Assembly (NCBI GenBank): GCA_947371015.1
Contig: CANBNK010000015.1
Location: 1 to 64,000 of the forward strand
Source: Acetobacteraceae bacterium
GTDB lineage: Bacteria; Pseudomonadota; Alphaproteobacteria; Acetobacterales; Acetobacteraceae
Length of the DNA: 64,000 nucleotides
Direction: 5' to 3'
Position numbers and translations under genes: made by a program. A model generated the notes under the pieces. The model was given only the letters and a program-made list of their open reading frames with translations, made no database searches and was not told the origin of the DNA. Within the stretch, counting starts at the first letter, position 1. Every line of letters starts with the position of its first letter. Positions 1 through 64,000 of this stretch are shown piece after piece.

Positions 1-582
<582 letters not shown>

Positions 583-652
583 GGCGGTGTTCCCTAATCC
601 CGCCTCATGTAGCGCCGCCGGCCGAAAGGTCAAAGCTTTGGGGTGGCTTCGA

Positions 653-673
653 CCGGGGATATTATACCCCCGG
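653..673 (-). promoter_or_regulatory. Candidate trpB promoter -10 box inside a palindrome
   Basis: On the minus strand a perfect TATAAT (661-666) sits inside an inverted repeat, CCGGGG (653-658) and CCCCGG (668-673), about 75 bases upstream of the trpB start. Such an AT core is rare in this sequence. The upstream GH5 gene ends in hairpins, so trpB plausibly needs its own promoter. I see no good -35 box, so this is inference. Confidence 0.35.
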
Positions 674-690
674 CCATGCCCTTGCCCGCA

Positions 691-779
691 GGCGCCGGCG
701 CGAGCGGACGGCTCGCGCCGAGGCGCCGACCGGCGCCCGCCGATCGTTGGGCGCAAGCCAAGGGCCGCGGAGGCGGCCC
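691..779. repeat. Two strong stem-loops in the trpB/GH5 spacer
   Basis: One hairpin at 691-727 has stem GGCGCGAG / CTCGCGCC around a 7-base loop, extended by outer GGCGCC on both sides. A second at 762-779 has stem GGGCCGC / GCGGCCC with loop GGAG. With the hairpin at 809-837 they make a structured spacer of about 250 bases that holds no gene. They may terminate transcripts from the GH5 gene or be remnants of the junction. Confidence 0.5.
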
Positions 780-808
780 GCCCGGCGCCTCAGGGCCCAT
801 AAATCCCT

Positions 809-837
809 GATACCGACGGTCGGCGACCGTTGGTATC
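809..837 (-). terminator. Hairpin at the 3' end of the GH5 gene
   Basis: GATACCGACGGTC and GACCGTTGGTATC form a 13-bp stem with one mismatch around a 3-base loop. The right arm overlaps the stop codon of the minus-strand GH5 gene. There is no clear U-run, so its role as a terminator is inferred from position and stem strength. Confidence 0.55.
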
Positions 838-3800
838 AGCCCCCCACCACATGCCAGTCGGAGGTGACCCAGCCGACGCTGCCCTGGCTGGCGATGTGTC
901 CGCCATCCATGTTCCAGGCCCAAAGCTGCCCGCTGGTGTTGTGCCAGAGGATATCGGCCTTGCCGTCGCCGTTCAGGTCGCCGACGGAAGCCAGCGACCA
1001 GCTGGGGTCCACGGCGTCCAGGATGTCCACCTGGACCACGGTATTGCCGGCCATCTCCCATATCTGGGCGGCACCCTTGCCGTCCGTCAGCAGCAGGTCG
1101 GTCTTGCCGTCGCCGGAGAAGTCCGCCACGCCCTGTACGGTCCAGCCAGCCGCCTGCGGCGCCACCGCATTGGTGGTGGTGAAGTGCTGGCCGTCCGAGA
1201 AGGAGATGGAAAGTGCGCCATCCGCCGCCTTCCAGAGCACATCCGCCTTGCCGTCGCCGTTGAAGTCACCGGCGCCGGCGAAGCTGCTACCGGTGGGCCC
1301 GGTGCCCAGGTTGGTGCTGGCGACCACCTGGCTGCCGTTCAGCTTCCAGGTCCAGTAGCTGTTGTCCGTGCTGTGGCGGAACAGCACGTCGGCCTGCCCG
1401 TCGCCGTCGAAGTCGTTCATCTTCAACGCGGTCCAGCTGGCATCCAGGCTGCCCGGAGAGCCCATGTAGTGGCCCTGCAGGTTGGCATCCAGCTGCCACA
1501 TGCCGAAGTAGCCGCTCGGCGTCTGCACCAGGATTTCCGCCTTGCCGTCGCCGTTGGTGTCGCCGGAGCCAATGATCTTCCAGGTCGGGTCCAGGAAGGC
1601 CACGGCGCCCTGGTGGACGATGCTGCCGCCCTGCACTTCCCAGAACCAGGTGGTGCCGTCGTTGTTCTGGAACAGCACGTCGTTGAAGGTGGCGCCGCTC
1701 AGCGCCTGGTTGGTCAGGCCCAGCGCCGCATTGCTGGACGCATGGGATACCGTACCGTTGTCGGTCGGCACCAGACCGTACATCAGTGGCTGCAGCAGCT
1801 CGATCTTGTTGTAGTTCACCGACAGCCAGTCATCCTTCAGGATGCCGCCGGTATCCCCCGAGTTCGGGTTCCATGCCCACCAGGACCAGCTCGGCCCCAA
1901 CTCGCCGGGCTTGATGGTCAGCGCGCTGGTGTCGCCGAGGATGTACTTGGTGATGGCATCCGCCCATTGCACGTCCTTCGGGTCGGTCAGCTTGCTGCCC
2001 CATTCGCCCACCCAGATCGGTGCGATGTTCTGCTCGTACAGGTAGCCCCACTTGGCGTTGAAGATCGCCGGCAGGTTTGCCGGGTAGCTGGGGTCGCTGA
2101 ACCAGGTCTGCGGATAGATCGAGTTGGGGTAGTCGTGCGGCGAATAGACCAGGCGGTTGGCCACCGAGAGGTCCACCGGGTGGTCCTTGGCGCCTTGCAG
2201 GTCGCCACCCCACCAATAGTTGCTGCCGTTGTAGCCGCCGATGCCCTCGACGAAGATCAGCCAGTTCGGCGCATGCGCCAGCACCGCGTCGCCGATGCGT
2301 TCCGCCGCGGCGTCCCAGTCGGTCGCGGCGCCGGTGCCCCAGGTGGCCGCGGCATGCGGCTCGTTGTGCAGGTCGGCGCCGATGACCGAGGTGTTGTCGG
2401 CGTAGCGATCCGCCAGCATCTCCCAGTTCTTGGTCATGTCGGCTTCGGAGTACTTGCTGTCGTACCACAGCCCGTTTTCCGTGCTGCCGGCACCCGCCGA
2501 GTTGCGGTGGTGGTCCAGCACGATCTTCAGCCCGATCTGGTCGGCGTAGTCCACGATCCGGTCGAGGATCTCGAGCGGGCTGAGGCCGACCAGGTCCGGG
2601 TTCTTGGCGTAGTCGATCCCGGTCGCCTTGCTGGCGGCGTCGAACATCTGGTCGCAGTAGGGGATGCGGATGGAGTTGAAGCCCAACTGCACCATCTGGT
2701 CCATCATGGAATGGTAGTCGCGGGTCCAGAGGCCATGCGCCGAGTAGTTGGCGCCCTCGAAGCCGAACCAGCTGACCGAGTTGAGCTGCACCGGTATGCC
2801 CGCGTCATTGACGATCTGGTTGCCGTCGGTGTGCAGGAAGCCGGGGTTCTCGGCGGAACGCAGGCTGTCCAGAATGCTGGCGGTGCCGTTGGCGTCCAGG
2901 ATGCTGGCGCCGCTGGCATTGCTCAGGTGCAGGCTGAAGGTCTCGGTCGAGGTCAGCGCTGGGTCCGGCAATATCGTCACTGTCACCTGCTTGCTGGTCT
3001 CGCCGGGGGCGAAGGTCAGCGTGCCGTTGGTGGCGGTGTAGTCGTTGCCGAAGGTCGCCGAGCCATCCACCGTGGCGTAGTCCACCGTAACAGCCGTGGC
3101 GGAAGCCCGCGACAGGGTGACGTTGAAGGTCGCGGTGCCCACCGTATCGGTCGGCTCGGCCACCACTGTGTCCCGCACCGCCAGGGTCGGGGTGCTGGTG
3201 CCGCCGCCGCCCGTGCCGCCGCCCGTGCCGCCGCCCGTGCCGCCACCGGTGTTGCCACCGGTGTTGCCGCCACCGCCGGTGACGGTGCCGCCGGTCGAGA
3301 TGCCGCCGGTGGTGACCATCAGGTTGGTCAGGTTGGCCGAGGCGCCATCGGCCTGGAAGCCGAAGCTGACCTGGCCGCTGCCGGGCAGGTTGGCGTTGTA
3401 GTCCTGGCCCGCCAGCACGTAGTGGTTGCCGACATGGCTGACCACATGGGCATTCCAGACGGATACCGTGCTGCCGGTGAAGTCGAAGCTGACAGTCCAG
3501 TTGCTCTGCGCCGGGCCGCTGTTGTCGATGACAAGGTCAGCGACGAAGCCCTGGCCCCATTCGTCGCGCACCGTCTCGGTCAGCGTCAGCGCGCTGGAGG
3601 GCGCGGGGTAGGTGATGCTGCCCAGGCCAGTGCCGTCGGCGATGGTTGCCGCGGTCGGCGTGCTCAGCACCAGGCTGAACTGTTCATTGCCGGCAATGGC
3701 GGCGTTGGGCGTCACCGGCACGGTGACCACCTTGCTGGTCTCGCCAGCGGCGAAGGTCAGCGTGCCCGAGGTGGCGGTGTAGTCGATGCCGGCCTTGGCG

Positions 3801-6800
3801 GTACCATCGGCGGTGGCATAGGCCACCGTCACCGGCGTGCTGGAGGCCTTGGACAAGGTGACGGTGAAGCTTTCCGTCGCGGTGCCGCTGGTGGGTTCCG
3901 CCACCGTGGCGTCGCTGACCGAGATCGCCGGCAGCAGGTCCTGGATGGTGGCGGCGCCGCTGGCCCTGGCCAGGGTGCCGGCGCTGGGCGCCGAGAGGGT
4001 CAGCGCGAAGGCCTCGCTGGCCTCGACGAACGCATCCGCCTTCACCGCCACGGTTACGGTCTTGCTGGTCTCGCCGGCGGCGAAGCTCAGCGTGCCGGAG
4101 GTGGCGGTGTAGTCGTTGCCGGCCGTCGCCGTGCCGTCTGCCGTGGCGTAGTTCACCGTCAGCGGAATGGCCGCGGCAGCCGAGAGGGTGACGGTGAAGG
4201 TCGCATTGGCCGTTCCGCTCACCGGCTCGGTCACGCTGGTATCGCCGACGCTGAAGCTGGGCGCCGGGGTGGCGTCCAGAATGGTGCCGGTGCCGCTGGC
4301 CTGGGTGATTCTGCCAGCGCTGGGCGCCGAGAGGGTCAGCGCGAAGGCCTCGGTACCCTCATAGAGCACATCCGCCTTCACAGGCACCGTGACCACCTTG
4401 CTGGTCTCGCCAGCGGCGAAAGTCAGCGTGCCTGACGTGGCGGTGTAGTCGGTGCCCGCCTTGGCGGTACCATCGGCGGTGGCATAGGCCACGGTTACCG
4501 CCGTGGCCATCGGCTGCGCCAGTGTGACGGTGAAGCTGGCGTTGACGGTTCCGCTGCCGGGCTCCGTCACCTGGGCGTTGCCAACCGAGAAGCTGGCCCC
4601 CGCGGTGTTGTCGGCGATCGAGGCCGTGGCCGCCGCCTTGGCATAGACCGCGTTGGTCGCGGCCGAGAGGTTCAGCGCGAAGTTCTCCGTGCTTTCCAGC
4701 AGCGCATCGGCATCCACCGCCACGCTGACCACCTTGCTGGTCTCGCCAGGCGCGAAGGTGAGGGTACCACTGGCGGCGGTGTAGTCCTGCCCGGCCAGCG
4801 CGGTGCCATTGGCGGTTGCGTAGTCAACCGTGACGGTCTGGGTGGCGGCCTTGTTCAGCGAGACCGTGAAGTTGGCCATCGCGGTGCCGGTGGCCGGCTC
4901 GGTCAGCGTCACGTCGGCAATGCTCAGCGCCACCGGCGAGTCCTGCACCGTGGCGGTTCCGCTGGCCTTTAGCAGCGTGCCGATGCTGGGAGAGGTGAGG
5001 GTCAGCGCGAAGCCTTCCGTGCTCTCGGCCAGGCTATCGGCGTTGACCGCCACGTTGACGGTCTTGCTGGTCTCGCCGGCGGCGAAGGTCAGCGTGCCGT
5101 TGGTGGCGGCGTAGTCGCTGCCGGCCAGGGCGGTGCCATTGGCAGTGCCATAGTTGACCGTCACCGGCACCGCGGCAGCCTTGGACATGGTCACGGTGAA
5201 ACTGGCATTGGCGGTGCCGCTGACCGGCTCGGTCAGGCTGACATCGCTGACCGAGAAGCTCGGCGCGGCGGTACCGTCCAGGATGCTGCCCTGGCCGGTG
5301 GCCTTCAGCAGCGTGCCACCGCTGGCGCCGGACAGCGCCAGTTGGAAGCCCTCGGTGCCCTCCACCAGCGCATCGGCCGCCACCGCCACGGTCACCACCT
5401 TGGTGGTCTCGCCAGCGGCGAAGGTGACGCTGCCGCTGGCGGCGGTGAAGTCGCTGCCAGCCTGAGCGGTGCCGTCAACCGTGGCGTAGCTGACCGTCAC
5501 CGGGCCGCTGCTTGCCTTGTCCAGGCTGATGGTGAAGCTGGCATTGGCGGTGCCCAGGCTCGGCTCGGTCACCGTCGCGTCGCCCACGGTCAGGTTAGGC
5601 AGCGCGACGCCGCTGTCCAGGATGCTGCCCTGGCCCTGGTTGTGGCTGATGCTGCCAAGGCTGGCATTGGTCAGGTTCAGCGCGAAGCCGGAGGTGCCGT
5701 TGGCCAGCATGTCCTGCAACACGGTGACAGCGACGGTCTTGCTGGTCTCGCCGGCCGCGAAGGTCAGCGTGCCGGAGGTTGCGGTGTATTCAACGCCTGC
5801 ATGCGCGGTGCCGTCCTGCGTGGCGTAGGCGATGGTCAGCGGGATCGCCGCGGCCTTGGACAGCGTGACGGTGAAGGTCGCCACCGCGCTGCCGCTGGCG
5901 GGTTCCACCACCGAGGCATCGCTGATGCTGAAGCTCGGCGGCGCGGTGCCGTCGGCCACCGTGGCGCTGGCGCTCGCCTTGTTCAGGCCGGCATTGCTCG
6001 GCGTGGTCAGCGCCAGGCTGAAGCTCTCGGTGCCCTCGACCAGCGCATCTGCATTGACCGCGACGTTGACGGTCTTGTTGGTCTCACCAGCGGCGAAGGT
6101 CAGCGTCCCTGACGCGGCGGCGAAGTCGGTGCCGGCCTTGGCGGTGCCATCGACCGTGGCGTAGTTCACCGTCACCGGCACCGTGGCGGCCTGGCTCAGC
6201 GTGACGATGAAGCTGGCATTGGCGGTGCCGGTGCCAGGCTCCGCCAGGCTGACATCGCCGACGCTGAGGTTCGGCAGCGGGCCGCCCGGGTCGGTGATGG
6301 TGCCGGTGCCCATGTCGCGGATCACGTTGCCCAGGCTGGGGTTGGTGATGCGCAGGCTGAAGGTCTCCGGCGCCTCGGCCGCGGCATCCGCGTTGACCGG
6401 GACGATGACGATCTTGGTAGTCTCGCCAGGCGCGAAGGTGACGGTGCCGCTGGTGGCCGCGAAGTCGCTACCGGCCTGAGCACTGCCATTCACCGTGGCG
6501 TAGTCCAGCGTCACCGCAACCGCGGCCGCCTTCGACATGGTGATGGTGAAGGCGGCGTTGGTGGTGCCGCTCGCGGGCTCCAGCACGCTGGCATTGCCGA
6601 CGCTGAACTCTGGTGGGGGCGTGGCGTCGTGGATGATGGCGGTGCCGGTGCCGTGGCGCAGCGTGCCGGTGCTGGGGGTGCCGAGCACCAGCGAGAGGGT
6701 CTCATTACCCTCCACCAAGTTGTCGCCGAGGATGGTGATGGCCACGGTCTTGTGGGTCTCACCGGGGGCGAAGGTCAGGGTGCCCTGGGCGCCGATATAG

Positions 6801-7261
6801 TCCAGCCCGGCCGTGGCGGTGCCGTCCTGCGTGGCATAGCTGACCGTGATGGCGGTGGCGCTGGCCTGCGACAGGTCGATCGAGAAGCTGGTTTCCTGGT
6901 CGATGCCGACCGGCGCCTCGCCGATATCCATGTTCCAGACGGTCAGGTACGAGGTGGTATCCGCCGCGGCGCTACCGATGCTCTGGTTGGTGATGCTGGC
7001 GGAACTGCCACCGGCGGCCTGGAAGCCGAAATCCACCACGCCGTTCGGCGCCACGCTGGCGTTGTAGTACATGCCCTGCAGCACATAGTGGGTGCCGACA
7101 TGGCTCAGTACCTGGGCATTCCAGATGTTGGTGATGGCGAAGCCAGCATCGAACGCAACAGTCCAGTTGTTGATCGGCGCGGCATCGTTGTTCAGCGTCA
7201 GGTTGGCCACGAAGCCATCCGTCCACTCACTGCCAATTTGAGTCTTCAGCACTGCAGTCAT
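836..7261 (-). CDS. Giant modular GH5 glycoside hydrolase with CBM2, Calx-beta and FG-GAP repeats
   Basis: This 2141-residue protein probably degrades beta-1,4-glucan or a related plant polysaccharide outside the cell. Order of parts: CBM2-like domain (about 1-100); ten Calx-beta repeats of about 110 residues (about 105-1215), each with motifs like YATADGTA and FAAGETSK; second CBM2-like domain (about 1220-1320); Gly/Thr linker (about 1320-1357); an eleventh Calx-beta (about 1360-1460); GH5 domain (about 1470-1830); five FG-GAP/VCBS repeats such as GDTNGDGKAEIL. In the GH5 part HNEPH gives acid/base Glu1634 and WVGEWGSK gives nucleophile Glu1753. There is no signal peptide: the N-terminus starts directly in the CBM, so export must use another route. 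A good ribosome site (AGGAG, 7-8 nt before ATG) supports the start. The gene splits trpF from trpB. Confidence 0.9.
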   Translation of the reverse strand: MTAVLKTQIGSEWTDGFVANLTLNNDAAPINNWTVAFDAGFAITNIWNAQVLSHVGTHYVLQGMYYNASVAPNGVVDFGFQAAGGSSASITNQSIGSAAADTTSYLTVWNMDIGEAPVGIDQETSFSIDLSQASATAITVSYATQDGTATAGLDYIGAQGTLTFAPGETHKTVAITILGDNLVEGNETLSLVLGTPSTGTLRHGTGTAIIHDATPPPEFSVGNASVLEPASGTTNAAFTITMSKAAAVAVTLDYATVNGSAQAGSDFAATSGTVTFAPGETTKIVIVPVNADAAAEAPETFSLRITNPSLGNVIRDMGTGTITDPGGPLPNLSVGDVSLAEPGTGTANASFIVTLSQAATVPVTVNYATVDGTAKAGTDFAAASGTLTFAAGETNKTVNVAVNADALVEGTESFSLALTTPSNAGLNKASASATVADGTAPPSFSISDASVVEPASGSAVATFTVTLSKAAAIPLTIAYATQDGTAHAGVEYTATSGTLTFAAGETSKTVAVTVLQDMLANGTSGFALNLTNASLGSISHNQGQGSILDSGVALPNLTVGDATVTEPSLGTANASFTISLDKASSGPVTVSYATVDGTAQAGSDFTAASGSVTFAAGETTKVVTVAVAADALVEGTEGFQLALSGASGGTLLKATGQGSILDGTAAPSFSVSDVSLTEPVSGTANASFTVTMSKAAAVPVTVNYGTANGTALAGSDYAATNGTLTFAAGETSKTVNVAVNADSLAESTEGFALTLTSPSIGTLLKASGTATVQDSPVALSIADVTLTEPATGTAMANFTVSLNKAATQTVTVDYATANGTALAGQDYTAASGTLTFAPGETSKVVSVAVDADALLESTENFALNLSAATNAVYAKAAATASIADNTAGASFSVGNAQVTEPGSGTVNASFTVTLAQPMATAVTVAYATADGTAKAGTDYTATSGTLTFAAGETSKVVTVPVKADVLYEGTEAFALTLSAPSAGRITQASGTGTILDATPAPSFSVGDTSVTEPVSGTANATFTVTLSAAAAIPLTVNYATADGTATAGNDYTATSGTLSFAAGETSKTVTVAVKADAFVEASEAFALTLSAPSAGTLARASGAATIQDLLPAISVSDATVAEPTSGTATESFTVTLSKASSTPVTVAYATADGTAKAGIDYTATSGTLTFAAGETSKVVTVPVTPNAAIAGNEQFSLVLSTPTAATIADGTGLGSITYPAPSSALTLTETVRDEWGQGFVADLVIDNSGPAQSNWTVSFDFTGSTVSVWNAHVVSHVGNHYVLAGQDYNANLPGSGQVSFGFQADGASANLTNLMVTTGGISTGGTVTGGGGNTGGNTGGGTGGGTGGGTGGGGTSTPTLAVRDTVVAEPTDTVGTATFNVTLSRASATAVTVDYATVDGSATFGNDYTATNGTLTFAPGETSKQVTVTILPDPALTSTETFSLHLSNASGASILDANGTASILDSLRSAENPGFLHTDGNQIVNDAGIPVQLNSVSWFGFEGANYSAHGLWTRDYHSMMDQMVQLGFNSIRIPYCDQMFDAASKATGIDYAKNPDLVGLSPLEILDRIVDYADQIGLKIVLDHHRNSAGAGSTENGLWYDSKYSEADMTKNWEMLADRYADNTSVIGADLHNEPHAAATWGTGAATDWDAAAERIGDAVLAHAPNWLIFVEGIGGYNGSNYWWGGDLQGAKDHPVDLSVANRLVYSPHDYPNSIYPQTWFSDPSYPANLPAIFNAKWGYLYEQNIAPIWVGEWGSKLTDPKDVQWADAITKYILGDTSALTIKPGELGPSWSWWAWNPNSGDTGGILKDDWLSVNYNKIELLQPLMYGLVPTDNGTVSHASSNAALGLTNQALSGATFNDVLFQNNDGTTWFWEVQGGSIVHQGAVAFLDPTWKIIGSGDTNGDGKAEILVQTPSGYFGMWQLDANLQGHYMGSPGSLDASWTALKMNDFDGDGQADVLFRHSTDNSYWTWKLNGSQVVASTNLGTGPTGSSFAGAGDFNGDGKADVLWKAADGALSISFSDGQHFTTTNAVAPQAAGWTVQGVADFSGDGKTDLLLTDGKGAAQIWEMAGNTVVQVDILDAVDPSWSLASVGDLNGDGKADILWHNTSGQLWAWNMDGGHIASQGSVGWVTSDWHVVGG

Positions 7262-7481
7262 TGTATTGCTCCTGCTCCGGGTCAGGTCCGGTTGGGCAGA
7301 AGTTAACCAAAGCGGCGGCGTATACCTACGCTACTAGGGTAAGTAATGCGTCGTGTTTTGACCTCAAGTAATGTAGTTCGTCGAATAGAAATAGTATTTT
7401 CTGTTTACTGTGTCATTTGTTGTCGTTCAGCAGACACCAGGCAGGCGACAAGGCGCGACAAGCACCGCTTGCCACGACGCT
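7262..7481 (-). promoter_or_regulatory. AT-rich upstream region of the GH5 gene
   Basis: This 220-base spacer between trpF and the GH5 gene contains no gene. It is clearly more AT-rich than its surroundings, especially 7300-7420. An imperfect palindrome, TACCTACG and its partner ACTAGGGTA, lies at about 7323-7341 and could be an operator. It probably holds the promoter of the GH5 gene. I cannot assign a sigma factor or regulator. Confidence 0.4.
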
Positions 7482-8123
7482 TCAGGTGGCCGAGCGGGCC
7501 GCCTGGATGAAGGCGTGGATGCGCGCCGGGTCCTTCAAGCCACGGGCAAGCTCGACGCCGGACGACACATCCACCCCCGGTGCTCCGGACAGGCCGATGG
7601 CTGCGGCGACGTTGCCCGGCGTCAACCCACCGGCCAGCAGCCAGGGCCGCGGTATCGCCTGCCCCGCCAGCAAGGTCCAGTCGAAGCTGGCGGCATTGCC
7701 GCCGGGCAGCGCGGCGCCGGGCGGTGGCTTGGCATCCAGCAGGAACATGTCCACCACCGGTGCGTAGCGCGCCAGTTGCGCCAGGTCGGCGGCCTCCGCG
7801 ATGCCCAGCGCCTTCATCACCGGCAATCCGAAGCGCAGCCGCACCGCCGCGGCCCGGTTGGGGGTTTCGTCGCCATGCAGTTGCAGAATGTCCAGCGGCA
7901 CGGCAGCCAGGATCGCCTCGATCTCGGCGTCGGTGGCGTCCACCAGCAGGCCAACCCGGCGCGGACCGCCCTGGTGCCGGGCGGCCAACGCCGCTGCCTG
8001 GGCTGGCGAGACCGCGCGTGGTGAGGGCGGGTAGAACACGAAGCCGATATAGTCGGCGCCAGCGGCCACCGCGGCGTCATAGCCCGCGGCATCGTTCAGC
8101 CCGCAGATTTTTACCTGCTTCAC
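7482..8123 (-). CDS. trpF: Phosphoribosylanthranilate isomerase
   Basis: Converts N-(5'-phosphoribosyl)anthranilate to CdRP in tryptophan synthesis, as a cytoplasmic TIM barrel. The start [11 protein letters not shown] is the family signature (catalytic Cys in KICG). Further on are [27 protein letters not shown] and [14 protein letters not shown]. Length is 213 residues, as expected. I chose GTG at 8123 because it overlaps the pyrF stop (GTGA); the longer open frame upstream has no family similarity. It is translationally coupled to pyrF. Confidence 0.95.
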
Positions 8124-8830
8124 GCCAGCTCCGCGGCAATGGCCCGGGCGGCGGCGGCAGGGTCGGCCACCTGGGTCAACGGGCGGCCGAGCACGATCCA
8201 ATCAGCGCCGGATGTCACCGCTTCCCGCGGCGTGGCAACGCGGGCCTGGTCGCCCAGGGCGCTGCCGGCCGGGCGCACACCGGGCACCACCAGCAGCGGC
8301 GCGTTGCCCAGGGCCGCGCGGATCAGCGCCACTTCCAGCGGGCTGCACACCAGGCCATCGGCGCCGGCGGCCATGGCCAGGCGTGCCAGCCGCACCACCT
8401 GCTCGGCCGGGCTGGCGGCCACGCCGGTACTGGCCAGGGTGGCGGCGTCCATGCTGGTCAACACCGTCACCGCCAGCAGGATCGGGCGTGCCGCCCCGGC
8501 CGTTTCGGCTGCTGCGCGCGCGGCCGCGATCATCGGTGCGCCACCGGCAGCGTGCAGCGTCAGCATGGCCGGGCGCAGCGGCAGCAGGCTGCGCACCGCG
8601 CCGGCGACGGTATTGGGAATGTCGTGCAGCTTCAGGTCGAGGAAGACCGGGCCATGCGCGCCGATACGCCGCACCGCCTCCGGCCCCAGCGCGGTGAACA
8701 GCTCCAGCCCAACCTTCAGCACGCCCACATGCGGCGCCAGTGCAGCGGCCCAGGCCTCGGCGCGGGTCAGGTCGGGTGTATCCAGCGCCGCGACCAGGCG
8801 GGCCGGGGCGGCAGCGGGGCGGGCCAGCAT
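8120..8830 (-). CDS. pyrF: Orotidine 5'-phosphate decarboxylase
   Basis: Decarboxylates OMP to UMP, the last step of de novo pyrimidine synthesis. The 236-residue protein has the active-site motif [10 protein letters not shown] (about residues 66-75), LVAALDTPD near the N-terminus, and the phosphate-binding PGVRPAG and [10 protein letters not shown] segments near the C-terminus. Its start shares one base with the lapA stop, and its stop overlaps the trpF start, so it belongs to one long minus-strand transcript. Confidence 0.96.
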
Positions 8831-9186
8831 CAGCGTTCGACCGCGGACGCCAAGGCAGTGCCGACCTGGGTGACGCCAACCTGGGTGGCACTGGCTTGGG
8901 CAGCGGCGGCCTCACGGCCCTTCATGTCGTTCAACTCAGCCTCCAGCAGATGCGCCGCGGCTTCCATGCGGCGCGCGCGGCGCCGATGCGGCAGTGACGA
9001 GGCCCAGGCGATGCCGGCGCCGAGCAGGAAGGCCAGGGCCGCCGCCAGCAGCACGGCCACCGCCAGCGGTACGTCCCATTCCAGGTCGAAGGGCCAAAGC
9101 TTCAGGGCAACCATGTGGCGATTGGACAGGCCGAACAGCACCAGAAGCAGCGCCAGCGGCGCCGACAGCACCAGGCGCCAGGTCAT
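8830..9186 (-). CDS. lapA: LapA-domain (DUF1049) inner-membrane protein
   Basis: A 118-residue protein with two membrane segments (about 5-22 and 40-63), joined by a short periplasmic loop holding [16 protein letters not shown], typical of LapA/DUF1049. A basic stretch HRRRARR and a helical tail follow. In enterobacteria LapA with LapB regulates LPS synthesis; here only the position between ihfB and pyrF, common in alphaproteobacteria, supports the name. The tail after residue 85 is Ala-rich and poorly conserved. Confidence 0.8.
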
Positions 9187-9548
9187 GTCGTCTTGGTCCC
9201 GGCCCCCTTGGCTCCAGCTGGCTTGGGCGCTGCGGGCTTGGTTGCTTTGGCGCTGGCGGGTTGCAGCGCGCCGCCGTTCACCCGTTCGCGCAGTTCCTTG
9301 CCAGGTTTGAAATAGGGCACTGCCTTGCCATCCACCGCAACCGCCGCGCCGGTGCGCGGGTTGCGGCCGGTGCGGGCTTCCCGCTGCTTGGCAGAGAACG
9401 CGCCGAACCCGCGAAGCTCCACGCGGTCACCCCGCGCCAGGGACGCGGTGATTTCCTCGAAGATCGTGGCGACAATCGCCTCGACATCCGGCTGCCGCAG
9501 ATGCGGGTTTTCCTGCGCGAGCTGCGCGATCAATTCGCTTTTGGTCAT
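9183..9548 (-). CDS. ihfB: Integration host factor beta subunit
   Basis: This DNA-bending protein pairs with IhfA. The 121-residue product starts [17 protein letters not shown] and has the HU/IHF signature [21 protein letters not shown], with the intercalating-proline arm, then [15 protein letters not shown]. The normal IHF-beta core ends near residue 93. The remaining 28 or so residues form a Lys/Ala/Pro-rich tail reminiscent of histone H1-like tails. Its 3' end overlaps lapA by four bases. Confidence 0.95.
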
Positions 9549-9578
9549 GGCTATAAGCCGGTGAGTCCTTTGAGCGAC

Positions 9579-10475
9579 TTAAGGTTGCCAGAGCAGGCGG
9601 AAGCCGTCAACGCCAAGCCATTCAGAAACCACGCTTTTTACCACGGTTGTTGCCGAAGCCTGCAACAGCCGCTCCAACCGGCCGCGGGTTTCCACCGGCT
9701 GCACCGGCATTGCCTCGGGCACGCCCTTCTCCGCGGCCAGCCAGGCACGGGCCTCACGCTCGCCGCCGATGGCATCGACCAACCCGAGGCCGAGCGCCTG
9801 GCGGCCTGAGAAGACGCGGCCATCGGCCAGCGGCCGCACCACCTCCTCCGGCATGCGCCGGGCGGTGGCCACCTTGCGGACGAACTGGTCGTGCAGGTCG
9901 CTGATGACGCCCTGCAACACAGCCCGCGCCTCGGTCGAGAGGGGATGGAACGGGCTGGGCTGGTCCTTCAGCGGGCCGGAGACCAGGGCCTCACCCCGGA
10001 TGCCCAGCCGGCCCAACAGCTCCGAACCATCGACCGATTGCAGCAGCACGCCGATCGAGCCGGTGATGCTCATCTCCCGCGCGAAGATGCGTTCCGCCGG
10101 CAACGCGGCCATGTAGGCCGCCGAGGCCGCGGTGCCGCCCATCAGCGCAACCACCGGCTTGCGCTCGCGGATGGCGCTGAGCGCGGCGAACAGCGCCTCC
10201 CCGCCGCCGACGCTGCCGCCGGGACTGTCGATGGCGACCAGCACCGCCTTGACGCTGGCATCACGTCGCAGCCGGTCCAGCGCTGCGTTCAGCTTCGGGT
10301 CGTCGCCGATGAAGCCGCTGATGCTGACCCGCGCCACATGCCCGGCCGGCGTGCTGGCGCTGGCGAACAGCACGCCAAGCAACACCACCACGGCCAGCAC
10401 CGCGCCGGCACGCCAGATCGTCAGGTGCCGCTTCAACCGCTGGCGGTCGATCAGCAGGTCGGCTTGCATGCCCAT
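9579..10475 (-). CDS. sppA: Signal peptide peptidase SppA, short form
   Basis: A 298-residue membrane serine protease that degrades cleaved signal peptides. One N-terminal membrane anchor lies at about 22-39. The ClpP-like catalytic domain has the nucleophile Ser118 (GGTAASAAYMAA) and the general base Lys170 (SGPLKDQPSPF), the Ser-Lys dyad of SppA. DSPGGSVGGGEALF and ITGSIGVLLQ are typical. It is the first gene of the block leading through ihfB to trpF, with a gap of 30 bases before ihfB. rpsA, often upstream in relatives, is not present here. Confidence 0.94.
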   Translation of the reverse strand: MGMQADLLIDRQRLKRHLTIWRAGAVLAVVVLLGVLFASASTPAGHVARVSISGFIGDDPKLNAALDRLRRDASVKAVLVAIDSPGGSVGGGEALFAALSAIRERKPVVALMGGTAASAAYMAALPAERIFAREMSITGSIGVLLQSVDGSELLGRLGIRGEALVSGPLKDQPSPFHPLSTEARAVLQGVISDLHDQFVRKVATARRMPEEVVRPLADGRVFSGRQALGLGLVDAIGGEREARAWLAAEKGVPEAMPVQPVETRGRLERLLQASATTVVKSVVSEWLGVDGFRLLWQP

Positions 10476-10497
10476 CGGTACCTCTTCATTTGCCCGG

Positions 10498-10538
10498 CCG
10501 ATTCACGCCTGCGGGCCATGCGGCCCTGCGGCGACCGG
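10498..10538. repeat. Dispersed intergenic palindromic repeat, copy 1
   Basis: Upstream of sppA. It shares 13 identical bases (CCGATTCACGCCT) with a hairpin at 14757 and 17 identical bases (10522-10538) with the hairpin at 22311-22339. GGGCC / GGCCC forms its inner stem. This looks like a REP-type intergenic element. Confidence 0.5.
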
Positions 10539-10609
10539 TCGGCTACAGAACTCTCCGCTCAGACTGAGTCAGTGTGAGCGGATTTCGTGCTGTAGCTTCA
10601 ATAGCTTGC

Positions 10610-10655
10610 AGAGCAATATCCGTTCTGATGATTCCATCGGAACGGATATTGCTCT
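10610..10655 (-). terminator. 21-bp near-perfect hairpin at the end of the M20 gene
   Basis: Arms 10610-10630 and 10635-10655 pair over 21 bases, with a single G-T wobble and a 4-base loop (ATTC). The right arm runs into the TAG stop of the minus-strand M20 gene. It is AT-richer than its surroundings. It resembles the hairpin at 54926-54968 in design: both have outer AGAGC arms. Confidence 0.7.
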
Positions 10656-11823
10656 ACCGCGGCAGTTCCTGCTCGACCAAGCGCGCAAAATAGCTGGCGC
10701 CCACCGGCAGCATGTCGTCGTTGAAGTCATACAGCGGGTGGTGCACCGGCACGCCACCCTTCTCCGGCCCGGCCTGGCCCATCATCACGAAGCAGCCGGG
10801 GCGGGCCAGCAGCAGGAAGGAAAAGTCCTCGCCACCCATGATCGGCGGCAGGTCGCGCTTCACCCCGGCCTCGCCCAGCACTTTCGCCGCTGCCATGGCG
10901 GCACGTTCAGTCTGCGCGCGGTGGTTGATGGTCGGCGGGTACAGCCGCTCATACCGCACCGTGGCCGTCGCGCCATGCGCGGCGGCGGTGCCCTCGGCCA
11001 CCTGGGCGATGAGCTTCTCCATCAGGTGGCGCGTCTCCGGCTGCAGCGTCCGCACTGTGCCGGAAAGCTCGGCCTCGGCCGGGATCACGTTGTTGGCGCT
11101 ACCGCTGTGGAACTGGCAGATGCTGAGCACCGCGCTGTCCACCGGGTCCACCCGCCGCGCCACCACCGCCTGCAACGCCACCAGCACATGCGCGCCGACC
11201 ATCACCGGATCGACAGCCAGGTGCGGCTTGGCCGCATGCCCGCCGAAGCCCTTGATGGTGATGAACACCCGGTCGGAGGCCGCCAGGATGGTGCCGTCCA
11301 CCACCGCCGCCTGGCCCAAGGGCAGGCTCGGGTCGTTGTGGATGCCGTACACTGCATCGCAGGGGAAGCGCTCGAACAGGCCTTCCTCCACCATCACCCG
11401 GCCGCCGCCACCGCCTTCCTCCGCCGGCTGGAAGATGAAGTTGACGGTGCCGGCGAAGTTGCGGGTTTCCGCCAGGTAGCGCGCCGCGCCCAGCAGCGTG
11501 GTGGTGTGGCCGTCATGGCCGCAGCCATGCATCTTGCCCGGGGTCTTGCTGGCATGGCCGAACTGGTTGGCCTCCTGCATCGGCAGCGCGTCCATGTCGG
11601 CCCGCAGGCCGATGCTGCCCGCGCCCGGCTGGCCCTTCAGCACGCCCACCAGGCCGGTGCCGGCGATGCCCCGATGCACCTCGATGCCCCATTCCGCCAG
11701 CCTGGCCGCCACGAAGTCGCTGGTGCGGTGCTCCTGGAAGCCAAGCTCCGGATGCTGGTGCAGGTCCTGCCGCCAGGCGGTCAGCTCCGGCGTGTATTCG
11801 GCGATGCGGTTGATGATCGGCAT
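10654..11823 (-). CDS. M20-family amidohydrolase (hippurate hydrolase / N-acyl amino acid deacylase type)
   Basis: A 389-residue metal-dependent amidase that hydrolyses N-acylated amino acids or similar amides in the cytoplasm. The metal-site motifs are visible: HGCGHDGH (Cys101, His103), FQPAEEGGGGG (Glu135-Glu136), GFGGHAAKPH in the lid domain and IMGGEDFSF near the C-terminus. The Cys in HGCGHDGH is characteristic of the hippurate hydrolase/IAA-amino acid hydrolase branch. ATG at 11823 fits MPIINRIAEYTPELTAWRQD; the longer frame upstream runs antisense to glpK and is not coding. The exact substrate is unknown. Confidence 0.92.
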   Translation of the reverse strand: MPIINRIAEYTPELTAWRQDLHQHPELGFQEHRTSDFVAARLAEWGIEVHRGIAGTGLVGVLKGQPGAGSIGLRADMDALPMQEANQFGHASKTPGKMHGCGHDGHTTTLLGAARYLAETRNFAGTVNFIFQPAEEGGGGGRVMVEEGLFERFPCDAVYGIHNDPSLPLGQAAVVDGTILAASDRVFITIKGFGGHAAKPHLAVDPVMVGAHVLVALQAVVARRVDPVDSAVLSICQFHSGSANNVIPAEAELSGTVRTLQPETRHLMEKLIAQVAEGTAAAHGATATVRYERLYPPTINHRAQTERAAMAAAKVLGEAGVKRDLPPIMGGEDFSFLLLARPGCFVMMGQAGPEKGGVPVHHPLYDFNDDMLPVGASYFARLVEQELPR

Positions 11824-11886
11824 GGGGTGGGCTCCGATGGGCGGGCGGAAGGTGGCATGGCTGGCGCTGCGATGTAAGCTGGCGGC

Positions 11887-13371
11887 ATGAACGTCCAAGG
11901 CAAGATGCTGCTGGCACTGGACCAGGGCACGACCTCCACCCGCGCGATCCGGTTCGACGCGGCCCTGGCGCCGCGCGCCACGGCACAGCGTGAGTTGGCC
12001 CAGCACTACCCCGCCCCCGGCTGGGTGGAGCACGAACCCGAGGACATTTTTCGGGATAGCCTGGCGGTGCTGCGGCACGCCATGGCCGGCTGCGCGCCCG
12101 CCGACATCGCCGGCATCGGCATCACCAACCAGCGGGAGACCGTGGTGCTGTGGGACCGCGCCAGCGGCCGCGCGCTGCACCGCGCCATCGTCTGGCAGGA
12201 CCGCCGCACCGCTGACGCTTGTTCCCAGCTGCGCACCGGCGGGCATGAGGCGATGGTCAACGCGAAGACCGGCCTGCTGCTGGACCCCTATTTCAGCGCC
12301 ACCAAGCTGGCCTGGTTGCTGGACAACATCGCCGGCGCCCGCGCCCAGGCCGAGCGTGGCGAGCTGGCCTTCGGCACGGTGGACTGCTTCCTGCTGTGGC
12401 GGCTGACCGGCGGCGCGGTGCATGCCACCGACGCCACCAATGCCGCGCGCACCATGCTGTTCAACATTGTGCAGGGTGACTGGGACGACGGCCTGCTGCG
12501 CCTGTTCAACATTCCGCGCGCGTTGCTGCCGGAGGTACGCGACTGCGCCGCCGATTTCGGCGAAACCACGCTGCTGGGCGGGCGCATCGCCATCCGCGGC
12601 ATGGCCGGGGACCAGCACGCGGCCACGCTGGGCCAGGCCTGCTTCGCGCCGGGCATGCTGAAATCCACCTACGGCACCGGGTGCTTTTGCTTGTTGAACA
12701 CCGGGGCTGAACCGGTGTTCTCGCAGAACCGGCTGCTGACCACGCTGGCCTGGCAACTCGGCGGCCGCCGGACCTATGCGCTGGAAGGCGCCATCTTCGT
12801 CGCTGGCGCCGCGGTGCAGTGGCTGCGAGACGGCCTCGGCATCATCGCCACGGCCAGCGAGGCTGGCGACCTGGCCGCCCAGGCCGACCCGGCACAGAGC
12901 GTCTACCTGGTGCCCGGCTTCGTCGGCCTGGGCGCGCCCTGGTGGGACGCGGAGGCACGCGGCGCCATCTTCGGCCTGACTCGCAATGCCGGCCGCGCCG
13001 AACTGGCCCGCGCCGCGCTGGAAGCCGTGGCCTATCAAACCAAGGACCTGCTGGACGCCATGCGCGCGGATTGGCCCGGCATGGGGGAGACCGTGCTGCG
13101 CGTGGATGGCGGCATGACCGCCAGCGACTTCACCATGCAATTCCTGGCGGACCTGCTGGGCGCCCCGGTCGATCGGCCGACGGTCATGGAGACGACCGCC
13201 CTCGGCGCCGCCTACCTGGCGGGCATGCAGGCCGGGCTGCTGCCTGGCCCCGAACAAGCGGCAACACACTGGCGGCTGGACCGCCGCTTCCAACCGCAGA
13301 TGGCGCGCGAAGACGCCCAACGCAAACACGCCGGCTGGCGCGACGCCGTGCAAAGGACCCTGACGCGATGA
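11887..13371 (+). CDS. glpK: Glycerol kinase
   Basis: Phosphorylates glycerol to sn-glycerol-3-phosphate. The 494-residue product has the FGGY-kinase phosphate loop [37 protein letters not shown], and the C-terminal [12 protein letters not shown] and [13 protein letters not shown] motifs. Length matches the family. It heads an operon: its stop overlaps the start of the AtuA-like gene (ATGA). No glpF, glpD or glpR is adjacent, so its partner here is unusual. It diverges from the M20 gene across 63 bases. Confidence 0.95.
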
Positions 13372-14750
13372 GTGACGTTTTCCTGGTCGGCAATGGCGCC
13401 GGCTTTTCCGGCGACCGGGTGGACGCGCCCATCCCGGTGGTGCGAACCCTGATCCAGCGCGGCCTGCCCGCCGCCCTGTTCTTCGAGGTATTGGGCGAGC
13501 GCACCGTCGCCCTGGCCCAGCTGGAACGCCGCGCCAACCCGGAAGCCGGCTACGAGCCCATGCTGGAACGCCTGCTAGCCCCGGTGCTGGCCGATTGCTT
13601 CCACCACCGCATCCCCATCCTGGGCAATTTCGGCGCGGCCAACCCGCCGGCCGCGGCGCGCTGCATCGCCCGGCTGGCGCTGCGCCTGGGCCTGCCGAAC
13701 CTGCGCATTGCCGTGGTGGCGGGTGACGACGTCATGGGCAGCATCGCGCTGGACCAGCTGCCGGTGCATGAGGCCGATGGCAGCATCGATATCAGCAGCG
13801 CCCGCCTGATCGCCGCCAACGCCTATATCGGTGCCGAACCGCTGGTAGCCGCGCTGAAGGCCGGCGCCGATGTGGTGGTGGCCGGCCGCACCAGCGACCC
13901 GGCCCTGGCCATCGCCCCGCTGGTAGCCCATTTCGGCTGGAGCCTGGATGACTGGCAGAAGCTGGCGGTGGGCGCCGCCGCCGGCCACTTGCTGGAATGC
14001 GGCAGCCAGGTAACCGGCGGCGTGTTCTGGGACCCCGGCCGCAAGGACATTCCGGACCCCGCCAATATCGGCTTCCCCATCGCCGAGGTGACGCGCGACG
14101 GCGGCCTCATCATCACCAAGGCGGCGGATACCGGCGGCCTGGTGGACCTGCGCACCATCAAGGAACAGCTGCTGTACGAGCTGCACGACCCGGCGCACTA
14201 CATCACGCCCGACGTGGTGCTGGATATTTCTGGCTGTCACATTGAACAGGTCGGCAAGGACCGCGTCGCGATCCACGGCCTGAAGGGCGAGCCGGCGCCG
14301 GAATCGCTGAAGGTGACCGCCAGCTTCGAAGGCTCCTGGCTAGGCGAGGGCGAGGTTTCCGTCGCCGGCCCCAACGCCCTGGCACGCGCCAAGGCCACCG
14401 CCGATGTGCTGCTGCAACGCCTGAAGCTGCGCGGCTTGCCGGTGCGCGCCCGGGTGGACCTGATCGGCGTGGCCAGCGTGCACGACAGCGACGACGGCGC
14501 GCTGTGGCGGGCGTATGAAGGCCCCGAGCCACCCGACATCCGCATCCGCCTGGCTGCCGAGGGCGCCACGCGCGACGACGTGGACCAGGCCGCGCGTGAG
14601 GTTCTGGCGCTGCTGTGCTGCGGCACCGCCGGCACTGGCGGCGCGCGCTGGCGCGTCACCCCGCGCATCCTCACCCGCAGCTACCTGGTGCTGCGCGACC
14701 GCGTGCCCACCAGCATCACCAGCCGCACGGCACAGGAGATCGCGGCATGA
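13368..14750 (+). CDS. Acyclic terpene utilization AtuA-like protein (DUF1446)
   Basis: A 460-residue cytoplasmic protein of the AtuA family, which in Pseudomonas is needed for growth on citronellol and geraniol; the reaction is unsettled. Family marks include [62 protein letters not shown], and [26 protein letters not shown] chose ATG at 13368, overlapping the glpK stop, over an upstream extension that only shadows glpK. The C-terminal domain found in longer AtuA proteins is encoded by the next gene. No terpene-specific enzymes lie nearby, so the substrate is open. Confidence 0.85.
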
Positions 14751-14756
14751 AGCCCA

Positions 14757-14794
14757 CCGATTCACGCCTCCGGGCAAAGCCCTCCAGCGATCGG
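14757..14794. repeat. Dispersed intergenic palindromic repeat, copy 2
   Basis: Lies in the 52-base gap between the two AtuA genes. CCGAT / ATCGG form an outer stem and GGGC / GCCC an inner stem around AAA. It shares CCGATTCACGCCT with the element at 10498. Being inside an operon, it may affect mRNA stability or relative expression. Confidence 0.45.
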
Positions 14795-14802
14795 GGGGCA
14801 GC

Positions 14803-15144
14803 ATGAGCGACCTCGTCGAACTCCCGCTGTATGACCTGGCCCACAGCCGCGCCGGGGACAAAGGCAACCGCGCCAACCTCTCCCTCATCCCCTACAAGCC
14901 GGAGCTCTACCCGATCCTGGCCGAGCAGGTGACGGAGGCGCGGGTGCTCGCGCTGTTCGCGCATCGCGGCGCCACACGCTGCCGGCGCTACGACCTGCCG
15001 CTGCTGCACGCCTTCAACTTCGTCGTCGATGACGTGCTGGAAGGCGGCGTCAACGCCAGCCTTAACCTGGACGGCCACGGCAAGACGCAAAGTTTTCGAC
15101 TATTGGCGATGACGGTGCAGGTGCCGCGCCACCTGGTGCCCTGA
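14803..15144 (+). CDS. AtuA-related C-terminal domain protein
   Basis: A 113-residue protein corresponding to the separate C-terminal domain of long AtuA proteins. It has LYDLAHSRAGDKGNRANLSLI and a conserved tail LHAFNFVVDDVLEGGVNASLNLDGHGK. It follows the AtuA-like gene and is preceded by a strong ribosome site (GGGGGG). The pairing suggests the two products work as one enzyme or complex. The function is unknown. Confidence 0.8.
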   Translation: MSDLVELPLYDLAHSRAGDKGNRANLSLIPYKPELYPILAEQVTEARVLALFAHRGATRCRRYDLPLLHAFNFVVDDVLEGGVNASLNLDGHGKTQSFRLLAMTVQVPRHLVP

Positions 15145-15178
15145 ACCCCACGACGCACGGCGCGTTGCCGCTGGCATC

Positions 15179-16399
15179 ATGGTCTATTTCATGTTCGCCA
15201 CCGGTATCGAGAACAGCAACCCGACCATCGCCGGTGGCGTCCGGCGGGACGAGTTGGCCGAATGCGGCCACTACGAACGCTGGCGCGAGGATTTCGCCCT
15301 GGTGCAGGAAGTCGGCTGCAACTTCCTGCGCTATGGCCCGCCGCTGTACCGCGCGTGGCTCGGTCCTGGCCGCCACGACTGGGAGTTCACTGACCAGGCC
15401 ATGGCGGAGCTGCTGCGGCTGAACATCACGCCGATCGTGGACCTCTGCCATTTTGGCCTGCCGGATTGGCTGGGCGACTTCCAGAATCCGGACTTCCCAG
15501 CACTGTTCGCCGACTATGCGCGCGCCTTTGCCCAGCGCTTCCCCTGGGTGCAGCTCTACACGCCGGTGAACGAGATGTACGTCACCGCGCTGTTCTCCGG
15601 CCGCTATGGCTGGTGGAACGAGATGCTGCGCAGCGACCGCGGCTTCGTCACCGCCTTGAAGCATGTGGTGAAGGCCAATGTGCTGGCAATGGAGGCGATC
15701 CTCGACATTCGCCCCGACGCGATCTTCATCCAGAGCGAATCGTCGGAGTATTTCCACGCCGACAGCCCCGCAGCCATCGGCCCGGCCGAGCGGATGAACG
15801 CCGAGCGCTTCCTCTCGCTTGACCTCAACTACGGCCGCCGGCTTGGCTCCGACATGTATGAATACCTGCTGGGCAACGGCATGACGCGGGCGGAATACCA
15901 GTTCTTCCTCGACCATCGGCTGAAGCGATGGTGCATCATGGGCAACGACTACTACGTCACCAATGAGCACCTGGTGGCGCCGGATGGCGGCACCAGGCCG
16001 TCGGGCGAAATCTACGGCTACGCCACCATCACCAGGCAATACTACGACCGCTACCGCCTGCCGGTGATGCACACCGAGACCAACCTCAACGAAGGCGCGA
16101 CCGGCCTGGAGCCCTGCCAGTGGCTGTGGAAACAATGGGCCAACGTGCTGCGGGTACGGAACGACGGCGTGCCGATGGTCGGCTTCACCTGGTACAGCCT
16201 GGTGGACCAGGTGGACTGGGACACCGCGCTGCGCGAGCAGAACAACCGCGCCAACCCGCTCGGCCTCTATGACCTCAACCGCAAACCGCGGGAGGTTGGC
16301 CGCGCCTATCGCAAGCTGATCGCGGATTGGCGCGACGTGCTGCCGGCGCAGAGCCTCTGCCTGCAGGTGCCGGTCCAACCCCTGCCTGGAGCAAGCTGA
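15179..16399 (+). CDS. GH1-like beta-glycosidase
   Basis: A 406-residue TIM-barrel glycosidase, distantly like family GH1. The acid/base motif is TPVNEMY (Glu132, where GH1 usually has NEP). The nucleophile motif is VMHTETN (Glu300, where GH1 has TENG). FTWYSLVDQVDWDTAL and GLYDLNRKPR match the C-terminal GH1 pattern. No signal peptide, so it acts in the cytoplasm. It starts 34 bases after the AtuA-related gene (ATG 15179, or 15191 four codons on) and overlaps the next SDR gene. The substrate may be an imported glycoside. Confidence 0.8.
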   Translation: MVYFMFATGIENSNPTIAGGVRRDELAECGHYERWREDFALVQEVGCNFLRYGPPLYRAWLGPGRHDWEFTDQAMAELLRLNITPIVDLCHFGLPDWLGDFQNPDFPALFADYARAFAQRFPWVQLYTPVNEMYVTALFSGRYGWWNEMLRSDRGFVTALKHVVKANVLAMEAILDIRPDAIFIQSESSEYFHADSPAAIGPAERMNAERFLSLDLNYGRRLGSDMYEYLLGNGMTRAEYQFFLDHRLKRWCIMGNDYYVTNEHLVAPDGGTRPSGEIYGYATITRQYYDRYRLPVMHTETNLNEGATGLEPCQWLWKQWANVLRVRNDGVPMVGFTWYSLVDQVDWDTALREQNNRANPLGLYDLNRKPREVGRAYRKLIADWRDVLPAQSLCLQVPVQPLPGAS

Positions 16400-17082
16400 T
16401 GCGGCGTTTCACCGGCAAGGTCGTGGTTGTCACTGGCGGTTCCGGCGGCATCGGTGCCGCCACCATGCAGCGCTTCAAGGATGAAGGCGCCATCGCCATC
16501 TCGGCGGAACGCCACGGCGACCCACCCTGCGATGTCAGCGAGGAGGCGCAGGTGGAACGCTTCATCGCCGCGGTGCTGGCCCGGCACGGCCGGCTGGACG
16601 TGGTGGTCAACAATGCCGGGCTGATGCTGTTCAAACCGCTGCCCGACTATACCGGTGCCGACTGGGCGCAGGTGCTGGGCGTGGATTTGATGGGCGCGGT
16701 CCACTTCACCCGCCAGGCCTTCCTGCACATGGGTCCGGGCGGTGCCATCGTGAACATCGCCAGCGTGCACGCGCAGATGACCACGCCGCTGGTGGCGCCC
16801 TATGCCGCGGCCAAGGCGGCGCTGCTGTCGCTGACCCGGTCCGCGGCCATCGAGGGCAAGGCGCAGGGCATCCGCGCCAATGCGGTGCTGCCGGGCGCGG
16901 TGGAAACGCCGATGCTGCGCGAGAATCCCAACATCAAGTCCGGCGCCGAGGCGCTGAATGAGGCCGATATCGGCCAGCCCGCCGACATCGCCGCCGCCAT
17001 CGCCTTCCTGGCCAGCGACGACGCGCGCTTCGTCACCGGGGCCTGCCTGGCGGTGGATGGCGGCCGGCTGGCGCAGCTCTGA
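16399..17082 (+). CDS. Short-chain dehydrogenase/reductase
   Basis: A 227-residue NAD(P)-dependent oxidoreductase. The Rossmann motif TGGSGGIG lies at 12-19 and NNAG at 71-74. The catalytic residues are Ser122, Tyr135 and Lys139 (YAAAK). The C-terminus (FVTGACLAVDGG) is classic for the family. The cofactor region contains ISAERHGDPPCDVS. ATG at 16399 overlaps the stop of the GH1-like gene, so the two are coupled; it may act on the sugar or aglycone released there. It converges on shc with a 34-base gap. Confidence 0.9.
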   Translation: MRRFTGKVVVVTGGSGGIGAATMQRFKDEGAIAISAERHGDPPCDVSEEAQVERFIAAVLARHGRLDVVVNNAGLMLFKPLPDYTGADWAQVLGVDLMGAVHFTRQAFLHMGPGGAIVNIASVHAQMTTPLVAPYAAAKAALLSLTRSAAIEGKAQGIRANAVLPGAVETPMLRENPNIKSGAEALNEADIGQPADIAAAIAFLASDDARFVTGACLAVDGGRLAQL

Positions 17083-17116
17083 CCCGGCTCTCCGGCGCAG
17101 ATAGCGTCCGGCCGCG

Positions 17117-19183
17117 CTACAGCCCGAAGGCGACTTCCCGCGTGTTGCTGCGGCGCAGGTTGCGCAGCCGCGCCAGCGCCCAGAGCGGAAAGATCCGCGC
17201 ATAGCCGTGGTAGCGCAGGTAGAACACGCGGGGGAAGCCGGTGCCGGTATAGTCTTCCTCGGGCCAGCCGCCGTCCTTGGCCTGGTGCGCCACCAGCCAG
17301 GCGGCGCCACGCTCCACCGCGGGGTCATCGGCCTGGCCGGCAGCCATCAGCGCCAGCAGCGCCCAGGCGGTCTGGCTGGCGGTTGAGAGGCCCATCTGCA
17401 CGTCCGCATCCGGCGCGGTGCCGCCGCGGCGGGGATAGGTGAAGCCATCCTCGCCCCAGCCGCCATCGGCATTCTGCACCCGCTTCATATAGGCCGCGCC
17501 GCGCGCCATGGCCGGGTGTTCCGGCTTCAGCCCGGCGGCGTTCAGCGCGGTCAGCGCGGACCAGGTGCCATAGACGTAGTTGACGCCCCAGCGGCCATAC
17601 CAGCTGCCATCGGTCTCCTGCTCGTCCAGCAGGTAGCTCACCGCCTGCTTCACCGCCGGGTCGTCCTGGCCATGGCCCAGCTGCGCCAGCATGGCCAGGC
17701 AGCGGCCGGAGACATCGGCGGTGGGCGGGTCCAGCAGCGCGCCGTGGTCGGCGAAGGGGATGCTGTTCAGGTAGTGGTAGCTGTTGTCGGCGTCGAAGGC
17801 GCCCCAGCCGCCGCCCTTGGACTGCATGCCGACCACCCACTTGGTCGCCAGGTCCACCGAAGCCTCGGCTGCCGGGGTGTCCCAGCCGGCCTGCTTGCGG
17901 GCGCGGTCCATGGCCAGCACCACCACGGCGGTGTCGTCCACGTCCGGGTAGTGGTCGTTCCAATACTGGAAGGCCCAGCCGCCCGGGGCGACGTTGGGGC
18001 GGGCCCAGGCCCAATCCCCCTTCACCTCGGTGATCTGGCGGCCGAGCAGCCAGTCCAGCCCCTGGCGCACCTTGGCCTCGGCCTGCTCGCCGCCGGCTTC
18101 CAACAGCGCGTGGCTCGCCAGCGCCGTGTCCCACACCGGGGACAGGCAGGGCTGCACATAGGTTTCGCCGGCAGTTTCGCCTGGGGCCTCTACATCCACC
18201 CGGTCCACCACCAGCTTTTCCACGCTGGCCCAGGCGGTCAGCAGGCGCTGGTCGTCGGCCGGTACGCCCAGGCAGTGGTACATCCAGATGGCGTTGGCCA
18301 TGGCCGGGTAGATGCCGCCCAGCCCGTCCTCGCCGTTTAGCCGCTCGGTCACGAAGCGTTCGGCCCACATCTCCGCCCGGCGCCGCGCGGTGCGCGGGAA
18401 CAGGTGAGTGATGCGCTGCAAACCCTTGTCCAGAACGGCGAACAGCGTCTTCCACGGCTCGGCGGCGTGGGCACCGGCGGGCCAGTCCTTGACCTCGTTC
18501 GGGTGGGTGCGGAACAGCTCGTCCAGCGTCACGCCAATCGGCGCCAGTGGCAGCGGCCGGCGCGCCATCACCACGGTCAGCGGCACCAGCACGGTGCGCG
18601 CCCAATAGCTGACCTTGGAGAGATGGAACGGGAACCAGCGCGGCAGCAGGCACAGCTCCGGCGGCATCACCGGCACGGCGTGCCACGGCACCTGGCCGAA
18701 CAGCGCCAGGGTCGCGCGGGTGAAGACGTTGGATTTCTCGGCGCCGCCGGCGGCAAGGATCGCCTCCTTCGCCCGCAGCATGTGCGGCGCCTCCGGCTGG
18801 TCGCCGATCAGCCGCAGGCAGAAATACGCCTTCACCGAACAGGAGATGTCGATCGGGCCGAGATGGAACAGCGGCCAGCCGCCACCGGCATTCGGCGCCT
18901 CCAGCGCCTGCAGCCGGCGCAGGTAGCGGCCGATGCGGGCCTCGCGCTCCGGTTCGGTCTGGCCGAAGAACCGCTTCAGCATGACGAATTCGGACGGGAT
19001 CGTGGCGTCGGCCTCAAGCTCGAACACCCAGTGGCCATCCGGGCGCTGGTGGCTCAACAGATGCGCCGTCGCCTGGTCCACCGCCGCGTCCAGCACGCCC
19101 TCGGCCAGTTCGGCGCCGGGGCTGAGGCTGGTGGTACCGGCAGGGCGCAAGGCCAGCGAAGCGAGGTCGGGCATCGTCGACAA
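17117..19183 (-). CDS. shc: Squalene-hopene cyclase
   Basis: Cyclises squalene to hopene/diplopterol, the committed step of hopanoid synthesis, bound to the inner membrane. The 688-residue protein has the protonating motif DVDDTA (Asp414, Asp416, Asp417) and many QW motifs (for example QETDGSWYGRWG, QNADGGWGED, QAKDGGWPEEDYTGTGFPRVFYLRYHGY). Length is slightly above the usual 630-660. It lies 135 bases downstream of hpnB on the same strand. No squalene synthase genes (hpnCDE) are present here, so squalene must come from genes elsewhere. Confidence 0.97.
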   Translation of the reverse strand: MSTMPDLASLALRPAGTTSLSPGAELAEGVLDAAVDQATAHLLSHQRPDGHWVFELEADATIPSEFVMLKRFFGQTEPEREARIGRYLRRLQALEAPNAGGGWPLFHLGPIDISCSVKAYFCLRLIGDQPEAPHMLRAKEAILAAGGAEKSNVFTRATLALFGQVPWHAVPVMPPELCLLPRWFPFHLSKVSYWARTVLVPLTVVMARRPLPLAPIGVTLDELFRTHPNEVKDWPAGAHAAEPWKTLFAVLDKGLQRITHLFPRTARRRAEMWAERFVTERLNGEDGLGGIYPAMANAIWMYHCLGVPADDQRLLTAWASVEKLVVDRVDVEAPGETAGETYVQPCLSPVWDTALASHALLEAGGEQAEAKVRQGLDWLLGRQITEVKGDWAWARPNVAPGGWAFQYWNDHYPDVDDTAVVVLAMDRARKQAGWDTPAAEASVDLATKWVVGMQSKGGGWGAFDADNSYHYLNSIPFADHGALLDPPTADVSGRCLAMLAQLGHGQDDPAVKQAVSYLLDEQETDGSWYGRWGVNYVYGTWSALTALNAAGLKPEHPAMARGAAYMKRVQNADGGWGEDGFTYPRRGGTAPDADVQMGLSTASQTAWALLALMAAGQADDPAVERGAAWLVAHQAKDGGWPEEDYTGTGFPRVFYLRYHGYARIFPLWALARLRNLRRSNTREVAFGL

Positions 19184-19318
19184 GGCTGAGGCTTCCTCTG
19201 AGACCTTCCGCCCCAGGAGCCCTGGACACGGCGGTTCGATCTCTCCAAGACCGGTGGATTAAGACCTTCTGGTCCGGTTGCGAAGGCGTGTGTGACAAAA
19301 TGGCAGCGGTTTAATGCC

Positions 19319-20527
19319 TCACTGTGTCCCAGGCGCACCTTGCCCGGCGCCCGCCCCGGCCGCGCCGTCGCCAGCACCCCGGTCTGCGCGAGGCCCCGCC
19401 TCGCCCTTCCACATGCCGCCGCGGCCGCGCCATTCGGCCCAGGCGCTGTCCAGCGTGAACAGCATGTAGGTCAGCGCGATGCCCGGCAGCGCCAGGCCAC
19501 GCACCGCCGAGAGGCCGAACCGCCACAGCGTCGGCGCGAACCCGACCACCATGGCCGCCCAGGCGCCCAGCCCGACCCAGCGCGCCGGGCCCTCGCCGAG
19601 GACCGCCAGCGCCGGCGGCACCAGGAAGACCAGCGCCAGCGCCACGATCATGCCCAGCAGCAGCAACGGGTTGTAGCCCAGCTGGGCATAGGCGGTGCGG
19701 GCGACCATCTTGCGGATGGCGCCGATGCCGTCATAGGGGCGCAGGCTCTCCACCCGCTCGGTCAGGCCCAGCCAGATCGGCCCCTGCCGCTTCATCTGCG
19801 CCGCCAGGCTGCAGTCGTCGATGATCTTGCAGCGGATCGGTGCCAGCCCGCCGGCGCGCTGGAAGGCAGCGTGGTCCAGCAACACGCAGCCGCCGGCAGC
19901 CGCCGCCGTGCGGGCACCCTGCTGGTTGGACCAGCGGAACGGATAGAGCATCTGGAAGAAGAAGATGAAGGCCGGGATCAGCCAGCGCTCGGCCGCGCTG
20001 TTGCAGCGCAGCTTCGCCATCAGGCTGACCATCACGCGGCCCTCGGCGCGGGCGCGGTTGACCAGCATCCGCACGCTGTCCGGCGTGTGGCTGATATCGG
20101 CGTCGGTGAACATCAGGAAGTCCGGCGCCGGCCCCAAGGCGATGCTGTCCAGCCCTTGCTGCAAGGCCCAGAGCTTGCCAGTCCAGCCCGGTGGGCGGCT
20201 GCCGCCGGTGGTCACCACCAGCCGGTTGTTGCCGGCGGCGGCGGCGCGGGCGACCTCGCCGGTGCCATCCGTGCTGCGGTCATCCACCACCACCACGCGG
20301 AACTCGCCGGGGTAGTCCTGCGCCAGCAGGGAGGCGACGGTGGCGCCGATGCTCTCGGCCTCGTCGCGGGCGGGGATGACGCAGACCACGCTGGGCCAGG
20401 TGTTGGGGACCGGCAGCCGGGCGGCATCGCGGTCGTCGTCCCGCGCCAGCCAGAACATGCCGCGGCCCAGCAGCAGCACGGCCCAGGCAATGGCCGCCGC
20501 CAAGGCGAGCGCCAGCGTGGCGGTCAC
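19319..20527 (-). CDS. hpnB: Hopanoid-associated glycosyltransferase HpnB
   Basis: A 402-residue membrane-anchored GT2-type glycosyltransferase. It has an N-terminal membrane segment (about 3-21), CVIPARDEAESIG, VVVDDRSTDGT, the acceptor segment GWTGKLWALQQG, and the metal-site FTDADISHTP. Three or so C-terminal membrane helices follow (about 300-370). This layout is typical of HpnB, linked to hopanoid clusters; its precise acceptor is not established. It starts within the last bases of hpnA (four-base overlap). Confidence 0.92.
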   Translation of the reverse strand: MTATLALALAAAIAWAVLLLGRGMFWLARDDDRDAARLPVPNTWPSVVCVIPARDEAESIGATVASLLAQDYPGEFRVVVVDDRSTDGTGEVARAAAAGNNRLVVTTGGSRPPGWTGKLWALQQGLDSIALGPAPDFLMFTDADISHTPDSVRMLVNRARAEGRVMVSLMAKLRCNSAAERWLIPAFIFFFQMLYPFRWSNQQGARTAAAAGGCVLLDHAAFQRAGGLAPIRCKIIDDCSLAAQMKRQGPIWLGLTERVESLRPYDGIGAIRKMVARTAYAQLGYNPLLLLGMIVALALVFLVPPALAVLGEGPARWVGLGAWAAMVVGFAPTLWRFGLSAVRGLALPGIALTYMLFTLDSAWAEWRGRGGMWKGEAGPRADRGAGDGAAGAGAGQGAPGTQ

Positions 20528-21513
20528 AGCATCCGCTCCTGCCGGAACCAGGCGATGGCATCAGCCACCGCCTGCTGCCATGGGCGCGCCTGGTAGCCCA
20601 GCACCCGATCGGCCTTGGCACTGGAAAAATACATCCAGTGGCTGGCCATCTTCAGCCCGTCCAGGGTCAGCATCGGCTCCACGCCCGAGACCCGCGCCCA
20701 CAGCTCCGCGCCCAGGGCCAGCGGGTAGAGCGGCGCGCGCGGCAGCCGCACCGGGCGGCCCTTGCCCAGCCCAGCGGCGATATGCGCCAGCAGGTCGCCC
20801 AGCGGCACGTCCTGGCCACCGAGGATATGGCGCTCCCCAACGGCACCGGCGGTCAGCGCGGCAACGCAGCCGGCGGCGACGTCGTCCACATGCACCAGGT
20901 TCAGGCCGGTCTCCACATAGGCCGGCATCCTGCCGCGCGCCGCTTCCAGGATCAGCCGGCCGGTCGGCGTCGGCCGCCGGTCCCGTGGGCCGATGGGGGT
21001 GGAGGGGTTGACGATGACCGCCGGCAGGCCGTCCTGCGCGACCATCCGTTCCACCAGGCGCTCGGCCTCGGTCTTGGACTGCTTGTAGGGGCCGATCGCC
21101 TCGGCCACGGCGGCGGCATCCGCCTCGGTGGCGGGCTGGCCGTCGGGCCGCGGCTTCAGCGTGGCGACGGAGGAGACATGCACCACGCGGCCCACCCCGG
21201 CGACCAGCGCGGCGCGCATCACCGCCTCGGTGCCCGCCACGTTCACCGCACGCATCCGGGCCGGGTCCGGCACCCAGATACGGTAGTCCGCGGCGCAGTG
21301 GATCGCGGCGGTGCAGCCCTTCATGGCCTTGGCGACGGAGGCGGGATCGGTCAGGTCACCGGGCACGAAGGCCATGGTCAGGCCGTCCAGCACGCCGCGC
21401 GGGGTCTCCGGCCGGACCAGCGCCACCACGTGGTAACCCTGCGCCGCCAGCGCATGGGCAATCGCGGAGCCGAGAAAACCGGTCGCCCCGGTGAGCATGA
21501 CGGTTTCGGCCAT
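20524..21513 (-). CDS. hpnA: Hopanoid-associated sugar epimerase HpnA
   Basis: A 329-residue extended SDR (NAD-dependent epimerase type). The Rossmann motif TGATGFLGSAIA is at the N-terminus; HVSSVATLK and YKQSKTEAE supply the Ser and Tyr-x3-Lys catalytic set. VNPSTPIGPRDRRPTPTGRLI is characteristic of HpnA. ATG at 21513 gives the normal start MAETVMLTGATG; the frame upstream of it is not conserved. It is the first gene of the minus-strand hopanoid operon and diverges from hpnM. Confidence 0.94.
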   Translation of the reverse strand: MAETVMLTGATGFLGSAIAHALAAQGYHVVALVRPETPRGVLDGLTMAFVPGDLTDPASVAKAMKGCTAAIHCAADYRIWVPDPARMRAVNVAGTEAVMRAALVAGVGRVVHVSSVATLKPRPDGQPATEADAAAVAEAIGPYKQSKTEAERLVERMVAQDGLPAVIVNPSTPIGPRDRRPTPTGRLILEAARGRMPAYVETGLNLVHVDDVAAGCVAALTAGAVGERHILGGQDVPLGDLLAHIAAGLGKGRPVRLPRAPLYPLALGAELWARVSGVEPMLTLDGLKMASHWMYFSSAKADRVLGYQARPWQQAVADAIAWFRQERML

Positions 21514-21687
21514 GGGTCCCCTGCCTGGCACCGATGCCCCGGCCTGGCGCCGGGGTGCGGGGTGCTGGCGGCGTTGTGGCGGGAACGGCGGCGCAAATCC
21601 AGCCTCGGGCGCGCCTTGCCAGGCCGTGGCGGCGATGTCATCAGGCCGGCATCGCCTGCCCACCCCTCACATGCTATCGGGCCCAGT

Positions 21688-22293
21688 ATGAAGCGCCTCA
21701 ACCGCCGCACCCTGCTGGGTGCCACCGCCGCCCTGGCTCTGGCTCTGCCAGCCCGGGCGCAATCCGCCCCTGCCGCGAGCATCGAGGCGCTGCATGCCGC
21801 GCTGCTCGACATCATGAAGAACGCCGACCGGCTGGGCGTGAAGGGGCGCGAGCAGCGCATCCGCCCGGTGCTGCTGCGTACCTTCAACCTGCTGGCGATG
21901 GCCCGGATTGCCTGCGGCCGGCCCTGGACCGACTTCACCCCGGCCCAGCAGGAGGCGGTGGCGAAGGCGTTCAGCGATTGGTCCATCGCCACCTACGCCA
22001 ACCGGTTCGACGGCTTCGGCGGCGAAAGCTTCGCCACTGATGGCGAGAGCGACCTGCCCAATGGCGACCACATGGTCCGCACCCACATCAACCGCGTGAA
22101 CGACAGCCCGGTGGCGCTGAATTACCTGATGCGCCAGAGCGAGGGCCAGTTCCGCGTGGTGGATATCTACCTGACCGGCACGATCAGCGAGCTGGCCAGC
22201 CGCCGGGCGGACTTCACCACCATTTTGCGGGATGGCGGCCCGGACCGGCTGGCGGCCGAGCTGAACCGGCGCACCGCGGAGCTGCTGAAGTAA
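21688..22293 (+). CDS. hpnM: Hopanoid-associated periplasmic protein HpnM (MlaC/Ttg2D family)
   Basis: A 201-residue exported protein with a twin-arginine-like or Sec signal (MKRLNRRTLLGATAALALA, cleavage after ARA near residue 25). The mature part is a MlaC-like lipid-binding fold: RPVLLRTFNLLAMARIACG, FTPAQQEAVAKAFSDWSIATYANRF, and YLTGTISELASRRADFTTIL. HpnM proteins are linked to hopanoid transport to the outer membrane together with the RND protein HpnN, which is not in this window. It is divergent from hpnA with 174 bases between. Confidence 0.85.
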   Translation: MKRLNRRTLLGATAALALALPARAQSAPAASIEALHAALLDIMKNADRLGVKGREQRIRPVLLRTFNLLAMARIACGRPWTDFTPAQQEAVAKAFSDWSIATYANRFDGFGGESFATDGESDLPNGDHMVRTHINRVNDSPVALNYLMRQSEGQFRVVDIYLTGTISELASRRADFTTILRDGGPDRLAAELNRRTAELLK

Positions 22294-22310
22294 CGCGGCA
22301 TCAGCGACCG

Positions 22311-22337
22311 GGTCAGGCCGCAGGCCCTGCGGCGACC
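22311..22337. terminator. Bidirectional terminator between hpnM and the Bug gene
   Basis: GCCGCAG (22317-22323) and CTGCGGC (22327-22333) pair perfectly around a 3-base loop. Outer GGTC / GACC extend the stem after a 2-base bulge. It lies in the 49-base gap of convergent genes. The 17 bases at 22323-22339 recur at 10522-10538, so it also belongs to the dispersed repeat family. Confidence 0.65.
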
Positions 22338-22342
22338 GGGCG

Positions 22343-23329
22343 TTACCCCAGCTTCAGCCCCAGCCGGCGCACCACCGCGCCATACTGCTCATGCAGCCGA
22401 TGCGCGAAGGCGGTATAGGCGGCGGTATCCATGTGCACCGCCTGCATGTCGAAGCGGTCGATGGTCGCCAGATGCGCCGGGTCGAACATCGCCTGCTTCA
22501 ACCCGGCATGGATCGTGGCGGTCAGTTCCGGGTCCAGCCCCTTGACCGTGCCATAGCCGCCGCTGCCGATCTGGATCAGGTCCAGCCCCAGTTCGCGGAA
22601 GGTCGGCGCCTCGGGGAAGCGCTTGCTGCGCTCGGGCGACATCACCGCCAGCACCCGCAGCTGCCCGGCCTGCACCAACTGCACCAGCCCGCTGCCGGAA
22701 GTATCCACCGAGATCTTCAGCGAGCCCGACAGCAGCGCCGGCTGGATCTCCGCCGAGCCACGATAGGGCACGTGCTGCCATTGCAGCCCCTGGGCGCCGC
22801 AGAGCTGCTCCATGGTCATGTGGCCGGGGCTGCCGACACCGGGGGTGCCGTAGTCGAACTTGCCGGGGTTGGCGCGCACATCCGCCAGCAGTTCCTGGAA
22901 CGTGCGCCACGGCGCATCCGCCCGCACCACGATGGTAAACAGGTAGCCGAACACGTGGATCAGCCAGGTGAAGTCCACCAGCGGGTCGAACAGCGGCCGC
23001 TGCGCCATCAGCGGGTGGGAGATGGCGGCGGTGGGCATCTGCACCAGCGTGTAGCCGTCCGGCCGGCCCTCGTTCAGCAGCGTCTGCAGGCCCAGGACGC
23101 CGCCGGCGCCGGGCTTGTTGTCGATGATGAAGGGCTGGCCGAGGTGGCGGCTGGCGCTCTCGGCCAGGGCGCGGGCCATCATATCTGCGCTGCCGCCGGC
23201 CGGCCAGGGCGCGATCAGCCGCACCGGCCGGTTGGGCCAGGGGGCCTGGGTAAGCGGGGCCTGGGCCACCGCCGGGGTGGTTAACGCCAGCGCGGCCGGT
23301 GCCGCCAGCAGGGCGCGGCGGCGGATCAC
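22343..23329 (-). CDS. Tripartite tricarboxylate transporter (Bug/TctC) substrate-binding protein
   Basis: A 328-residue periplasmic binding protein of the Bug family. It has a signal peptide (VIRRRALLAAPAALALTTPA, cut after VAQ) and WPNRPVRLIAPWPAGGSADMMAR, the Bug signature. FIIDNKPGAGGVLG and a DYGTPGVGSPGHM pocket segment follow. I chose GTG at 23329, which overlaps the LLM stop (GTGA) and gives a clean signal peptide, over ATG at 23356. No TctA/TctB membrane genes are adjacent. Its coupling to an LLM monooxygenase suggests capture of a compound that enzyme oxidises. Confidence 0.88.
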   Translation of the reverse strand: MIRRRALLAAPAALALTTPAVAQAPLTQAPWPNRPVRLIAPWPAGGSADMMARALAESASRHLGQPFIIDNKPGAGGVLGLQTLLNEGRPDGYTLVQMPTAAISHPLMAQRPLFDPLVDFTWLIHVFGYLFTIVVRADAPWRTFQELLADVRANPGKFDYGTPGVGSPGHMTMEQLCGAQGLQWQHVPYRGSAEIQPALLSGSLKISVDTSGSGLVQLVQAGQLRVLAVMSPERSKRFPEAPTFRELGLDLIQIGSGGYGTVKGLDPELTATIHAGLKQAMFDPAHLATIDRFDMQAVHMDTAAYTAFAHRLHEQYGAVVRRLGLKLG

Positions 23330-24393
23330 TGGAAGGCCCGCATGATCCGCGCCCAATCCTCGATGGCGTGTTCCTGCCCGGGGACCAGCTGCACGGTGAA
23401 CTCAGTATAGCCGGCGTCGCGCAGGTCGCCGACGCGGCGCCGCAACTCCGCCTCGGTGGCGGTGAAGCTGGTCATGCGGATCAGCTCGGCGGACACGAAC
23501 TTCCGCTCCTCCGGCTTCACGCTCATCAGGTGGCCACGATGGTTGTTCAGCCAGGGCGCGTCGGCCGGCTGGAAGCTCTTGGCCAGTTCGACATAGCCCT
23601 CCACCTGCGCCCGCACCGCCTCCGGCAGGGGCGAGATGTTGTGCAGCCCCATCAGCGCCTCATCCGCCGCGCGGTGCAGCAGCACGGCGGCGCGCGGGCC
23701 GGCCTGGGCCATGGCGCGGTCGCTGTCGGCCGCCTCGCCTTCCGCCAGCACGCAGCCCAGCACGAAGGCGGTGGCCTGCAACGGCGCCTGGTTGCCCGCG
23801 GCGGTCCAGGCCTGCTGCATCTCGCCGATCATCTGCACCGCGGCCGGCACGTCCGAGAAGAAGTTCACCCAGGCCGCGCCCAGCTTGGCCGCCAGCTTTC
23901 TCGCGCGCGGGCCGGCGGCGGCCAGGTGCAGGCGCATCGGTGTCTTGAGGTCGAACAGCTCCAGTTCCGGATTCAGGAACTGGAGTTTCCTGCGTTCACC
24001 CTCGATCTCGGTCTCGACGATCTCGCCGCGCTGGAGCGCGAGCATGACGCGGACGTATTCCTCAAAGTCCTTCAGCTTCATCGCGCCCAGGCCCATGGCG
24101 CGGCGTCCGGTAAACCCGGTGCCGAGGCCCATGTCGATCCGCCCTGGGGCCAGCTTGTTCAGGCTGGCATAGGCATTGGCGGTAACAGCGGCGATGCGGT
24201 TGGACGGGATCAGCACCCCGGTGCCGAGCCGGATGCGGCTGGTCTTCATCGCTGCCGCGCCCATGGCGACGAAGCAATCGGCGCTCAGCATCTGCGTGTC
24301 GTAGAACCAGGCGGTGGCGAAGCCGAGTTCCTCGGCGCGCTGGGCGGTCTTCCAGCTGTCGGCGCTGGTGGGCATGGCGATGCCGAACTGCAT
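23326..24393 (-). CDS. LLM class flavin-dependent oxidoreductase
   Basis: A 355-residue luciferase-like monooxygenase (FMN or F420 type), a TIM barrel acting on a small organic substrate. It starts MQFGIAMPTSADSWK; characteristic are WFYDTQMLSADCFVAMGAAAM, IRLGTGVLIPSNR, TANAYASLNKLAPGRIDMGLGTGFTGRRAMG and HLAAAGPRARKLA. A GAGGAA ribosome site precedes ATG at 24393. It shares four bases with the downstream Bug gene. The substrate is not identifiable from the sequence. Confidence 0.87.
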   Translation of the reverse strand: MQFGIAMPTSADSWKTAQRAEELGFATAWFYDTQMLSADCFVAMGAAAMKTSRIRLGTGVLIPSNRIAAVTANAYASLNKLAPGRIDMGLGTGFTGRRAMGLGAMKLKDFEEYVRVMLALQRGEIVETEIEGERRKLQFLNPELELFDLKTPMRLHLAAAGPRARKLAAKLGAAWVNFFSDVPAAVQMIGEMQQAWTAAGNQAPLQATAFVLGCVLAEGEAADSDRAMAQAGPRAAVLLHRAADEALMGLHNISPLPEAVRAQVEGYVELAKSFQPADAPWLNNHRGHLMSVKPEERKFVSAELIRMTSFTATEAELRRRVGDLRDAGYTEFTVQLVPGQEHAIEDWARIMRAFQ

Positions 24394-24462
24394 ATTGGCG
24401 TTTCCTCGTGGCGTTGCGGTGAGCCTAACGGCGGCGGTGCGGCTGTGCTAGCGTGGCGCCCG

Positions 24463-26352
24463 ATGTCGCAGGTCCAGGGCCTGCGCGGTCGTCGCCCTGG
24501 CACCCCCCCGGCCAAGGCCAAGGCGCCGCGCAAGGCCAGCACCCCACGCATCCCCCCAAAGCCGCCGGCCCCAGCGCCGAAGCCCTCTGCACGCCCGACT
24601 CTCAAGCCCCCGGCGAAGCGCTGGCGCTGGTGGCATTTCGCCATTCCGCTCATCACCTGGGCCAGCGTCGCGCTGGCCGCCCTGCTGCTGTGGTTCTGCT
24701 GGGACCTGCCGCGCCCGGACGTGGCCATGGAAACCACCCGCAAGCCCAGCGTGACCCTGCTGGCCGCCGATGGCGCCATGCTGGCGACCCAGGGCGACCT
24801 CTATGGCGAAACCGTCCGGCTGCGCGACCTGCCCGCCTACCTGCCGGCGGCGCTGATCGCGATCGAGGATCGCCGCTTCCGCCAGCATCCCGGCGTGGAT
24901 GTCTTAGGCATCGGCCGCGCGCTCTACACCAACCTGGTCGCCGGCGGCGTGCGCCAGGGCGGCTCCACGCTGACGCAGCAACTGGCAAAGAACCTGTTCC
25001 TGACGCCGGAGCGGAACACCCGCCGCAAGGTGCAGGAAGCCCTGCTGGCGCTGTGGCTGGAGGCCCGCTTCAGCAAGGACCAACTATTGGAAATCTACCT
25101 GAACCGGGTCTATCTGGGCGGCGGCGCCTTCGGCGTGGATGCGGCGGCGCGGCTGTTCTTCGGCGTGCCCGCGCGGCGCGTGACGCTGTGGCAGGCGGCG
25201 ATGCTGGCGGGGCTGCCCAAGGCGCCGTCCCGCCTCAACCCGCGCAGCGCGCCGGACGCCGCCACCGCCCGCACCGTGGAGGTGCTGGAGGCCATGGCCG
25301 AGACCGGCGCCATCACGCCGCAGCAGGCCCGGGCCGAGGCCGAGCGGATCAACCCGCGCGCCCGGCCCTCCCGCGGGGCCGGCTGGTTCGCCGACTGGGT
25401 GCTGGAGGAGGTGCCCACGCGCTTCCCCGACAGCGCCGACCTGATGCTGCGCAGCACCTTGGATTCCCGGCTGCAGGCACACGTAGAAGCCCGGCTGGCG
25501 GCGCTGCTGGCCGGGCCAGGCGCGCGCGCCGGGGTGACCCAGGGGGCCGTAGTGGCACTGGATGCCGCCAGCGGCGCGGTGCGCGCCATGGCCGGCGGCC
25601 GGGACTATGCCAGCAGCCAGTTCAACCGGGCGGTGGATGCGCGGCGGCAACCCGGCAGCGCCTTCAAGCCCATCGTCTTCCTGGCGGCGCTGGAACGCGG
25701 GGCGACGCCGGAGGAGATGGTGGCGGACACGCCGCTGCATATCGGCCCCTGGTCCCCCGGCAATGGCGCCTGGCGGTCGCGCGGGGAGGTTTCGCTGGAA
25801 GACGCGCTGGCCCAGAGCATCAACACCGCCGCGGTGCGGGTGCTGCTGCGCGCCGGCGGGGCGCGGGCGGTGGCGGGGGTGGCGCATCGGCTGGGGCTGA
25901 CGGGGCGGCTGCCGAACGACGCCTCGCTGGCGCTGGGCACCGGGGAGGTCTCCCTGCTGGAACTCACCGCCGCCTATGCCGCCTTCGGCAATGGCGGGCG
26001 GCGGGTGACGCCCTACGCGCTGGCCGCCAATGGCCACGCCGCGCTGCCGCATGCCATGCCGGAGCAGATTGTTGCGCCGGAGCACGCGGCGGCGATGCGG
26101 CGGATGCTGCTGGCGGTAGTCTCACGCGGAACCGGGCGGGCGGCGGCGGTGCCGGGGCGCGCAGTGGCCGGCAAGACCGGCACCACCCAGGATTTCCGCG
26201 ACGCCTGGTTTGTCGGCCTCGTCGGCCCCCTGGTGGTCGGGGTGTGGCTGGGCAATGATGACGCCTCGCCCATGGACGAGGTTGCCGGCGGGGGGCTGCC
26301 GGCCCGGTTGTTCCGTGAGATCGCCGAATCCACCCGAGGCGCCCCGGAGTAG
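24463..26352 (+). CDS. Class A penicillin-binding protein (PBP1A/1C type)
   Basis: A 629-residue bifunctional peptidoglycan synthase. A Pro/Lys-rich cytoplasmic tail of about 50 residues precedes one membrane anchor (about 56-78). The GT51 glycosyltransferase has Glu135 in IEDRRFRQHPG and GGSTLTQQLAKNLF. The transpeptidase has the serine motif GSAFKP (Ser399, Lys402), SIN (452-454) and KTGTTQ (Lys571). It is shorter than typical PBP1A and lacks an OB insertion, nearer PBP1C or small PBP1A forms. ATG at 24463 was chosen because upstream sequence only shadows the LLM gene. Confidence 0.93.
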   Translation: MSQVQGLRGRRPGTPPAKAKAPRKASTPRIPPKPPAPAPKPSARPTLKPPAKRWRWWHFAIPLITWASVALAALLLWFCWDLPRPDVAMETTRKPSVTLLAADGAMLATQGDLYGETVRLRDLPAYLPAALIAIEDRRFRQHPGVDVLGIGRALYTNLVAGGVRQGGSTLTQQLAKNLFLTPERNTRRKVQEALLALWLEARFSKDQLLEIYLNRVYLGGGAFGVDAAARLFFGVPARRVTLWQAAMLAGLPKAPSRLNPRSAPDAATARTVEVLEAMAETGAITPQQARAEAERINPRARPSRGAGWFADWVLEEVPTRFPDSADLMLRSTLDSRLQAHVEARLAALLAGPGARAGVTQGAVVALDAASGAVRAMAGGRDYASSQFNRAVDARRQPGSAFKPIVFLAALERGATPEEMVADTPLHIGPWSPGNGAWRSRGEVSLEDALAQSINTAAVRVLLRAGGARAVAGVAHRLGLTGRLPNDASLALGTGEVSLLELTAAYAAFGNGGRRVTPYALAANGHAALPHAMPEQIVAPEHAAAMRRMLLAVVSRGTGRAAAVPGRAVAGKTGTTQDFRDAWFVGLVGPLVVGVWLGNDDASPMDEVAGGGLPARLFREIAESTRGAPE

Positions 26353-26447
26353 GGCGGCGGCCCGCCCCGGAAAACTCCGCTGCCGCAACGGCTGCCCAAG
26401 ACGTTGTGATGCGTTACCTTTGCGTGCCTGCGAGAGGATAGGTTGAG

Positions 26448-27071
26448 ATGAGCGACGATGCGGCAACCAGACAGCAGGCGCGACGGCTGGCGACGCTGGC
26501 CACGATGTCGCGGCCGGTGCAGCACGAACTCAACAACCTGCTCACCGTCATCTTCGCCAATGTGGAATTGCTGAAGCGCAGCGCCGCCGAGGGCGCGCCG
26601 CAGCGCCAGCTGGACCGGATTCAACTGGCGACCCGGCGGCTGGATGATGCCACCCGCAGCATCCTGACCCTGAGCCGCCGCCAGGTACCGGAGGCGGCGG
26701 CAGCGGCACCGCTGGAGTGCCTGCGGCTGCTGGCACCGCTGTTGAAGCTGCTGCTCGCCGCCCCTGGCGCCCTGGTGCTGGACCTGCCGGAGGGCGAGGC
26801 CTGGAAGGTGCAGCTGGACCGTGCCGCGCTGGAACAGGCGCTGCTGGATCTGGCGCAGGACGCCGCGGCCACGCTGCCGCGCGGCGCCGGCCTCGTGCTG
26901 ACAATGGAACAGGCAGGGGAGCAGGCGGAAGCCGAGGTGCGGCTGGCGGTGGCATGGCCGGAAGGCGTGGCCGGGCCTGACGCCGCGGTGGTGGCGGGCT
27001 TCGTCGCCCTCGGCGCGGAACCGCCAGTGGCCGGGCGGCTGCTGCTGCGCTGGCCGCGCCTGATGGCCTGA
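26448..27071 (+). CDS. Histidine kinase-like protein with DHp helix pair but degenerate ATPase domain
   Basis: A 207-residue soluble protein. Residues 14-60 match a histidine kinase dimerisation domain: QHELNNLLTVIFANVELLKR has the phospho-accepting His26. The remainder (about 75-205) is ATPase-like in length, but the N-box asparagines are missing (LLDLAQDAAATLP) and no G-box is visible. It may be a histidine phosphotransferase of the ChpT type or a pseudo-kinase. A purine-rich ribosome site (GAGAGGAT) precedes ATG. It lies six bases before the YcaO gene, so the two should be co-expressed. Confidence 0.65.
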   Translation: MSDDAATRQQARRLATLATMSRPVQHELNNLLTVIFANVELLKRSAAEGAPQRQLDRIQLATRRLDDATRSILTLSRRQVPEAAAAAPLECLRLLAPLLKLLLAAPGALVLDLPEGEAWKVQLDRAALEQALLDLAQDAAATLPRGAGLVLTMEQAGEQAEAEVRLAVAWPEGVAGPDAAVVAGFVALGAEPPVAGRLLLRWPRLMA

Positions 27072-27077
27072 GGCGGC

Positions 27078-28376
27078 ATGGCCGAGCCGGTCTTCGCGGA
27101 TCTGGCCGCGGCGTTGCTGGCGCCGCGGCAGCCGGTTGGTGCCGAAGTGGCGGAGCTGCTGGCATGGCTCGGCCTGCCGCATGGCGACCCCGAGGGTGCC
27201 GCACCGGATGCCACCGTCCGGCATCGGGCGCGGATGTTCCAGGCGGCGGCGGGGTTCGAGCGCCTGTTCCAGCTGGAAGCCCCGGAAGCGCCGGGCATGG
27301 TGGTATTCGGTGCCGAGGTGGCGCCGGATGCTCTGGCGGCAGCGCCCGGGCTGAGGCTGATCGGGGTTTCCGGCACTGGGCTGGCGCCGCTGGAAGCGCT
27401 GGAATCCTGCATCGGCGAGGGGCTGGAACTGCTCAGCCAGGTGGAGACCGTGGCCGACCTGGCGCAGCAGCGCGCCGTGCCGCCCGATGGCGCCATGGCC
27501 GCCCTGCCGGCCGCCTGGCGGGACTGCGGGCCGGGCTGGATGCCGGTGCGGCGGCTGCGTGACGGCGCCACGCAATGGGTGCCGGCCGGGCTGTGCTTTC
27601 GCCGCCCGGGGGCGACGGCGCCCTGGCCGTTGAGCATCGGCTGTGCCGCCGGGCCAAGCACCGATGCCGCCGCGCTGCACGGCCTGCTGGAACTGGTGGA
27701 GCGCGACGCCGCCGCATTGTGGTGGCGGGGCGGGCGGCGGCCGCGGCCGCTGGCGCTGGAACACCCGGCGCTGGCCGACGCGGCGGCGTTGCTGGCGCGG
27801 CTGCGGCAGGGTGGCCGCGGCCGGCGCAGCTGGCTGTTGGACATCACCACGGATCTCGGCGTGCCGGCGGTGGCGGCGGTTTCGGTCGGGCTGGATGGCG
27901 CCGGCTTCTGCTGCGGCCTGGCGGCGCGGCCCGGGCTGGCGGCCGCCTGCCGCGCCGCCCTGCTGGAGCTCTGCCAGATGGAACTGGCCCTGGCGGTGGT
28001 GGCGGCGAAGCGGGAGGAAGGCGGCGAGGCCGCGCTGAACCCGCGCGACCTGTCGCACCAGGCGCGGTTCACCGGCATCCACGCCGCCCGCTGCGCGCTG
28101 CTGCACCCCCTGGGAGAGCCGGCGGCGGCCGAGGCCGCGGCACCGGAAACCACCCCTGCCGAGGCGCTGGCCGGGCTGGTCGCGGCGCTGGCGGCGCGCG
28201 GCCTCGACGTTCTGCTGCTGCCGCTGACCCGGCCCTCGCTGGGCGTGCCGGTGTGCCGGCTGCTCTGCCCGGGGCTGGAGGTGGAGCCAGCCGAGACGAT
28301 CGGGCCGCGACTGGCGGCGATGATCGCGGAAACCGGAGGCGGTGATTGCCTAACGGGTGGAATTCCGCTGATGTAA
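27078..28376 (+). CDS. YcaO-domain protein (ATP-dependent cyclodehydratase/thioamidation fold)
   Basis: A 432-residue YcaO-family protein. The two hallmark ATP-binding segments are present: GVSGTGLAPLEALESCIGEG (about 95-120), and CAAGPSTDAAALHGLLELVE followed by RDA (about 190-215). YcaO enzymes activate peptide backbone amides with ATP to make azolines, thioamides or amidines. The usual partners are absent next door: no TfuA, no E1/ocin-ThiF clan protein, no dehydrogenase, no obvious short precursor. It sits between the kinase-like gene and the BTAD regulator. The substrate is unknown. The YcaO call is by motif pattern; conserved C-terminal prolines are not obvious. Confidence 0.78.
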   Translation: MAEPVFADLAAALLAPRQPVGAEVAELLAWLGLPHGDPEGAAPDATVRHRARMFQAAAGFERLFQLEAPEAPGMVVFGAEVAPDALAAAPGLRLIGVSGTGLAPLEALESCIGEGLELLSQVETVADLAQQRAVPPDGAMAALPAAWRDCGPGWMPVRRLRDGATQWVPAGLCFRRPGATAPWPLSIGCAAGPSTDAAALHGLLELVERDAAALWWRGGRRPRPLALEHPALADAAALLARLRQGGRGRRSWLLDITTDLGVPAVAAVSVGLDGAGFCCGLAARPGLAAACRAALLELCQMELALAVVAAKREEGGEAALNPRDLSHQARFTGIHAARCALLHPLGEPAAAEAAAPETTPAEALAGLVAALAARGLDVLLLPLTRPSLGVPVCRLLCPGLEVEPAETIGPRLAAMIAETGGGDCLTGGIPLM

Positions 28377-28471
28377 TACATTCATCGACTTTTCGTGAGG
28401 ATGGATGCCGGGCTGCCATGCGTTCCCCCTCTCGCACCGCAGCCCTACGCCGACGGCCTGATGCAGGGCTC

Positions 28472-30463
28472 ATGACGCTACAGGTCAGCCTCTTCGGGCC
28501 CATGCAGGCACGCTACAACGGCCAGGAGATCCGCCTGCGGGGCCGCAAGGCCCGCGCGGTGCTCGGCTACCTGGCCATCAGCGGCACCGGCGAGGAAACC
28601 CGCGAGCGGCTGGTCGGGCTGCTGTGGAGCGAAAGCAACGAGGACAACGCCCGGGCGTCGCTGCGGCAGACGCTGAAGGAGTTGCGCGAGGCGCTGGATG
28701 CGGTGGGCTGCCCGCATCTGCAGCCGGACCGCCTCAGCCTGGTGCTGCCGCCCGAGACGGTGGCGACCGACCTGGCCGAGCTGCTGCGGGCGGTCGAGGC
28801 CGATGGCGTGCCAGACCGGCTGCTGGACACGCCCTTGCTGCATGAAACCCTGCTGGAGGGGCTGGACGCGCTGGACCCGGCCTTCAGCGTCTGGCTGCGG
28901 ACCGTGCGGCAGGGCCTGCAGGACCGGCTGATGCGGACGCTGGAACCGCGGCTGGTGGATGCCGCCCACCCGGTGGCGGAGCGCCAACGGGTAGCGCAGG
29001 CGGTGCTGCGGCTGGACCCGACGCATGAGGAAGCCTGCCGCAGCCTGATGCGCGCCCAGGCCGAGACGGGCGACAGCGCCGCCGCGATGCGGAGCTACGA
29101 GGCGCTGTGGCACCTGCTGGACAAGGAGTTCGACAGCGAACCCGCGGCGGCGACGCAGAAGCTGGTGGCCGAGATCAAGCTGGGCCGGCTAGAGCCGGTG
29201 GCCCCCCCCACGCCGTCGTCGCACTCCACGCCAAATGGCGCAGTGCCGGCGCGCATCGCGCTGCTGGTGGAGCCCTTCCTGCTGAACGGCGTGGGGCCGG
29301 AGCAGCAGCACCTGACCCAGGGCTTCCGCCACGACCTGGTGGCCTGCCTGGTGCGGTTTCGCGAATGGTTCGTGGTGGACGGCCCGGTGCTGCCGCCGCC
29401 GGCGCAAACGGCGCAGCGCGTCTCCGCCCGCTACCGCATCGCCGCCACCGCCTATCGTGCCGGGGAAGGCATCAGCATGGTGCTGACGCTGTCGGAGGAT
29501 GAGAGCGGCTTCTGCGTCTGGAGCGACCGGATCGACCTGACGCTGCAAGGCTGGTTCGACACGCAGAGCCGCATCGTGCGGCGCATGGCGGTGGCGCTGA
29601 ACCTGCAGGTCTCCAGCGCCCGTATGGCGCGCCTGGCGCATGAGCCGGATGTCTCGCTGCCGGCCTTCGACCGCTGGCTGCGCAGCCAGGCGATGATGTT
29701 CGGCTTCCGCGGTGACGTGTGGGAACGCAACCTGGCACTGCTGCAGGAAACCGTGGCGGAATCGCCGCACTTCGCCCCGGCCTGGAGCTCGCTTGCGCAG
29801 ATGGACAGCGGCGCGCACATCATGCGGCCGGGCACCAGGCGGGACCGCACCAAGGAAGCGCGGGCACTGGCGAATGCGCGCCGCGCCGCGCAGTTGGACG
29901 CCACCGACGCGCGGTCCCAGCTGTGCCTTGGCTGGGCGCTGGCCATGGCCGGCCGGCACGCCCAGGCCGAGATCCACATGCGCCTGGCCGCCGACCTGAA
30001 CCCGCTGGATTCCTGGGTGCTGATGTCCTCGGCGCTGTTCTACTGTTTCTACGGCCAGCATGAACGGGCGGAGGAACTGGCCGAGCAGTCCATGGCGATG
30101 ACGCTGCTGCCGACCACGCTGCACTGGGGCTACCAGGTGACGCTGCGCTACCTGCGCGGCGACTACCTGGGCACGCTGGATGCCTGCGACCGCGCCGAGG
30201 ACGTGATCCGCACGCTGCCGGCCTGGCGGGCGGCGGCACTGGCGAACCTGGGCCGGCATGCGGAGGCGGCGGTCTCGGCGACGCGCTTCCTGCGCACGGT
30301 GCGGGACCACTGGTTTGGGGTTATGCCGCCGACCGACGAAGCAATCCTCGGCTGGTTGCTGCACCTGTATCCCATCGCCGATGCGCGGGACTGGGAGAAG
30401 CTGCGCGACGGCGTCGCCGCGGCGGGGTTGCCCACCGCGGGACGCCAACACGGGGATTGGTGA
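28472..30463 (+). CDS. SARP/AfsR-type BTAD transcriptional regulator with TPR-like C-terminus
   Basis: A 663-residue regulator. Residues 1-95 form an OmpR-like winged helix: LQVSLFGPMQARYNGQEIRL, then RKARAVLGYLAI and RASLRQTLKELREAL. Residues 100-235 are a bacterial transcriptional activation domain (LRLDPTHEEACRSLMRAQAE, LWHLLDKEFDSEP). About 265-400 resembles the regulatory domain found in cyclase-linked BTAD proteins, and 430-640 is made of TPR-like helices (ANARRAAQLDATDARSQLCL). No phosphorylation domain is seen. ATG at 28472 starts the fold directly; in-frame ATG 28418 and TTG 28346 are alternatives. It may control the neighbouring peroxidase/caspase-like operons. Confidence 0.85.
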   Translation: MTLQVSLFGPMQARYNGQEIRLRGRKARAVLGYLAISGTGEETRERLVGLLWSESNEDNARASLRQTLKELREALDAVGCPHLQPDRLSLVLPPETVATDLAELLRAVEADGVPDRLLDTPLLHETLLEGLDALDPAFSVWLRTVRQGLQDRLMRTLEPRLVDAAHPVAERQRVAQAVLRLDPTHEEACRSLMRAQAETGDSAAAMRSYEALWHLLDKEFDSEPAAATQKLVAEIKLGRLEPVAPPTPSSHSTPNGAVPARIALLVEPFLLNGVGPEQQHLTQGFRHDLVACLVRFREWFVVDGPVLPPPAQTAQRVSARYRIAATAYRAGEGISMVLTLSEDESGFCVWSDRIDLTLQGWFDTQSRIVRRMAVALNLQVSSARMARLAHEPDVSLPAFDRWLRSQAMMFGFRGDVWERNLALLQETVAESPHFAPAWSSLAQMDSGAHIMRPGTRRDRTKEARALANARRAAQLDATDARSQLCLGWALAMAGRHAQAEIHMRLAADLNPLDSWVLMSSALFYCFYGQHERAEELAEQSMAMTLLPTTLHWGYQVTLRYLRGDYLGTLDACDRAEDVIRTLPAWRAAALANLGRHAEAAVSATRFLRTVRDHWFGVMPPTDEAILGWLLHLYPIADARDWEKLRDGVAAAGLPTAGRQHGDW

Positions 30464-30465
30464 GA

Positions 30466-30486
30466 CCGGGCGCGCAAGGCGCCCGG
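30466..30486 (+). terminator. Terminator after the BTAD gene
   Basis: CCGGGCGC and GCGCCCGG form a perfect 8-bp stem around a 5-base loop, starting three bases after the stop codon. It ends the plus-strand YcaO/BTAD unit. Confidence 0.75.
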
Positions 30487-30572
30487 CTGGTCCTCATACC
30501 CTGAAACGCCGGGCGGAAGCCTCCGGCTGCCTTGGCCTGCGCGACAGCAGCCGCGGCCGCCACTCGGCACCT

Positions 30573-30597
30573 CGGCAGGAGGCAAAACCTCCTGCCG
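30573..30597 (-). terminator. Terminator of the peroxidase operon
   Basis: CGGCAGGAGG and CCTCCTGCCG form a perfect 10-bp stem around CAAAA, seven bases beyond the stop of the minus-strand 139-residue gene. No long U-run follows. Confidence 0.75.
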
Positions 30598-30603
30598 TCG
30601 GTA

Positions 30604-31023
30604 TCAAACGCAGTTGGCGATGGTGTAGTCACCGATGCGGCGGGCGTGGAACTTCATCCGGTCCTCATGCGTCTGCAGCGGCGCCGGCTGATGCTGGTAC
30701 GCTTCGTCGTAGAACGGCGGAAACGTATAATCCTCCTTCTCCAGACGGCGCTCGGAAGCCTCCACCAGGTTGGCCGGCGGCAGACGCAGCGTCATGGTGT
30801 CAGAGTTCATGTGCACCACCTGCAGGTGCTTCATCCGCTTGGGCAGCTTCAGGCCGGACTGCACCGCGTCCAGCTGCTCCTGCATTTCCTCCAGCGATTC
30901 CGGAATCGGATAGACCGTGCCGTCGTCGAAGTAGCTGCGGCCGGTGGACCAGGTCTTCACCAGGCGGCCCCAGTTTTCATAGTTGATGGCGGCGATGTTG
31001 ATCGGCTCGAGCATGTTGATCAT
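30604..31023 (-). CDS. Unknown 139-residue protein downstream of heme peroxidase
   Basis: I do not recognise this protein. It is soluble, without signal peptide or membrane segment. It is mixed charged and aromatic: INIAAINYENWGRLVKTWST near the start, then LPKRMKHLQVVHMNSDTMTL, YTFPPFYDEAYQHQPAP, and the tail RIGDYTIANCV. Its only cysteine is the penultimate residue. Eight histidines or so cluster in the second half. It lies 41 bases after the peroxidase on the same strand, with AAAGGA as ribosome site. It may be a partner or substrate of the peroxidase. The Cys-Val tail is a possible modification site. Confidence 0.7.
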   Translation of the reverse strand: MINMLEPINIAAINYENWGRLVKTWSTGRSYFDDGTVYPIPESLEEMQEQLDAVQSGLKLPKRMKHLQVVHMNSDTMTLRLPPANLVEASERRLEKEDYTFPPFYDEAYQHQPAPLQTHEDRMKFHARRIGDYTIANCV

Positions 31024-31064
31024 GGGGGGAGAAGTCCTTTCTCTCGGGGGGGTGGAAGGGGTGG

Positions 31065-32768
31065 TCAGATGAACGGCGGGTCCACCTGCTCAAGGCGGTA
31101 GTGGCGGGCCAGGAAGCCCACCAGGCCGGCCATGTCGTCGAAGGCCGGCAGCGGCCGGAAGCGGAACCCGCCCAGCCATTCGGCACACAGCCGGTCGAGC
31201 TGCGCGGCCAGGTCACCGCCACCGGCTTCGGCCGGCAGCGGGTCACGTGCCATGGCGCCATGCAGCGTCTCGGCGACGATCAGGGAGCCGAGGATGCCCA
31301 GGTGCCTGCCCTCGGCTTCGCGCTCGGCCTCGAACATCACGTAGAAGGGCAGCGGCGGCTCCACCGCCAGCGCGGCGATATCCGCGGCGCCGAGCCGGCT
31401 GACGCGGGGGCGTTGCACCAGCCAGCCGATCAGCGCCTGCTGCCTGAGCGCGCGGTCGGCCAGCATCGGGGAATGCCGGGCGAGTTCGGGGCGCAGCTGC
31501 AGGGCGCGGGCGCACAGGCTGTCCACCGAATGCAGCCCGGCCAGGCCGGCGCTGATCAGGTCGCGATAGGCCAGGCCCCAGGGGTCGCCCTCGGCCAGCG
31601 GGTCGAACAGCCCGTCGGTGACGAAGTTGCCGCTCATCTGCGGCCCGATGCATTTGCTCAGGTTGGGCTGTTGCTGACCTTCCAGCCGGAAGAAGCGCGA
31701 CCACTGCGCCACCCAGATCCGGCGGATCGGCATCAGGTCCGGGCTGCGGCCGGATGACTGGCGCAGCGTGGTGCCCAGCGGCAGCGGCTCCTCGGCATCG
31801 CCGAAATGGTAGCTGTCCCGCGCCATGGCGTGGCCGAAGCGGAAGGCGCCGTGGGTGAACTCCAGCGGAATGCCGGGGGCAGCCTCGATCTCCAGCAGCG
31901 CGGTGCTGCCGTTGGCGTACAGCTCTCGCACCGCCGGGTGCAGGATGCGCGGCAGGATGTCGGTGCGGACCAGGTGGCGCCAGATCAGCGTCGTCGCTTC
32001 CCGTGCGACGGCAAAGCGCAGGTTGTGGCCGCGCACCCGGTGGCCGATGGTCGCGGTATTGCCTTCCGGCTGCATCGCCACCAGCGCGTTGTGCAGCAGC
32101 TGGAACAGCGAGGTGACCTGCGAGATCAGCGAATGGCTGTCGTTGCGCTGGTCCGCCACCAGCGGCTCTGGGAAGCCATCCGTGCCGCCGCTGGTGCCGA
32201 TGGTGCTGGCGCGGCCAATGTCGCGGTAGTCGCTGTCCTTTGCCGGCGTGTTCGGGTCGAACGGCCCGATACGTGACATGCGGAAGCGGCTGCGGCTCTG
32301 GTCCTGCGGGTCGTCGGGGGCGAAGGGGAAGGGGCAGCCGGTGGGGCCGCTGCCGTACAGCGTGTCCAGCCGCAGCGCGCGGGGCCGCAGGTTCTCCACC
32401 TCGGCGCCGCCACCATGGCTGGCCCAGACCGGCAGGCTGGACTGCACCAGGTCATGCGCCAGGAATTGCAGGGTGTAGGTGTAGCCGGCGGGCAGCTCGG
32501 GGTTGTCCGGCCAGTCCTCGTCGCGGTTGCCCATCAGCATCGCCACGCCGCGCATCCGGCGGCGCAGCGTGGCCAGGGCCGTGGCTGAAAACCGCGGGTC
32601 CTCGCCATCCACCTGGAAGCGCTGCGCCGGCGTGGGTGTGCCCAGGATGTGGCGGAAGCCGGCCGGCGTGGCGGCGGCATTCGCCGGCGCCGGCATGGCC
32701 CCCTGCTGGTCTGCGCCGCCATGCCCGCTGAACGGACAGGACCGTACCGCGCCGCCATGCGCCTGCAT
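31065..32768 (-). CDS. Animal-type heme peroxidase
   Basis: A 567-residue bacterial member of the peroxidase-cyclooxygenase superfamily. The distal site is LQFLAHDL (His105, with Asp106 as the calcium ligand). ADQRNDSHSL followed by LFQLLHNAL matches the catalytic Arg/calcium region. The proximal heme ligand is His313 in AFRFGHAMARDSY. These enzymes use hydrogen peroxide to oxidise halides, thiocyanate or organic molecules. No signal peptide is seen: the N-terminus is Gly/His-rich, so location is unclear. ATG at 32768 follows a strong site GGAGAGG. It heads a two-gene operon and diverges from the caspase-like operon. Confidence 0.87.
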   Translation of the reverse strand: MQAHGGAVRSCPFSGHGGADQQGAMPAPANAAATPAGFRHILGTPTPAQRFQVDGEDPRFSATALATLRRRMRGVAMLMGNRDEDWPDNPELPAGYTYTLQFLAHDLVQSSLPVWASHGGGAEVENLRPRALRLDTLYGSGPTGCPFPFAPDDPQDQSRSRFRMSRIGPFDPNTPAKDSDYRDIGRASTIGTSGGTDGFPEPLVADQRNDSHSLISQVTSLFQLLHNALVAMQPEGNTATIGHRVRGHNLRFAVAREATTLIWRHLVRTDILPRILHPAVRELYANGSTALLEIEAAPGIPLEFTHGAFRFGHAMARDSYHFGDAEEPLPLGTTLRQSSGRSPDLMPIRRIWVAQWSRFFRLEGQQQPNLSKCIGPQMSGNFVTDGLFDPLAEGDPWGLAYRDLISAGLAGLHSVDSLCARALQLRPELARHSPMLADRALRQQALIGWLVQRPRVSRLGAADIAALAVEPPLPFYVMFEAEREAEGRHLGILGSLIVAETLHGAMARDPLPAEAGGGDLAAQLDRLCAEWLGGFRFRPLPAFDDMAGLVGFLARHYRLEQVDPPFI

Positions 32769-32813
32769 CGTTTTGCCTCTCCTCGAACCGGAGTGGCAGT
32801 TTGCTCAAGCGTC

Positions 32814-32864
32814 CGTGATGTCAGCGTGAATCGGTACGCGGCTGGAATTCACGCTGGCATCACG
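32814..32864. promoter_or_regulatory. 18-bp inverted repeat in the divergent peroxidase / caspase-like promoter gap
   Basis: Arms 32814-32831 (CGTGATGTCAGCGTGAAT) and 32847-32864 (ATTCACGCTGGCATCACG) are complementary at 17 of 18 positions, separated by 15 bases. The gap between the two divergent starts is only 119 bases. The element is therefore well placed as a shared operator, or as a 5'-leader hairpin of the plus-strand gene. The nearby BTAD regulator is a possible binder, which is inference. Confidence 0.65.
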
Positions 32865-32887
32865 GGGCCACGGCCACGCTTGCCGCC

Positions 32888-33466
32888 ATGGACGGATACC
32901 CCCACGAAAAGCAGGCGATGAGCCTGGCCGAGCGTCGCGTGGCCGAGGCCTTCGTGGTCGCCATGCGGGCCGATATGTCGGACGCGCCCTATGGCGCCCC
33001 CTTCGCGGCGCAACCGACGCAGCCGGAATGGCTGATCGTCTCGCGCTGGGGGCTTTCAGCGGAGTATCTCAGCGTCTCCCGCACCGGGCAGGCGGCGCCG
33101 GGCGACGGCGCGGCGCCGGCCAACCTGCAACCGCGCCAGACCTTCTTCGGCGTGCGCACCGCCGGCCCGGCGGTGGAACCCTGCTTTCTGCTGCTGCGCC
33201 ACCTGCCGGCGGATATGCCGGTGGCGGGGATGTTCATGCCCACCGACGGCTTCGTCCGCCTGGTCGGGCCAACCCACCTGCTCGGCCTGGTCGCCGCCGG
33301 CCGCCACGCGCACATGCTGGGGCGGCGCAATGGGCTGCCGCTCTGCGCCGACGTGCCCTGCCCACCCGAAGGCGCCGAGGGCGCCCGGGCCTGGGGCATC
33401 ACCGCGCAGCGACGGCCGTGGCTGGGCGACTTCGTCGAGCGCAGCATCGGCGCCACGGTCGCCTGA
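32888..33466 (+). CDS. Unknown 192-residue protein preceding the caspase-like gene
   Basis: I do not recognise a family. It is soluble and appears globular, with strands around EWLIVSRWGLSAEYLSVSR, QTFFGVRTAGPAVEPCFLLL and GMFMPTDGFVRLVGPTHLLG. No signal peptide, membrane segment or metal motif is clear. The start is uncertain: ATG 32888, or ATG 32918 (MSLAERRVAEAF), which has AGCAGG upstream. It lies nine bases before the caspase-like gene and so is almost surely co-expressed with it. It could be a partner, adaptor or inhibitor. Confidence 0.7.
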   Translation: MDGYPHEKQAMSLAERRVAEAFVVAMRADMSDAPYGAPFAAQPTQPEWLIVSRWGLSAEYLSVSRTGQAAPGDGAAPANLQPRQTFFGVRTAGPAVEPCFLLLRHLPADMPVAGMFMPTDGFVRLVGPTHLLGLVAAGRHAHMLGRRNGLPLCADVPCPPEGAEGARAWGITAQRRPWLGDFVERSIGATVA

Positions 33467-33475
33467 GCCAACCCC

Positions 33476-35836
33476 ATGCCGCAAACCGACTTCGCTATTC
33501 TGCTTGGCCTGCCACGCGTCACCGCGGCGGGCGGCGACGTCGCGGCGGAAACCCGCCGCGTGGCGGCCGATGTCGCGGCCATGCGCGCCTGGCTGCTGCA
33601 CCCCGGGGGCGGCCGGCTGCTGCCGGAGCAGCTGCGTTGCGTGGCCCCCAATCTGGCCATGGCAACCGGCCGGCAAGCCTCCCGGCCGCTGCTGGCGCAG
33701 CTGGAAGCCGCGCTGGCGGAGCTGGAAGCGCTGTCTCGCCGGCAGGTGGTCGCCGGGCGTGGGCCGCGGCTCGGGCGGCGGCTGACGCTGTATATCTCCG
33801 GCCAGGCCTGCCTGCCGGGACGCTACCGTCCAAGCACCCCGGCCAGGCCGGGCGCCCCGCTGCTGGCCAATGCCTGGTTGGCCTGGGCGCAGCTCAGCGG
33901 CATGTTCCACGAGGTGGTGCTGTGGCTGGATTGCGGGCTGGACAACCCGGCCTACCTGGCGCGACGGGAACCGCCGCCACTGGTTGCCGGCGCCGCGACG
34001 GCGGGGCCCGGCATGGTCGCGCTGGCGGCACGGCGGCCCTTCCTGCCGGCGCTGATCTCGCCGCCGCCGGGGTTCGGCGCCCCCCCGGGGACGCAGACCG
34101 GCGCGCTGACCGGTGCGTTGACCTGGGCACTGCTGGAAGGCCTGCGCGGCGCCGCGGCCAATGCGCATGGCCAGGTCACCGGCCGCAGCCTGGCGGACTG
34201 GCTGCGCAACGCCCAGGGCGGCCGCCTGCCCGCCGATGCCCCGGCCACGCTGGCCCGCGAACCCGAGGTGATCCAGGCCGACGCCGCGCTGCTGCTGGCC
34301 GAGGGCGTTGCCCCGCCGCACTACGCGGTGCGGCTGCGGCTGCCGCCGGCGGCGCTGGGCCTGCCGGTGCGGCTGTGGCATGGCGCGCCGGCACGGCTGG
34401 AGCCTGGGCTGGGCCTGGGCCGCGCCGTGCATGACATTGCGCTGCAGCCGGGGCTGTACCTGCTGGACGTGCCCGAGGCCGGGCTGCGCCAGGGCTTCGA
34501 GGTGACCGGGCCGACCGAGGTGACGCTGCGCGAAACTGGTGCGCCGGTGCAGCCGGAGGCGATCGGGCAGGCCTTGCCGCTGACGCTGCAGGTCGCCGAC
34601 CCGACCATGCGGTGCGCGGTGCTGGACCATCGCTTCGCCTTGGCACGCTGCGCACTGGGGGGCTTGGCGGCCCAACTGCCGGGCGGGCTGTACAAGCTGC
34701 GCTGCCGCCAGGGCCGCGACCTGAGTGTTCAGGTGGTGCTGCTGGACCGCGCGACCACGCTGGCGGTGGGCGTCCCGGCCGTTGCCTCGGCCCCGTTGCC
34801 CCGGCTGGAGGCGACCGGCGCCACCGATGCCGTGCTGCGGCTGACCGGGCCGATCGGCCAGGGCGTTTCCGTGGTGGATACGCATGGGCTGACCGTGCTG
34901 GACCTGGCGCATGACGGCCTGGCTGAGGACGCCGATGCCGTCTCGGCTTCGCCGTGCCGCCGCATCGTGGCCTGCACCCGGGCGCTGCCGCCCGGCGGCT
35001 ACTTCCTGCGCCGCCGGCTGGGGCCGTTGCGCGGCGCCGCTGCCCCGCTGATGGAGCAGAGCCTGGTGCTGGCCCCGGGCTGGGCGCTGGATGTCACGGT
35101 GCCAGCCATGCTCCCGGGGGCGCCGCCGCCGCCGGTCTCCCTGCTGATGCGACCGCTGGCGGGGCCGCCGCCAAGCGCCGCGCAGGAAGCGCTGGCGGCC
35201 GCCATGGCCATTGCCCTGGCCGACCGCCGGCGCATCCTGACCCCGGCGCTGGAAGCGGCGCTGGCCGGGCGGCTGGTCGATCCGCTGGCCGGCATCCTGT
35301 TCGGCCACCACCTGCTGCTGGAACAGGAATTCGATGCCGGGCGCGACGTGAGCGCGCTGAACCGGCTGGTGCGGGAGCTGGAGCAGCTGCTCGGGCCGCT
35401 GCACCCAGATGTGGAGGCGCTGGCGCTACGCTGCCCGGACCCGTCGCTGCGGCCTTCCCGCCCGGTGCCCGTGCTGCCGATGTTCATGCGCAGCTGGCGG
35501 CTGCTGGTGGCGGGCAGCCACCAGTCCCGCGCCCTGTTGCCACGCAAGCTGTGGGAACGCGCGGTGGCGCGCACGGCGCAGTCGCCCTTCCTGGCCTGGT
35601 CCATGGATGGCCGGCAGCGCCAGGCGGTGCAGCGCGAACTGGCCGAGGCAACCTGGGGCACCGCGGAGATGGCCGCCACCGGTGCGGCCCCGGTCGGCAA
35701 TGTGGTGCCCTTCGCCCGCGCAGTACCGGTGAAGTCCGGCCGCGGCGCGGCGCGGCGCCGGGCGCTGCTGCTGGATGTGCCGCTCTCGGCGCTGGAACTG
35801 CTGGCAGAGGTGTATGAGGACTACGCTGGCGACTGA
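33476..35836 (+). CDS. Caspase-fold (peptidase C14-like) protein with a lost catalytic histidine
   Basis: A 786-residue protein. The first 245 residues follow the caspase p20/p10 pattern: FAILLGLPRV (6-15), LTLYISGQA (103-111, where active enzymes have SGHG), VVLWLDCGLD (147-156, Cys153 in the place of the nucleophile) and ALTGALTWALLEGLRGAA (210-227), then GQVTGRSLADWL. The catalytic His is Gln110, so it is probably inactive as a protease. Residues 250-560 look like beta-rich modules; 575-700 are helical (LNRLVRELEQLLGPLHPDVE). No membrane segment is seen. It may be a scaffold or sensor coupled to the peroxidase operon. Confidence 0.7.
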   Translation: MPQTDFAILLGLPRVTAAGGDVAAETRRVAADVAAMRAWLLHPGGGRLLPEQLRCVAPNLAMATGRQASRPLLAQLEAALAELEALSRRQVVAGRGPRLGRRLTLYISGQACLPGRYRPSTPARPGAPLLANAWLAWAQLSGMFHEVVLWLDCGLDNPAYLARREPPPLVAGAATAGPGMVALAARRPFLPALISPPPGFGAPPGTQTGALTGALTWALLEGLRGAAANAHGQVTGRSLADWLRNAQGGRLPADAPATLAREPEVIQADAALLLAEGVAPPHYAVRLRLPPAALGLPVRLWHGAPARLEPGLGLGRAVHDIALQPGLYLLDVPEAGLRQGFEVTGPTEVTLRETGAPVQPEAIGQALPLTLQVADPTMRCAVLDHRFALARCALGGLAAQLPGGLYKLRCRQGRDLSVQVVLLDRATTLAVGVPAVASAPLPRLEATGATDAVLRLTGPIGQGVSVVDTHGLTVLDLAHDGLAEDADAVSASPCRRIVACTRALPPGGYFLRRRLGPLRGAAAPLMEQSLVLAPGWALDVTVPAMLPGAPPPPVSLLMRPLAGPPPSAAQEALAAAMAIALADRRRILTPALEAALAGRLVDPLAGILFGHHLLLEQEFDAGRDVSALNRLVRELEQLLGPLHPDVEALALRCPDPSLRPSRPVPVLPMFMRSWRLLVAGSHQSRALLPRKLWERAVARTAQSPFLAWSMDGRQRQAVQRELAEATWGTAEMAATGAAPVGNVVPFARAVPVKSGRGAARRRALLLDVPLSALELLAEVYEDYAGD

Positions 35837-35863
35837 CCTCGCTGCGGAGCGGCGGGCCTGGTC

Positions 35864-35909
35864 ACGCTGACCCGCAGCGATGTTCCCCACGCTGACCCGC
35901 AGCGATGTT
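35864..35909. repeat. Two direct copies of a 21-base element
   Basis: ACGCTGACCCGCAGCGATGTT occurs at 35864-35884 and again, identical, at 35889-35909, separated by CCCC. Each copy contains GCTG / CAGC arms. It lies 60-100 bases before the amidohydrolase start and may be an operator or a tandem-duplication scar. Confidence 0.7.
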
Positions 35910-35967
35910 GACCGCGGCCAAGCGAGGGCCTTCAATCCCCCAAAGGGCAGGAAACGGAGCTGGTTCC

Positions 35968-37683
35968 ATGCATGACATCGTCATTCGCGGCGGCACCATC
36001 ATCGATGGTACCGGTAAGCCGGGATTTATGGGTGATCTCGCGGTCGATGGCGACCGCATCACCCAGGTGGGCGGCAAGGCCGGGCCGGGCCGGCGGGAGT
36101 TCAACGCCGAGGGCCGCATCGTCACCCCCGGCTGGGTGGATGCGCACACGCACTACGACGGCCAGGCGACCTGGGACCCGATGCTGGCGCCGTCATCCTG
36201 GCATGGCGTCACCACCATCCTGTTCGGCAATTGCGGCGTTGGCTTCGCCCCCGTGCGCAAGGCCGACCACACCCAGCTGATCGGGCTGATGGAAGCCGTG
36301 GAGGAAATCCCCGGCGTCGCCCTGGCGGAAGGGCTGAAGTGGAATTGGGAAAGCTTCCCGGAGTTCCTCGACGCGCTCGACGCCTTCCCCCGCACCATCG
36401 ATGTGGCAGCGCAGATCCCGCACCACCCGCTGCGCGTCTATGTCATGGGCGAACGCGCCATCAACCTGGAAGCGGCGACGGCGGATGACATCGCCGAGAT
36501 GCGCCGGTTGACCGTGGAAGCCATGCAGGCCGGTGCCTTCGGCTTCACCACGTCCCGCACCAACTCCCACAAGACGCTGACCGGCGGCATGGTGCCGTCG
36601 CGGTTCTCCCACGTGGATGAACTGATGGGCATCGGCAGTGCGCTGGGCGAAGTGGGCTACGGCGCCTTCGGCATGAACAGCGACTTCGACATCGAGACCG
36701 AGGAACTCGGCTGGATGACCAAGCTGGGGCAGGATACCGGCCGCCCGGTGTGGTTCCTGCTGACGGACCGGCCGACCGACATGGAACGCTGGAAGCGGCT
36801 GATGGTGGGCGTGCACGCCGCGCGCGCCGCCGGCGCCATGGTCACGGCGCAGGTGGCGGGCCGCCCGGTGGGCGTGCTGCTGGGTGCCGATACCGCGCTG
36901 AACCCGTTCAGCATCCGCCCGAGCTACCAGGCACTGCTGAAGCTGCCGGTGGATGAACGCATGATCCGCATGCGCGACCCCGCGATGCGCGCGCAGATCC
37001 TGTCCGAGGCACCGGCCGAGGAATACCTGAAGAAGCTCAGCCAGTTCCGCCAGCACATCGTCCGCCGCTGGAACCGCATGTTCAAGCTGGGTGACCCGCC
37101 GGACTATGAGCCGCCGGCGAGCGAAAGCATCGCCGCCATCGCCGAACGCGAAGGCCGCACGCCGGACGAGGTTGCCTATGACTACCTGGCGGAAGACCCC
37201 GCGAACTTCCTGTTCTTCCCGGTCACCGGCTACAACGTGGACAACCACGACATCATCCACACCATGCTGACGGATGAAGCCACCGTGCTCGGCCTTGGCG
37301 ATGGCGGCGCGCACTGTTCCTCGATCATCGACGCCGGCATTCCCAGCTACATGCTGACGCACTGGGCGCGGGACCGGCATCGCGGCCCGAAGCTGCCGCT
37401 GGAGTTCATGGTCAAGCGCCAGACCAGCGAGACGGCGAAGTTCTTCGGCTTCAACGACCGGGGTGTGCTGGAAGTCGGCAAGAAGGCTGACATCAACATC
37501 ATCAACTACGACGCCATGCGGCTGCACATCCCGGAGGTGCGCTACGACCTGCCGGCCGGCGGCCGCCGCCTGGTGCAGCGGGTGGATGGCTACGACGCCA
37601 CCATCGTCAGCGGCGTGCCGGTGTTTGAGAATGGCGTCCACACCGGCGCGCTGCCGGGCAAGCTGGTACGCGCCGGGCGGTAA
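35968..37683 (+). CDS. N-acyl-D-amino-acid deacylase-type amidohydrolase
   Basis: A 571-residue metal-dependent amidohydrolase like D-aminoacylase. It begins HDIVIRGGTIIDGTG, with GWVDAHTHYDGQATWDP giving the first metal histidines. The C-terminal LGLGDGGAHCS supplies the metal-binding Asp, and GVLEVGKKADINII is the usual closing strand. These enzymes remove acyl groups from D-amino acids or hydrolyse related amides. ATG at 35968 has a GGAG site eight bases upstream; the longer frame is not conserved. It is preceded by a tandem 21-base repeat and followed by two terminators. Confidence 0.88.
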   Translation: MHDIVIRGGTIIDGTGKPGFMGDLAVDGDRITQVGGKAGPGRREFNAEGRIVTPGWVDAHTHYDGQATWDPMLAPSSWHGVTTILFGNCGVGFAPVRKADHTQLIGLMEAVEEIPGVALAEGLKWNWESFPEFLDALDAFPRTIDVAAQIPHHPLRVYVMGERAINLEAATADDIAEMRRLTVEAMQAGAFGFTTSRTNSHKTLTGGMVPSRFSHVDELMGIGSALGEVGYGAFGMNSDFDIETEELGWMTKLGQDTGRPVWFLLTDRPTDMERWKRLMVGVHAARAAGAMVTAQVAGRPVGVLLGADTALNPFSIRPSYQALLKLPVDERMIRMRDPAMRAQILSEAPAEEYLKKLSQFRQHIVRRWNRMFKLGDPPDYEPPASESIAAIAEREGRTPDEVAYDYLAEDPANFLFFPVTGYNVDNHDIIHTMLTDEATVLGLGDGGAHCSSIIDAGIPSYMLTHWARDRHRGPKLPLEFMVKRQTSETAKFFGFNDRGVLEVGKKADINIINYDAMRLHIPEVRYDLPAGGRRLVQRVDGYDATIVSGVPVFENGVHTGALPGKLVRAGR

Positions 37684-37685
37684 GG

Positions 37686-37709
37686 CCGGGGAGAAGGTAT
37701 TCTCCCCGG
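37686..37709 (+). terminator. Terminator of the amidohydrolase gene
   Basis: CCGGGGAGAA and TTCTCCCCGG form a perfect 10-bp stem with loop GGTA, two bases after the stop codon. Confidence 0.8.
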
Positions 37710-37760
37710 ACCCCTCATCTATTTCTGTGAGTTAAAAACGCAAAAAGGCATTGGTGGGGT

Positions 37761-37789
37761 TTGGGGAGGAAATGCTTTTTCCTCCCCAA
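37761..37789. terminator. Terminator of the SMP-30 gene, possibly bidirectional
   Basis: TTGGGGAGGAAA and TTTCCTCCCCAA form a perfect 12-bp stem with loop TGCTT in the gap of the convergent amidohydrolase and SMP-30 genes. Confidence 0.78.
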
Positions 37790-37800
37790 CTTGGCCAGCT

Positions 37801-38754
37801 TCAGCTCCCGGGCACGCCCTGCGCTTCCACGTACAGCGCATAGACCGACTGGCTCGCGGTCATGAACAGCCGGTTCCGCTTGCGCCCGCCGAAGGCCAGG
37901 TTGGCGCAGCGTTCCGGCAGCAGGATGCGGCCGATCAAGGTGCCATCGGGCGCGACGATCGCCACGCCGTCATGGCCCGGCCCGCCGGTGATGGCGGCCC
38001 AGACATTGCCTTCCATGTCGCAGCGGATGCCATCCGCCCAGCCGGGGAGAATGTCGAAGAACAGCCGGCCGTTCGCGGGCATGCCGTCCACCATATCGTA
38101 CACTCGGGTGATCTTCGGCTCGGCCGGCGTATCCACCACATACAGCCGCTTTTCATCCGGCGAAAAGCACAGCCCGTTCGGCCGCGCCATGTCGTCCACC
38201 GCGATGGTCAGCTCACGCGTTGTCGGGTCCAGCTTGTACACCCGGTAGGGCAGGCCCGGCTCGGCCTTGTCGCCCAGGTAGTTGCCGCGGATGCCCGCGC
38301 CGTTGTCGCTGAACCAGATTGTGCCGTCGCGGCTCACCACCACATCATTCGGCCCGGTCAGTTGCACGCCCTGGAAGTGGCTGGCCAGCACGGTAACAGT
38401 GCCGTCATGCTCGGTGCGGGTCAGCGTGCGGCTGCCGAGTTCGCAGCTGATCAGCCGCCCCTCGCGGTCCCGCGTGTTGCCGTCGATATTGCCGCATGGC
38501 TGGCGCAGCGTGGTGGTCTGGCCGGTGATCTCGTCCCAGCGCAGCAGCGCATCGTTCGGAATATCCGCGAACAGCAACTGGCGGGTGTCGCCGAAGTAGC
38601 TCGGCCCCTCGGTGAAGCGGAAGCCGGTGGCGACGCGCTCGATGGCGGCGTGGCCCAGCACCAGGTGCTGGAAGCGTGCATCCAGCACGATGATGTCCGG
38701 GTCGGGGTAGCGGATCGGGCCGCTGCGGTCCCAGCGGCTGGTGTCGTGGCTCAT
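37801..38754 (-). CDS. SMP-30/gluconolactonase family protein
   Basis: A 317-residue six-bladed beta-propeller lactonase. Typical elements are RFTEGPSYFGDTRQLLFADIP (metal Glu), TGPNDVVVSRDGTIWFSD (metal Asn), ARPNGLCFSPDEKRLYVVDT (metal Asn) and WADGIRCDMEGNVWA (catalytic Asp). It probably hydrolyses a sugar or other lactone in the cytoplasm. ATG at 38754 has AGGAGA upstream; the longer frame to 38814 is not needed. The next gene on the strand, the HD-domain gene, lies 100 bases upstream. Confidence 0.9.
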   Translation of the reverse strand: MSHDTSRWDRSGPIRYPDPDIIVLDARFQHLVLGHAAIERVATGFRFTEGPSYFGDTRQLLFADIPNDALLRWDEITGQTTTLRQPCGNIDGNTRDREGRLISCELGSRTLTRTEHDGTVTVLASHFQGVQLTGPNDVVVSRDGTIWFSDNGAGIRGNYLGDKAEPGLPYRVYKLDPTTRELTIAVDDMARPNGLCFSPDEKRLYVVDTPAEPKITRVYDMVDGMPANGRLFFDILPGWADGIRCDMEGNVWAAITGGPGHDGVAIVAPDGTLIGRILLPERCANLAFGGRKRNRLFMTASQSVYALYVEAQGVPGS

Positions 38755-38854
38755 CTTTCGTCTCCTGCCCATGCCGCTGCGCTTGGCTGGCGCGGCCTGG
38801 GCTGGAGTGGACACCGGGATGGCGACGCCGGCAATCGGCGCCGTCGCGCCAGGC

Positions 38855-39409
38855 TCAGGCCGGCCGGATCGCCCGGCCGACGGCGGGCATGAAGTGGGCG
38901 ACGTCCGGTGTCGGCAGCCCCTTCACCTTCGCCTGTTCGTCAAAGCGGCGCAGTTGCACCGCGGCGGCGTATTCCGGCAGCGCCTCGAAGGCGGCGACCT
39001 CCTCCGGCGACATCGGCCCGCCCTGCAACGAGAGGCTCAGCACCGAATCCTTCGACAGCTTGGCGAAGTAGTCAGCCTCCGTGGCGCAGAGGTAGCGCTT
39101 GGCGGCGACATGCAGCCGCACCGGCTCGGTCACCTCAGGCCCGAACATTGTCATCAGGAATTCATGGCCGAGACGCTCATGCTCGTCATCCACGCCGGCC
39201 TCGGCAGGATTTTCGCCGAGGCTGTGCACCATGTGGCCGATATCATGCAGCAGGCTGGCGACGATCAACGTCTCCGGGCAGCCCTGCTGTTCGGCCAACA
39301 GCGCCGCCTGCAGCGCGTGCTGGCGCTGGTTGATGGCGGAAAGCCCATAGTTTCCCTCAGCCTTCAGCGTCAGCAGGTCGGCGATGTGGGTCAGGCGCGG
39401 GTCGGTCAT
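38855..39409 (-). CDS. HD-domain protein of the phosphonate-degradation (PhnZ-like) type
   Basis: A 184-residue HD-domain protein. ASLLHDIGHM carries the HD metal pair; His residues in NQRQHALQAA and DEHERLGHEFL complete a likely diiron site. RYLCATEADYFAKLS and SLSLQGGPMSPEE match HD oxygenases such as PhnZ, which cleave organophosphonates with a mixed-valent iron pair. No phosphonate uptake or PhnY gene is nearby. The start at ATG 39409 (MTDPRLTHIADLL) is supported by family length. The substrate is unproven; it could be a nucleotide phosphohydrolase. Confidence 0.75.
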   Translation of the reverse strand: MTDPRLTHIADLLTLKAEGNYGLSAINQRQHALQAALLAEQQGCPETLIVASLLHDIGHMVHSLGENPAEAGVDDEHERLGHEFLMTMFGPEVTEPVRLHVAAKRYLCATEADYFAKLSKDSVLSLSLQGGPMSPEEVAAFEALPEYAAAVQLRRFDEQAKVKGLPTPDVAHFMPAVGRAIRPA

Positions 39410-39497
39410 GGCTGGTGCCTCGATGCTTCGCCGCAAGGTAGCCGCCCCGCCGGCGCGGCAGAAGCCGGGCAACCCTCCGGGTTGTCTGGCCGCCCGC

Positions 39498-41099
39498 TCA
39501 GGCCGCCGCGCGCAGCACCATGTCGGCCGCCTTCTCACCGATCATGATCGACGGCGCGTTGGTGTTGCCGCTGGTCAGCGTCGGCATGATCGAGGCATCC
39601 GCCACCCGCAGCCCCTGGATGCCGTGCACCCGCAGTTCGTGGTCCACGACCGCCATGGCGTCCTGCCCCATGCGGCAAGTGCCGACCGGGTGGTAGGTCG
39701 TCTCGGCGGCGCGCTTGACCCAGTCGATGATCTCGTCGTCGCGCTGCAACGGCTCGCCCGGCGCGGTCTCCTTCACCCCCAGCGCCGCCAGCGCCGGCGC
39801 GGTCATCACCGCGCGGGCGATGCGGATGGCCTTCACCGTCAGTTCCGCATCCACCGGGGAGGACAGGAAGTTGAACTGGATCGCCGGCGCCTGGCGCGCA
39901 TCGGCCGAGGTGATGTGGATATGGCCGCGGCTTTCCGGCCGCATCGGGTGAGCATAGCAGGTCATGCCCGACGTGGCCGAGATGCGCGGGCCGCGCGGCC
40001 CCGGCTCGGTCAGCATCGGCACCCAGCCCAGCAGCAGGTCCGGCGCCTCCAGCCCCTCGCGGGACCGTACGAAGGCGCGCAGCGGCGCCGCCACCGCGGC
40101 CAGCATGCCGGACCCCAGGAAGGCGTAGCGCATCGCCTGCATCACCAGGCCCAATCCACGCCCGCGGTCGTTCAGCGTGTAGCCGCGCGCCGAGACGGTC
40201 CAGCGGGTGCGCGGGGCATAGTGGTCGCGCAGGTTCTCGCCCACGCCGGGCAGTGCCTGGCGCAGCGGAATGCCCAGCGCCGCAAGCCGTTCCGGCTGGC
40301 CGATACCCGACAGCTCCAGCAATTGCGGCGAGTTGATGCTGCCGCCGGAGACCACTACCTCGCGCCCGGCCCGCGCCTCCCGCACGCTGTCGCCCACGCG
40401 GTAGCGCACGCCGACGCAGCGGGTGCCCTCCAGCAGCAATTGCTCGGCCAGCGCGCCGGTCTCGATATGCAGGTTGGGCCGGCGGCGGACGGGGTCCAGG
40501 TAGCAATGCGCCGTGCTCATGCGCCGCCGGCTGGCGATGGTCGCCTGGCTCATGGCGATGCCTTCCTGGCTGGCACCGTTGTAGTCCGGGTTGTGCGGAA
40601 TGCCCGCCTGCCCGGCGGCCTGGATGATGGCGGCCAGCAGTGGGTCGGTGGCCGGCGGATTGGTCACCCGCAGCGGGCCTTCCCGGCCGCGGTACTTGTC
40701 GTCGCCGGCGCCCTGATAGCTTTCCATGCGGCGGAAGAAGGGCAGCACGTCCTCGTGGCTCCAGCCGCGATTGCCCATCTGCGCCCAGCTGTCAAAATCC
40801 TGGGCCTGGCCACGAACGAAGGCCAGGCCGTTGATGGCGCTGGAGCCGCCGAGGATGCGGCCGCGCGGCACCGGGATGCGGCGGCCATTGGTCGCTGCCT
40901 CGGGTTCCGAGGAATACAGCCAGTTCGCCGCCGGGTTGGTCAGCAGCTTGGCGTAACCGATGGGGATATGCGCCCAGGGGTGGCTGGGCGGCCCGGCTTC
41001 CAGCAGCAGCACTTGGTTGCGCGCGTCGGCCGAGAGCCGGTTGGCGACGACGGCACCGGCCGAACCGGCACCGACAACGATGTAGTCATAGGTCTGCAT
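39498..41099 (-). CDS. GMC-family FAD-dependent oxidoreductase
   Basis: A 533-residue flavoenzyme like choline or alcohol dehydrogenase. The FAD motif [15 protein letters not shown] is at about 9-23; [20 protein letters not shown] is the GMC signature 1 and [17 protein letters not shown] is signature 2. The C-terminus has catalytic [10 protein letters not shown]. It oxidises a primary alcohol to an aldehyde, with an unknown substrate. It lies just upstream of the HD gene and 54 bases downstream of a Bug-type binding protein on the same strand, so uptake and oxidation may be linked. Confidence 0.93.
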
Positions 41100-41153
41100 C
41101 TGGTTTCCCCCGCGCCGATTGACCCATGGCGGCGCCCCAAGCGCAAGCGGGGT

Positions 41154-42110
41154 TCAGACCGGCTTCATGTCCAGCAGGCGGATGATGCGGCCCCAATTCG
41201 CCACTTCCTCGGCCATGAAGGTGCGCAGCGCCGCCGGTGGCAGGGTGCGGACCTCCAGTCCCTGCACGGCCAACTGCTGGCGCAGGGTAGGCTCCGCCAT
41301 CACCTGCATCAGCGCGGCATTCACCCGCTCCACCACCGGCTGCGGCAGGCCGGCAGCGCCGCCCAGCATGAACCAGACCGACAGGTTGTAGCCCGGCAGC
41401 GTCTCCGCCAGCGACGGGATCTCCGGCGCCAGGGCGGAGCGTTGCCCAGTGGTGACCGCCAGTGCCCGGACCCGGCCTTCCCGCGCCTGCACCAGCGCCT
41501 CGCCCAGGTCCGCGATGGTGTAGGTCAGCCGCCCGGCGGCGCAGTCGTTGGTGGCTTCCGGCTGGCCGCGATACGCCACTTCCAGCGCCTCGAACCCCGC
41601 CATCTTGGCCATCAGGGAGCCAGCGACATGGCGGCTGGGGGCACCATGGCCGAAGGTGGCCTGGCCCGGCCGCGCCTTGGCATAGGCGATCAGCTCCGCG
41701 GCGCTGTGTACCGGCAGGCGCGGGTCGCAGATCAGCAGGTACGGCGCCTCCGCCACCAGGCCGATCGGCACCAGGTCGCGCAAGGGGTCATAGGGCAGGT
41801 CCTTGATCATGTGCGGCGCGCTTGCGCCAGTGGAGACGCCGATCATCAGCAGCGTATGGCCATCCGCCGGGGCCGCCAGCAGGGCGCGGATGCCGATGAC
41901 GCCCTGGGCGCCGCCGCGATTGTCGATGATGACCGGCTGGCCCAGCGCCTGCGCCAGGGCCGGGCTGTAGAGCCGCGTCAGGATGTCGGTCTGGGTGCCC
42001 GCCGGAAAGGTGACGATGATGCGGATGGGCCGGTCCGGCCAGGCAGCGCGGGCGGCGGGCGCTGCCAGCAGCAGGGGTGCGGCCAACAGGTAGCGGCGGC
42101 TGGGGTGCAT
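41154..42110 (-). CDS. Tripartite tricarboxylate transporter (Bug/TctC) substrate-binding protein
   Basis: A 318-residue periplasmic binding protein with signal peptide MHPSRRYLLAAPLLLAAPAA. The mature part begins WPDRPIRIIVTFPAGTQTD and has PVIIDNRGGAQGVIG, the Bug fold hallmarks. ATG at 42110 gives this signal peptide, so the longer frame is rejected. Like the other Bug gene in this window, it lacks membrane-component genes nearby. The GMC oxidoreductase follows it on the same strand. Confidence 0.9.
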   Translation of the reverse strand: MHPSRRYLLAAPLLLAAPAARAAWPDRPIRIIVTFPAGTQTDILTRLYSPALAQALGQPVIIDNRGGAQGVIGIRALLAAPADGHTLLMIGVSTGASAPHMIKDLPYDPLRDLVPIGLVAEAPYLLICDPRLPVHSAAELIAYAKARPGQATFGHGAPSRHVAGSLMAKMAGFEALEVAYRGQPEATNDCAAGRLTYTIADLGEALVQAREGRVRALAVTTGQRSALAPEIPSLAETLPGYNLSVWFMLGGAAGLPQPVVERVNAALMQVMAEPTLRQQLAVQGLEVRTLPPAALRTFMAEEVANWGRIIRLLDMKPV

Positions 42111-42237
42111 CTGCGTTTTTCCAACTTGTTTTGCCGGCATTGAGGCGCAGCCGGAGGCGCGGCGCAAGCCAGGCCTACGCAGCGGGCGCGGCGCGTGGCA
42201 CAAGCGCGCCGCAACTGCCTGAAGTCCCCGCACCGCC

Positions 42238-43860
<1,623 letters not shown>

Positions 43861-43863
43861 CCC

Positions 43864-43878
43864 CGGCGCACTGCGCCG
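43864..43878. terminator. Bidirectional terminator between the ABC-F gene and htpG
   Basis: CGGCGCA and TGCGCCG are perfectly complementary with one base between, so some inner pairs will open into a loop. It lies in the 20-base gap of convergent genes. Confidence 0.6.
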
Positions 43879-43880
43879 CC

Positions 43881-45716
43881 TCAGCCCACCTCCAACGCCA
43901 GCGCCTTGGCCACGCGGCGGGCAAAGGCAGCGGGGTCGCGCGGCGTGTCGCCATCCTGCACCCGGGCCAGGTCCAGCAGCAGCCCGGCCGTCTCGTCCAG
44001 CGTGGTGTCGGTGGCGACGCCATCGGCCAGCTTGCGGATCAGCGGATGGCGCGGGTTCAGTTCCAGCACCGGCAGCCCGGCGCCACCGGCACGGCCAGCC
44101 CGGCGCAGCATGCGCTGCATCTGCAAATCCGGGCCGTATGGCCCCGCGGCCAGCACCACAGCGCTGTCCACCAGGCGGTCGGTCGCCCGCACCTCGGAGA
44201 CGTCGTCCTTCAGCGCCTCCGTCAGCCGCGCCAGCAACTGGGTCACGTCGGCCGCCTCGCCTTCCGGGGCCTCGCCGGCCACCTTGGAAAGGTCGGCACT
44301 GCCCTGGGTGATGCTGGCGAGCTTCTTGCCGTCGAACTCACCCAGCCGTTCCGGCCAAAAGGCGTCGATGTTGTCCGCCAGCAGCAGCACCTCCACGCCC
44401 TTGGCGCGGAAGCCTTCCAGCTGCGGCGATTTCGCCAGCGTGTCGGCATTGTCGCCGGCCAGGAAATAGATCGCCTCCTGCCCATCCTTCATCCGCCCGA
44501 TGTAGTCGGCCAGCGAGGTCAGGCCCTCGACGCCCGAGGAGCGGAAGCGCAGCAGCGCCGCGATATCCTGGCGATGCTCGGCATCCTCCCAGACGCCTTC
44601 CTTCACCAGGTCGCCGAAATTCTCCCAGAACTTGGCGTAGTCCTCGGCATCCCTCGCGCGGGTCTTCAGCTCGCTCAGCACGCGGCCGGTGACCGCCTTG
44701 CGGATGCGCGCCAGCACCGGCGTCGCCTGCAACATCTCGCGGCTGACGTTCAGCGGCAGGTCCTCGGTATCCACCACGCCTTCGACGAAGCGCAGCCAGG
44801 GCGGCAGCAGCCGGGCGTCATCGGTGATGAACATGCGCCGCACATGCAGCCGCACCTTGCTCTCGCGCTCGCCCTCCACCGCCTGGAACGGCTTCATGCC
44901 CGGCACGTAGAGCAGCGCGGAAAACTCCAGCATGCCCTCGGCGCGCCAGTGCAGCGTGGCCCAGGGTTCGTCGAAGGCGTGGGCGACGTGGCGATAGAAC
45001 TCGGTGTGCTGCTCCGCCGTCACCTCGGCCTTCGGCTTGCGCCACAGTGCGGTGCCTTCGTTCGCCGGCTCGTCCTTGCCATCCCGCGCTACGGTGATGG
45101 GGATGGTGATGTGGTCGGCCCACTTCCGGATGATCGCCTGCAACCGGTAGGGCTCCAGGAACTCGTCGGCATCCTCCTTCATGTGCAGCACGATCTCAGT
45201 GCCCGGCTCGGCGCGTTCCGCGGGGGCCAGGGTGTAGTCGCCCTTGCCCTCGCTGGCCCAGGTCCAGGCTTCCTCGCTGCCGGCACGGCGGCTGGTGACC
45301 TCGACGCGGTCCGCCACCATGAAGGCGCTGTAGAAGCCGACGCCGAACTGGCCGATCAGGCTCGGCTTGTCCGCCGCCTGGCTCTCCGCCAGCGACTTCG
45401 CGAAGGCCAGCGTACCGGAGCGGGCGATGGTGCCGAGGTGCTGCACCAGGTCCTGCTTGGCCATGCCGATGCCCGGGTCGGCGATGGTCAGCGTGCGCGC
45501 CGCCTGGTCCGGCACAATGCGCACCTTGGCCTCGGCGGGCAGCGAGACGGCCGGGTCGGTCAGCCCCTCGAAGCGGCGACGGTCCACCGCATCGGCGGCA
45601 TTGGCGACCAGCTCCCGCAGGAAGATCTCGCGCTCGGAGTAGAGCGCGTGGACCACCAGGTCCAACAGCCGCCCGACCTCGGCGCCGAATTCATGCCGTT
45701 CCACCGCTTCGCTCAT
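43881..45716 (-). CDS. htpG: Molecular chaperone HtpG (Hsp90)
   Basis: An ATP-dependent cytoplasmic chaperone. The 611-residue protein has the GHKL ATPase motifs [24 protein letters not shown], and [14 protein letters not shown], then [10 protein letters not shown] in the middle domain. Length is normal for HtpG, near 620. ATG at 45716 starts [20 protein letters not shown]; the longer frame upstream is not conserved. No heat-shock promoter could be assigned in the 152-base gap to the next divergent gene. Confidence 0.96.
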
Positions 45717-45868
45717 GGTCTTTCCCCTCAGCCGAACATGGGTGGCGGCGATATGCGCGGCCCGGCCCGGCAATTCAACCGGCGCCGGCGGGGCAGGCGG
45801 CGTGTTGCGCGCCAGCCCGGTTGGCTTCTAGCCTGCCGGCAACAACGACACTGGCGAGCGTCCCCCTG

Positions 45869-46552
45869 ATGGCCACCTACCTGATCTGCCACGGCGCCTG
45901 GTCCGCCGGCTGGGCCTGGAAGAAGCTGCGGCCGCTGCTGCAGGCGGCGGGGCATGAGGTCTTCATCCCCACCTATACCGGCCTGGGCGAGCGCGCCCAC
46001 CTGGCGCACCCGATGGTCAACCTCGACACCCACATCCAGGACATCCTGGGCGTGGTGGAATGCGAGGGGCTGGCCGACGTGATCCTGGTTGGCCACAGCT
46101 ATGGCGGCATGGTCGCGACCGGCGTGGCCGACCGCGCGCCCGGCCTGGTGCGCCACCTGGTCTATCTGGACGCCTTCGTGCCGGCGGATGGCCAATCGCT
46201 CAGCGACCTCGTCCCCGGTGCCCCGCCGGCGGCACCGGTGGAGGGCTGGCTGCTGCCGCCCAATCCCTCGCCGCCGGATACCTCGGCCGAGGACCTGGCC
46301 TGGGCCCTGCCGCGCCGGCGCCACCAGCCGCTGCGCAGCTTCACCCAGAAGCTGCGGCTGACCGGCACGGCGCCCGCCTTTCCGCGCAGCTACATCCACT
46401 GCACGAAGAAGGTAGGGGGCGACAGCTTCCGCCAATTCGCCGACCGCTTCCGTGACGACCCCGCCTGGGGCTTCCATGCCATGGACGCCAGCCACAGCCC
46501 GAATGTCACCGCGCCGGAAGCCCTGGCCGCGCTGCTGCTCTCCTTCGCCTGA
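45869..46552 (+). CDS. Alpha/beta hydrolase, esterase type
   Basis: A 227-residue cytoplasmic alpha/beta hydrolase, similar to the MES/HNL-like esterases. The oxyanion segment is CHGAWSAGWAW, the nucleophile serine is in GHSYGGM (about residue 80), and the catalytic His is in MDASHSPNVT near the C-terminus. ATG at 45869 gives the typical start MATYLICHG; the frame upstream is not conserved. It leads a run of four plus-strand genes spaced 3-32 bases apart, probably one catabolic operon. Confidence 0.88.
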   Translation: MATYLICHGAWSAGWAWKKLRPLLQAAGHEVFIPTYTGLGERAHLAHPMVNLDTHIQDILGVVECEGLADVILVGHSYGGMVATGVADRAPGLVRHLVYLDAFVPADGQSLSDLVPGAPPAAPVEGWLLPPNPSPPDTSAEDLAWALPRRRHQPLRSFTQKLRLTGTAPAFPRSYIHCTKKVGGDSFRQFADRFRDDPAWGFHAMDASHSPNVTAPEALAALLLSFA

Positions 46553-46562
46553 GGATACCCCG

Positions 46563-47195
46563 ATGTTCTACGAACCCCGCCTGGGCCACGGCCTGCCGCA
46601 CGACCCGTTCAAGGCCATCATCGCGCCGCGGCCGATCGGCTGGATCAGCAGCGTGGATACCGAAGGTCGCCCGAATCTGGCGCCCTACAGCTTCTTCAAC
46701 GCGGTGCATGGCAACCCGCCGATGCTGGCCTTCACCAGCGAGAGCATGAAGCACAGCGCCGCCAATGCCATCGCGTCCGGCGAGTTCACCTTCAACCTCT
46801 GCACCCACGCCTTGTTCAACGCGATGAACATCTCCTCCGGCGCGCTGGCGGCGGGGGAAAGCGAGTTCGAGGCCGCCGGGCTGGCGACCGCCCCGGGCCG
46901 CATGGTGGCCTGCCCGCGCGTCGCCGCTTCCCCGGCGGCGCTGGAGTGCAAGGTGGTGCAGTCCATGCAGTTCAAGGACGTGGACGGCAAGGCGCTGCAG
47001 GGCTGGCTGATCATCGGCCAGGTCATCGGCGTGCATATCGACGACGACTACATCACCGCCGGCCGGTTCGACACGGCCAAGGCCCAGCCGCTGGCCCGCT
47101 GCGGCTACCGCGACTACGCCACGGTGACGGAGCTGTTCGAGGCACTGCGCCCGACCGATGCCGGCGACTACCAGGCCGGCCAGCCGGACCGCTGA
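46563..47195 (+). CDS. Flavin reductase family protein
   Basis: A 210-residue FMN-binding split-barrel protein of the flavin-reductase-like group. It has IIAPRPIGWISSVDTEGRPN and LAPYSFFNAVHGNPPMLAF, typical of this group, then FTFNLCTHAL. Such proteins reduce FMN for a partner monooxygenase. It starts ten bases after the hydrolase gene. No partner monooxygenase is adjacent in the operon; the LLM enzyme at 23-24 kb is far off. Confidence 0.87.
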   Translation: MFYEPRLGHGLPHDPFKAIIAPRPIGWISSVDTEGRPNLAPYSFFNAVHGNPPMLAFTSESMKHSAANAIASGEFTFNLCTHALFNAMNISSGALAAGESEFEAAGLATAPGRMVACPRVAASPAALECKVVQSMQFKDVDGKALQGWLIIGQVIGVHIDDDYITAGRFDTAKAQPLARCGYRDYATVTELFEALRPTDAGDYQAGQPDR

Positions 47196-47227
47196 ACAAG
47201 ACCACATCCCAAGAAGGAGGAAGTCCG

Positions 47228-47977
47228 ATGTCGTTCTACCGTGGCATGACCTGCGAGAACATCACCCTGAAGGGCGACGGCGGCACGCCGATCACCGCCT
47301 ATGTGGCCAGGCCGGAAGGCCCCGGCCCCTTCCCCGGCGTGGTGCTGATTCACCATCTGCCGGGCTGGAGCGAATACTACATCGAGACCACGCGCCGCTT
47401 CGCGCATCACGGCTACATCGCGATCTGCGCCAACCTGTATGAGCGCGCCGGCGCGGGGAACCCCGACGACGTCGCCGCCAAGGTGCGCGCCGAAGGCGGC
47501 ATCCCCGACGCGCAGATGGTCGGCGACACCGCCGCCGCCGTGGCCTGGATGCGCGCCCAGCCGCAGCTGAACGGCAAGGTCGGGCTGATCGGCTCCTGCT
47601 CCGGCGGGCGGCACGCCTTCATCTATGCGTGCCAGAAGACCGACGTGGACGCGGTGGTGGAGGAGTGGGGCGGCCGCGTGGTGATGGGCGCGGACGAACT
47701 CAACGCCAAGACGCCGCAGGCGCCGATCGACATGACCGCCGGCCTCTCCGCCCCGCTGCTGGGCCTGTTCGGCAATGACGACCGCGCCCCCAGCCCGGAG
47801 CAGGTGAACCAGCACGAAGCCGCGCTGAAGGCCGCCGGCAAGACCTACGAATTCCACCGCTACGACGGCGCCGGCCATGGCTTCACCTACTGGCACCGCC
47901 CGCTGTACCGGCCGGAAGCGGCGATGGATGCCTGGGCGAAGATTTTTGCCTTCTTCGGCAAGTACCTGGGCAAGTAG
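47228..47977 (+). CDS. Dienelactone hydrolase family protein
   Basis: A 249-residue alpha/beta hydrolase. VVLIHHLPGWSEYYIETTRR, the nucleophile region GSCSGGRH, and catalytic HGFTYWHRP near the C-terminus place it with dienelactone hydrolases. The elbow has Ser where classical clcD has Cys (GFCxGG), so the substrate is probably not chlorodienelactone. A strong AAGGAGGAAG ribosome site precedes ATG at 47228. It is third in the operon begun by the esterase. Confidence 0.88.
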   Translation: MSFYRGMTCENITLKGDGGTPITAYVARPEGPGPFPGVVLIHHLPGWSEYYIETTRRFAHHGYIAICANLYERAGAGNPDDVAAKVRAEGGIPDAQMVGDTAAAVAWMRAQPQLNGKVGLIGSCSGGRHAFIYACQKTDVDAVVEEWGGRVVMGADELNAKTPQAPIDMTAGLSAPLLGLFGNDDRAPSPEQVNQHEAALKAAGKTYEFHRYDGAGHGFTYWHRPLYRPEAAMDAWAKIFAFFGKYLGK

Positions 47978-47980
47978 TCC

Positions 47981-48286
47981 ATGTGCACCTCGATCATCGA
48001 GATCGCGGCGGCCGAGGGCATGGCCAAGCGCGGGGACCAGTGGTTCCCGCTGAACCAGAGCGTGGTCGCCTATGACCACGCGCGCCATGCGCCACTGGGC
48101 GACGTCATCACGCTGGACTTCACCAATACCAGCCTGGATCCCGGCGCCCGCGCCGCGGTGGAGCTGACACTGGAGAGCGCCCGCGCCCTGCGTGCGGCGC
48201 TGGACCGCGCCATCGCCGCCGCCGAGTACGAGGAGGCTGAAATCCGCGGCAAGGGCGCGCCGCTGCGCCTGGTCAGCAACGGCTGA
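47981..48286 (+). CDS. Small DUF6295-like protein
   Basis: A 101-residue soluble protein starting MCTSIIEIAAAEGMAKRGDQ with WFPLNQSVVAYDHARHAPLG in the middle and a helical LESARALRAALDRAIAAAE near the end. This resembles the DUF6295 pattern, of unknown function. It begins three bases after the dienelactone hydrolase gene and so closes that operon. The early Cys and several His residues could bind a metal, but this is speculation. Confidence 0.65.
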   Translation: MCTSIIEIAAAEGMAKRGDQWFPLNQSVVAYDHARHAPLGDVITLDFTNTSLDPGARAAVELTLESARALRAALDRAIAAAEYEEAEIRGKGAPLRLVSNG

Positions 48287-48309
48287 TTTCGCGCCAGGGC
48301 TTGCCCTGT

Positions 48310-48384
48310 ATTGAACCACGGGGCTTGCGACTGGATTGCACCACGGGGCTTGCGCCTGGATTGCACCACGGGGCTTGCGCCCCG
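48310..48384. repeat. Three tandem copies of a 25-base repeat
   Basis: Copies at 48310-48334, 48335-48359 and 48360-48384 share the core ACCACGGGGCTTGCG, starting ATTG, with one to four differences between units. A fragment of a fourth (GGGCTTGCCC) precedes them at about 48298-48307. They fill most of the gap between the small DUF gene and selO. Each unit can fold through GGGC / GCCC-like arms. Confidence 0.75.
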
Positions 48385-48409
48385 GGGCAGGCTTGCTGAA
48401 GTGTAGGGG

Positions 48410-49861
48410 ATGGACCTCTCGATCCCCTTCGCCAATACCTATGCCCACCTGCCGGAGCGACTCTTCGCCCGGCTGGCGCCCACGCCGGTCAGCGCGCCCC
48501 GGCTGCTGCAGCTGAACCTGCCGCTGGCGGCCGAGCTGGGGCTGGACGCCGCGGCCCTGGCCAGCCCGGCCGGCGTGCAGGTGCTGGCCGGGAACCTGGT
48601 GCCGCCGGGCGCCGACCCCATCGCCCAGGCCTATGCCGGGCACCAGTTCGGCCACTTCAATCCGCAGCTGGGCGATGGCCGCGCGATTCTGCTGGGCGAA
48701 GTCATCGCCCGCGACGGCCAGCCGCGCGACCTGCAACTGAAGGGCAGCGGCCGGACGCCGTGGTCGCGCGGCGGCGACGGCCGTGCCGCCATCGGCCCGG
48801 TGCTGCGCGAATACCTGATCAGCGAGGCGATGCACGCGCTGGGCATCCCGACCACCCGCTCGCTCGCCGCTGTGGCCAGCGGTGATGAAGTCTTCCGCGA
48901 GGTGCCGGTCTGGGGCGCCGTCCTGACCCGCGTCGCCAGCAGCCACCTGCGCGTCGGCACCTTCCAGTATTTCGCGGCGCGGCGGGACACCGAGGCGCTG
49001 CGCACCCTGGCCGACTATGCGCTGGCCCGGCACTACCCGCAGGCCGAGGGCGCCGCCGGGCTGTTGGCCGCCGTGGTGGCGCGGCAGGCGGCGCTGGTGG
49101 CGCGCTGGATGCTGGTCGGCTTCATCCATGGCGTGATGAACACCGACAACTGCGCCATCAGCGGCGAGACCATCGACTACGGCCCCTGCGCCTTCATGGA
49201 CGCCTACGACCCCAACACGGTGTTCAGCAGCATCGACCACGCCGGGCGCTACCGCTACGGCCACCAGCCGCGCATCGTGCAATGGAACCTGGCGCGGCTG
49301 GCCGAGGCGCTGCTGCCGCTGCTCTCGGATGATGAGGACCAGGCCGTCAGCCGGGCGCAGGACATCCTGGCCAGCTTTGCCGACCATTTTCAGGCCGCCT
49401 GGCGCACCGGCATGACCGCCAAGCTGGGCCTGCACACCGTGCGGGATGGTGACGAGGCACTGGCGCAGGAGCTGTTGCAGGCGATGGCCGAGGCCAAGGC
49501 CGACTTCACGCTCAGCTTCCGCCATCTGGCCGCAGCCGCCGACGGCGATGCCACGGCGTTGCGCGACCAGTTCCTCGGCACTGCAGCGCTGGATGCCTGG
49601 CTGCCGCGCTGGCACGCCCGGCTGGCGGCGGAGCCCATGCCGGAACGCCAGCAGGCCATGCTGCACACCAACCCCGCGGTCATCCCGCGCAACCACCTGG
49701 TGGAGGAAGCTCTGGCCGCCGCGGCGGAGCGCGACGACCTGGCGCCGTTCGAGGCATTGCTGGCCGTGCTGCGCACCCCGTTCGAGCCACCTGCCGACCC
49801 GCGCTACGCCCAGCCGGCAGCCGGTGGCATGCCCGGCTACCAGACCTTCTGCGGCACCTGA
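48410..49861 (+). CDS. selO: Protein adenylyltransferase SelO
   Basis: A 483-residue pseudokinase-fold enzyme that transfers AMP to protein Ser, Thr or Tyr, linked to redox stress. Typical motifs are [39 protein letters not shown], and [20 protein letters not shown] with the catalytic and metal residues (Asn, Asp). The C-terminus ends in YQTFCGT; the conserved Cys there is the selenocysteine position in eukaryotic relatives. Length matches bacterial SelO. It has its own upstream tandem-repeat region. Confidence 0.95.
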
Positions 49862-49915
49862 ACGTCGCGTCGCGCCTGGTCCGCCGCACCGGCGAACCAG
49901 GCACGCGGACAGCGG

Positions 49916-50539
49916 CTACAGCGTGCGGATTTCCACCTTGCGGAACCGCACCACGCCGCGGTCATTCGCCACGCCGGCGCTGTCCTTCACGCCGTCGCCG
50001 TGCTGCAGCGCAATCCGGCCGCTGGCGTGCTTGGCGTCGCGGGCGCCGTCCACGGTCTTCTGCCCGTTCAGCAGCACCGTGAAGCTGTCGCCGCGGGCGG
50101 TGATGTCGAAGGTGTTCCAGCGGCCCCCCGCGCGCGGCATCGGGTTGACCGCCGACACGCCGACGATGGCGCCGGTACCGTAGTTCTGCTCCGGCCGCTC
50201 GTCCCAGATATTCACCTCATAGGCGTTGGTCGCGGTGATCGTCGCCGGGTCGGTGCAGCGGATGAAGATGCCGCTGTTGGTCGCGGTATCCACCCAGAAC
50301 TCGGCATGCATCTGGAAGTCGCCATAGGCGCGCTTGGTCACCAGCAGGCCGTTGCCGCGGTCCGCCACCAGGGCGCCGCCTTCCACCCGCCAATTGGCGG
50401 TGCCGATCCGGTCGAAGCCATCGAAGTCGCGGCCATTGAACAGCGGCGTCATGCCGGTGGCCTGCGCCGCGGCCTGGTGCAGGCCACCGAGGCCCATGGA
50501 GCCGGCCATCAAGGCCAGGTTGAACGACCTGCGATTCAT
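49916..50539 (-). CDS. DUF1080 (3-keto-disaccharide hydrolase-like) exported protein
   Basis: A 207-residue protein with signal peptide MNRRSFNLALMAGSMGLGGL, cut near AAA-QA, possibly Tat-type. The mature part is a concanavalin-like sandwich: TPLFNGRDFDGFDRIG, NWRVEGGALVADRG, NSGIFIRCTD, YEVNIWDERPEQNYGTGAI. This is the DUF1080 pattern, recently tied to 3-keto-glycoside hydrolysis. A strong AGGAGG site precedes ATG at 50539. It diverges from the TonB-receptor gene. Confidence 0.88.
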   Translation of the reverse strand: MNRRSFNLALMAGSMGLGGLHQAAAQATGMTPLFNGRDFDGFDRIGTANWRVEGGALVADRGNGLLVTKRAYGDFQMHAEFWVDTATNSGIFIRCTDPATITATNAYEVNIWDERPEQNYGTGAIVGVSAVNPMPRAGGRWNTFDITARGDSFTVLLNGQKTVDGARDAKHASGRIALQHGDGVKDSAGVANDRGVVRFRKVEIRTL

Positions 50540-50713
50540 GCTCGAATCCTCCTGCTGCGTCCGCTTCAGCGCGGACTTGCCCGGCCCGGCACGCCACGTT
50601 GGCGCGCCCGGCAAGGAATGGCGCGACGGTAGCGCCGCTTCCTGTGGCAGCCAATCTTAACCGGGAGGGGCACCATGGCAGGTCGGCCCGACTTGACGGC
50701 GACCATAGTTTGT

Positions 50714-50727
50714 TATGTTATAACGTA
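50714..50727 (+). promoter_or_regulatory. Zur-like operator upstream of the TonB receptor
   Basis: The 14 bases TATGTTATAACGTA form a palindrome with one mismatched pair, centred on GTTATAAC. It closely matches the core of Zur (zinc uptake regulator) boxes. It is an AT-rich island in the GC-rich gap, 60-70 bases before the receptor start. The assignment rests on pattern only. Confidence 0.5.
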
Positions 50728-50785
50728 TCTGGCCGGTACGCCCCTGGGGTATGAGACCGCGCCGCCGTTGGGGGAATGCATCCGC

Positions 50786-52936
50786 ATGCCGAGGGCAACT
50801 TCTCATCGCCTATGGCTCGCGCGCCACGCCGCCCTGTTGGGTCCCGGCCTGTTGGGCGCTGCCTTGGCCGCCTGGCCCGCGGGCGCGCAACCGCTTGCCC
50901 CCGGCGGCGGCGGCGCGCCGGACCTGGTGCTGCCTGAGGTCGTGGTCGATGCGCAGCGCGCCGCCGCCGCGCGCCAGGCCATCCTCACCCGCCTCGGCGC
51001 CCGCGATTACCAGGTGGACCGCGAGACCATCGAGGGCCTGCCCGGCGGCGCCAACCAGCCGTTGAACCAGGTGCTGCTGCAAACCCCCGGCGTGGTGCAG
51101 GACAGCTTCGGCGACATCCATGTCCGCGGCGAACACCGCAACCTGCAATACCGGCTGAACGGCGTGCAACTGCCCGAGGGTCTCTCCGGCTTCGGCCAGG
51201 TGTTCGACGCCCGGTCGCTGCGCAGCGTCAATGTGCTGACGGGCGCGCTGCCGGCGCAGTTCGGCTTCCGCACCAATGCGGTGATCGACCTGGAGACCCG
51301 CAGCGGCGCGCTCGACCCCGGCGGCAGCCTTGGCGTCTATGGCGGTGCGCGCGGGCTGGTGCAGCCACATGCCAGCTGGGCCGGACTGCTCGGCGGCTGG
51401 GATGTCTTCGCCAGCGGCAGCCTGCTGCGCAGCCAGCAGGGCATCGAGAACCCGACCAGTTCCTGGAAGGCGATCCACGACAACACCGAACAGACCCGCG
51501 GCCTGGTCGCCGCCAGCCGCCAACTGGACGACACCACCCGGCTCTCGCTGATCGCCGGCACCTCGCTGAACCGCTTCCAGATCCCCAACTCGCGCGGGCA
51601 GGAACCGCAGTTCACCGCCAACGGCGTCTCGAATTTCGACAGCGGCGCGCTGCGGTCGCGGCAGTGGGAGCGCAATTGGTTCGGCATGGCCGCGGTGCAG
51701 AAGTCGCTCGGCGATATCGACCTGCAGATCGCGCCCTTCATCCGCTATTCCTCGATCCACTACCTGCCGAGCACGCAGGGCGAACTGGTGTTCAACGGCG
51801 TCGCCTCCGACGTCTTCCGCTCCAACCTGGCTATGGGCACGCAGGCCGACGCCGCCTGGCGCATCAACGCCACGCACACGCTGCGCGGCGGCTTCCAGTT
51901 CACCGGGGAGCGCACGGCCTTCCGCAGCAGCACCGCCGTGCTGCCGCTGGATGCCGACGGCAACGCGGTGGACAACCCCTTCGCGGTCAACGACCGCTTC
52001 GGCCGCACCGGCTGGCTGTTCGGCGGCTATGTGCAGGATGAATGGCGGCTGACCGACCGGCTGACGCTGAACTTCGGCGCTCGCTGGGACCAGATGGTGG
52101 AGTTCGTCACCGCCGGGCAGATCTCGCCGCGGGTGAACATGGTCTGGCGGCCGACCGAAACCACCACGGTGCATGCCGGCTACGCCCGGACCTTCACGCC
52201 GCCGCAATTTGAGCTGGTCTCAGGCGCGGCGATCCAGCAATTCGCCAACACCACCAATGCGGCGCCCACCACGCAGAACGACCCGGTGCGGCCCGAGCGC
52301 GCGCATCGCTTCGATGCCGGCATCTCGCAGAAGCTGGCACCGAACCTGACTGTCGGTATCGATGCCTATTACAAGGATGTCCGCGACCTGCTGGACTTCG
52401 GCCAGTTCGGGAATGCACTGATCTTCACGCCCTTCAACTACCGGCACGGCCGCGTCTATGGCGTGGAGTTCAGCGGCAGTTGGCGCACCGAGCGGTGGCT
52501 GACCTATGCCAACCTGGCGATCAGCCGTTCCACCGCGACGCAGATCCGCTCGGCGCAATACACCTTCGAGGCGGACGAGCTGGCCTACATCAACCGCAAG
52601 TACATCCGCACCGACCACGACCAACTCTTCACCGGCTCGGCCGGGGCGATCTGGCGCGGCTGGGAGGGCGGGCGGCTCTCGGCCAGTTCGCTGTACGGCA
52701 ACGGGCTGCGCAGCGGCTTCGCCAATACCCAGAAGCTGTCACCCTATGCCACGGTCAACTTCGGCGTGCAGCAGGATTTCACCGGCCCGGACAACGCCCG
52801 CTGGACCGCGCGGCTGGACCTGATCAACGCCTTCGACAGCACCTACCAGCTACGCAGCGGCACCGGCATCGGCGTCGGCGCGCCGCAATTCGGCGCGCGT
52901 CGCGGCGTCTTCGCCGGGCTGTCGCGGGCGTTCTGA
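50786..52936 (+). CDS. TonB-dependent outer-membrane receptor
   Basis: A 716-residue outer-membrane receptor. A signal peptide (about 1-33, ending WPAGAQ) precedes a plug domain with PEVVVDAQ, LPGGANQPLNQVLLQTPGVV, HVRGEHRNLQYRLNGVQLPE and SVNVLTGALPAQFGFRTNAV. The rest is a beta barrel, ending in FAGLSRAF with the terminal aromatic residue of outer-membrane proteins. ATG at 50786 gives the signal peptide; the open frame from 50675 includes the promoter. The Zur-like box suggests zinc or another metal complex as ligand. No TonB/ExbB genes are nearby. Confidence 0.92.
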   Translation: MPRATSHRLWLARHAALLGPGLLGAALAAWPAGAQPLAPGGGGAPDLVLPEVVVDAQRAAAARQAILTRLGARDYQVDRETIEGLPGGANQPLNQVLLQTPGVVQDSFGDIHVRGEHRNLQYRLNGVQLPEGLSGFGQVFDARSLRSVNVLTGALPAQFGFRTNAVIDLETRSGALDPGGSLGVYGGARGLVQPHASWAGLLGGWDVFASGSLLRSQQGIENPTSSWKAIHDNTEQTRGLVAASRQLDDTTRLSLIAGTSLNRFQIPNSRGQEPQFTANGVSNFDSGALRSRQWERNWFGMAAVQKSLGDIDLQIAPFIRYSSIHYLPSTQGELVFNGVASDVFRSNLAMGTQADAAWRINATHTLRGGFQFTGERTAFRSSTAVLPLDADGNAVDNPFAVNDRFGRTGWLFGGYVQDEWRLTDRLTLNFGARWDQMVEFVTAGQISPRVNMVWRPTETTTVHAGYARTFTPPQFELVSGAAIQQFANTTNAAPTTQNDPVRPERAHRFDAGISQKLAPNLTVGIDAYYKDVRDLLDFGQFGNALIFTPFNYRHGRVYGVEFSGSWRTERWLTYANLAISRSTATQIRSAQYTFEADELAYINRKYIRTDHDQLFTGSAGAIWRGWEGGRLSASSLYGNGLRSGFANTQKLSPYATVNFGVQQDFTGPDNARWTARLDLINAFDSTYQLRSGTGIGVGAPQFGARRGVFAGLSRAF

Positions 52937-52948
52937 GCCAGGACGCGC

Positions 52949-53842
52949 TCAGCCCGCCGGCTTGGCGCTGCGCACCTCCACCCCGGCCCAGCCTTCCATC
53001 ACCTTGATCAGGTTGGTGAAGTCCTGCGGCCCCAGGCCCTGCTGCTCCGCCAGCCGCCACAGCGTGCCGACCTGGCGGTGGACCCACATCGGCACCGCCA
53101 GCATCTCGGCTTCCTGCAGGCCGAGATCGACATCCTTCACCATGGTGGTCAGGCTGGCGCCGTAGTCGAAGCTGCCGGTCAGCACCGCGCGCGGCACCTT
53201 GGTCAGCGTGGCGCTGTTCTGGCCAGTGGAGACGTTCATCATCGCCACCATCTGGTCCGGGTCCAGCCCGCCCTTGGCGCCCAGCACCAGCGCCTCGAAG
53301 GCGGTGGCCATGTTGGCGGCATTCACCAGGTTGTTCACCAGCTTCATCAGCTGCGCCTGCCCCGGCTTGTCACCGAGCTCGAACACCGTGCTGCCGACCT
53401 GGTCCAGCAGGGGCCGGACCTGGGCGCGGACCTCCGGCGGCGCGGCGCACAGCATGGTCAGCGTGCCGGCACGGGCCCCCTTGGGGCCACCGCTGACCGG
53501 GCAATCCGCCAGGGCGATGCCACGGGCGGCGACGGTCCTGCGTACCTGCTCCAGCGCCGGGCTGCCGATGGTGGACATCTCCACATACAGTCGCACCGCC
53601 GTGCCGGCCGCGACATCGCGGGCGACGGCTTCGCTGACGCGGCCATTCGGCAGGCAGGCGAAGACGATGGGGGCGCTGTCGGCAACCGCGGTGGCCGCGC
53701 CATGGCCGACCGCGCCACGCTCGATGAAGGGCGCCAGCGCCGCCGCGTTGGGGTCGAAGACGTGCAGCTGGTGGCCCGCCGCCTGCAACCGCTCGGCAAT
53801 TGCCGCGCCCATCTGGCCGAGGCCGAGAAAACCGATTTCCAT
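52949..53842 (-). CDS. Beta-hydroxyacid dehydrogenase (3-hydroxyisobutyrate dehydrogenase family)
   Basis: A 297-residue NAD(P)-dependent dehydrogenase. It starts MEIGFLGLGQMGAAIAERL (Rossmann GxGxMG), has DCPVSGGPKGARAGTLTML (substrate-binding) and the catalytic Lys in LMKLVNNLVNAANM. Family members oxidise 3-hydroxyisobutyrate, tartronate semialdehyde or similar acids; the exact substrate is open. ATG at 53842 has GGAG eight bases upstream; a TTG four codons earlier is less likely. It follows an ABC-type binding protein gene after 78 bases. Confidence 0.92.
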   Translation of the reverse strand: MEIGFLGLGQMGAAIAERLQAAGHQLHVFDPNAAALAPFIERGAVGHGAATAVADSAPIVFACLPNGRVSEAVARDVAAGTAVRLYVEMSTIGSPALEQVRRTVAARGIALADCPVSGGPKGARAGTLTMLCAAPPEVRAQVRPLLDQVGSTVFELGDKPGQAQLMKLVNNLVNAANMATAFEALVLGAKGGLDPDQMVAMMNVSTGQNSATLTKVPRAVLTGSFDYGASLTTMVKDVDLGLQEAEMLAVPMWVHRQVGTLWRLAEQQGLGPQDFTNLIKVMEGWAGVEVRSAKPAG

Positions 53843-53920
53843 CGAAAACTCCAAAGGCAGGTGCCTGCTGACACAACGGGTTGAAGCATTCCCCGCGCGC
53901 CAGGGCGAACGGGGGATGCG

Positions 53921-54898
53921 CTAATCGATGACCCGGTCAGCCAGGGCCAGCAGGTGCGGCGGAAAGCTGACGCCGATCGCGGCAGCGGTCTTCTGGTTGA
54001 CGACGAACTCGAACACCGTCGGGCGCTCGATCGGCAGGGCGGCCGGCTGCGCGCCGCGCAGCAGCCGGTCCACGTAATAGGCCAGGCGGCGGTAGGATTC
54101 GCGCAGCCTGGGGCCATAGATGCACAGCGCGCCGCTCTCGGCGAAGACCGACCAGCCGGAGATCAGCGGCAGCCGGTGCTGCACGGCGAAGTCCGCCAGG
54201 CGCTGGCGGTGCTGCAACGCGAAGCCATCGGCGAAGACACTCAGGGCCTGCACCCGAGAGCCGGCGATGCGGGCCAGCGCCTGCTCCAGCTCGGCCTGGC
54301 TGCGGGTGGCGTTGAACGAGACGTCGAGGCCAAGCCGCTGGCCGGTCTGGTGGGACGCCGCGCGTTCCAGCTCATCGCCGGGATGTTCCGGGTTACCGAT
54401 CACCGCGACCTGCCGCAGCCCCGGGACGATGTCGCGCAGCATCTCCAGCCGCTTGGCGTTGAGTTCGGCCGACATGAAGGTCAGGCCGGTCATGTTGTGG
54501 GTGGGGTGGGCCAGCGAGGTGGCCAGGCCGCCGATGACCGGGTCGGCGCTCATCACATAGGCGACGGGCACCGACAGGCCGAGCGTCGCCACCTGCGCGG
54601 CCACGCCCTGGACCATCAGCACCGAGACCGGCATGGCGGCCAGCTCGCGCGCCAAGGCAGGCACGCGGGAAAGGTCCTCATCGCCGAAGCGGTATTCGAT
54701 GGTCAGGTTCTGGCCTTCGACATACCCTGCCGCGGCCATGCCTTCGCGAAAGGTGGCCAAGTAGGGCGCAATGCTGGCCTGGCGCTGGGCGGTCAGCCAG
54801 CCGATGCGCACCGGCCGCGGCCTGGGCTGGCCCCATGCCGGCGCGGCCAGCGTGGTGCCTCCTGCCAAGGCAGCCTTGACCATGCTGCGGCGCTGCAT
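53921..54898 (-). CDS. ABC transporter substrate-binding protein (ABC_sub_bind/TrpX type)
   Basis: A 325-residue periplasmic protein of the PF04392 family. Signal peptide MQRRSMVKAALAGGTTLAAP; mature VRIGWLTAQRQASIAPYL, FREGMAAAGYVEGQNLTIEY, and the C-terminal IERPTVFEFVVNQKTAAAIG typical of the group. No permease or ATPase gene accompanies it. Three related genes occur at 58.9-61.4 kb. The ligand is unknown. Confidence 0.9.
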   Translation of the reverse strand: MQRRSMVKAALAGGTTLAAPAWGQPRPRPVRIGWLTAQRQASIAPYLATFREGMAAAGYVEGQNLTIEYRFGDEDLSRVPALARELAAMPVSVLMVQGVAAQVATLGLSVPVAYVMSADPVIGGLATSLAHPTHNMTGLTFMSAELNAKRLEMLRDIVPGLRQVAVIGNPEHPGDELERAASHQTGQRLGLDVSFNATRSQAELEQALARIAGSRVQALSVFADGFALQHRQRLADFAVQHRLPLISGWSVFAESGALCIYGPRLRESYRRLAYYVDRLLRGAQPAALPIERPTVFEFVVNQKTAAAIGVSFPPHLLALADRVID

Positions 54899-54925
54899 CG
54901 GCTCTCTCCATCCTGCCTGCGCCAG

Positions 54926-54968
54926 CCTAGAGCGTGATCGCTTCTGACTGAAGCGCTCACGCTCTAGG
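54926..54968. repeat. 19-bp near-perfect palindromic hairpin
   Basis: Arms 54926-54944 and 54950-54968 pair over 19 bases with one mismatch around a 5-base loop. The outer arms are CCTAGAGC / GCTCTAGG. It lies in the 188-base gene-free stretch between the binding-protein gene and the cyclase gene. It resembles the hairpin at 10610-10655 and known alphaproteobacterial palindromic repeats starting CTAGAGC. Confidence 0.65.
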
Positions 54969-55086
54969 CTTGTTGTTTGAGAGACTGATTTACGGCTTAC
55001 GGCGATTCCGCCTAAGCCGATCAGGCTTTAACGCGGGATGCGGCGGCAGGGCCACAACCGGCTGGCCTGTCGGCGGGCAGCACCTT

Positions 55087-56337
55087 TCAGCCCAGGTCAA
55101 CCGTCATGCCGTGCTGGCCGTCCAGCAGACGCTTGAGATGGAACCCGACAAGGCCATCCTCCCGTGCCTGGCCCAGCAGGGCGGCGAAGGCGCCGATGGC
55201 CCCGGCGTCGCCGGTATCGGCCAGCCGGAACGCCTCGGCATAGCCGGCAGTCAGCGCGTCACCCGCCCGCGCCGCGGTCAATGGCTCGAAGGCGGCGAGT
55301 GGTTCGCTGCGGCCGCGCAACCGCAACCGGCCGACCGGGCGCCCGATGAAGCCGGGCACCTCCGCCACCACCGTCGCACTGGCGCAAATGCGCGTGCCCA
55401 GCAGCTTGTTCGCCGCTTCCAGCCGGGACGCCGTGTTGATGGTGTCGCCATAGGCGGTGTAGTCGAAGAAGCCGCTGCCGCCGAAGCTGCCGACCAGCGC
55501 CGGCCCGCTGTGCAACCCGATCCGCGTCGCCCCCAGCACCACCCCGCGTGACCGCCACTCGGCGCGCACCGCCTCGGCCCGCGCATCCAGCGCCAGGGCA
55601 CAGGCCACCGCGCGGGCGGCATGGTCGGGCTGGTCAGCCGGGGCACCGAACAGCACGTGCAGCGCATCGCCGATGATTTTTATCAGTGTGCCGCCCTGGG
55701 CGAACACCACCTCGGTCAGCGCCGAGAGATAGTCGTTCAGCAGCGCGGCGATCTCTGCCGGCGGCAGACCCTCGGCCAGGCTGGTGAAGCCGGCGATATC
55801 GGTGAACAGCGCGGTCACCTCGCGCCGCTGCGGCGCCAGCAGGGCAGGGTCCTCGGCTGCCGCCAAACTGAGCGCCACCGCCGGGGAGAAGTAGCGCGCC
55901 AGCTGCACCCGGGCGCGCTCGGCCTCCTGCTGGCGGCGTTGCAGGTCGCGCAGCTGTTCCAGGCTGCGCAGCGTCTTGGCGATGGTGGCTTCCAGGTCAG
56001 CAAAGTCGATCGGCTTGGTCAGGAAATCGAAGGCGCCACGGTTCATCGCGGTGCGGATGTTTGACATGTCGCCATAGGCCGAGACGATCACCGTCGCCTT
56101 ATGGTCGGCGCCGGCCTGGATGTTCTGCAACAGCGTCAGCCCGTCCATCCGCGGCATGTTGATGTCGGTCAGCACCATGTCGATGCCGGCATCCTCCGCC
56201 AGCATCGCCAGCGCGGCCACGCCGTCGGCCGCGAAGCAGAAGCTGAGTTCGCCGGCGCGCACCTGGCGGCGGAAGCGCTGCACGATCAGCGCCTCCAGGT
56301 CCGGCTCATCATCCACCACCAGGATGCGTGCGGTCAT
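55087..56337 (-). CDS. Response regulator with class III adenylate/guanylate cyclase output
   Basis: A 416-residue signalling protein. The REC domain (1-125) has the acidic pair DDE at 9-11, phospho-acceptor Asp58 ([10 protein letters not shown]) and Lys in FLTKPIDF. A coiled-coil linker (about 126-155) leads to a class III cyclase domain (about 170-350) with metal-binding Asp in [14 protein letters not shown], the second in [11 protein letters not shown], and [16 protein letters not shown]. It would make cAMP (or cGMP) on phosphorylation. It overlaps the single-domain regulator by four bases. Confidence 0.92.
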
Positions 56338-56732
56338 GCCCCGCCCCTCGCCCCCGCCACCACGGCGCTCACTTCGCGCTTCAACACCGGAAAATCCACC
56401 GGCTTGGTCAGGAACTTGCTGGCGCCGCGCGCCGCCGCCTGCGCAATGGTCTCGCCATCGCCATAGGCGGAGATCATGAACACCGGCAGGTCCGGGCGCC
56501 GCGCCTTGACCAGCGGCAGCAGGTCCAGCCCGCTCATGCCGGGCATGTTGATATCGGAGACCAGCAGGATGATCTCGCCGGCCACCGCGTCATCCAGCTT
56601 CAGCAGCGCCGCTTCGGCCGACAGCGCGAAGTCCAGGCTGCACAGCTTGTCACGCAGCTCGCGCCGGAATTGCTGGCGGAACAGCGCTTCCACATCGGGT
56701 TCGTCATCGACAACCAGTACCCGGAGTATCAT
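56334..56732 (-). CDS. Single-domain response regulator
   Basis: A 132-residue receiver domain with no output. It has DDEPD at 9-13, phospho-acceptor Asp60 ([11 protein letters not shown]), and the conserved Lys in KFLTKPVDF. It lies between the histidine kinase and the cyclase, overlapping both by four bases. It may act as a phosphate sink or phosphorelay partner for the kinase. Confidence 0.93.
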
Positions 56733-58801
56733 GCCTCGGCCCCCTGGCGTGCCGTGCGCGGCAGCACGATGCGGAACTCGGTGAAGGCGCCTTCCTGGCT
56801 GTCCACGGTGAAGTCGCCGCCATGCTGCTTCACCACGATGTCATGCGACAGGGAAAGCCCCAGGCCGGTGCCTTCGCCGGCCGGCTTGGTGGTGAAGAAG
56901 GGCTCGAAGATCCGCTTGCGCATGCTCTCGGGAATGCCCGTGCCATTGTCCCGCACGCGCACCTCCACGCTGTCGCCCAGCGTGCGCGTGGTCACGCGCA
57001 CCACCGGCTCATACCCTGCCTCGCCGCGCTGCACCCGCTGCGCCGTGGCATAGACCGCATTGCCGACCAGGTTCAGCAGCACGCGGGTAAACTCCTGCGG
57101 CAACAGCGAAACCTCACCCACGGCGGGGTCGAACTGCTTTTCCAGCGTCACGTTCAGCCCGGGCTTTTCCGCCCGCGCGCCATGCCAGGCCAGCGCCATC
57201 GCTTCCTCCACCAGCGGGTTCAGCGCCAGATGGCGCCGCTCTCCCCCTCCTTCGCGCGAATGGGCCAGCATGTTTCGCACGATGCTGTCGGCGCGCTGGC
57301 CGTGCTGCACCACCTTTTCCAGGTTGCCGCGCAGCATATCGGCGAGTTCGCTCACCTCCTCGCGCAGGGCCACCGGCACCGCGTCGCCGGCGGCGATCAG
57401 CGCCTCGGCCAGTTCCTGCACCAGTTCGGCCGAGAGGCTGGCAAAATTGTTGACGAAGTTCAGCGGGTTCTTGATCTCATGCGCAATGCCCGCGGTCAGC
57501 TGGCCCAGCGAGGCCAGCTTCTCGGTCTGCACCAGCCGGTCCTGCGCCAGGCGCAGATCATCCAGCGACTGCGCCAGGGCGCGGGTACGGTCCACCACTT
57601 TGGCCTCCAGCGTTTCCTGCGCCTCCTGGATGCGCCCGGCCATTTCGTTGAAGCGCCGTGCCAGGGCGCCGATCTCGTCCTGCGTATCGAGCGCGATGCG
57701 CTGGCGCAGGTCGCCTTCGCCCAGCCGCTGCGCGCCGGCCTGCAACACGCGGATCGGCACCACCATGCGCCGCGCCATCCAGCCGCCCAGCAGCAGCGCC
57801 AGCAGGATGCCCAGGCCCAGCAGCACCAGCGTCTGCACCAGGCTGGTCCAGACCGGCGCCAGCACCTCCCGCCGCGGCAACTCCACGAAGACGATCCAGC
57901 CCAGCGTCGGGATCACCGCATGCGCCGAGAGCACGTGGCGCCCATCCGGCCCCAATACCGTCGTCGGCGTCGCATCCCCGGCGGCAATCGCCCGCGCCAC
58001 CTGCGGCAGGCGGGAAAGGTCGGTCTCCCGCAGCACCAGGCTCATATCCGGGTGCGCCACCAGCCGCCCGCCGGCATCGGTGACATAGGCATAGCCGGCC
58101 TGGCCGACGCGGATGGCGGTGACGACATCCCAGATCAGCTTCAGGTTCACGCTGGCCGCGGTGACGCCGGGGTTGCGCCCGACATGCGCCAGCGACAGCG
58201 TCATGTAGGGCTCCGACCCCCGGCGGAAAGACACCGGGCCGTGCCAGCTGCGTTCCGCCACCGCGCGGGTGAACAGCGGGTCGGCCGAAAAGTCCTGGCC
58301 GCTGCCGACCACGTCCGGCTCCAGCCGGGACAGCCGCAGCTGCTCGCGCCCGGCGCCGTCGATGTATTGCAGATCCGTGATCGCCGGCACCTGGCGTTGC
58401 AGCCGGATGAAGTCGTAGCGCCGCTGTTCCGGCGTCACCCGGGACCATTCGGCCCGGGTGGTCCAGCCGATCTGGCTCTCGATGCCCTCGACGAACTGCG
58501 CCACGCGCTCGGCGGCGGCCTGGGCCTTCTCGCGCTGCACCTGCACCGCGCCGGCGGTGGCCTCGTCATAGGTGACCCACATGTTCACCGCGCCGGTGCT
58601 GACAAGCGCGGCACTGACCAGCCCGACCATCGCCAGGCCGAAGCGCCGTGCCAGCCCGGCCGGCAGCAGCCCGGCCAGCGCCGCCAGCAACCGGGCCAGC
58701 GCCAATGGCAACCTGGCCAGCGCCGAAGGCGCAAGGCGCAGCAGCCGCGGGCGCAGCGTCAGGGGCATGGTGAAGGCCCGGGGCGGCAAGGCATGCGGCA
58801 T
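56729..58801 (-). CDS. Cache-HAMP sensor histidine kinase
   Basis: A 690-residue inner-membrane kinase. First membrane segment about 54-74; a periplasmic double-Cache-like sensor (about 80-315) with VTDAGGRLVAHPDMSLVLRE; second membrane segment about 322-344; HAMP (about 345-400). HisKA follows with His441 in GIAHEIKNPLNFVNNF. HATPase has VLLNLVGNAVYAT, NGTGIPESMRKRIFEPFFTT and GEGTGLGLSLSHDI. It lies 78 bases downstream of a periplasmic binding-protein gene, which may present ligand to it. Confidence 0.94.
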   Translation of the reverse strand: MPHALPPRAFTMPLTLRPRLLRLAPSALARLPLALARLLAALAGLLPAGLARRFGLAMVGLVSAALVSTGAVNMWVTYDEATAGAVQVQREKAQAAAERVAQFVEGIESQIGWTTRAEWSRVTPEQRRYDFIRLQRQVPAITDLQYIDGAGREQLRLSRLEPDVVGSGQDFSADPLFTRAVAERSWHGPVSFRRGSEPYMTLSLAHVGRNPGVTAASVNLKLIWDVVTAIRVGQAGYAYVTDAGGRLVAHPDMSLVLRETDLSRLPQVARAIAAGDATPTTVLGPDGRHVLSAHAVIPTLGWIVFVELPRREVLAPVWTSLVQTLVLLGLGILLALLLGGWMARRMVVPIRVLQAGAQRLGEGDLRQRIALDTQDEIGALARRFNEMAGRIQEAQETLEAKVVDRTRALAQSLDDLRLAQDRLVQTEKLASLGQLTAGIAHEIKNPLNFVNNFASLSAELVQELAEALIAAGDAVPVALREEVSELADMLRGNLEKVVQHGQRADSIVRNMLAHSREGGGERRHLALNPLVEEAMALAWHGARAEKPGLNVTLEKQFDPAVGEVSLLPQEFTRVLLNLVGNAVYATAQRVQRGEAGYEPVVRVTTRTLGDSVEVRVRDNGTGIPESMRKRIFEPFFTTKPAGEGTGLGLSLSHDIVVKQHGGDFTVDSQEGAFTEFRIVLPRTARQGAEA

Positions 58802-58879
58802 CTCCTGCTCCAGGCCCGGTCGGAACCGGATCGCATCCAGGCTACCCCCTGGACAGGGCGGATGGAAATCGGGGCCGGC

Positions 58880-59875
58880 TCACTCGAACACCTCGTCGGC
58901 CTGGGCCATCACCGCGGCCGGCAGGGTCACGCCCAGCGCCTGGGCGGTGCCGAGGTTGACGCCCAGGGCGAACCGGGTGGGCTGCTCGATGGGAATGTCA
59001 CCCGGCGGCACGCCGCGCAGGATGCGCGCCGCCATGCTGGCCGCGCGCCGGGTCATATCGTCGATATCCGGCCCGAAGCCCAGCAGGCAGCCGGCGCTGG
59101 CCATCAGGGGCCACTCGCAGATCGTCGGCAGCCCGGCCTCACGCGCCAGCTCGGCCAGGCGCCGGGCGATGCCGAAGAACTGCGGCGCGGCCATCACCAG
59201 CAAGGCCTCGGCACGCGCTTCCCGCATGGCCCGGAAGGCGGCCGGCAACTCCTCCAGCGTGGTGATATCGAAAAGTCGCAGCTCCAGCCCCAACGGCGCG
59301 GCGGCGCGCCGCAGGTCGCGCTCGCTGGCCTGCCGGTCGGCCGAGGGGGCGTACATCAGCGCGGCAATCCGGCGCCGGCTCGGCAGCGCCTGGTGCAGCA
59401 TGTCCAGCCGCTTGCCATCCAGCTCCCCGGCCAGAATGGAGATGCCGGTCACCTGGCCGCCCGGCCGTGCCAGGCTTTGGGCGAAGCCCTGGCCGACCGG
59501 GTCGGTGCCAAAGGCGACGATGGGCACCTGCGTCCCCAACGCCCGCAGCGCGCGGGTCGCGTCATTGCCATTGGCGTAGATCACATCGGGTCGGGCGGCC
59601 AGGGTTGCCTGTGCCTGGGCCGACAATTCGGCCGTGGTGCCCCAGCGTGCTGAAACGCTGAGGTTGCGGCCCTCGGCAAAGCCGAGCCGGGCCAGTTCCG
59701 GCAGGAACACCCGACGCACCCGCTCCAGGCTGGCCGGCGTGGTGCCCAACGCCGCCAGGCGCCACTGCCTGCCCTCCTGCGCGCCGGCGGGCATCGCCAT
59801 GGCAGCCATCAGCAGCAGGAAGCAGGCGCCCAGCCACCAAGCAGGCAGGCGAAGGCGCATCGCAACCGCCCGCAT
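58880..59875 (-). CDS. ABC_sub_bind family periplasmic binding protein
   Basis: A 331-residue PF04392 protein with signal peptide (about 1-32, ending PAGAQ). The mature part has WRLAALGTTPASLERVRRVF, LPELARLGFAEGRNLSVSAR, VAFGTDPVGQGFAQSLARPG and C-terminal PIEQPTRFALGVNLGTAQAL. Its start codon overlaps the stop of the truncated paralog (TAATG), so the two are translated together. The operon continues to the histidine kinase. No transporter genes are present, which favours a sensing role. Confidence 0.88.
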   Translation of the reverse strand: MRAVAMRLRLPAWWLGACFLLLMAAMAMPAGAQEGRQWRLAALGTTPASLERVRRVFLPELARLGFAEGRNLSVSARWGTTAELSAQAQATLAARPDVIYANGNDATRALRALGTQVPIVAFGTDPVGQGFAQSLARPGGQVTGISILAGELDGKRLDMLHQALPSRRRIAALMYAPSADRQASERDLRRAAAPLGLELRLFDITTLEELPAAFRAMREARAEALLVMAAPQFFGIARRLAELAREAGLPTICEWPLMASAGCLLGFGPDIDDMTRRAASMAARILRGVPPGDIPIEQPTRFALGVNLGTAQALGVTLPAAVMAQADEVFE

Positions 59876-60234
59876 TAGTCGAACACCTCGTCCGCCTGGG
59901 CCATCACCGCCGCCGGTAGGGTCGCGCCCAGCGCCTGGGCTGTAGCCAGGTTCACCCCCAGTGAAAACCGCGTCGGCTGCTCGATGGGAATGTTGCCCGG
60001 CCGGGCGCCGCGCAGCACACGGGCGATCAGATTGGCCGACCGGCGCCGCAGGTCGTGGATGTCCGGCCCGAACCCCAGCAGGCTACTGCGCGTCACCTCC
60101 AGCGAGGTGGCGGTAGAGGCGACCACGGCGAGGCGCCAGGTTCGGCCTTCGGGTGCCTGGGCCCCGGCGTGCCGCGGCACCGCCAGCAACGCGCAAATGG
60201 CCGCAACCAGCCAAACCCTGGGGCATGCCCGCAT
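59875..60234 (-). pseudogene. Internally deleted copy of the ABC_sub_bind protein
   Basis: Only 119 residues. The signal peptide and first mature strand (GRTWRLAVVASTATSLEVTR) jump directly to the C-terminal lobe: LLGFGPDIHDLRRRSANLIA, then PIEQPTRFSLGVNLATAQAL and the end AVMAQADEVFD. Compared with the 331-residue neighbour about 212 residues are missing, in frame. The ligand cleft is gone, so it is either decaying or a small exported domain. Its retained reading frame, signal peptide and coupling to the next gene argue it is still expressed. Confidence 0.75.
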
Positions 60235-60410
60235 TCCGTTGCTTCCCTGCCGGCCACGAACGCACGGGGGCGTCCCGGAACATTACAGGTGCAGTGATAG
60301 CGCAAACCCGTTGGCGCACAAAGCCGCGCGCGCCCCCGGCCAGGCCACCGCCGGCGCAACACGGCGTCAACACCTTGCCCGCCCCGGGCACCGCGCCGCA
60401 TCATGGTTGC

Positions 60411-61367
60411 ATGAGTACAGCAGACATCAGGCGTCGAGGGATGTTGGTGCTGCCTGCTGCCCTGGCAGGGCCGGGCGCAGTGGCGCAGCTGGCCCGGCCG
60501 GGCCGCGCCGTCGCCAAGGTCGTCACCGTCTCGCCCGGCGGCCCCACCCGCTCGATGCCCGCCTTCCTCAGCGCCCTCGGCGAGCTCGGCTACCCCATCG
60601 AGGTCGAGGCCCTGACCACCGGGCTGGACCAGCCGGCGGCGGCGGCGGCCATCGCCTCGGCCAGCGTGGTGCTGGCGGTGGCCTGGCCCGCCATCGAGGC
60701 GGCGCGCCGGCTCACCACCACCGTCCCCATCGTGGCCCTGGACCTGGAACTGGACCCGGTCGGCAGCGGCCTGGTGCAGACCCTGGCGCGGCCCGGCGGC
60801 AACCTGACCGGGCTGTTCCTGGACCAGCCGAACCTGGCGGCAAAATGGCTGCAGTTGCTGGCGGAGGCCGTGCCCAACCTGCGCCGCCTCGCGCTGCTGT
60901 GGGACCCGCTGATCGGCCCGGCGCAGCGAGACGCCTTGCAGACCGCGGCCCGCCAGCTGGGCATGCACCTGGCAGCCTTGGACCTACGCGCCACCGCCGC
61001 CGAGGCCAGGCTGCCGCAGCTGCGCGCCATGCGGGCGGACGGGCTGGTGCTGGCCTCCTCGCCGCTGGTGTACCAACGCCAGGCGGAGCTGGTCCGGCTG
61101 AGCCGGGACGCCCGGCTGCCCAGCATCACCATGTTCACCGACTTCGCCACCGCCGGCGGCTTCCTGGCCTACGGGCCGGACCGCAGCGACATGGGCCGCC
61201 GGGCAGCCGCCTATGTGGACCAGATCATCAAGGGCCGCCGCCCGGCTGACCTGCCGGTGGAGCGCCCGAGCCGGTTCGAACTGGCGATCAACCTGGCGAC
61301 GGCCCGGGCGCTGGATATCAGCGTGCCGCAGACGTTGCTGGCCCGCGCGGACGAGGTCGTCGAGTAG
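60411..61367 (+). CDS. ABC_sub_bind family periplasmic binding protein
   Basis: A 318-residue member of the same family, divergent from the truncated paralog. The N-terminus MSTADIRRRGMLVLPAALAG looks like a weak export signal, with RRRG as a possible Tat-like pair. Further: VVTVSPGGPTRSMPAFLSAL, DPVGSGLVQTLARPGGNLTG, and C-terminal LPVERPSRFELAINLATARA. ATG at 60411 is the sensible start; upstream frame is non-coding. It adds a third full-length binding protein near the kinase operon. Confidence 0.85.
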   Translation: MSTADIRRRGMLVLPAALAGPGAVAQLARPGRAVAKVVTVSPGGPTRSMPAFLSALGELGYPIEVEALTTGLDQPAAAAAIASASVVLAVAWPAIEAARRLTTTVPIVALDLELDPVGSGLVQTLARPGGNLTGLFLDQPNLAAKWLQLLAEAVPNLRRLALLWDPLIGPAQRDALQTAARQLGMHLAALDLRATAAEARLPQLRAMRADGLVLASSPLVYQRQAELVRLSRDARLPSITMFTDFATAGGFLAYGPDRSDMGRRAAAYVDQIIKGRRPADLPVERPSRFELAINLATARALDISVPQTLLARADEVVE

Positions 61368-61483
61368 CCCGTCGCCGCACAGGGCAGGCAGGACGCCAGC
61401 GCAGGTGCGGCCGGGAGCGGCACTGCGGCATTCCCAGCGACGCCGAAGCGCCGCTCACCCAGTGCGCCGCGTCAGCCCCCCGC

Positions 61484-62554
61484 CTACGGCGGCGAAGCGG
61501 CGCCGGCCCGCCCGGCGAACAGGCCGGACAGCGCCTGGCCCAGGCTGCGGCGGCGGCCGGTATCAATCGCCACCGTCGCGGTCACGCCCGCCCGCAGCGC
61601 CGGCTCGCCCTCATGCGGCAGCAGCCGGATCCGCACCGGCAGGCGCTGCACCACCTTGACCCAATTCCCCGTGGCGTTCTGCGGCGGCAGGATGGCGAAC
61701 TCGGCCCCCGCCGCCGGGCTGATGCTCTCAACCTCGCCGCGCCAGGTCACGTCCGGGTAGATATCCAGCACCACATCCACCTGCTGGCCCACCGCCACAT
61801 GGGTCAGCGTGGTTTCCTTCAGGTTGGCCTCCACCCAGGGGCGCTGGTCCGAGACCAGGGCGAAGACCGCGGTTGCCGCGCGCAGTTGTTCGCCGCGTTG
61901 CAGCCGCATGTTCACGATGGTGCCGCCGATCGGCGCCAGCACCACGGTGCGCGCCAGGTCCAGCGCCGCCTGTTCGCGGCTGGCCAGCCTTTCCCGCACG
62001 CTGGGGTGCTGGTCCACCGGTAGGGCCGCATCGCCCATCAGCGTGGTCAGCACCCGCGCCAGCCGCTGCCGCAGCACGTTGATCCGCTCGCGCGCCACCT
62101 GGGCGTCGCTGGCGGTCTCCTCCATGCGAACGGCCGGGGCCACGCCACGCGCCGCCAACATCTGCTGCCGCATGGCCTGGCGGGACAGGTACTGCGCCCG
62201 GTTCTCCAACTCGCCCAACTCGCTCAGCGTCTCATGGTAGGTGGCCCGGGCCACCTCCACCAGCGTGCGGGCGCTGTCCAACTCGGCTTCGGCCTTGCGC
62301 AGCGCGAACTCATAGGGCGCCGGGTCGATCCGCAGCAGCACCTCGCCCGCCCGCACCTGGGCATGGTCGCGCACCGCCACCAGTTGCACCCGCCCGGCGA
62401 CCTCGGGCGCGATCTGCACGATATGCGCCTTCACATAGGCATTCTCGGTGCTGATGAAGCGCCCGCCCTGCTGCCACAGCACCAGCGCCCCCACCAGCAC
62501 CAGCAGCGGCACGCCCAGCAGCAACAGCGGCCGCAGCCACGTCAGCCGCATCAT
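61484..62554 (-). CDS. EmrA-like membrane fusion protein (HlyD family)
   Basis: A 356-residue periplasmic adaptor. One N-terminal membrane anchor (about 9-28), then the lipoyl/barrel-sandwich segments STENAYVKAHIVQIAPEVAG and VRAGEVLLRIDPAPYEFALR, a helical hairpin (about 95-190), and APIGGTIVNMRLQRGEQLRA. It would link the MFS exporter to an outer-membrane channel. Its ATG overlaps the MarR stop (ATGA), so the two are coupled. Confidence 0.9.
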   Translation of the reverse strand: MMRLTWLRPLLLLGVPLLVLVGALVLWQQGGRFISTENAYVKAHIVQIAPEVAGRVQLVAVRDHAQVRAGEVLLRIDPAPYEFALRKAEAELDSARTLVEVARATYHETLSELGELENRAQYLSRQAMRQQMLAARGVAPAVRMEETASDAQVARERINVLRQRLARVLTTLMGDAALPVDQHPSVRERLASREQAALDLARTVVLAPIGGTIVNMRLQRGEQLRAATAVFALVSDQRPWVEANLKETTLTHVAVGQQVDVVLDIYPDVTWRGEVESISPAAGAEFAILPPQNATGNWVKVVQRLPVRIRLLPHEGEPALRAGVTATVAIDTGRRRSLGQALSGLFAGRAGAASPP

Positions 62555-63069
62555 GGCGCCATCTCCTGCAACTGGCCTTTGACCCGCGCCAGCAGGCTGG
62601 CCAGCAGCAGGCGCTCGGGCTCGGCCAGCGGCACCAGCGCTTCATCCACCAAATCGCCGCCCAGGCTGGCCACCCGGGCCTGTACCGCCTCGGCGGCGGC
62701 GGTCAGGTACAGCCGGTTCACCCGGCGGTCGGCGGCATCGGCGCGGCGTTCCACCCAGGCCTTGCGCTCCAGCCGGTCCACCATGCGGCCGGCGGTGGCG
62801 CGCTCCACCTCCAGCAGCTCGGCCAGCTCGCTCTGCGTCATCCCCGGGCGGCGCCCCAGGCGGACCAGCACCTGCCACTGGGCGCGGGTCAGCCCCATCG
62901 GCCGCACCCGCCGGTCGAACGAGGCGCGCATCAGCCGCGCCACATCCGCAATCAGGAACCCAATGGCCCGACGGTCTTCGTCAGGCGGCACGGCAGGAAG
63001 ATCGGCCACAATGGCAGGCTCGCCAGAAAATGTAACCAAGGCTACCATAACACTGGCAATGATCGTCAA
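62551..63069 (-). CDS. MarR-family transcriptional regulator
   Basis: A 172-residue winged-helix repressor. The core RRPGMTQSELAELLEVERAT with GRMVDRLERKAWVERRADAA and DRRVNRLYLT is typical of MarR. It likely represses itself, the emrA-like gene and the divergent MFS gene. The start is uncertain: family length (about 150) would fit a start some 20 residues later than ATG 63069, leaving room for operator sequence in the AT-rich stretch 63020-63080. Confidence 0.88.
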   Translation of the reverse strand: MTIIASVMVALVTFSGEPAIVADLPAVPPDEDRRAIGFLIADVARLMRASFDRRVRPMGLTRAQWQVLVRLGRRPGMTQSELAELLEVERATAGRMVDRLERKAWVERRADAADRRVNRLYLTAAAEAVQARVASLGGDLVDEALVPLAEPERLLLASLLARVKGQLQEMAP

Positions 63070-63079
63070 GGTTGCAACC
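63070..63079. promoter_or_regulatory. Candidate MarR operator
   Basis: GGTTGCAACC is a perfect 10-base palindrome in the gap between the divergent MarR and MFS genes. Adjacent AT-rich sequence has GTAACC and GGTT-type half sites. The location suits a MarR site; binding is inference. Confidence 0.35.
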
Positions 63080-63086
63080 GGCCGCC

Positions 63087-64000
63087 ATGTCCCAGTCCGT
63101 CACCTCCGCCCAGCTGTCCGTGGCGCGGCGCTACGCCATCCTGGCCTCGGTGGTGCTGGGCTCCACGCTGTACGCCACCACCCTGCTGGTGGCCTCCACC
63201 CTGCTGCCGGCCATGCAGGGCGCCTTTGCCGCCACGCCGGACGAGATCGCCTGGACCACCACCTTCAACATCCTGGCCACGGCCATCGCCACGCCGATGA
63301 CGGGCTGGCTGGTCGCCCGCTTCGGCCGGCGGCGCACCATGCTGTTCTGCGTCGGCGGCTTCACCGTGGCCACCTGGCTGTGCGGCCAGGCCGAATCGCT
63401 GGAGACGGTGGTGCTTTGGCGCATCGTCCAGGGCGCCATCGGCGCGCCGGTGGTGCCGCTGTCCAACGCCATCGTGCTGGACACCTTCCCGCGCCGCCAG
63501 GCCGGCATGGTCTCCTCCGTCTTCGGCATGACCGTGGTGCTCGGCCCGGTCATCGGCCCGGCGCTGGGCGGCATCCTGGCCGAGACCTACAACTGGCGCT
63601 GGGCCTTCTACATGATCGTCCCGGCCGGCATCCTCGCCACCGTGGCGCTGCGGTTCACGCTGCCGGCTGATGGCACCGGCACCCATACCCGCCTGGACTG
63701 GCTCGGCTTCCTCGCCCTGGCCACCACCATCGCCTGCGTGCAGCTGGTGTTCTCCCGCGGGCAGCGGCTGGACTGGTATGAAAGCACCGAGATCATCGTC
63801 GAGACCGGCATCGCCGCCCTGGCCTTCTGGGTGTTCCTGGCGCACAGCCTGACCGCGCGGGCGCCGTTCCTCAATCTCCGCCTGCTGCTGAACCGCAACT
63901 ACGCGCTGGGCCTGGTGCTGGTCACGCTGTACGGCATGGTCAACTTCACCCCCATCGTGCTGCTGCCGTCGCTGCTGCAGGCCTATGCCGGCTACCCCGA
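63087..64000 (+). CDS. MFS drug exporter, EmrB/QacA (DHA2) family, 5' part
   Basis: The visible 304 codons give an inner-membrane major facilitator. Typical are LLVASTLLPAMQGAFAATPD, WLVARFGRRRTMLFCVGGF (motif A), VLWRIVQGAIGAPVVPLSNA, and GPVIGPALGGILAETYNWRW (motif C). About eight membrane segments are visible before the window ends. It is divergent from the MarR/EmrA-like genes and forms with them a tripartite efflux system. Confidence 0.93.
   Translation, partial: MSQSVTSAQLSVARRYAILASVVLGSTLYATTLLVASTLLPAMQGAFAATPDEIAWTTTFNILATAIATPMTGWLVARFGRRRTMLFCVGGFTVATWLCGQAESLETVVLWRIVQGAIGAPVVPLSNAIVLDTFPRRQAGMVSSVFGMTVVLGPVIGPALGGILAETYNWRWAFYMIVPAGILATVALRFTLPADGTGTHTRLDWLGFLALATTIACVQLVFSRGQRLDWYESTEIIVETGIAALAFWVFLAHSLTARAPFLNLRLLLNRNYALGLVLVTLYGMVNFTPIVLLPSLLQAYAGYP

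What the first reader, a model, noticed from the sequence alone, without database searches (positions are those of the whole stretch)
30604..35836. Heme peroxidase and pseudo-caspase in a divergent four-gene module
An animal-type heme peroxidase with an unknown 139-residue protein diverges from an unknown 192-residue protein and a caspase-fold protein that lacks its catalytic His. The start gap is only 119 bases and holds an 18-bp inverted repeat. A peroxidase paired with a caspase-like protein suggests redox-triggered signalling, stress defence or cell suicide. I know of no described system with this set.
Basis: partly seen in the sequence, partly recalled or inferred. Interest (0 to 1): 0.82.

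Follow-up and report, generated by a model that had tools for sequence, protein, structure and literature searches.

The report
Peroxidase–YcaO cassette with precursor-like protein
What looked like a peroxidase paired with a dead caspase is the edge of a conserved bacterial gene cassette, with its own switch sequence, that probably modifies the tail of a small precursor-like protein; the caspase-like gene is a local extra.

Summary
The four genes and the inverted repeat are real, and all four are syntenic in 6 of 6 genomes of the window's genus. The more widely conserved unit is different: YcaO and a BTAD/TPR (SARP-like) regulator beside peroxidase and the 139-aa protein (p139). All 28 p139 loci found have the peroxidase adjacent; all 27 assessable have the regulator and a YcaO (one shortened). 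Carriers include sampled genomes of the window's family, five other families of its class, and plasmids of Mesorhizobium huakuii and Paroceanicella profunda. The pseudo-caspase occurs only in the window's genus; other lineages have other genes in that slot. p139 ends R-[IVL]-[GA]-D-Y-x4-C-x in 28 of 28 and remotely resembles nitrile-hydratase-like RiPP leaders (hhalign E 2.5e-5; 0 of 100 shuffles). The repeat is two divergent 11-bp direct-repeat boxes of SARP geometry, present upstream of 22 of 27 peroxidases; in six whole genomes all 9 strict matches lie in this promoter. Best reading: a SARP-controlled RiPP-like pathway in which YcaO and a heme peroxidase modify a conserved Tyr/Cys tail. Chemistry and product are inferred. 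Caspase homology is weak; both catalytic residues look lost. No description was found in an open-access library.

The parts
26448..27071 (+). HisKA-domain protein, 207 aa; genus-level neighbour upstream of YcaO
   Evidence: Pfam HisKA 2.5e-8; present upstream of YcaO in 5 of 5 assessable genus loci (window, L020, L022, L023, L024; L021 is cut off there)
27078..28376 (+). YcaO protein, 432 aa; proposed ATP-dependent backbone-modifying enzyme
   Evidence: Pfam YcaO 4.7e-52; family profile hits TruD and LynD at about 4e-27; E114, E117, E205, E208, E297, Q300 invariant in 17 members; found at 27 of 27 assessable p139 loci, one shortened
28472..30463 (+). BTAD/TPR (SARP-like) transcriptional regulator, about 663 aa
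   Evidence: Pfam BTAD 2.2e-12, weak Trans_reg_C and TPR; start from a codon-usage call; found at 27 of 27 assessable p139 loci
30604..31023 (-). p139: proposed NHLP-like precursor (or otherwise modified) protein with conserved C-terminal tail RIGDYTIANC-x
   Evidence: 28 homologues, all beside a peroxidase gene; Cys penultimate in 28 of 28; hhalign to NHLP E 2.5e-5, 0 of 100 shuffles; most conserved of the four genes in the genus
31065..32768 (-). animal-type haem peroxidase relative, 567 aa; distal Gln/His and proximal His kept, distal Arg of the REHN motif replaced
32815..32829 (+). SARP-type 11-bp direct-repeat box GTGATGTCAGCGTGA, 47-61 bases before the peroxidase start codon (GTGA strand opposite to the peroxidase)
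32849..32863 (-). second, divergent box GTGATGCCAGCGTGA; ends 25 bases before the start of p192
32888..33466 (+). p192: accessory protein of unknown fold
   Evidence: found at 18 of 26 assessable p139 loci; no Pfam or PDB relative
33476..35836 (+). caspase-like (pseudo-protease) 786-aa protein; genus-specific accessory
   Evidence: full length in 6 of 6 genus genomes and in no other of 249 family genomes; weak C14 similarity; His->Gln, Cys->Gly by alignment

Best explanation
The finding is one half of a SARP-regulated, RiPP-like peptide-modification cassette. p139 is a long-leader precursor (or a protein that carries a modified tail). Its leader is a remote relative of nitrile-hydratase-like leader peptides and its 'core' is the fixed C-terminal tail R-I-G-D-Y-[T/S]-I-x-x-C-x. 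The YcaO enzyme binds the folded leader and modifies the tail in an ATP-dependent step, most likely at the penultimate Cys (azoline or thioamide). The haem peroxidase, encoded directly upstream of p139, oxidises the product (azoline to azole in place of the usual FMN dehydrogenase, or a Tyr/Cys oxidation or cross-link). The BTAD/TPR regulator encoded with YcaO activates the peroxidase-p139 operon and the divergent accessory operon through 11-bp direct-repeat boxes. Accessory genes in the divergent slot differ by lineage: p192 plus the pseudo-caspase here, methyltransferase plus p192 in another genus, a vanadium chloroperoxidase-type or pro-kumamolisin-type protein elsewhere. Shown: gene set, co-occurrence, tail conservation, boxes. 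Inferred: that YcaO and the peroxidase act on p139, the chemistry, that the boxes are bound by the BTAD protein, and the product's role. A tail this conserved, and no transporter conserved across the cassettes, fit a cofactor-like or cell-internal product better than a variable antibiotic.
For: Co-occurrence: in 249 family genomes the 19 with a close peroxidase (E <= 1.8e-44) are exactly the 19 with p139, and the 13 genomes with only a weaker peroxidase hit have none (Fisher 7e-29, rows not phylogenetically independent). Of 28 p139 loci, 28 have the peroxidase adjacent (one cut by a contig end) and 27 of 27 assessable have BTAD and YcaO (L074 is cut off after p139, L021's and L087's YcaO run off the contig, L126's YcaO is short). 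Tail: R129, D132, Y133, C138 are 4 of the 6 columns invariant in 28 sequences, and Cys is penultimate in 28 of 28. Leader: p139 vs NHLP hhalign E 2.5e-5, probability 75%, 0 of 100 shuffles; with fewer p139 sequences it was 2.1e-4 or 4.7e-4 (other settings). YcaO relatives in the PDB are the RiPP enzymes TruD and LynD. A published model has a YcaO cyclodehydratase binding structured NHLPs by protein/protein contact (abstract of PMC12455567). Boxes: in 22 of 27 peroxidase upstream regions against at most 1 of 27 in any of 500 shuffles; in six whole genomes all 9 strict matches lie in this divergent promoter, 1 reversed-pattern control. The 11-bp spacing is a stated feature of SARP sites (passages of PMC4393881).
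Against: The one E1-like partner model tried (TIGR03882) passes its cut-off in 0 of 6 genus genomes; an FMN dehydrogenase or RiPP exporter was not noticed in the cassettes by eye, and no model search was made for them. p139 matches no NHLP model directly and lacks the Gly-Gly leader cleavage site of NHLPs. RiPP cores are usually variable, whereas this tail is fixed. NHLP was chosen by eye before testing, so its E-value is for a selected comparison, and 8 of the 11 NHLP rows come from two genomes. The link to nitrile hydratase alpha itself is not significant (E 0.042, 9 of 100 shuffles). The tail Thr/Ser is Val in 2 of 28. One locus (L126) keeps peroxidase and p139 with a shortened YcaO. The peroxidase lacks the canonical distal Arg, so its activity is uncertain. 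No box was found upstream of 5 of 27 peroxidases, and the box pattern was drawn from some of the sequences it was then counted in.
Confidence: 0.5

Rival explanations
1. p139 is not a precursor but a dedicated small partner (subunit, activator or chaperone) of the haem peroxidase, its conserved tail docking into the enzyme; YcaO modifies the peroxidase or the partner to make an active enzyme.
For: p139 and peroxidase are adjacent at 28 of 28 loci. Invariant residues lie outside the tail too (G19, Y99). One locus keeps both with a shortened YcaO (L126). No Gly-Gly cleavage site, and no exporter conserved.
Against: Does not by itself explain why YcaO accompanies the pair at all 27 assessable loci, nor the NHLP-like profile or the fixed spacing of Cys to the C-terminus.
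Confidence: 0.25
2. One reading: a redox-triggered signalling, stress-defence or cell-suicide module in which the peroxidase signals through the caspase-like protein.
For: Genus-wide synteny of the four genes and conserved boxes in the start gap.
Against: The caspase-like gene was not found outside the genus (and the loci) and both catalytic residues seem lost. No hit to defence models apart from a chance-level one for the regulator. The conserved partners are YcaO and a SARP-like regulator.
Confidence: 0.06
3. A haloperoxidase/oxidation gene cluster for a small-molecule or surface product (not a peptide): the peroxidase and accessory oxidases or methyltransferases make the product, and YcaO/p139 serve another step such as cofactor supply.
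For: Accessory genes include a vanadium chloroperoxidase-type protein (L086) and a methyltransferase-like protein (L073); SARP regulators control natural-product clusters in Streptomyces (PMC4393881).
Against: No scaffold-building enzyme is conserved in the cassettes; the shared set is peroxidase, p139, BTAD and YcaO only.
Confidence: 0.12

Closest known systems
TOMM / azol(in)e RiPPs with nitrile-hydratase-like leader peptides (NHLP)
   Same: YcaO enzyme related to TruD/LynD; precursor-like protein whose central part resembles NHLP; Cys near the C-terminus
   Different: haem peroxidase as the constant second enzyme, no E1-like partner over the cut-off with the one model tried, no Gly-Gly site, no conserved exporter noticed, core fixed instead of hypervariable
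NHLP-Burk precursors (TIGR03795)
   Same: long NHLP-like leader with a short C-terminal part; one member of each Burkholderia pair ends in Cys or Cys-Cys (passages of PMC2887384)
   Different: tandem or fused pairs, accompanied by a kinase in Burkholderia; p139 is single, beside a peroxidase, and hits no such model
TfuA-YcaO thioamidated RiPPs
   Same: YcaO enzymes that work without an E1-like partner (recalled)
   Different: TfuA was not searched for; the constant partners seen are a haem peroxidase and p139
PQQ- or mycofactocin-type peptide-derived cofactors (recalled)
   Same: a fixed core containing Tyr in a small precursor, conserved across families
   Different: built there by radical SAM enzymes (recalled), none noticed in these cassettes; YcaO and haem peroxidase instead
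Streptomyces antibiotic regulatory proteins (SARP) and their sites
   Same: BTAD-containing regulator; 11-bp-spaced direct repeats in target promoters (PMC4393881)
   Different: alphaproteobacterial, TPR-extended, box GTGAnnncAGCGTGA unlike the cited oxy repeat
bacterial caspase-like (Peptidase_C14) proteins
   Same: weak profile similarity over 79 columns including the Cys-loop region
   Different: no Pfam match; His->Gln and Cys->Gly; genus-specific

Membership tests
TOMM (YcaO azol(in)e RiPP) | YcaO (D) protein related to known cyclodehydratases | tested here: met
   Pfam 4.7e-52; TruD/LynD about 4e-27; SagD-family model hit below its cut-off (119 vs 219 bits)
TOMM (YcaO azol(in)e RiPP) | E1-like C-domain partner (or fusion) | tested here: inconclusive
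   TIGR03882 over its cut-off in 0 of 6 genus genomes; sub-threshold hits also ring in 6 of 14 control genomes; other E1-like models not tried
TOMM (YcaO azol(in)e RiPP) | FMN dehydrogenase (B) for azole formation (optional in the class) | not tested
   none noticed in the cassettes by eye; no model search made
TOMM (YcaO azol(in)e RiPP) | C-terminal PxPxP of azoline-forming YcaO (recalled) | tested here: not met
   window YcaO ends TGGIPLM and none of the 17 members of A7 ends in PxPxP
NHLP precursor | leader similar to nitrile hydratase alpha / NHLP | tested here: inconclusive
   no direct model hit in 19 members; hhalign to NHLP E 2.5e-5, 0 of 100 shuffles; to NHase alpha E 0.042, 9 of 100 shuffles
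NHLP precursor | Gly-Gly cleavage site followed by a hypervariable core | tested here: not met
   no Gly-Gly column conserved; tail conserved; definition from passages of PMC2887384
SARP-regulated system | OmpR-like DNA-binding domain plus BTAD | tested here: met
   BTAD 2.2e-12 over the cut-off; Trans_reg_C only weak (E 0.042, under its cut-off)
SARP-regulated system | 11-bp-spaced direct repeats in target promoters | tested here: met
   22 of 27 peroxidase upstreams; 9 of 9 strict matches in six genomes lie here; binding itself not testable
Animal haem peroxidase superfamily | domain match, distal Gln/His and proximal His | tested here: met
   An_peroxidase 3.7e-5 (22.9 vs cut-off 25 bits); lactoperoxidase 5.5e-7; Q101, H105, H313 invariant in 20 aligned sequences; roles of residues recalled
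Animal haem peroxidase superfamily | distal catalytic Arg of the REHN motif (role recalled) | tested here: not met
   FQLLHN-type sequences face FVREHN of lactoperoxidase; no Arg there in 20 of 20 aligned
Caspase / Peptidase_C14 | Pfam C14 match | tested here: not met
   0 of 6 members; not among 16 C14 hits in 6 genomes at E<=10
Caspase / Peptidase_C14 | caspase fold | tested here: inconclusive
   hhalign E 0.011, 0 of 60 shuffles; earlier faulty run E 0.24; AlphaFold pLDDT 36.6
Caspase / Peptidase_C14 | catalytic His/Cys dyad | tested here: not met
   His position Gln (Leu in L024), by eye from the motif; Cys position Gly (Ala in L024) by alignment
Known anti-phage defence system | match to PADLOC models | tested here: not met
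   7 window proteins, one hit only, a chance-level E 0.01 for the TPR region of the regulator

The most novel reading that the evidence does not exclude
A new class of peptide-derived product, possibly a redox cofactor: a folded NHLP-like leader presents a conserved Tyr-x4-Cys tail to a stand-alone YcaO and a haem peroxidase that together build it, under a dedicated SARP-type regulon in alphaproteobacteria.
Probability: 0.3. Interest if true: 0.88.

Novelty: new variant of a known kind. Interest (0 to 1): 0.7.

Why it matters
Animal-type haem peroxidases occur in bacteria with few assigned roles (recalled). A fixed partnership with a YcaO enzyme and a small protein with an invariant Tyr/Cys tail gives a concrete substrate, enzyme pair and regulon to test. 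If the tail is modified, it would add a haem peroxidase to the RiPP tool kit and suggest a conserved, cofactor-like peptide product in alphaproteobacteria, among them a rhizobium. The box also gives a practical way to find regulon members in other genomes.

Tried and rejected
Caspase as core: rejected, because it was found only in the genus. Two further weak hits of that search (L007, L008) fall where the strongest coding ORF is an unrelated gene of about 640 aa, so they were treated as chance. Defence system: padloc gave nothing usable. Direct Pfam, NCBIfam and PDB searches for p139, p192 and the caspase-like protein gave no relative. AlphaFold with the permitted alignments (5 close sequences each) gave unusable models (pLDDT 36.6 and 50.4), so no fold search was run. 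The helix-helix-strand-strand-helix order of the p139 model agrees with an NHLP-like leader but is not evidence at that confidence. p139 against nitrile hydratase alpha: not significant. E1-like partner (one model): none over the cut-off. Plasmid search with p139 alone found nothing, although two plasmids carry divergent p139 genes, found through the peroxidase; of 9 plasmid records with a peroxidase match I looked at these 2 only.

Rows dropped or corrected: 5 weak p139 hits in the family search (E 0.001-0.003, about 50 C-terminal residues in ORFs of about 370 aa) were not counted as p139. L081 was left out of the upstream-box count because the contig ends inside its peroxidase. The first caspase comparison contained two wrong-strand rows (L138, L142) and was negative; the corrected run is. 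The genome searches score only a few first-look candidates per genome (5, up to 10, up to 13), so absences are not proof. Box counts use the relaxed pattern written; the strict pattern is that.
Full report
OBSERVATION. Between the two divergent starts lie 119 bases with an inverted repeat of 19-nt arms, 95% complementary. The window's relatives are metagenome-assembled genomes titled 'Acetobacteraceae bacterium' or 'uncultured Rhodospirillales bacterium' (four records); I therefore take its family (f1) to be Acetobacteraceae. All four genes are in the same order in 6 of 6 genomes of the genus, and so are YcaO and a BTAD gene on one side and an amidohydrolase on the other. Identity to the window protein is highest for p139 (97, 94, 94, 91, 79%), then peroxidase (93-77%), p192 (87-67%) and the 786-aa protein (76-59%).

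THE REAL UNIT. I searched 249 family genomes with the peroxidase profile and with the p139 profile. There were 32 genomes with a peroxidase hit at 1e-10. The 19 with a close peroxidase (E <= 1.8e-44) are exactly the 19 with p139; the other 13 have only remote peroxidases (best E 2.6e-22) and no p139. Five more weak p139 hits (E 0.001-0.003) cover only the C-terminal part and were not counted. Neighbourhoods of the 13 non-genus loci were fetched and genes called by codon usage and named by BLAST to the window proteins. YcaO and BTAD homologues lie beside the pair in 12 of the 13; the contig of the thirteenth (L074) ends right after p139. Wider searches gave p139 in 3 of 385 class genomes and 6 of 299 in the phylum draw, all in the same class; each count includes the window's own genome. 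Those seven new loci, from five further families, carry peroxidase, p139, BTAD and YcaO. The YcaO of L087 is cut by a contig end, and in L126 the space between BTAD and p192 holds only a shortened YcaO. Two annotated plasmids, of Paroceanicella profunda (NZ_CP040824.1) and Mesorhizobium huakuii (NZ_CP139859.1), carry the same four genes, with p139 and BTAD annotated as hypothetical proteins; in the second the YcaO is turned round, so the usual order (YcaO-BTAD meeting peroxidase-p139 tail to tail) is not invariant. In total 28 p139 loci: peroxidase adjacent in 28, BTAD and YcaO in 27 of 27 assessable, p192 in 18 of 26 assessable (L074 and L087 cut), the 786-aa protein in 6. Each absence is at BLAST sensitivity and within the stretch fetched.

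ACCESSORY SLOT. The gene or genes transcribed away from the peroxidase change by lineage. Here they are p192 and the 786-aa protein. In genus g36 they are a methyltransferase-like protein (tested in L073: Methyltransf_25 E 9.7e-5, below its cut-off) and p192. In L086 it is a vanadium chloroperoxidase-type protein, in L087 a protein with pro-kumamolisin and subtilase domains. So the caspase-like protein is one of several local extras. No transporter is shared by the cassettes; in M. huakuii a DMT-family transporter precedes the peroxidase.

P139. In 28 sequences (down to 20% identity) six columns are invariant: G19, Y99, R129, D132, Y133, C138. Four are in the last eleven residues, and the protein ends exactly one residue after the Cys in 28 of 28. 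Mean column entropy is 0.93 bits in the last 11 residues against 1.88 in the rest. The central part (LP…V..LxVV…DT..LRLPP…SE..L) resembles nitrile-hydratase-like leader peptides. A profile of 11 such sequences, taken from genomes found with TIGR03793 (8 of the 11 from two genomes), aligns to p139 with hhalign E 2.1e-4 for 21 p139 sequences (4.7e-4 with other settings) and 2.5e-5, probability 75%, for 28 sequences. In both script runs 0 of 100 column shuffles reach the score; p192 as a control gives E 0.27. Against nitrile hydratase alpha the same region aligns, but not significantly (E 0.042; 9 of 100 shuffles). I chose NHLP by eye before testing it, so the E-value is somewhat flattering. In scans of 19 members the best NCBIfam and Pfam hits were E 0.079 and 0.1, each in one member.

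ENZYMES. The YcaO profile hits TruD and LynD in the PDB at about 4e-27, and the acidic and Gln residues expected of the ATP site (role recalled) are invariant in 17 members. None of the 17 ends in PxPxP (a mark of azoline-forming YcaO, recalled). The one E1-like partner model tried, TIGR03882, passes its cut-off in 0 of 6 genus genomes. The peroxidase keeps the distal Gln-x3-His-Asp and the proximal His, but in 20 of 20 aligned sequences (one of them the remote paralogue L083; L075, L081 and L124-L130 were not aligned) the Arg of the mammalian REHN motif is replaced, so it may not be a classical peroxidase.

REGULATION. The inverted repeat is two copies of GTGAnnncAGCGTGA facing each other. 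Each copy is a direct repeat with an 11-bp period. That is the geometry described for SARP (BTAD) regulators, whose repeats are 11 bp apart (passages of PMC4393881). In six whole genomes (about 31 Mb) the strict pattern occurs 9 times, all 9 in this promoter, against 1 reversed control. Across genera a box of the relaxed pattern lies within 400 bases upstream (or the first 60 bases) of 22 of 27 peroxidase starts; in 16 of the 22 its far end is 55-64 bases before the start on the same relative strand. In 500 shuffles the mean was 0.04 loci and the most 1. The pattern was drawn from some of these sequences. None was found for L079, L080, L127, L129 and L130. Boxes also lie between YcaO and p192 in L075, L078 and L124-L126 and upstream of YcaO in L128. 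The boxes suggest that p192 and the 786-aa gene share a regulon with the peroxidase and p139. That the BTAD protein binds them is inferred from geometry and linkage.

CASPASE CLAIM. No Pfam caspase match in 6 members, and PF00656 finds 16 other loci in 5 of 6 genus genomes but not this one. Profile comparison is weak (E 0.011, 0 of 60 shuffles; an earlier run with two wrong-strand rows was negative, E 0.24 with 11 of 60 shuffles). The alignment puts Gly where the catalytic Cys should be, and the His position, read by eye, is Gln (Leu in one). AlphaFold failed. I accept 'caspase-like, catalytically dead' as likely but unproven.

MECHANISM AND NOVELTY. The best-supported reading is a SARP-controlled RiPP-like cassette with p139 as precursor and YcaO plus haem peroxidase as modifying enzymes; what is shown and what is inferred is marked in the explanation section. 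The literature searches found no paper with YcaO and 'heme peroxidase' together or with YcaO, nitrile hydratase, leader peptide and peroxidase, and one irrelevant YcaO/BTAD hit. Nothing fitting was seen in the listings of wider searches (24 of 24 listed; 5 of 5; 10 of 55; 10 of 12; 12 of 152; titles and abstract starts). A survey of Acetobacteraceae clusters (PMC8776678, passages) names Roseomonas mucosa as the only species with a cluster encoding a YcaO and does not mention this cassette in those passages. The TOMM landscape paper (PMC4603692, passages; 0 mentions of peroxidase) and the NHLP paper (PMC2887384, passages; 0 mentions of peroxidase) do not describe it there either. The library holds only open-licence papers, so a description elsewhere cannot be excluded. 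I rate it a new variant of a known kind (YcaO/RiPP-like pathways): it works like one in outline, but the NHLP test fails on the Gly-Gly site and the variable core, the TOMM test on PxPxP, and the E1 partner was not found with the one model tried.

Noticed in passing
L073:13547-16744 (-), also L069, L070, L072: A protein of roughly 1000-1160 aa with Ig-like and RTX calcium-binding repeats (domains tested in L073 only) lies directly upstream of YcaO in four of five g36 loci; possibly a secreted member of the cassette there.
   Followed up: partly
L083:6045-12277: A second, remote peroxidase in a genus genome (G015) sits beside another BTAD/TPR regulator, a PAP2-domain protein with an N-terminal GNM repeat, and an unlabelled 436-aa ORF, without a p139 or YcaO match in the 14 kb fetched.
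   Followed up: partly
L124:14637, L125:14691, L126:14079: An extra conserved box GTGATTTCAGCGTGA next to a small gene (118, 118 and 108 aa; no Pfam match for the L124 one) in three loci of the unnamed genus g365: a possible further regulon member.
   Followed up: no
window 10249-10264 (-): A single near-copy of the box (1 mismatch), the only other match to that pattern in the window's genome.
   Followed up: no
L126:11621-12441: YcaO appears shortened in one genome (G888) that keeps peroxidase, p139, BTAD and p192: a natural test of whether p139 needs YcaO.
   Followed up: no
G008:C3:219262-219414 and four similar hits: The p139 tail region weakly matches ORFs of about 370 aa in five family genomes of 2.9-3.5 Mb (E 0.001-0.003); possibly chance.
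   Followed up: no
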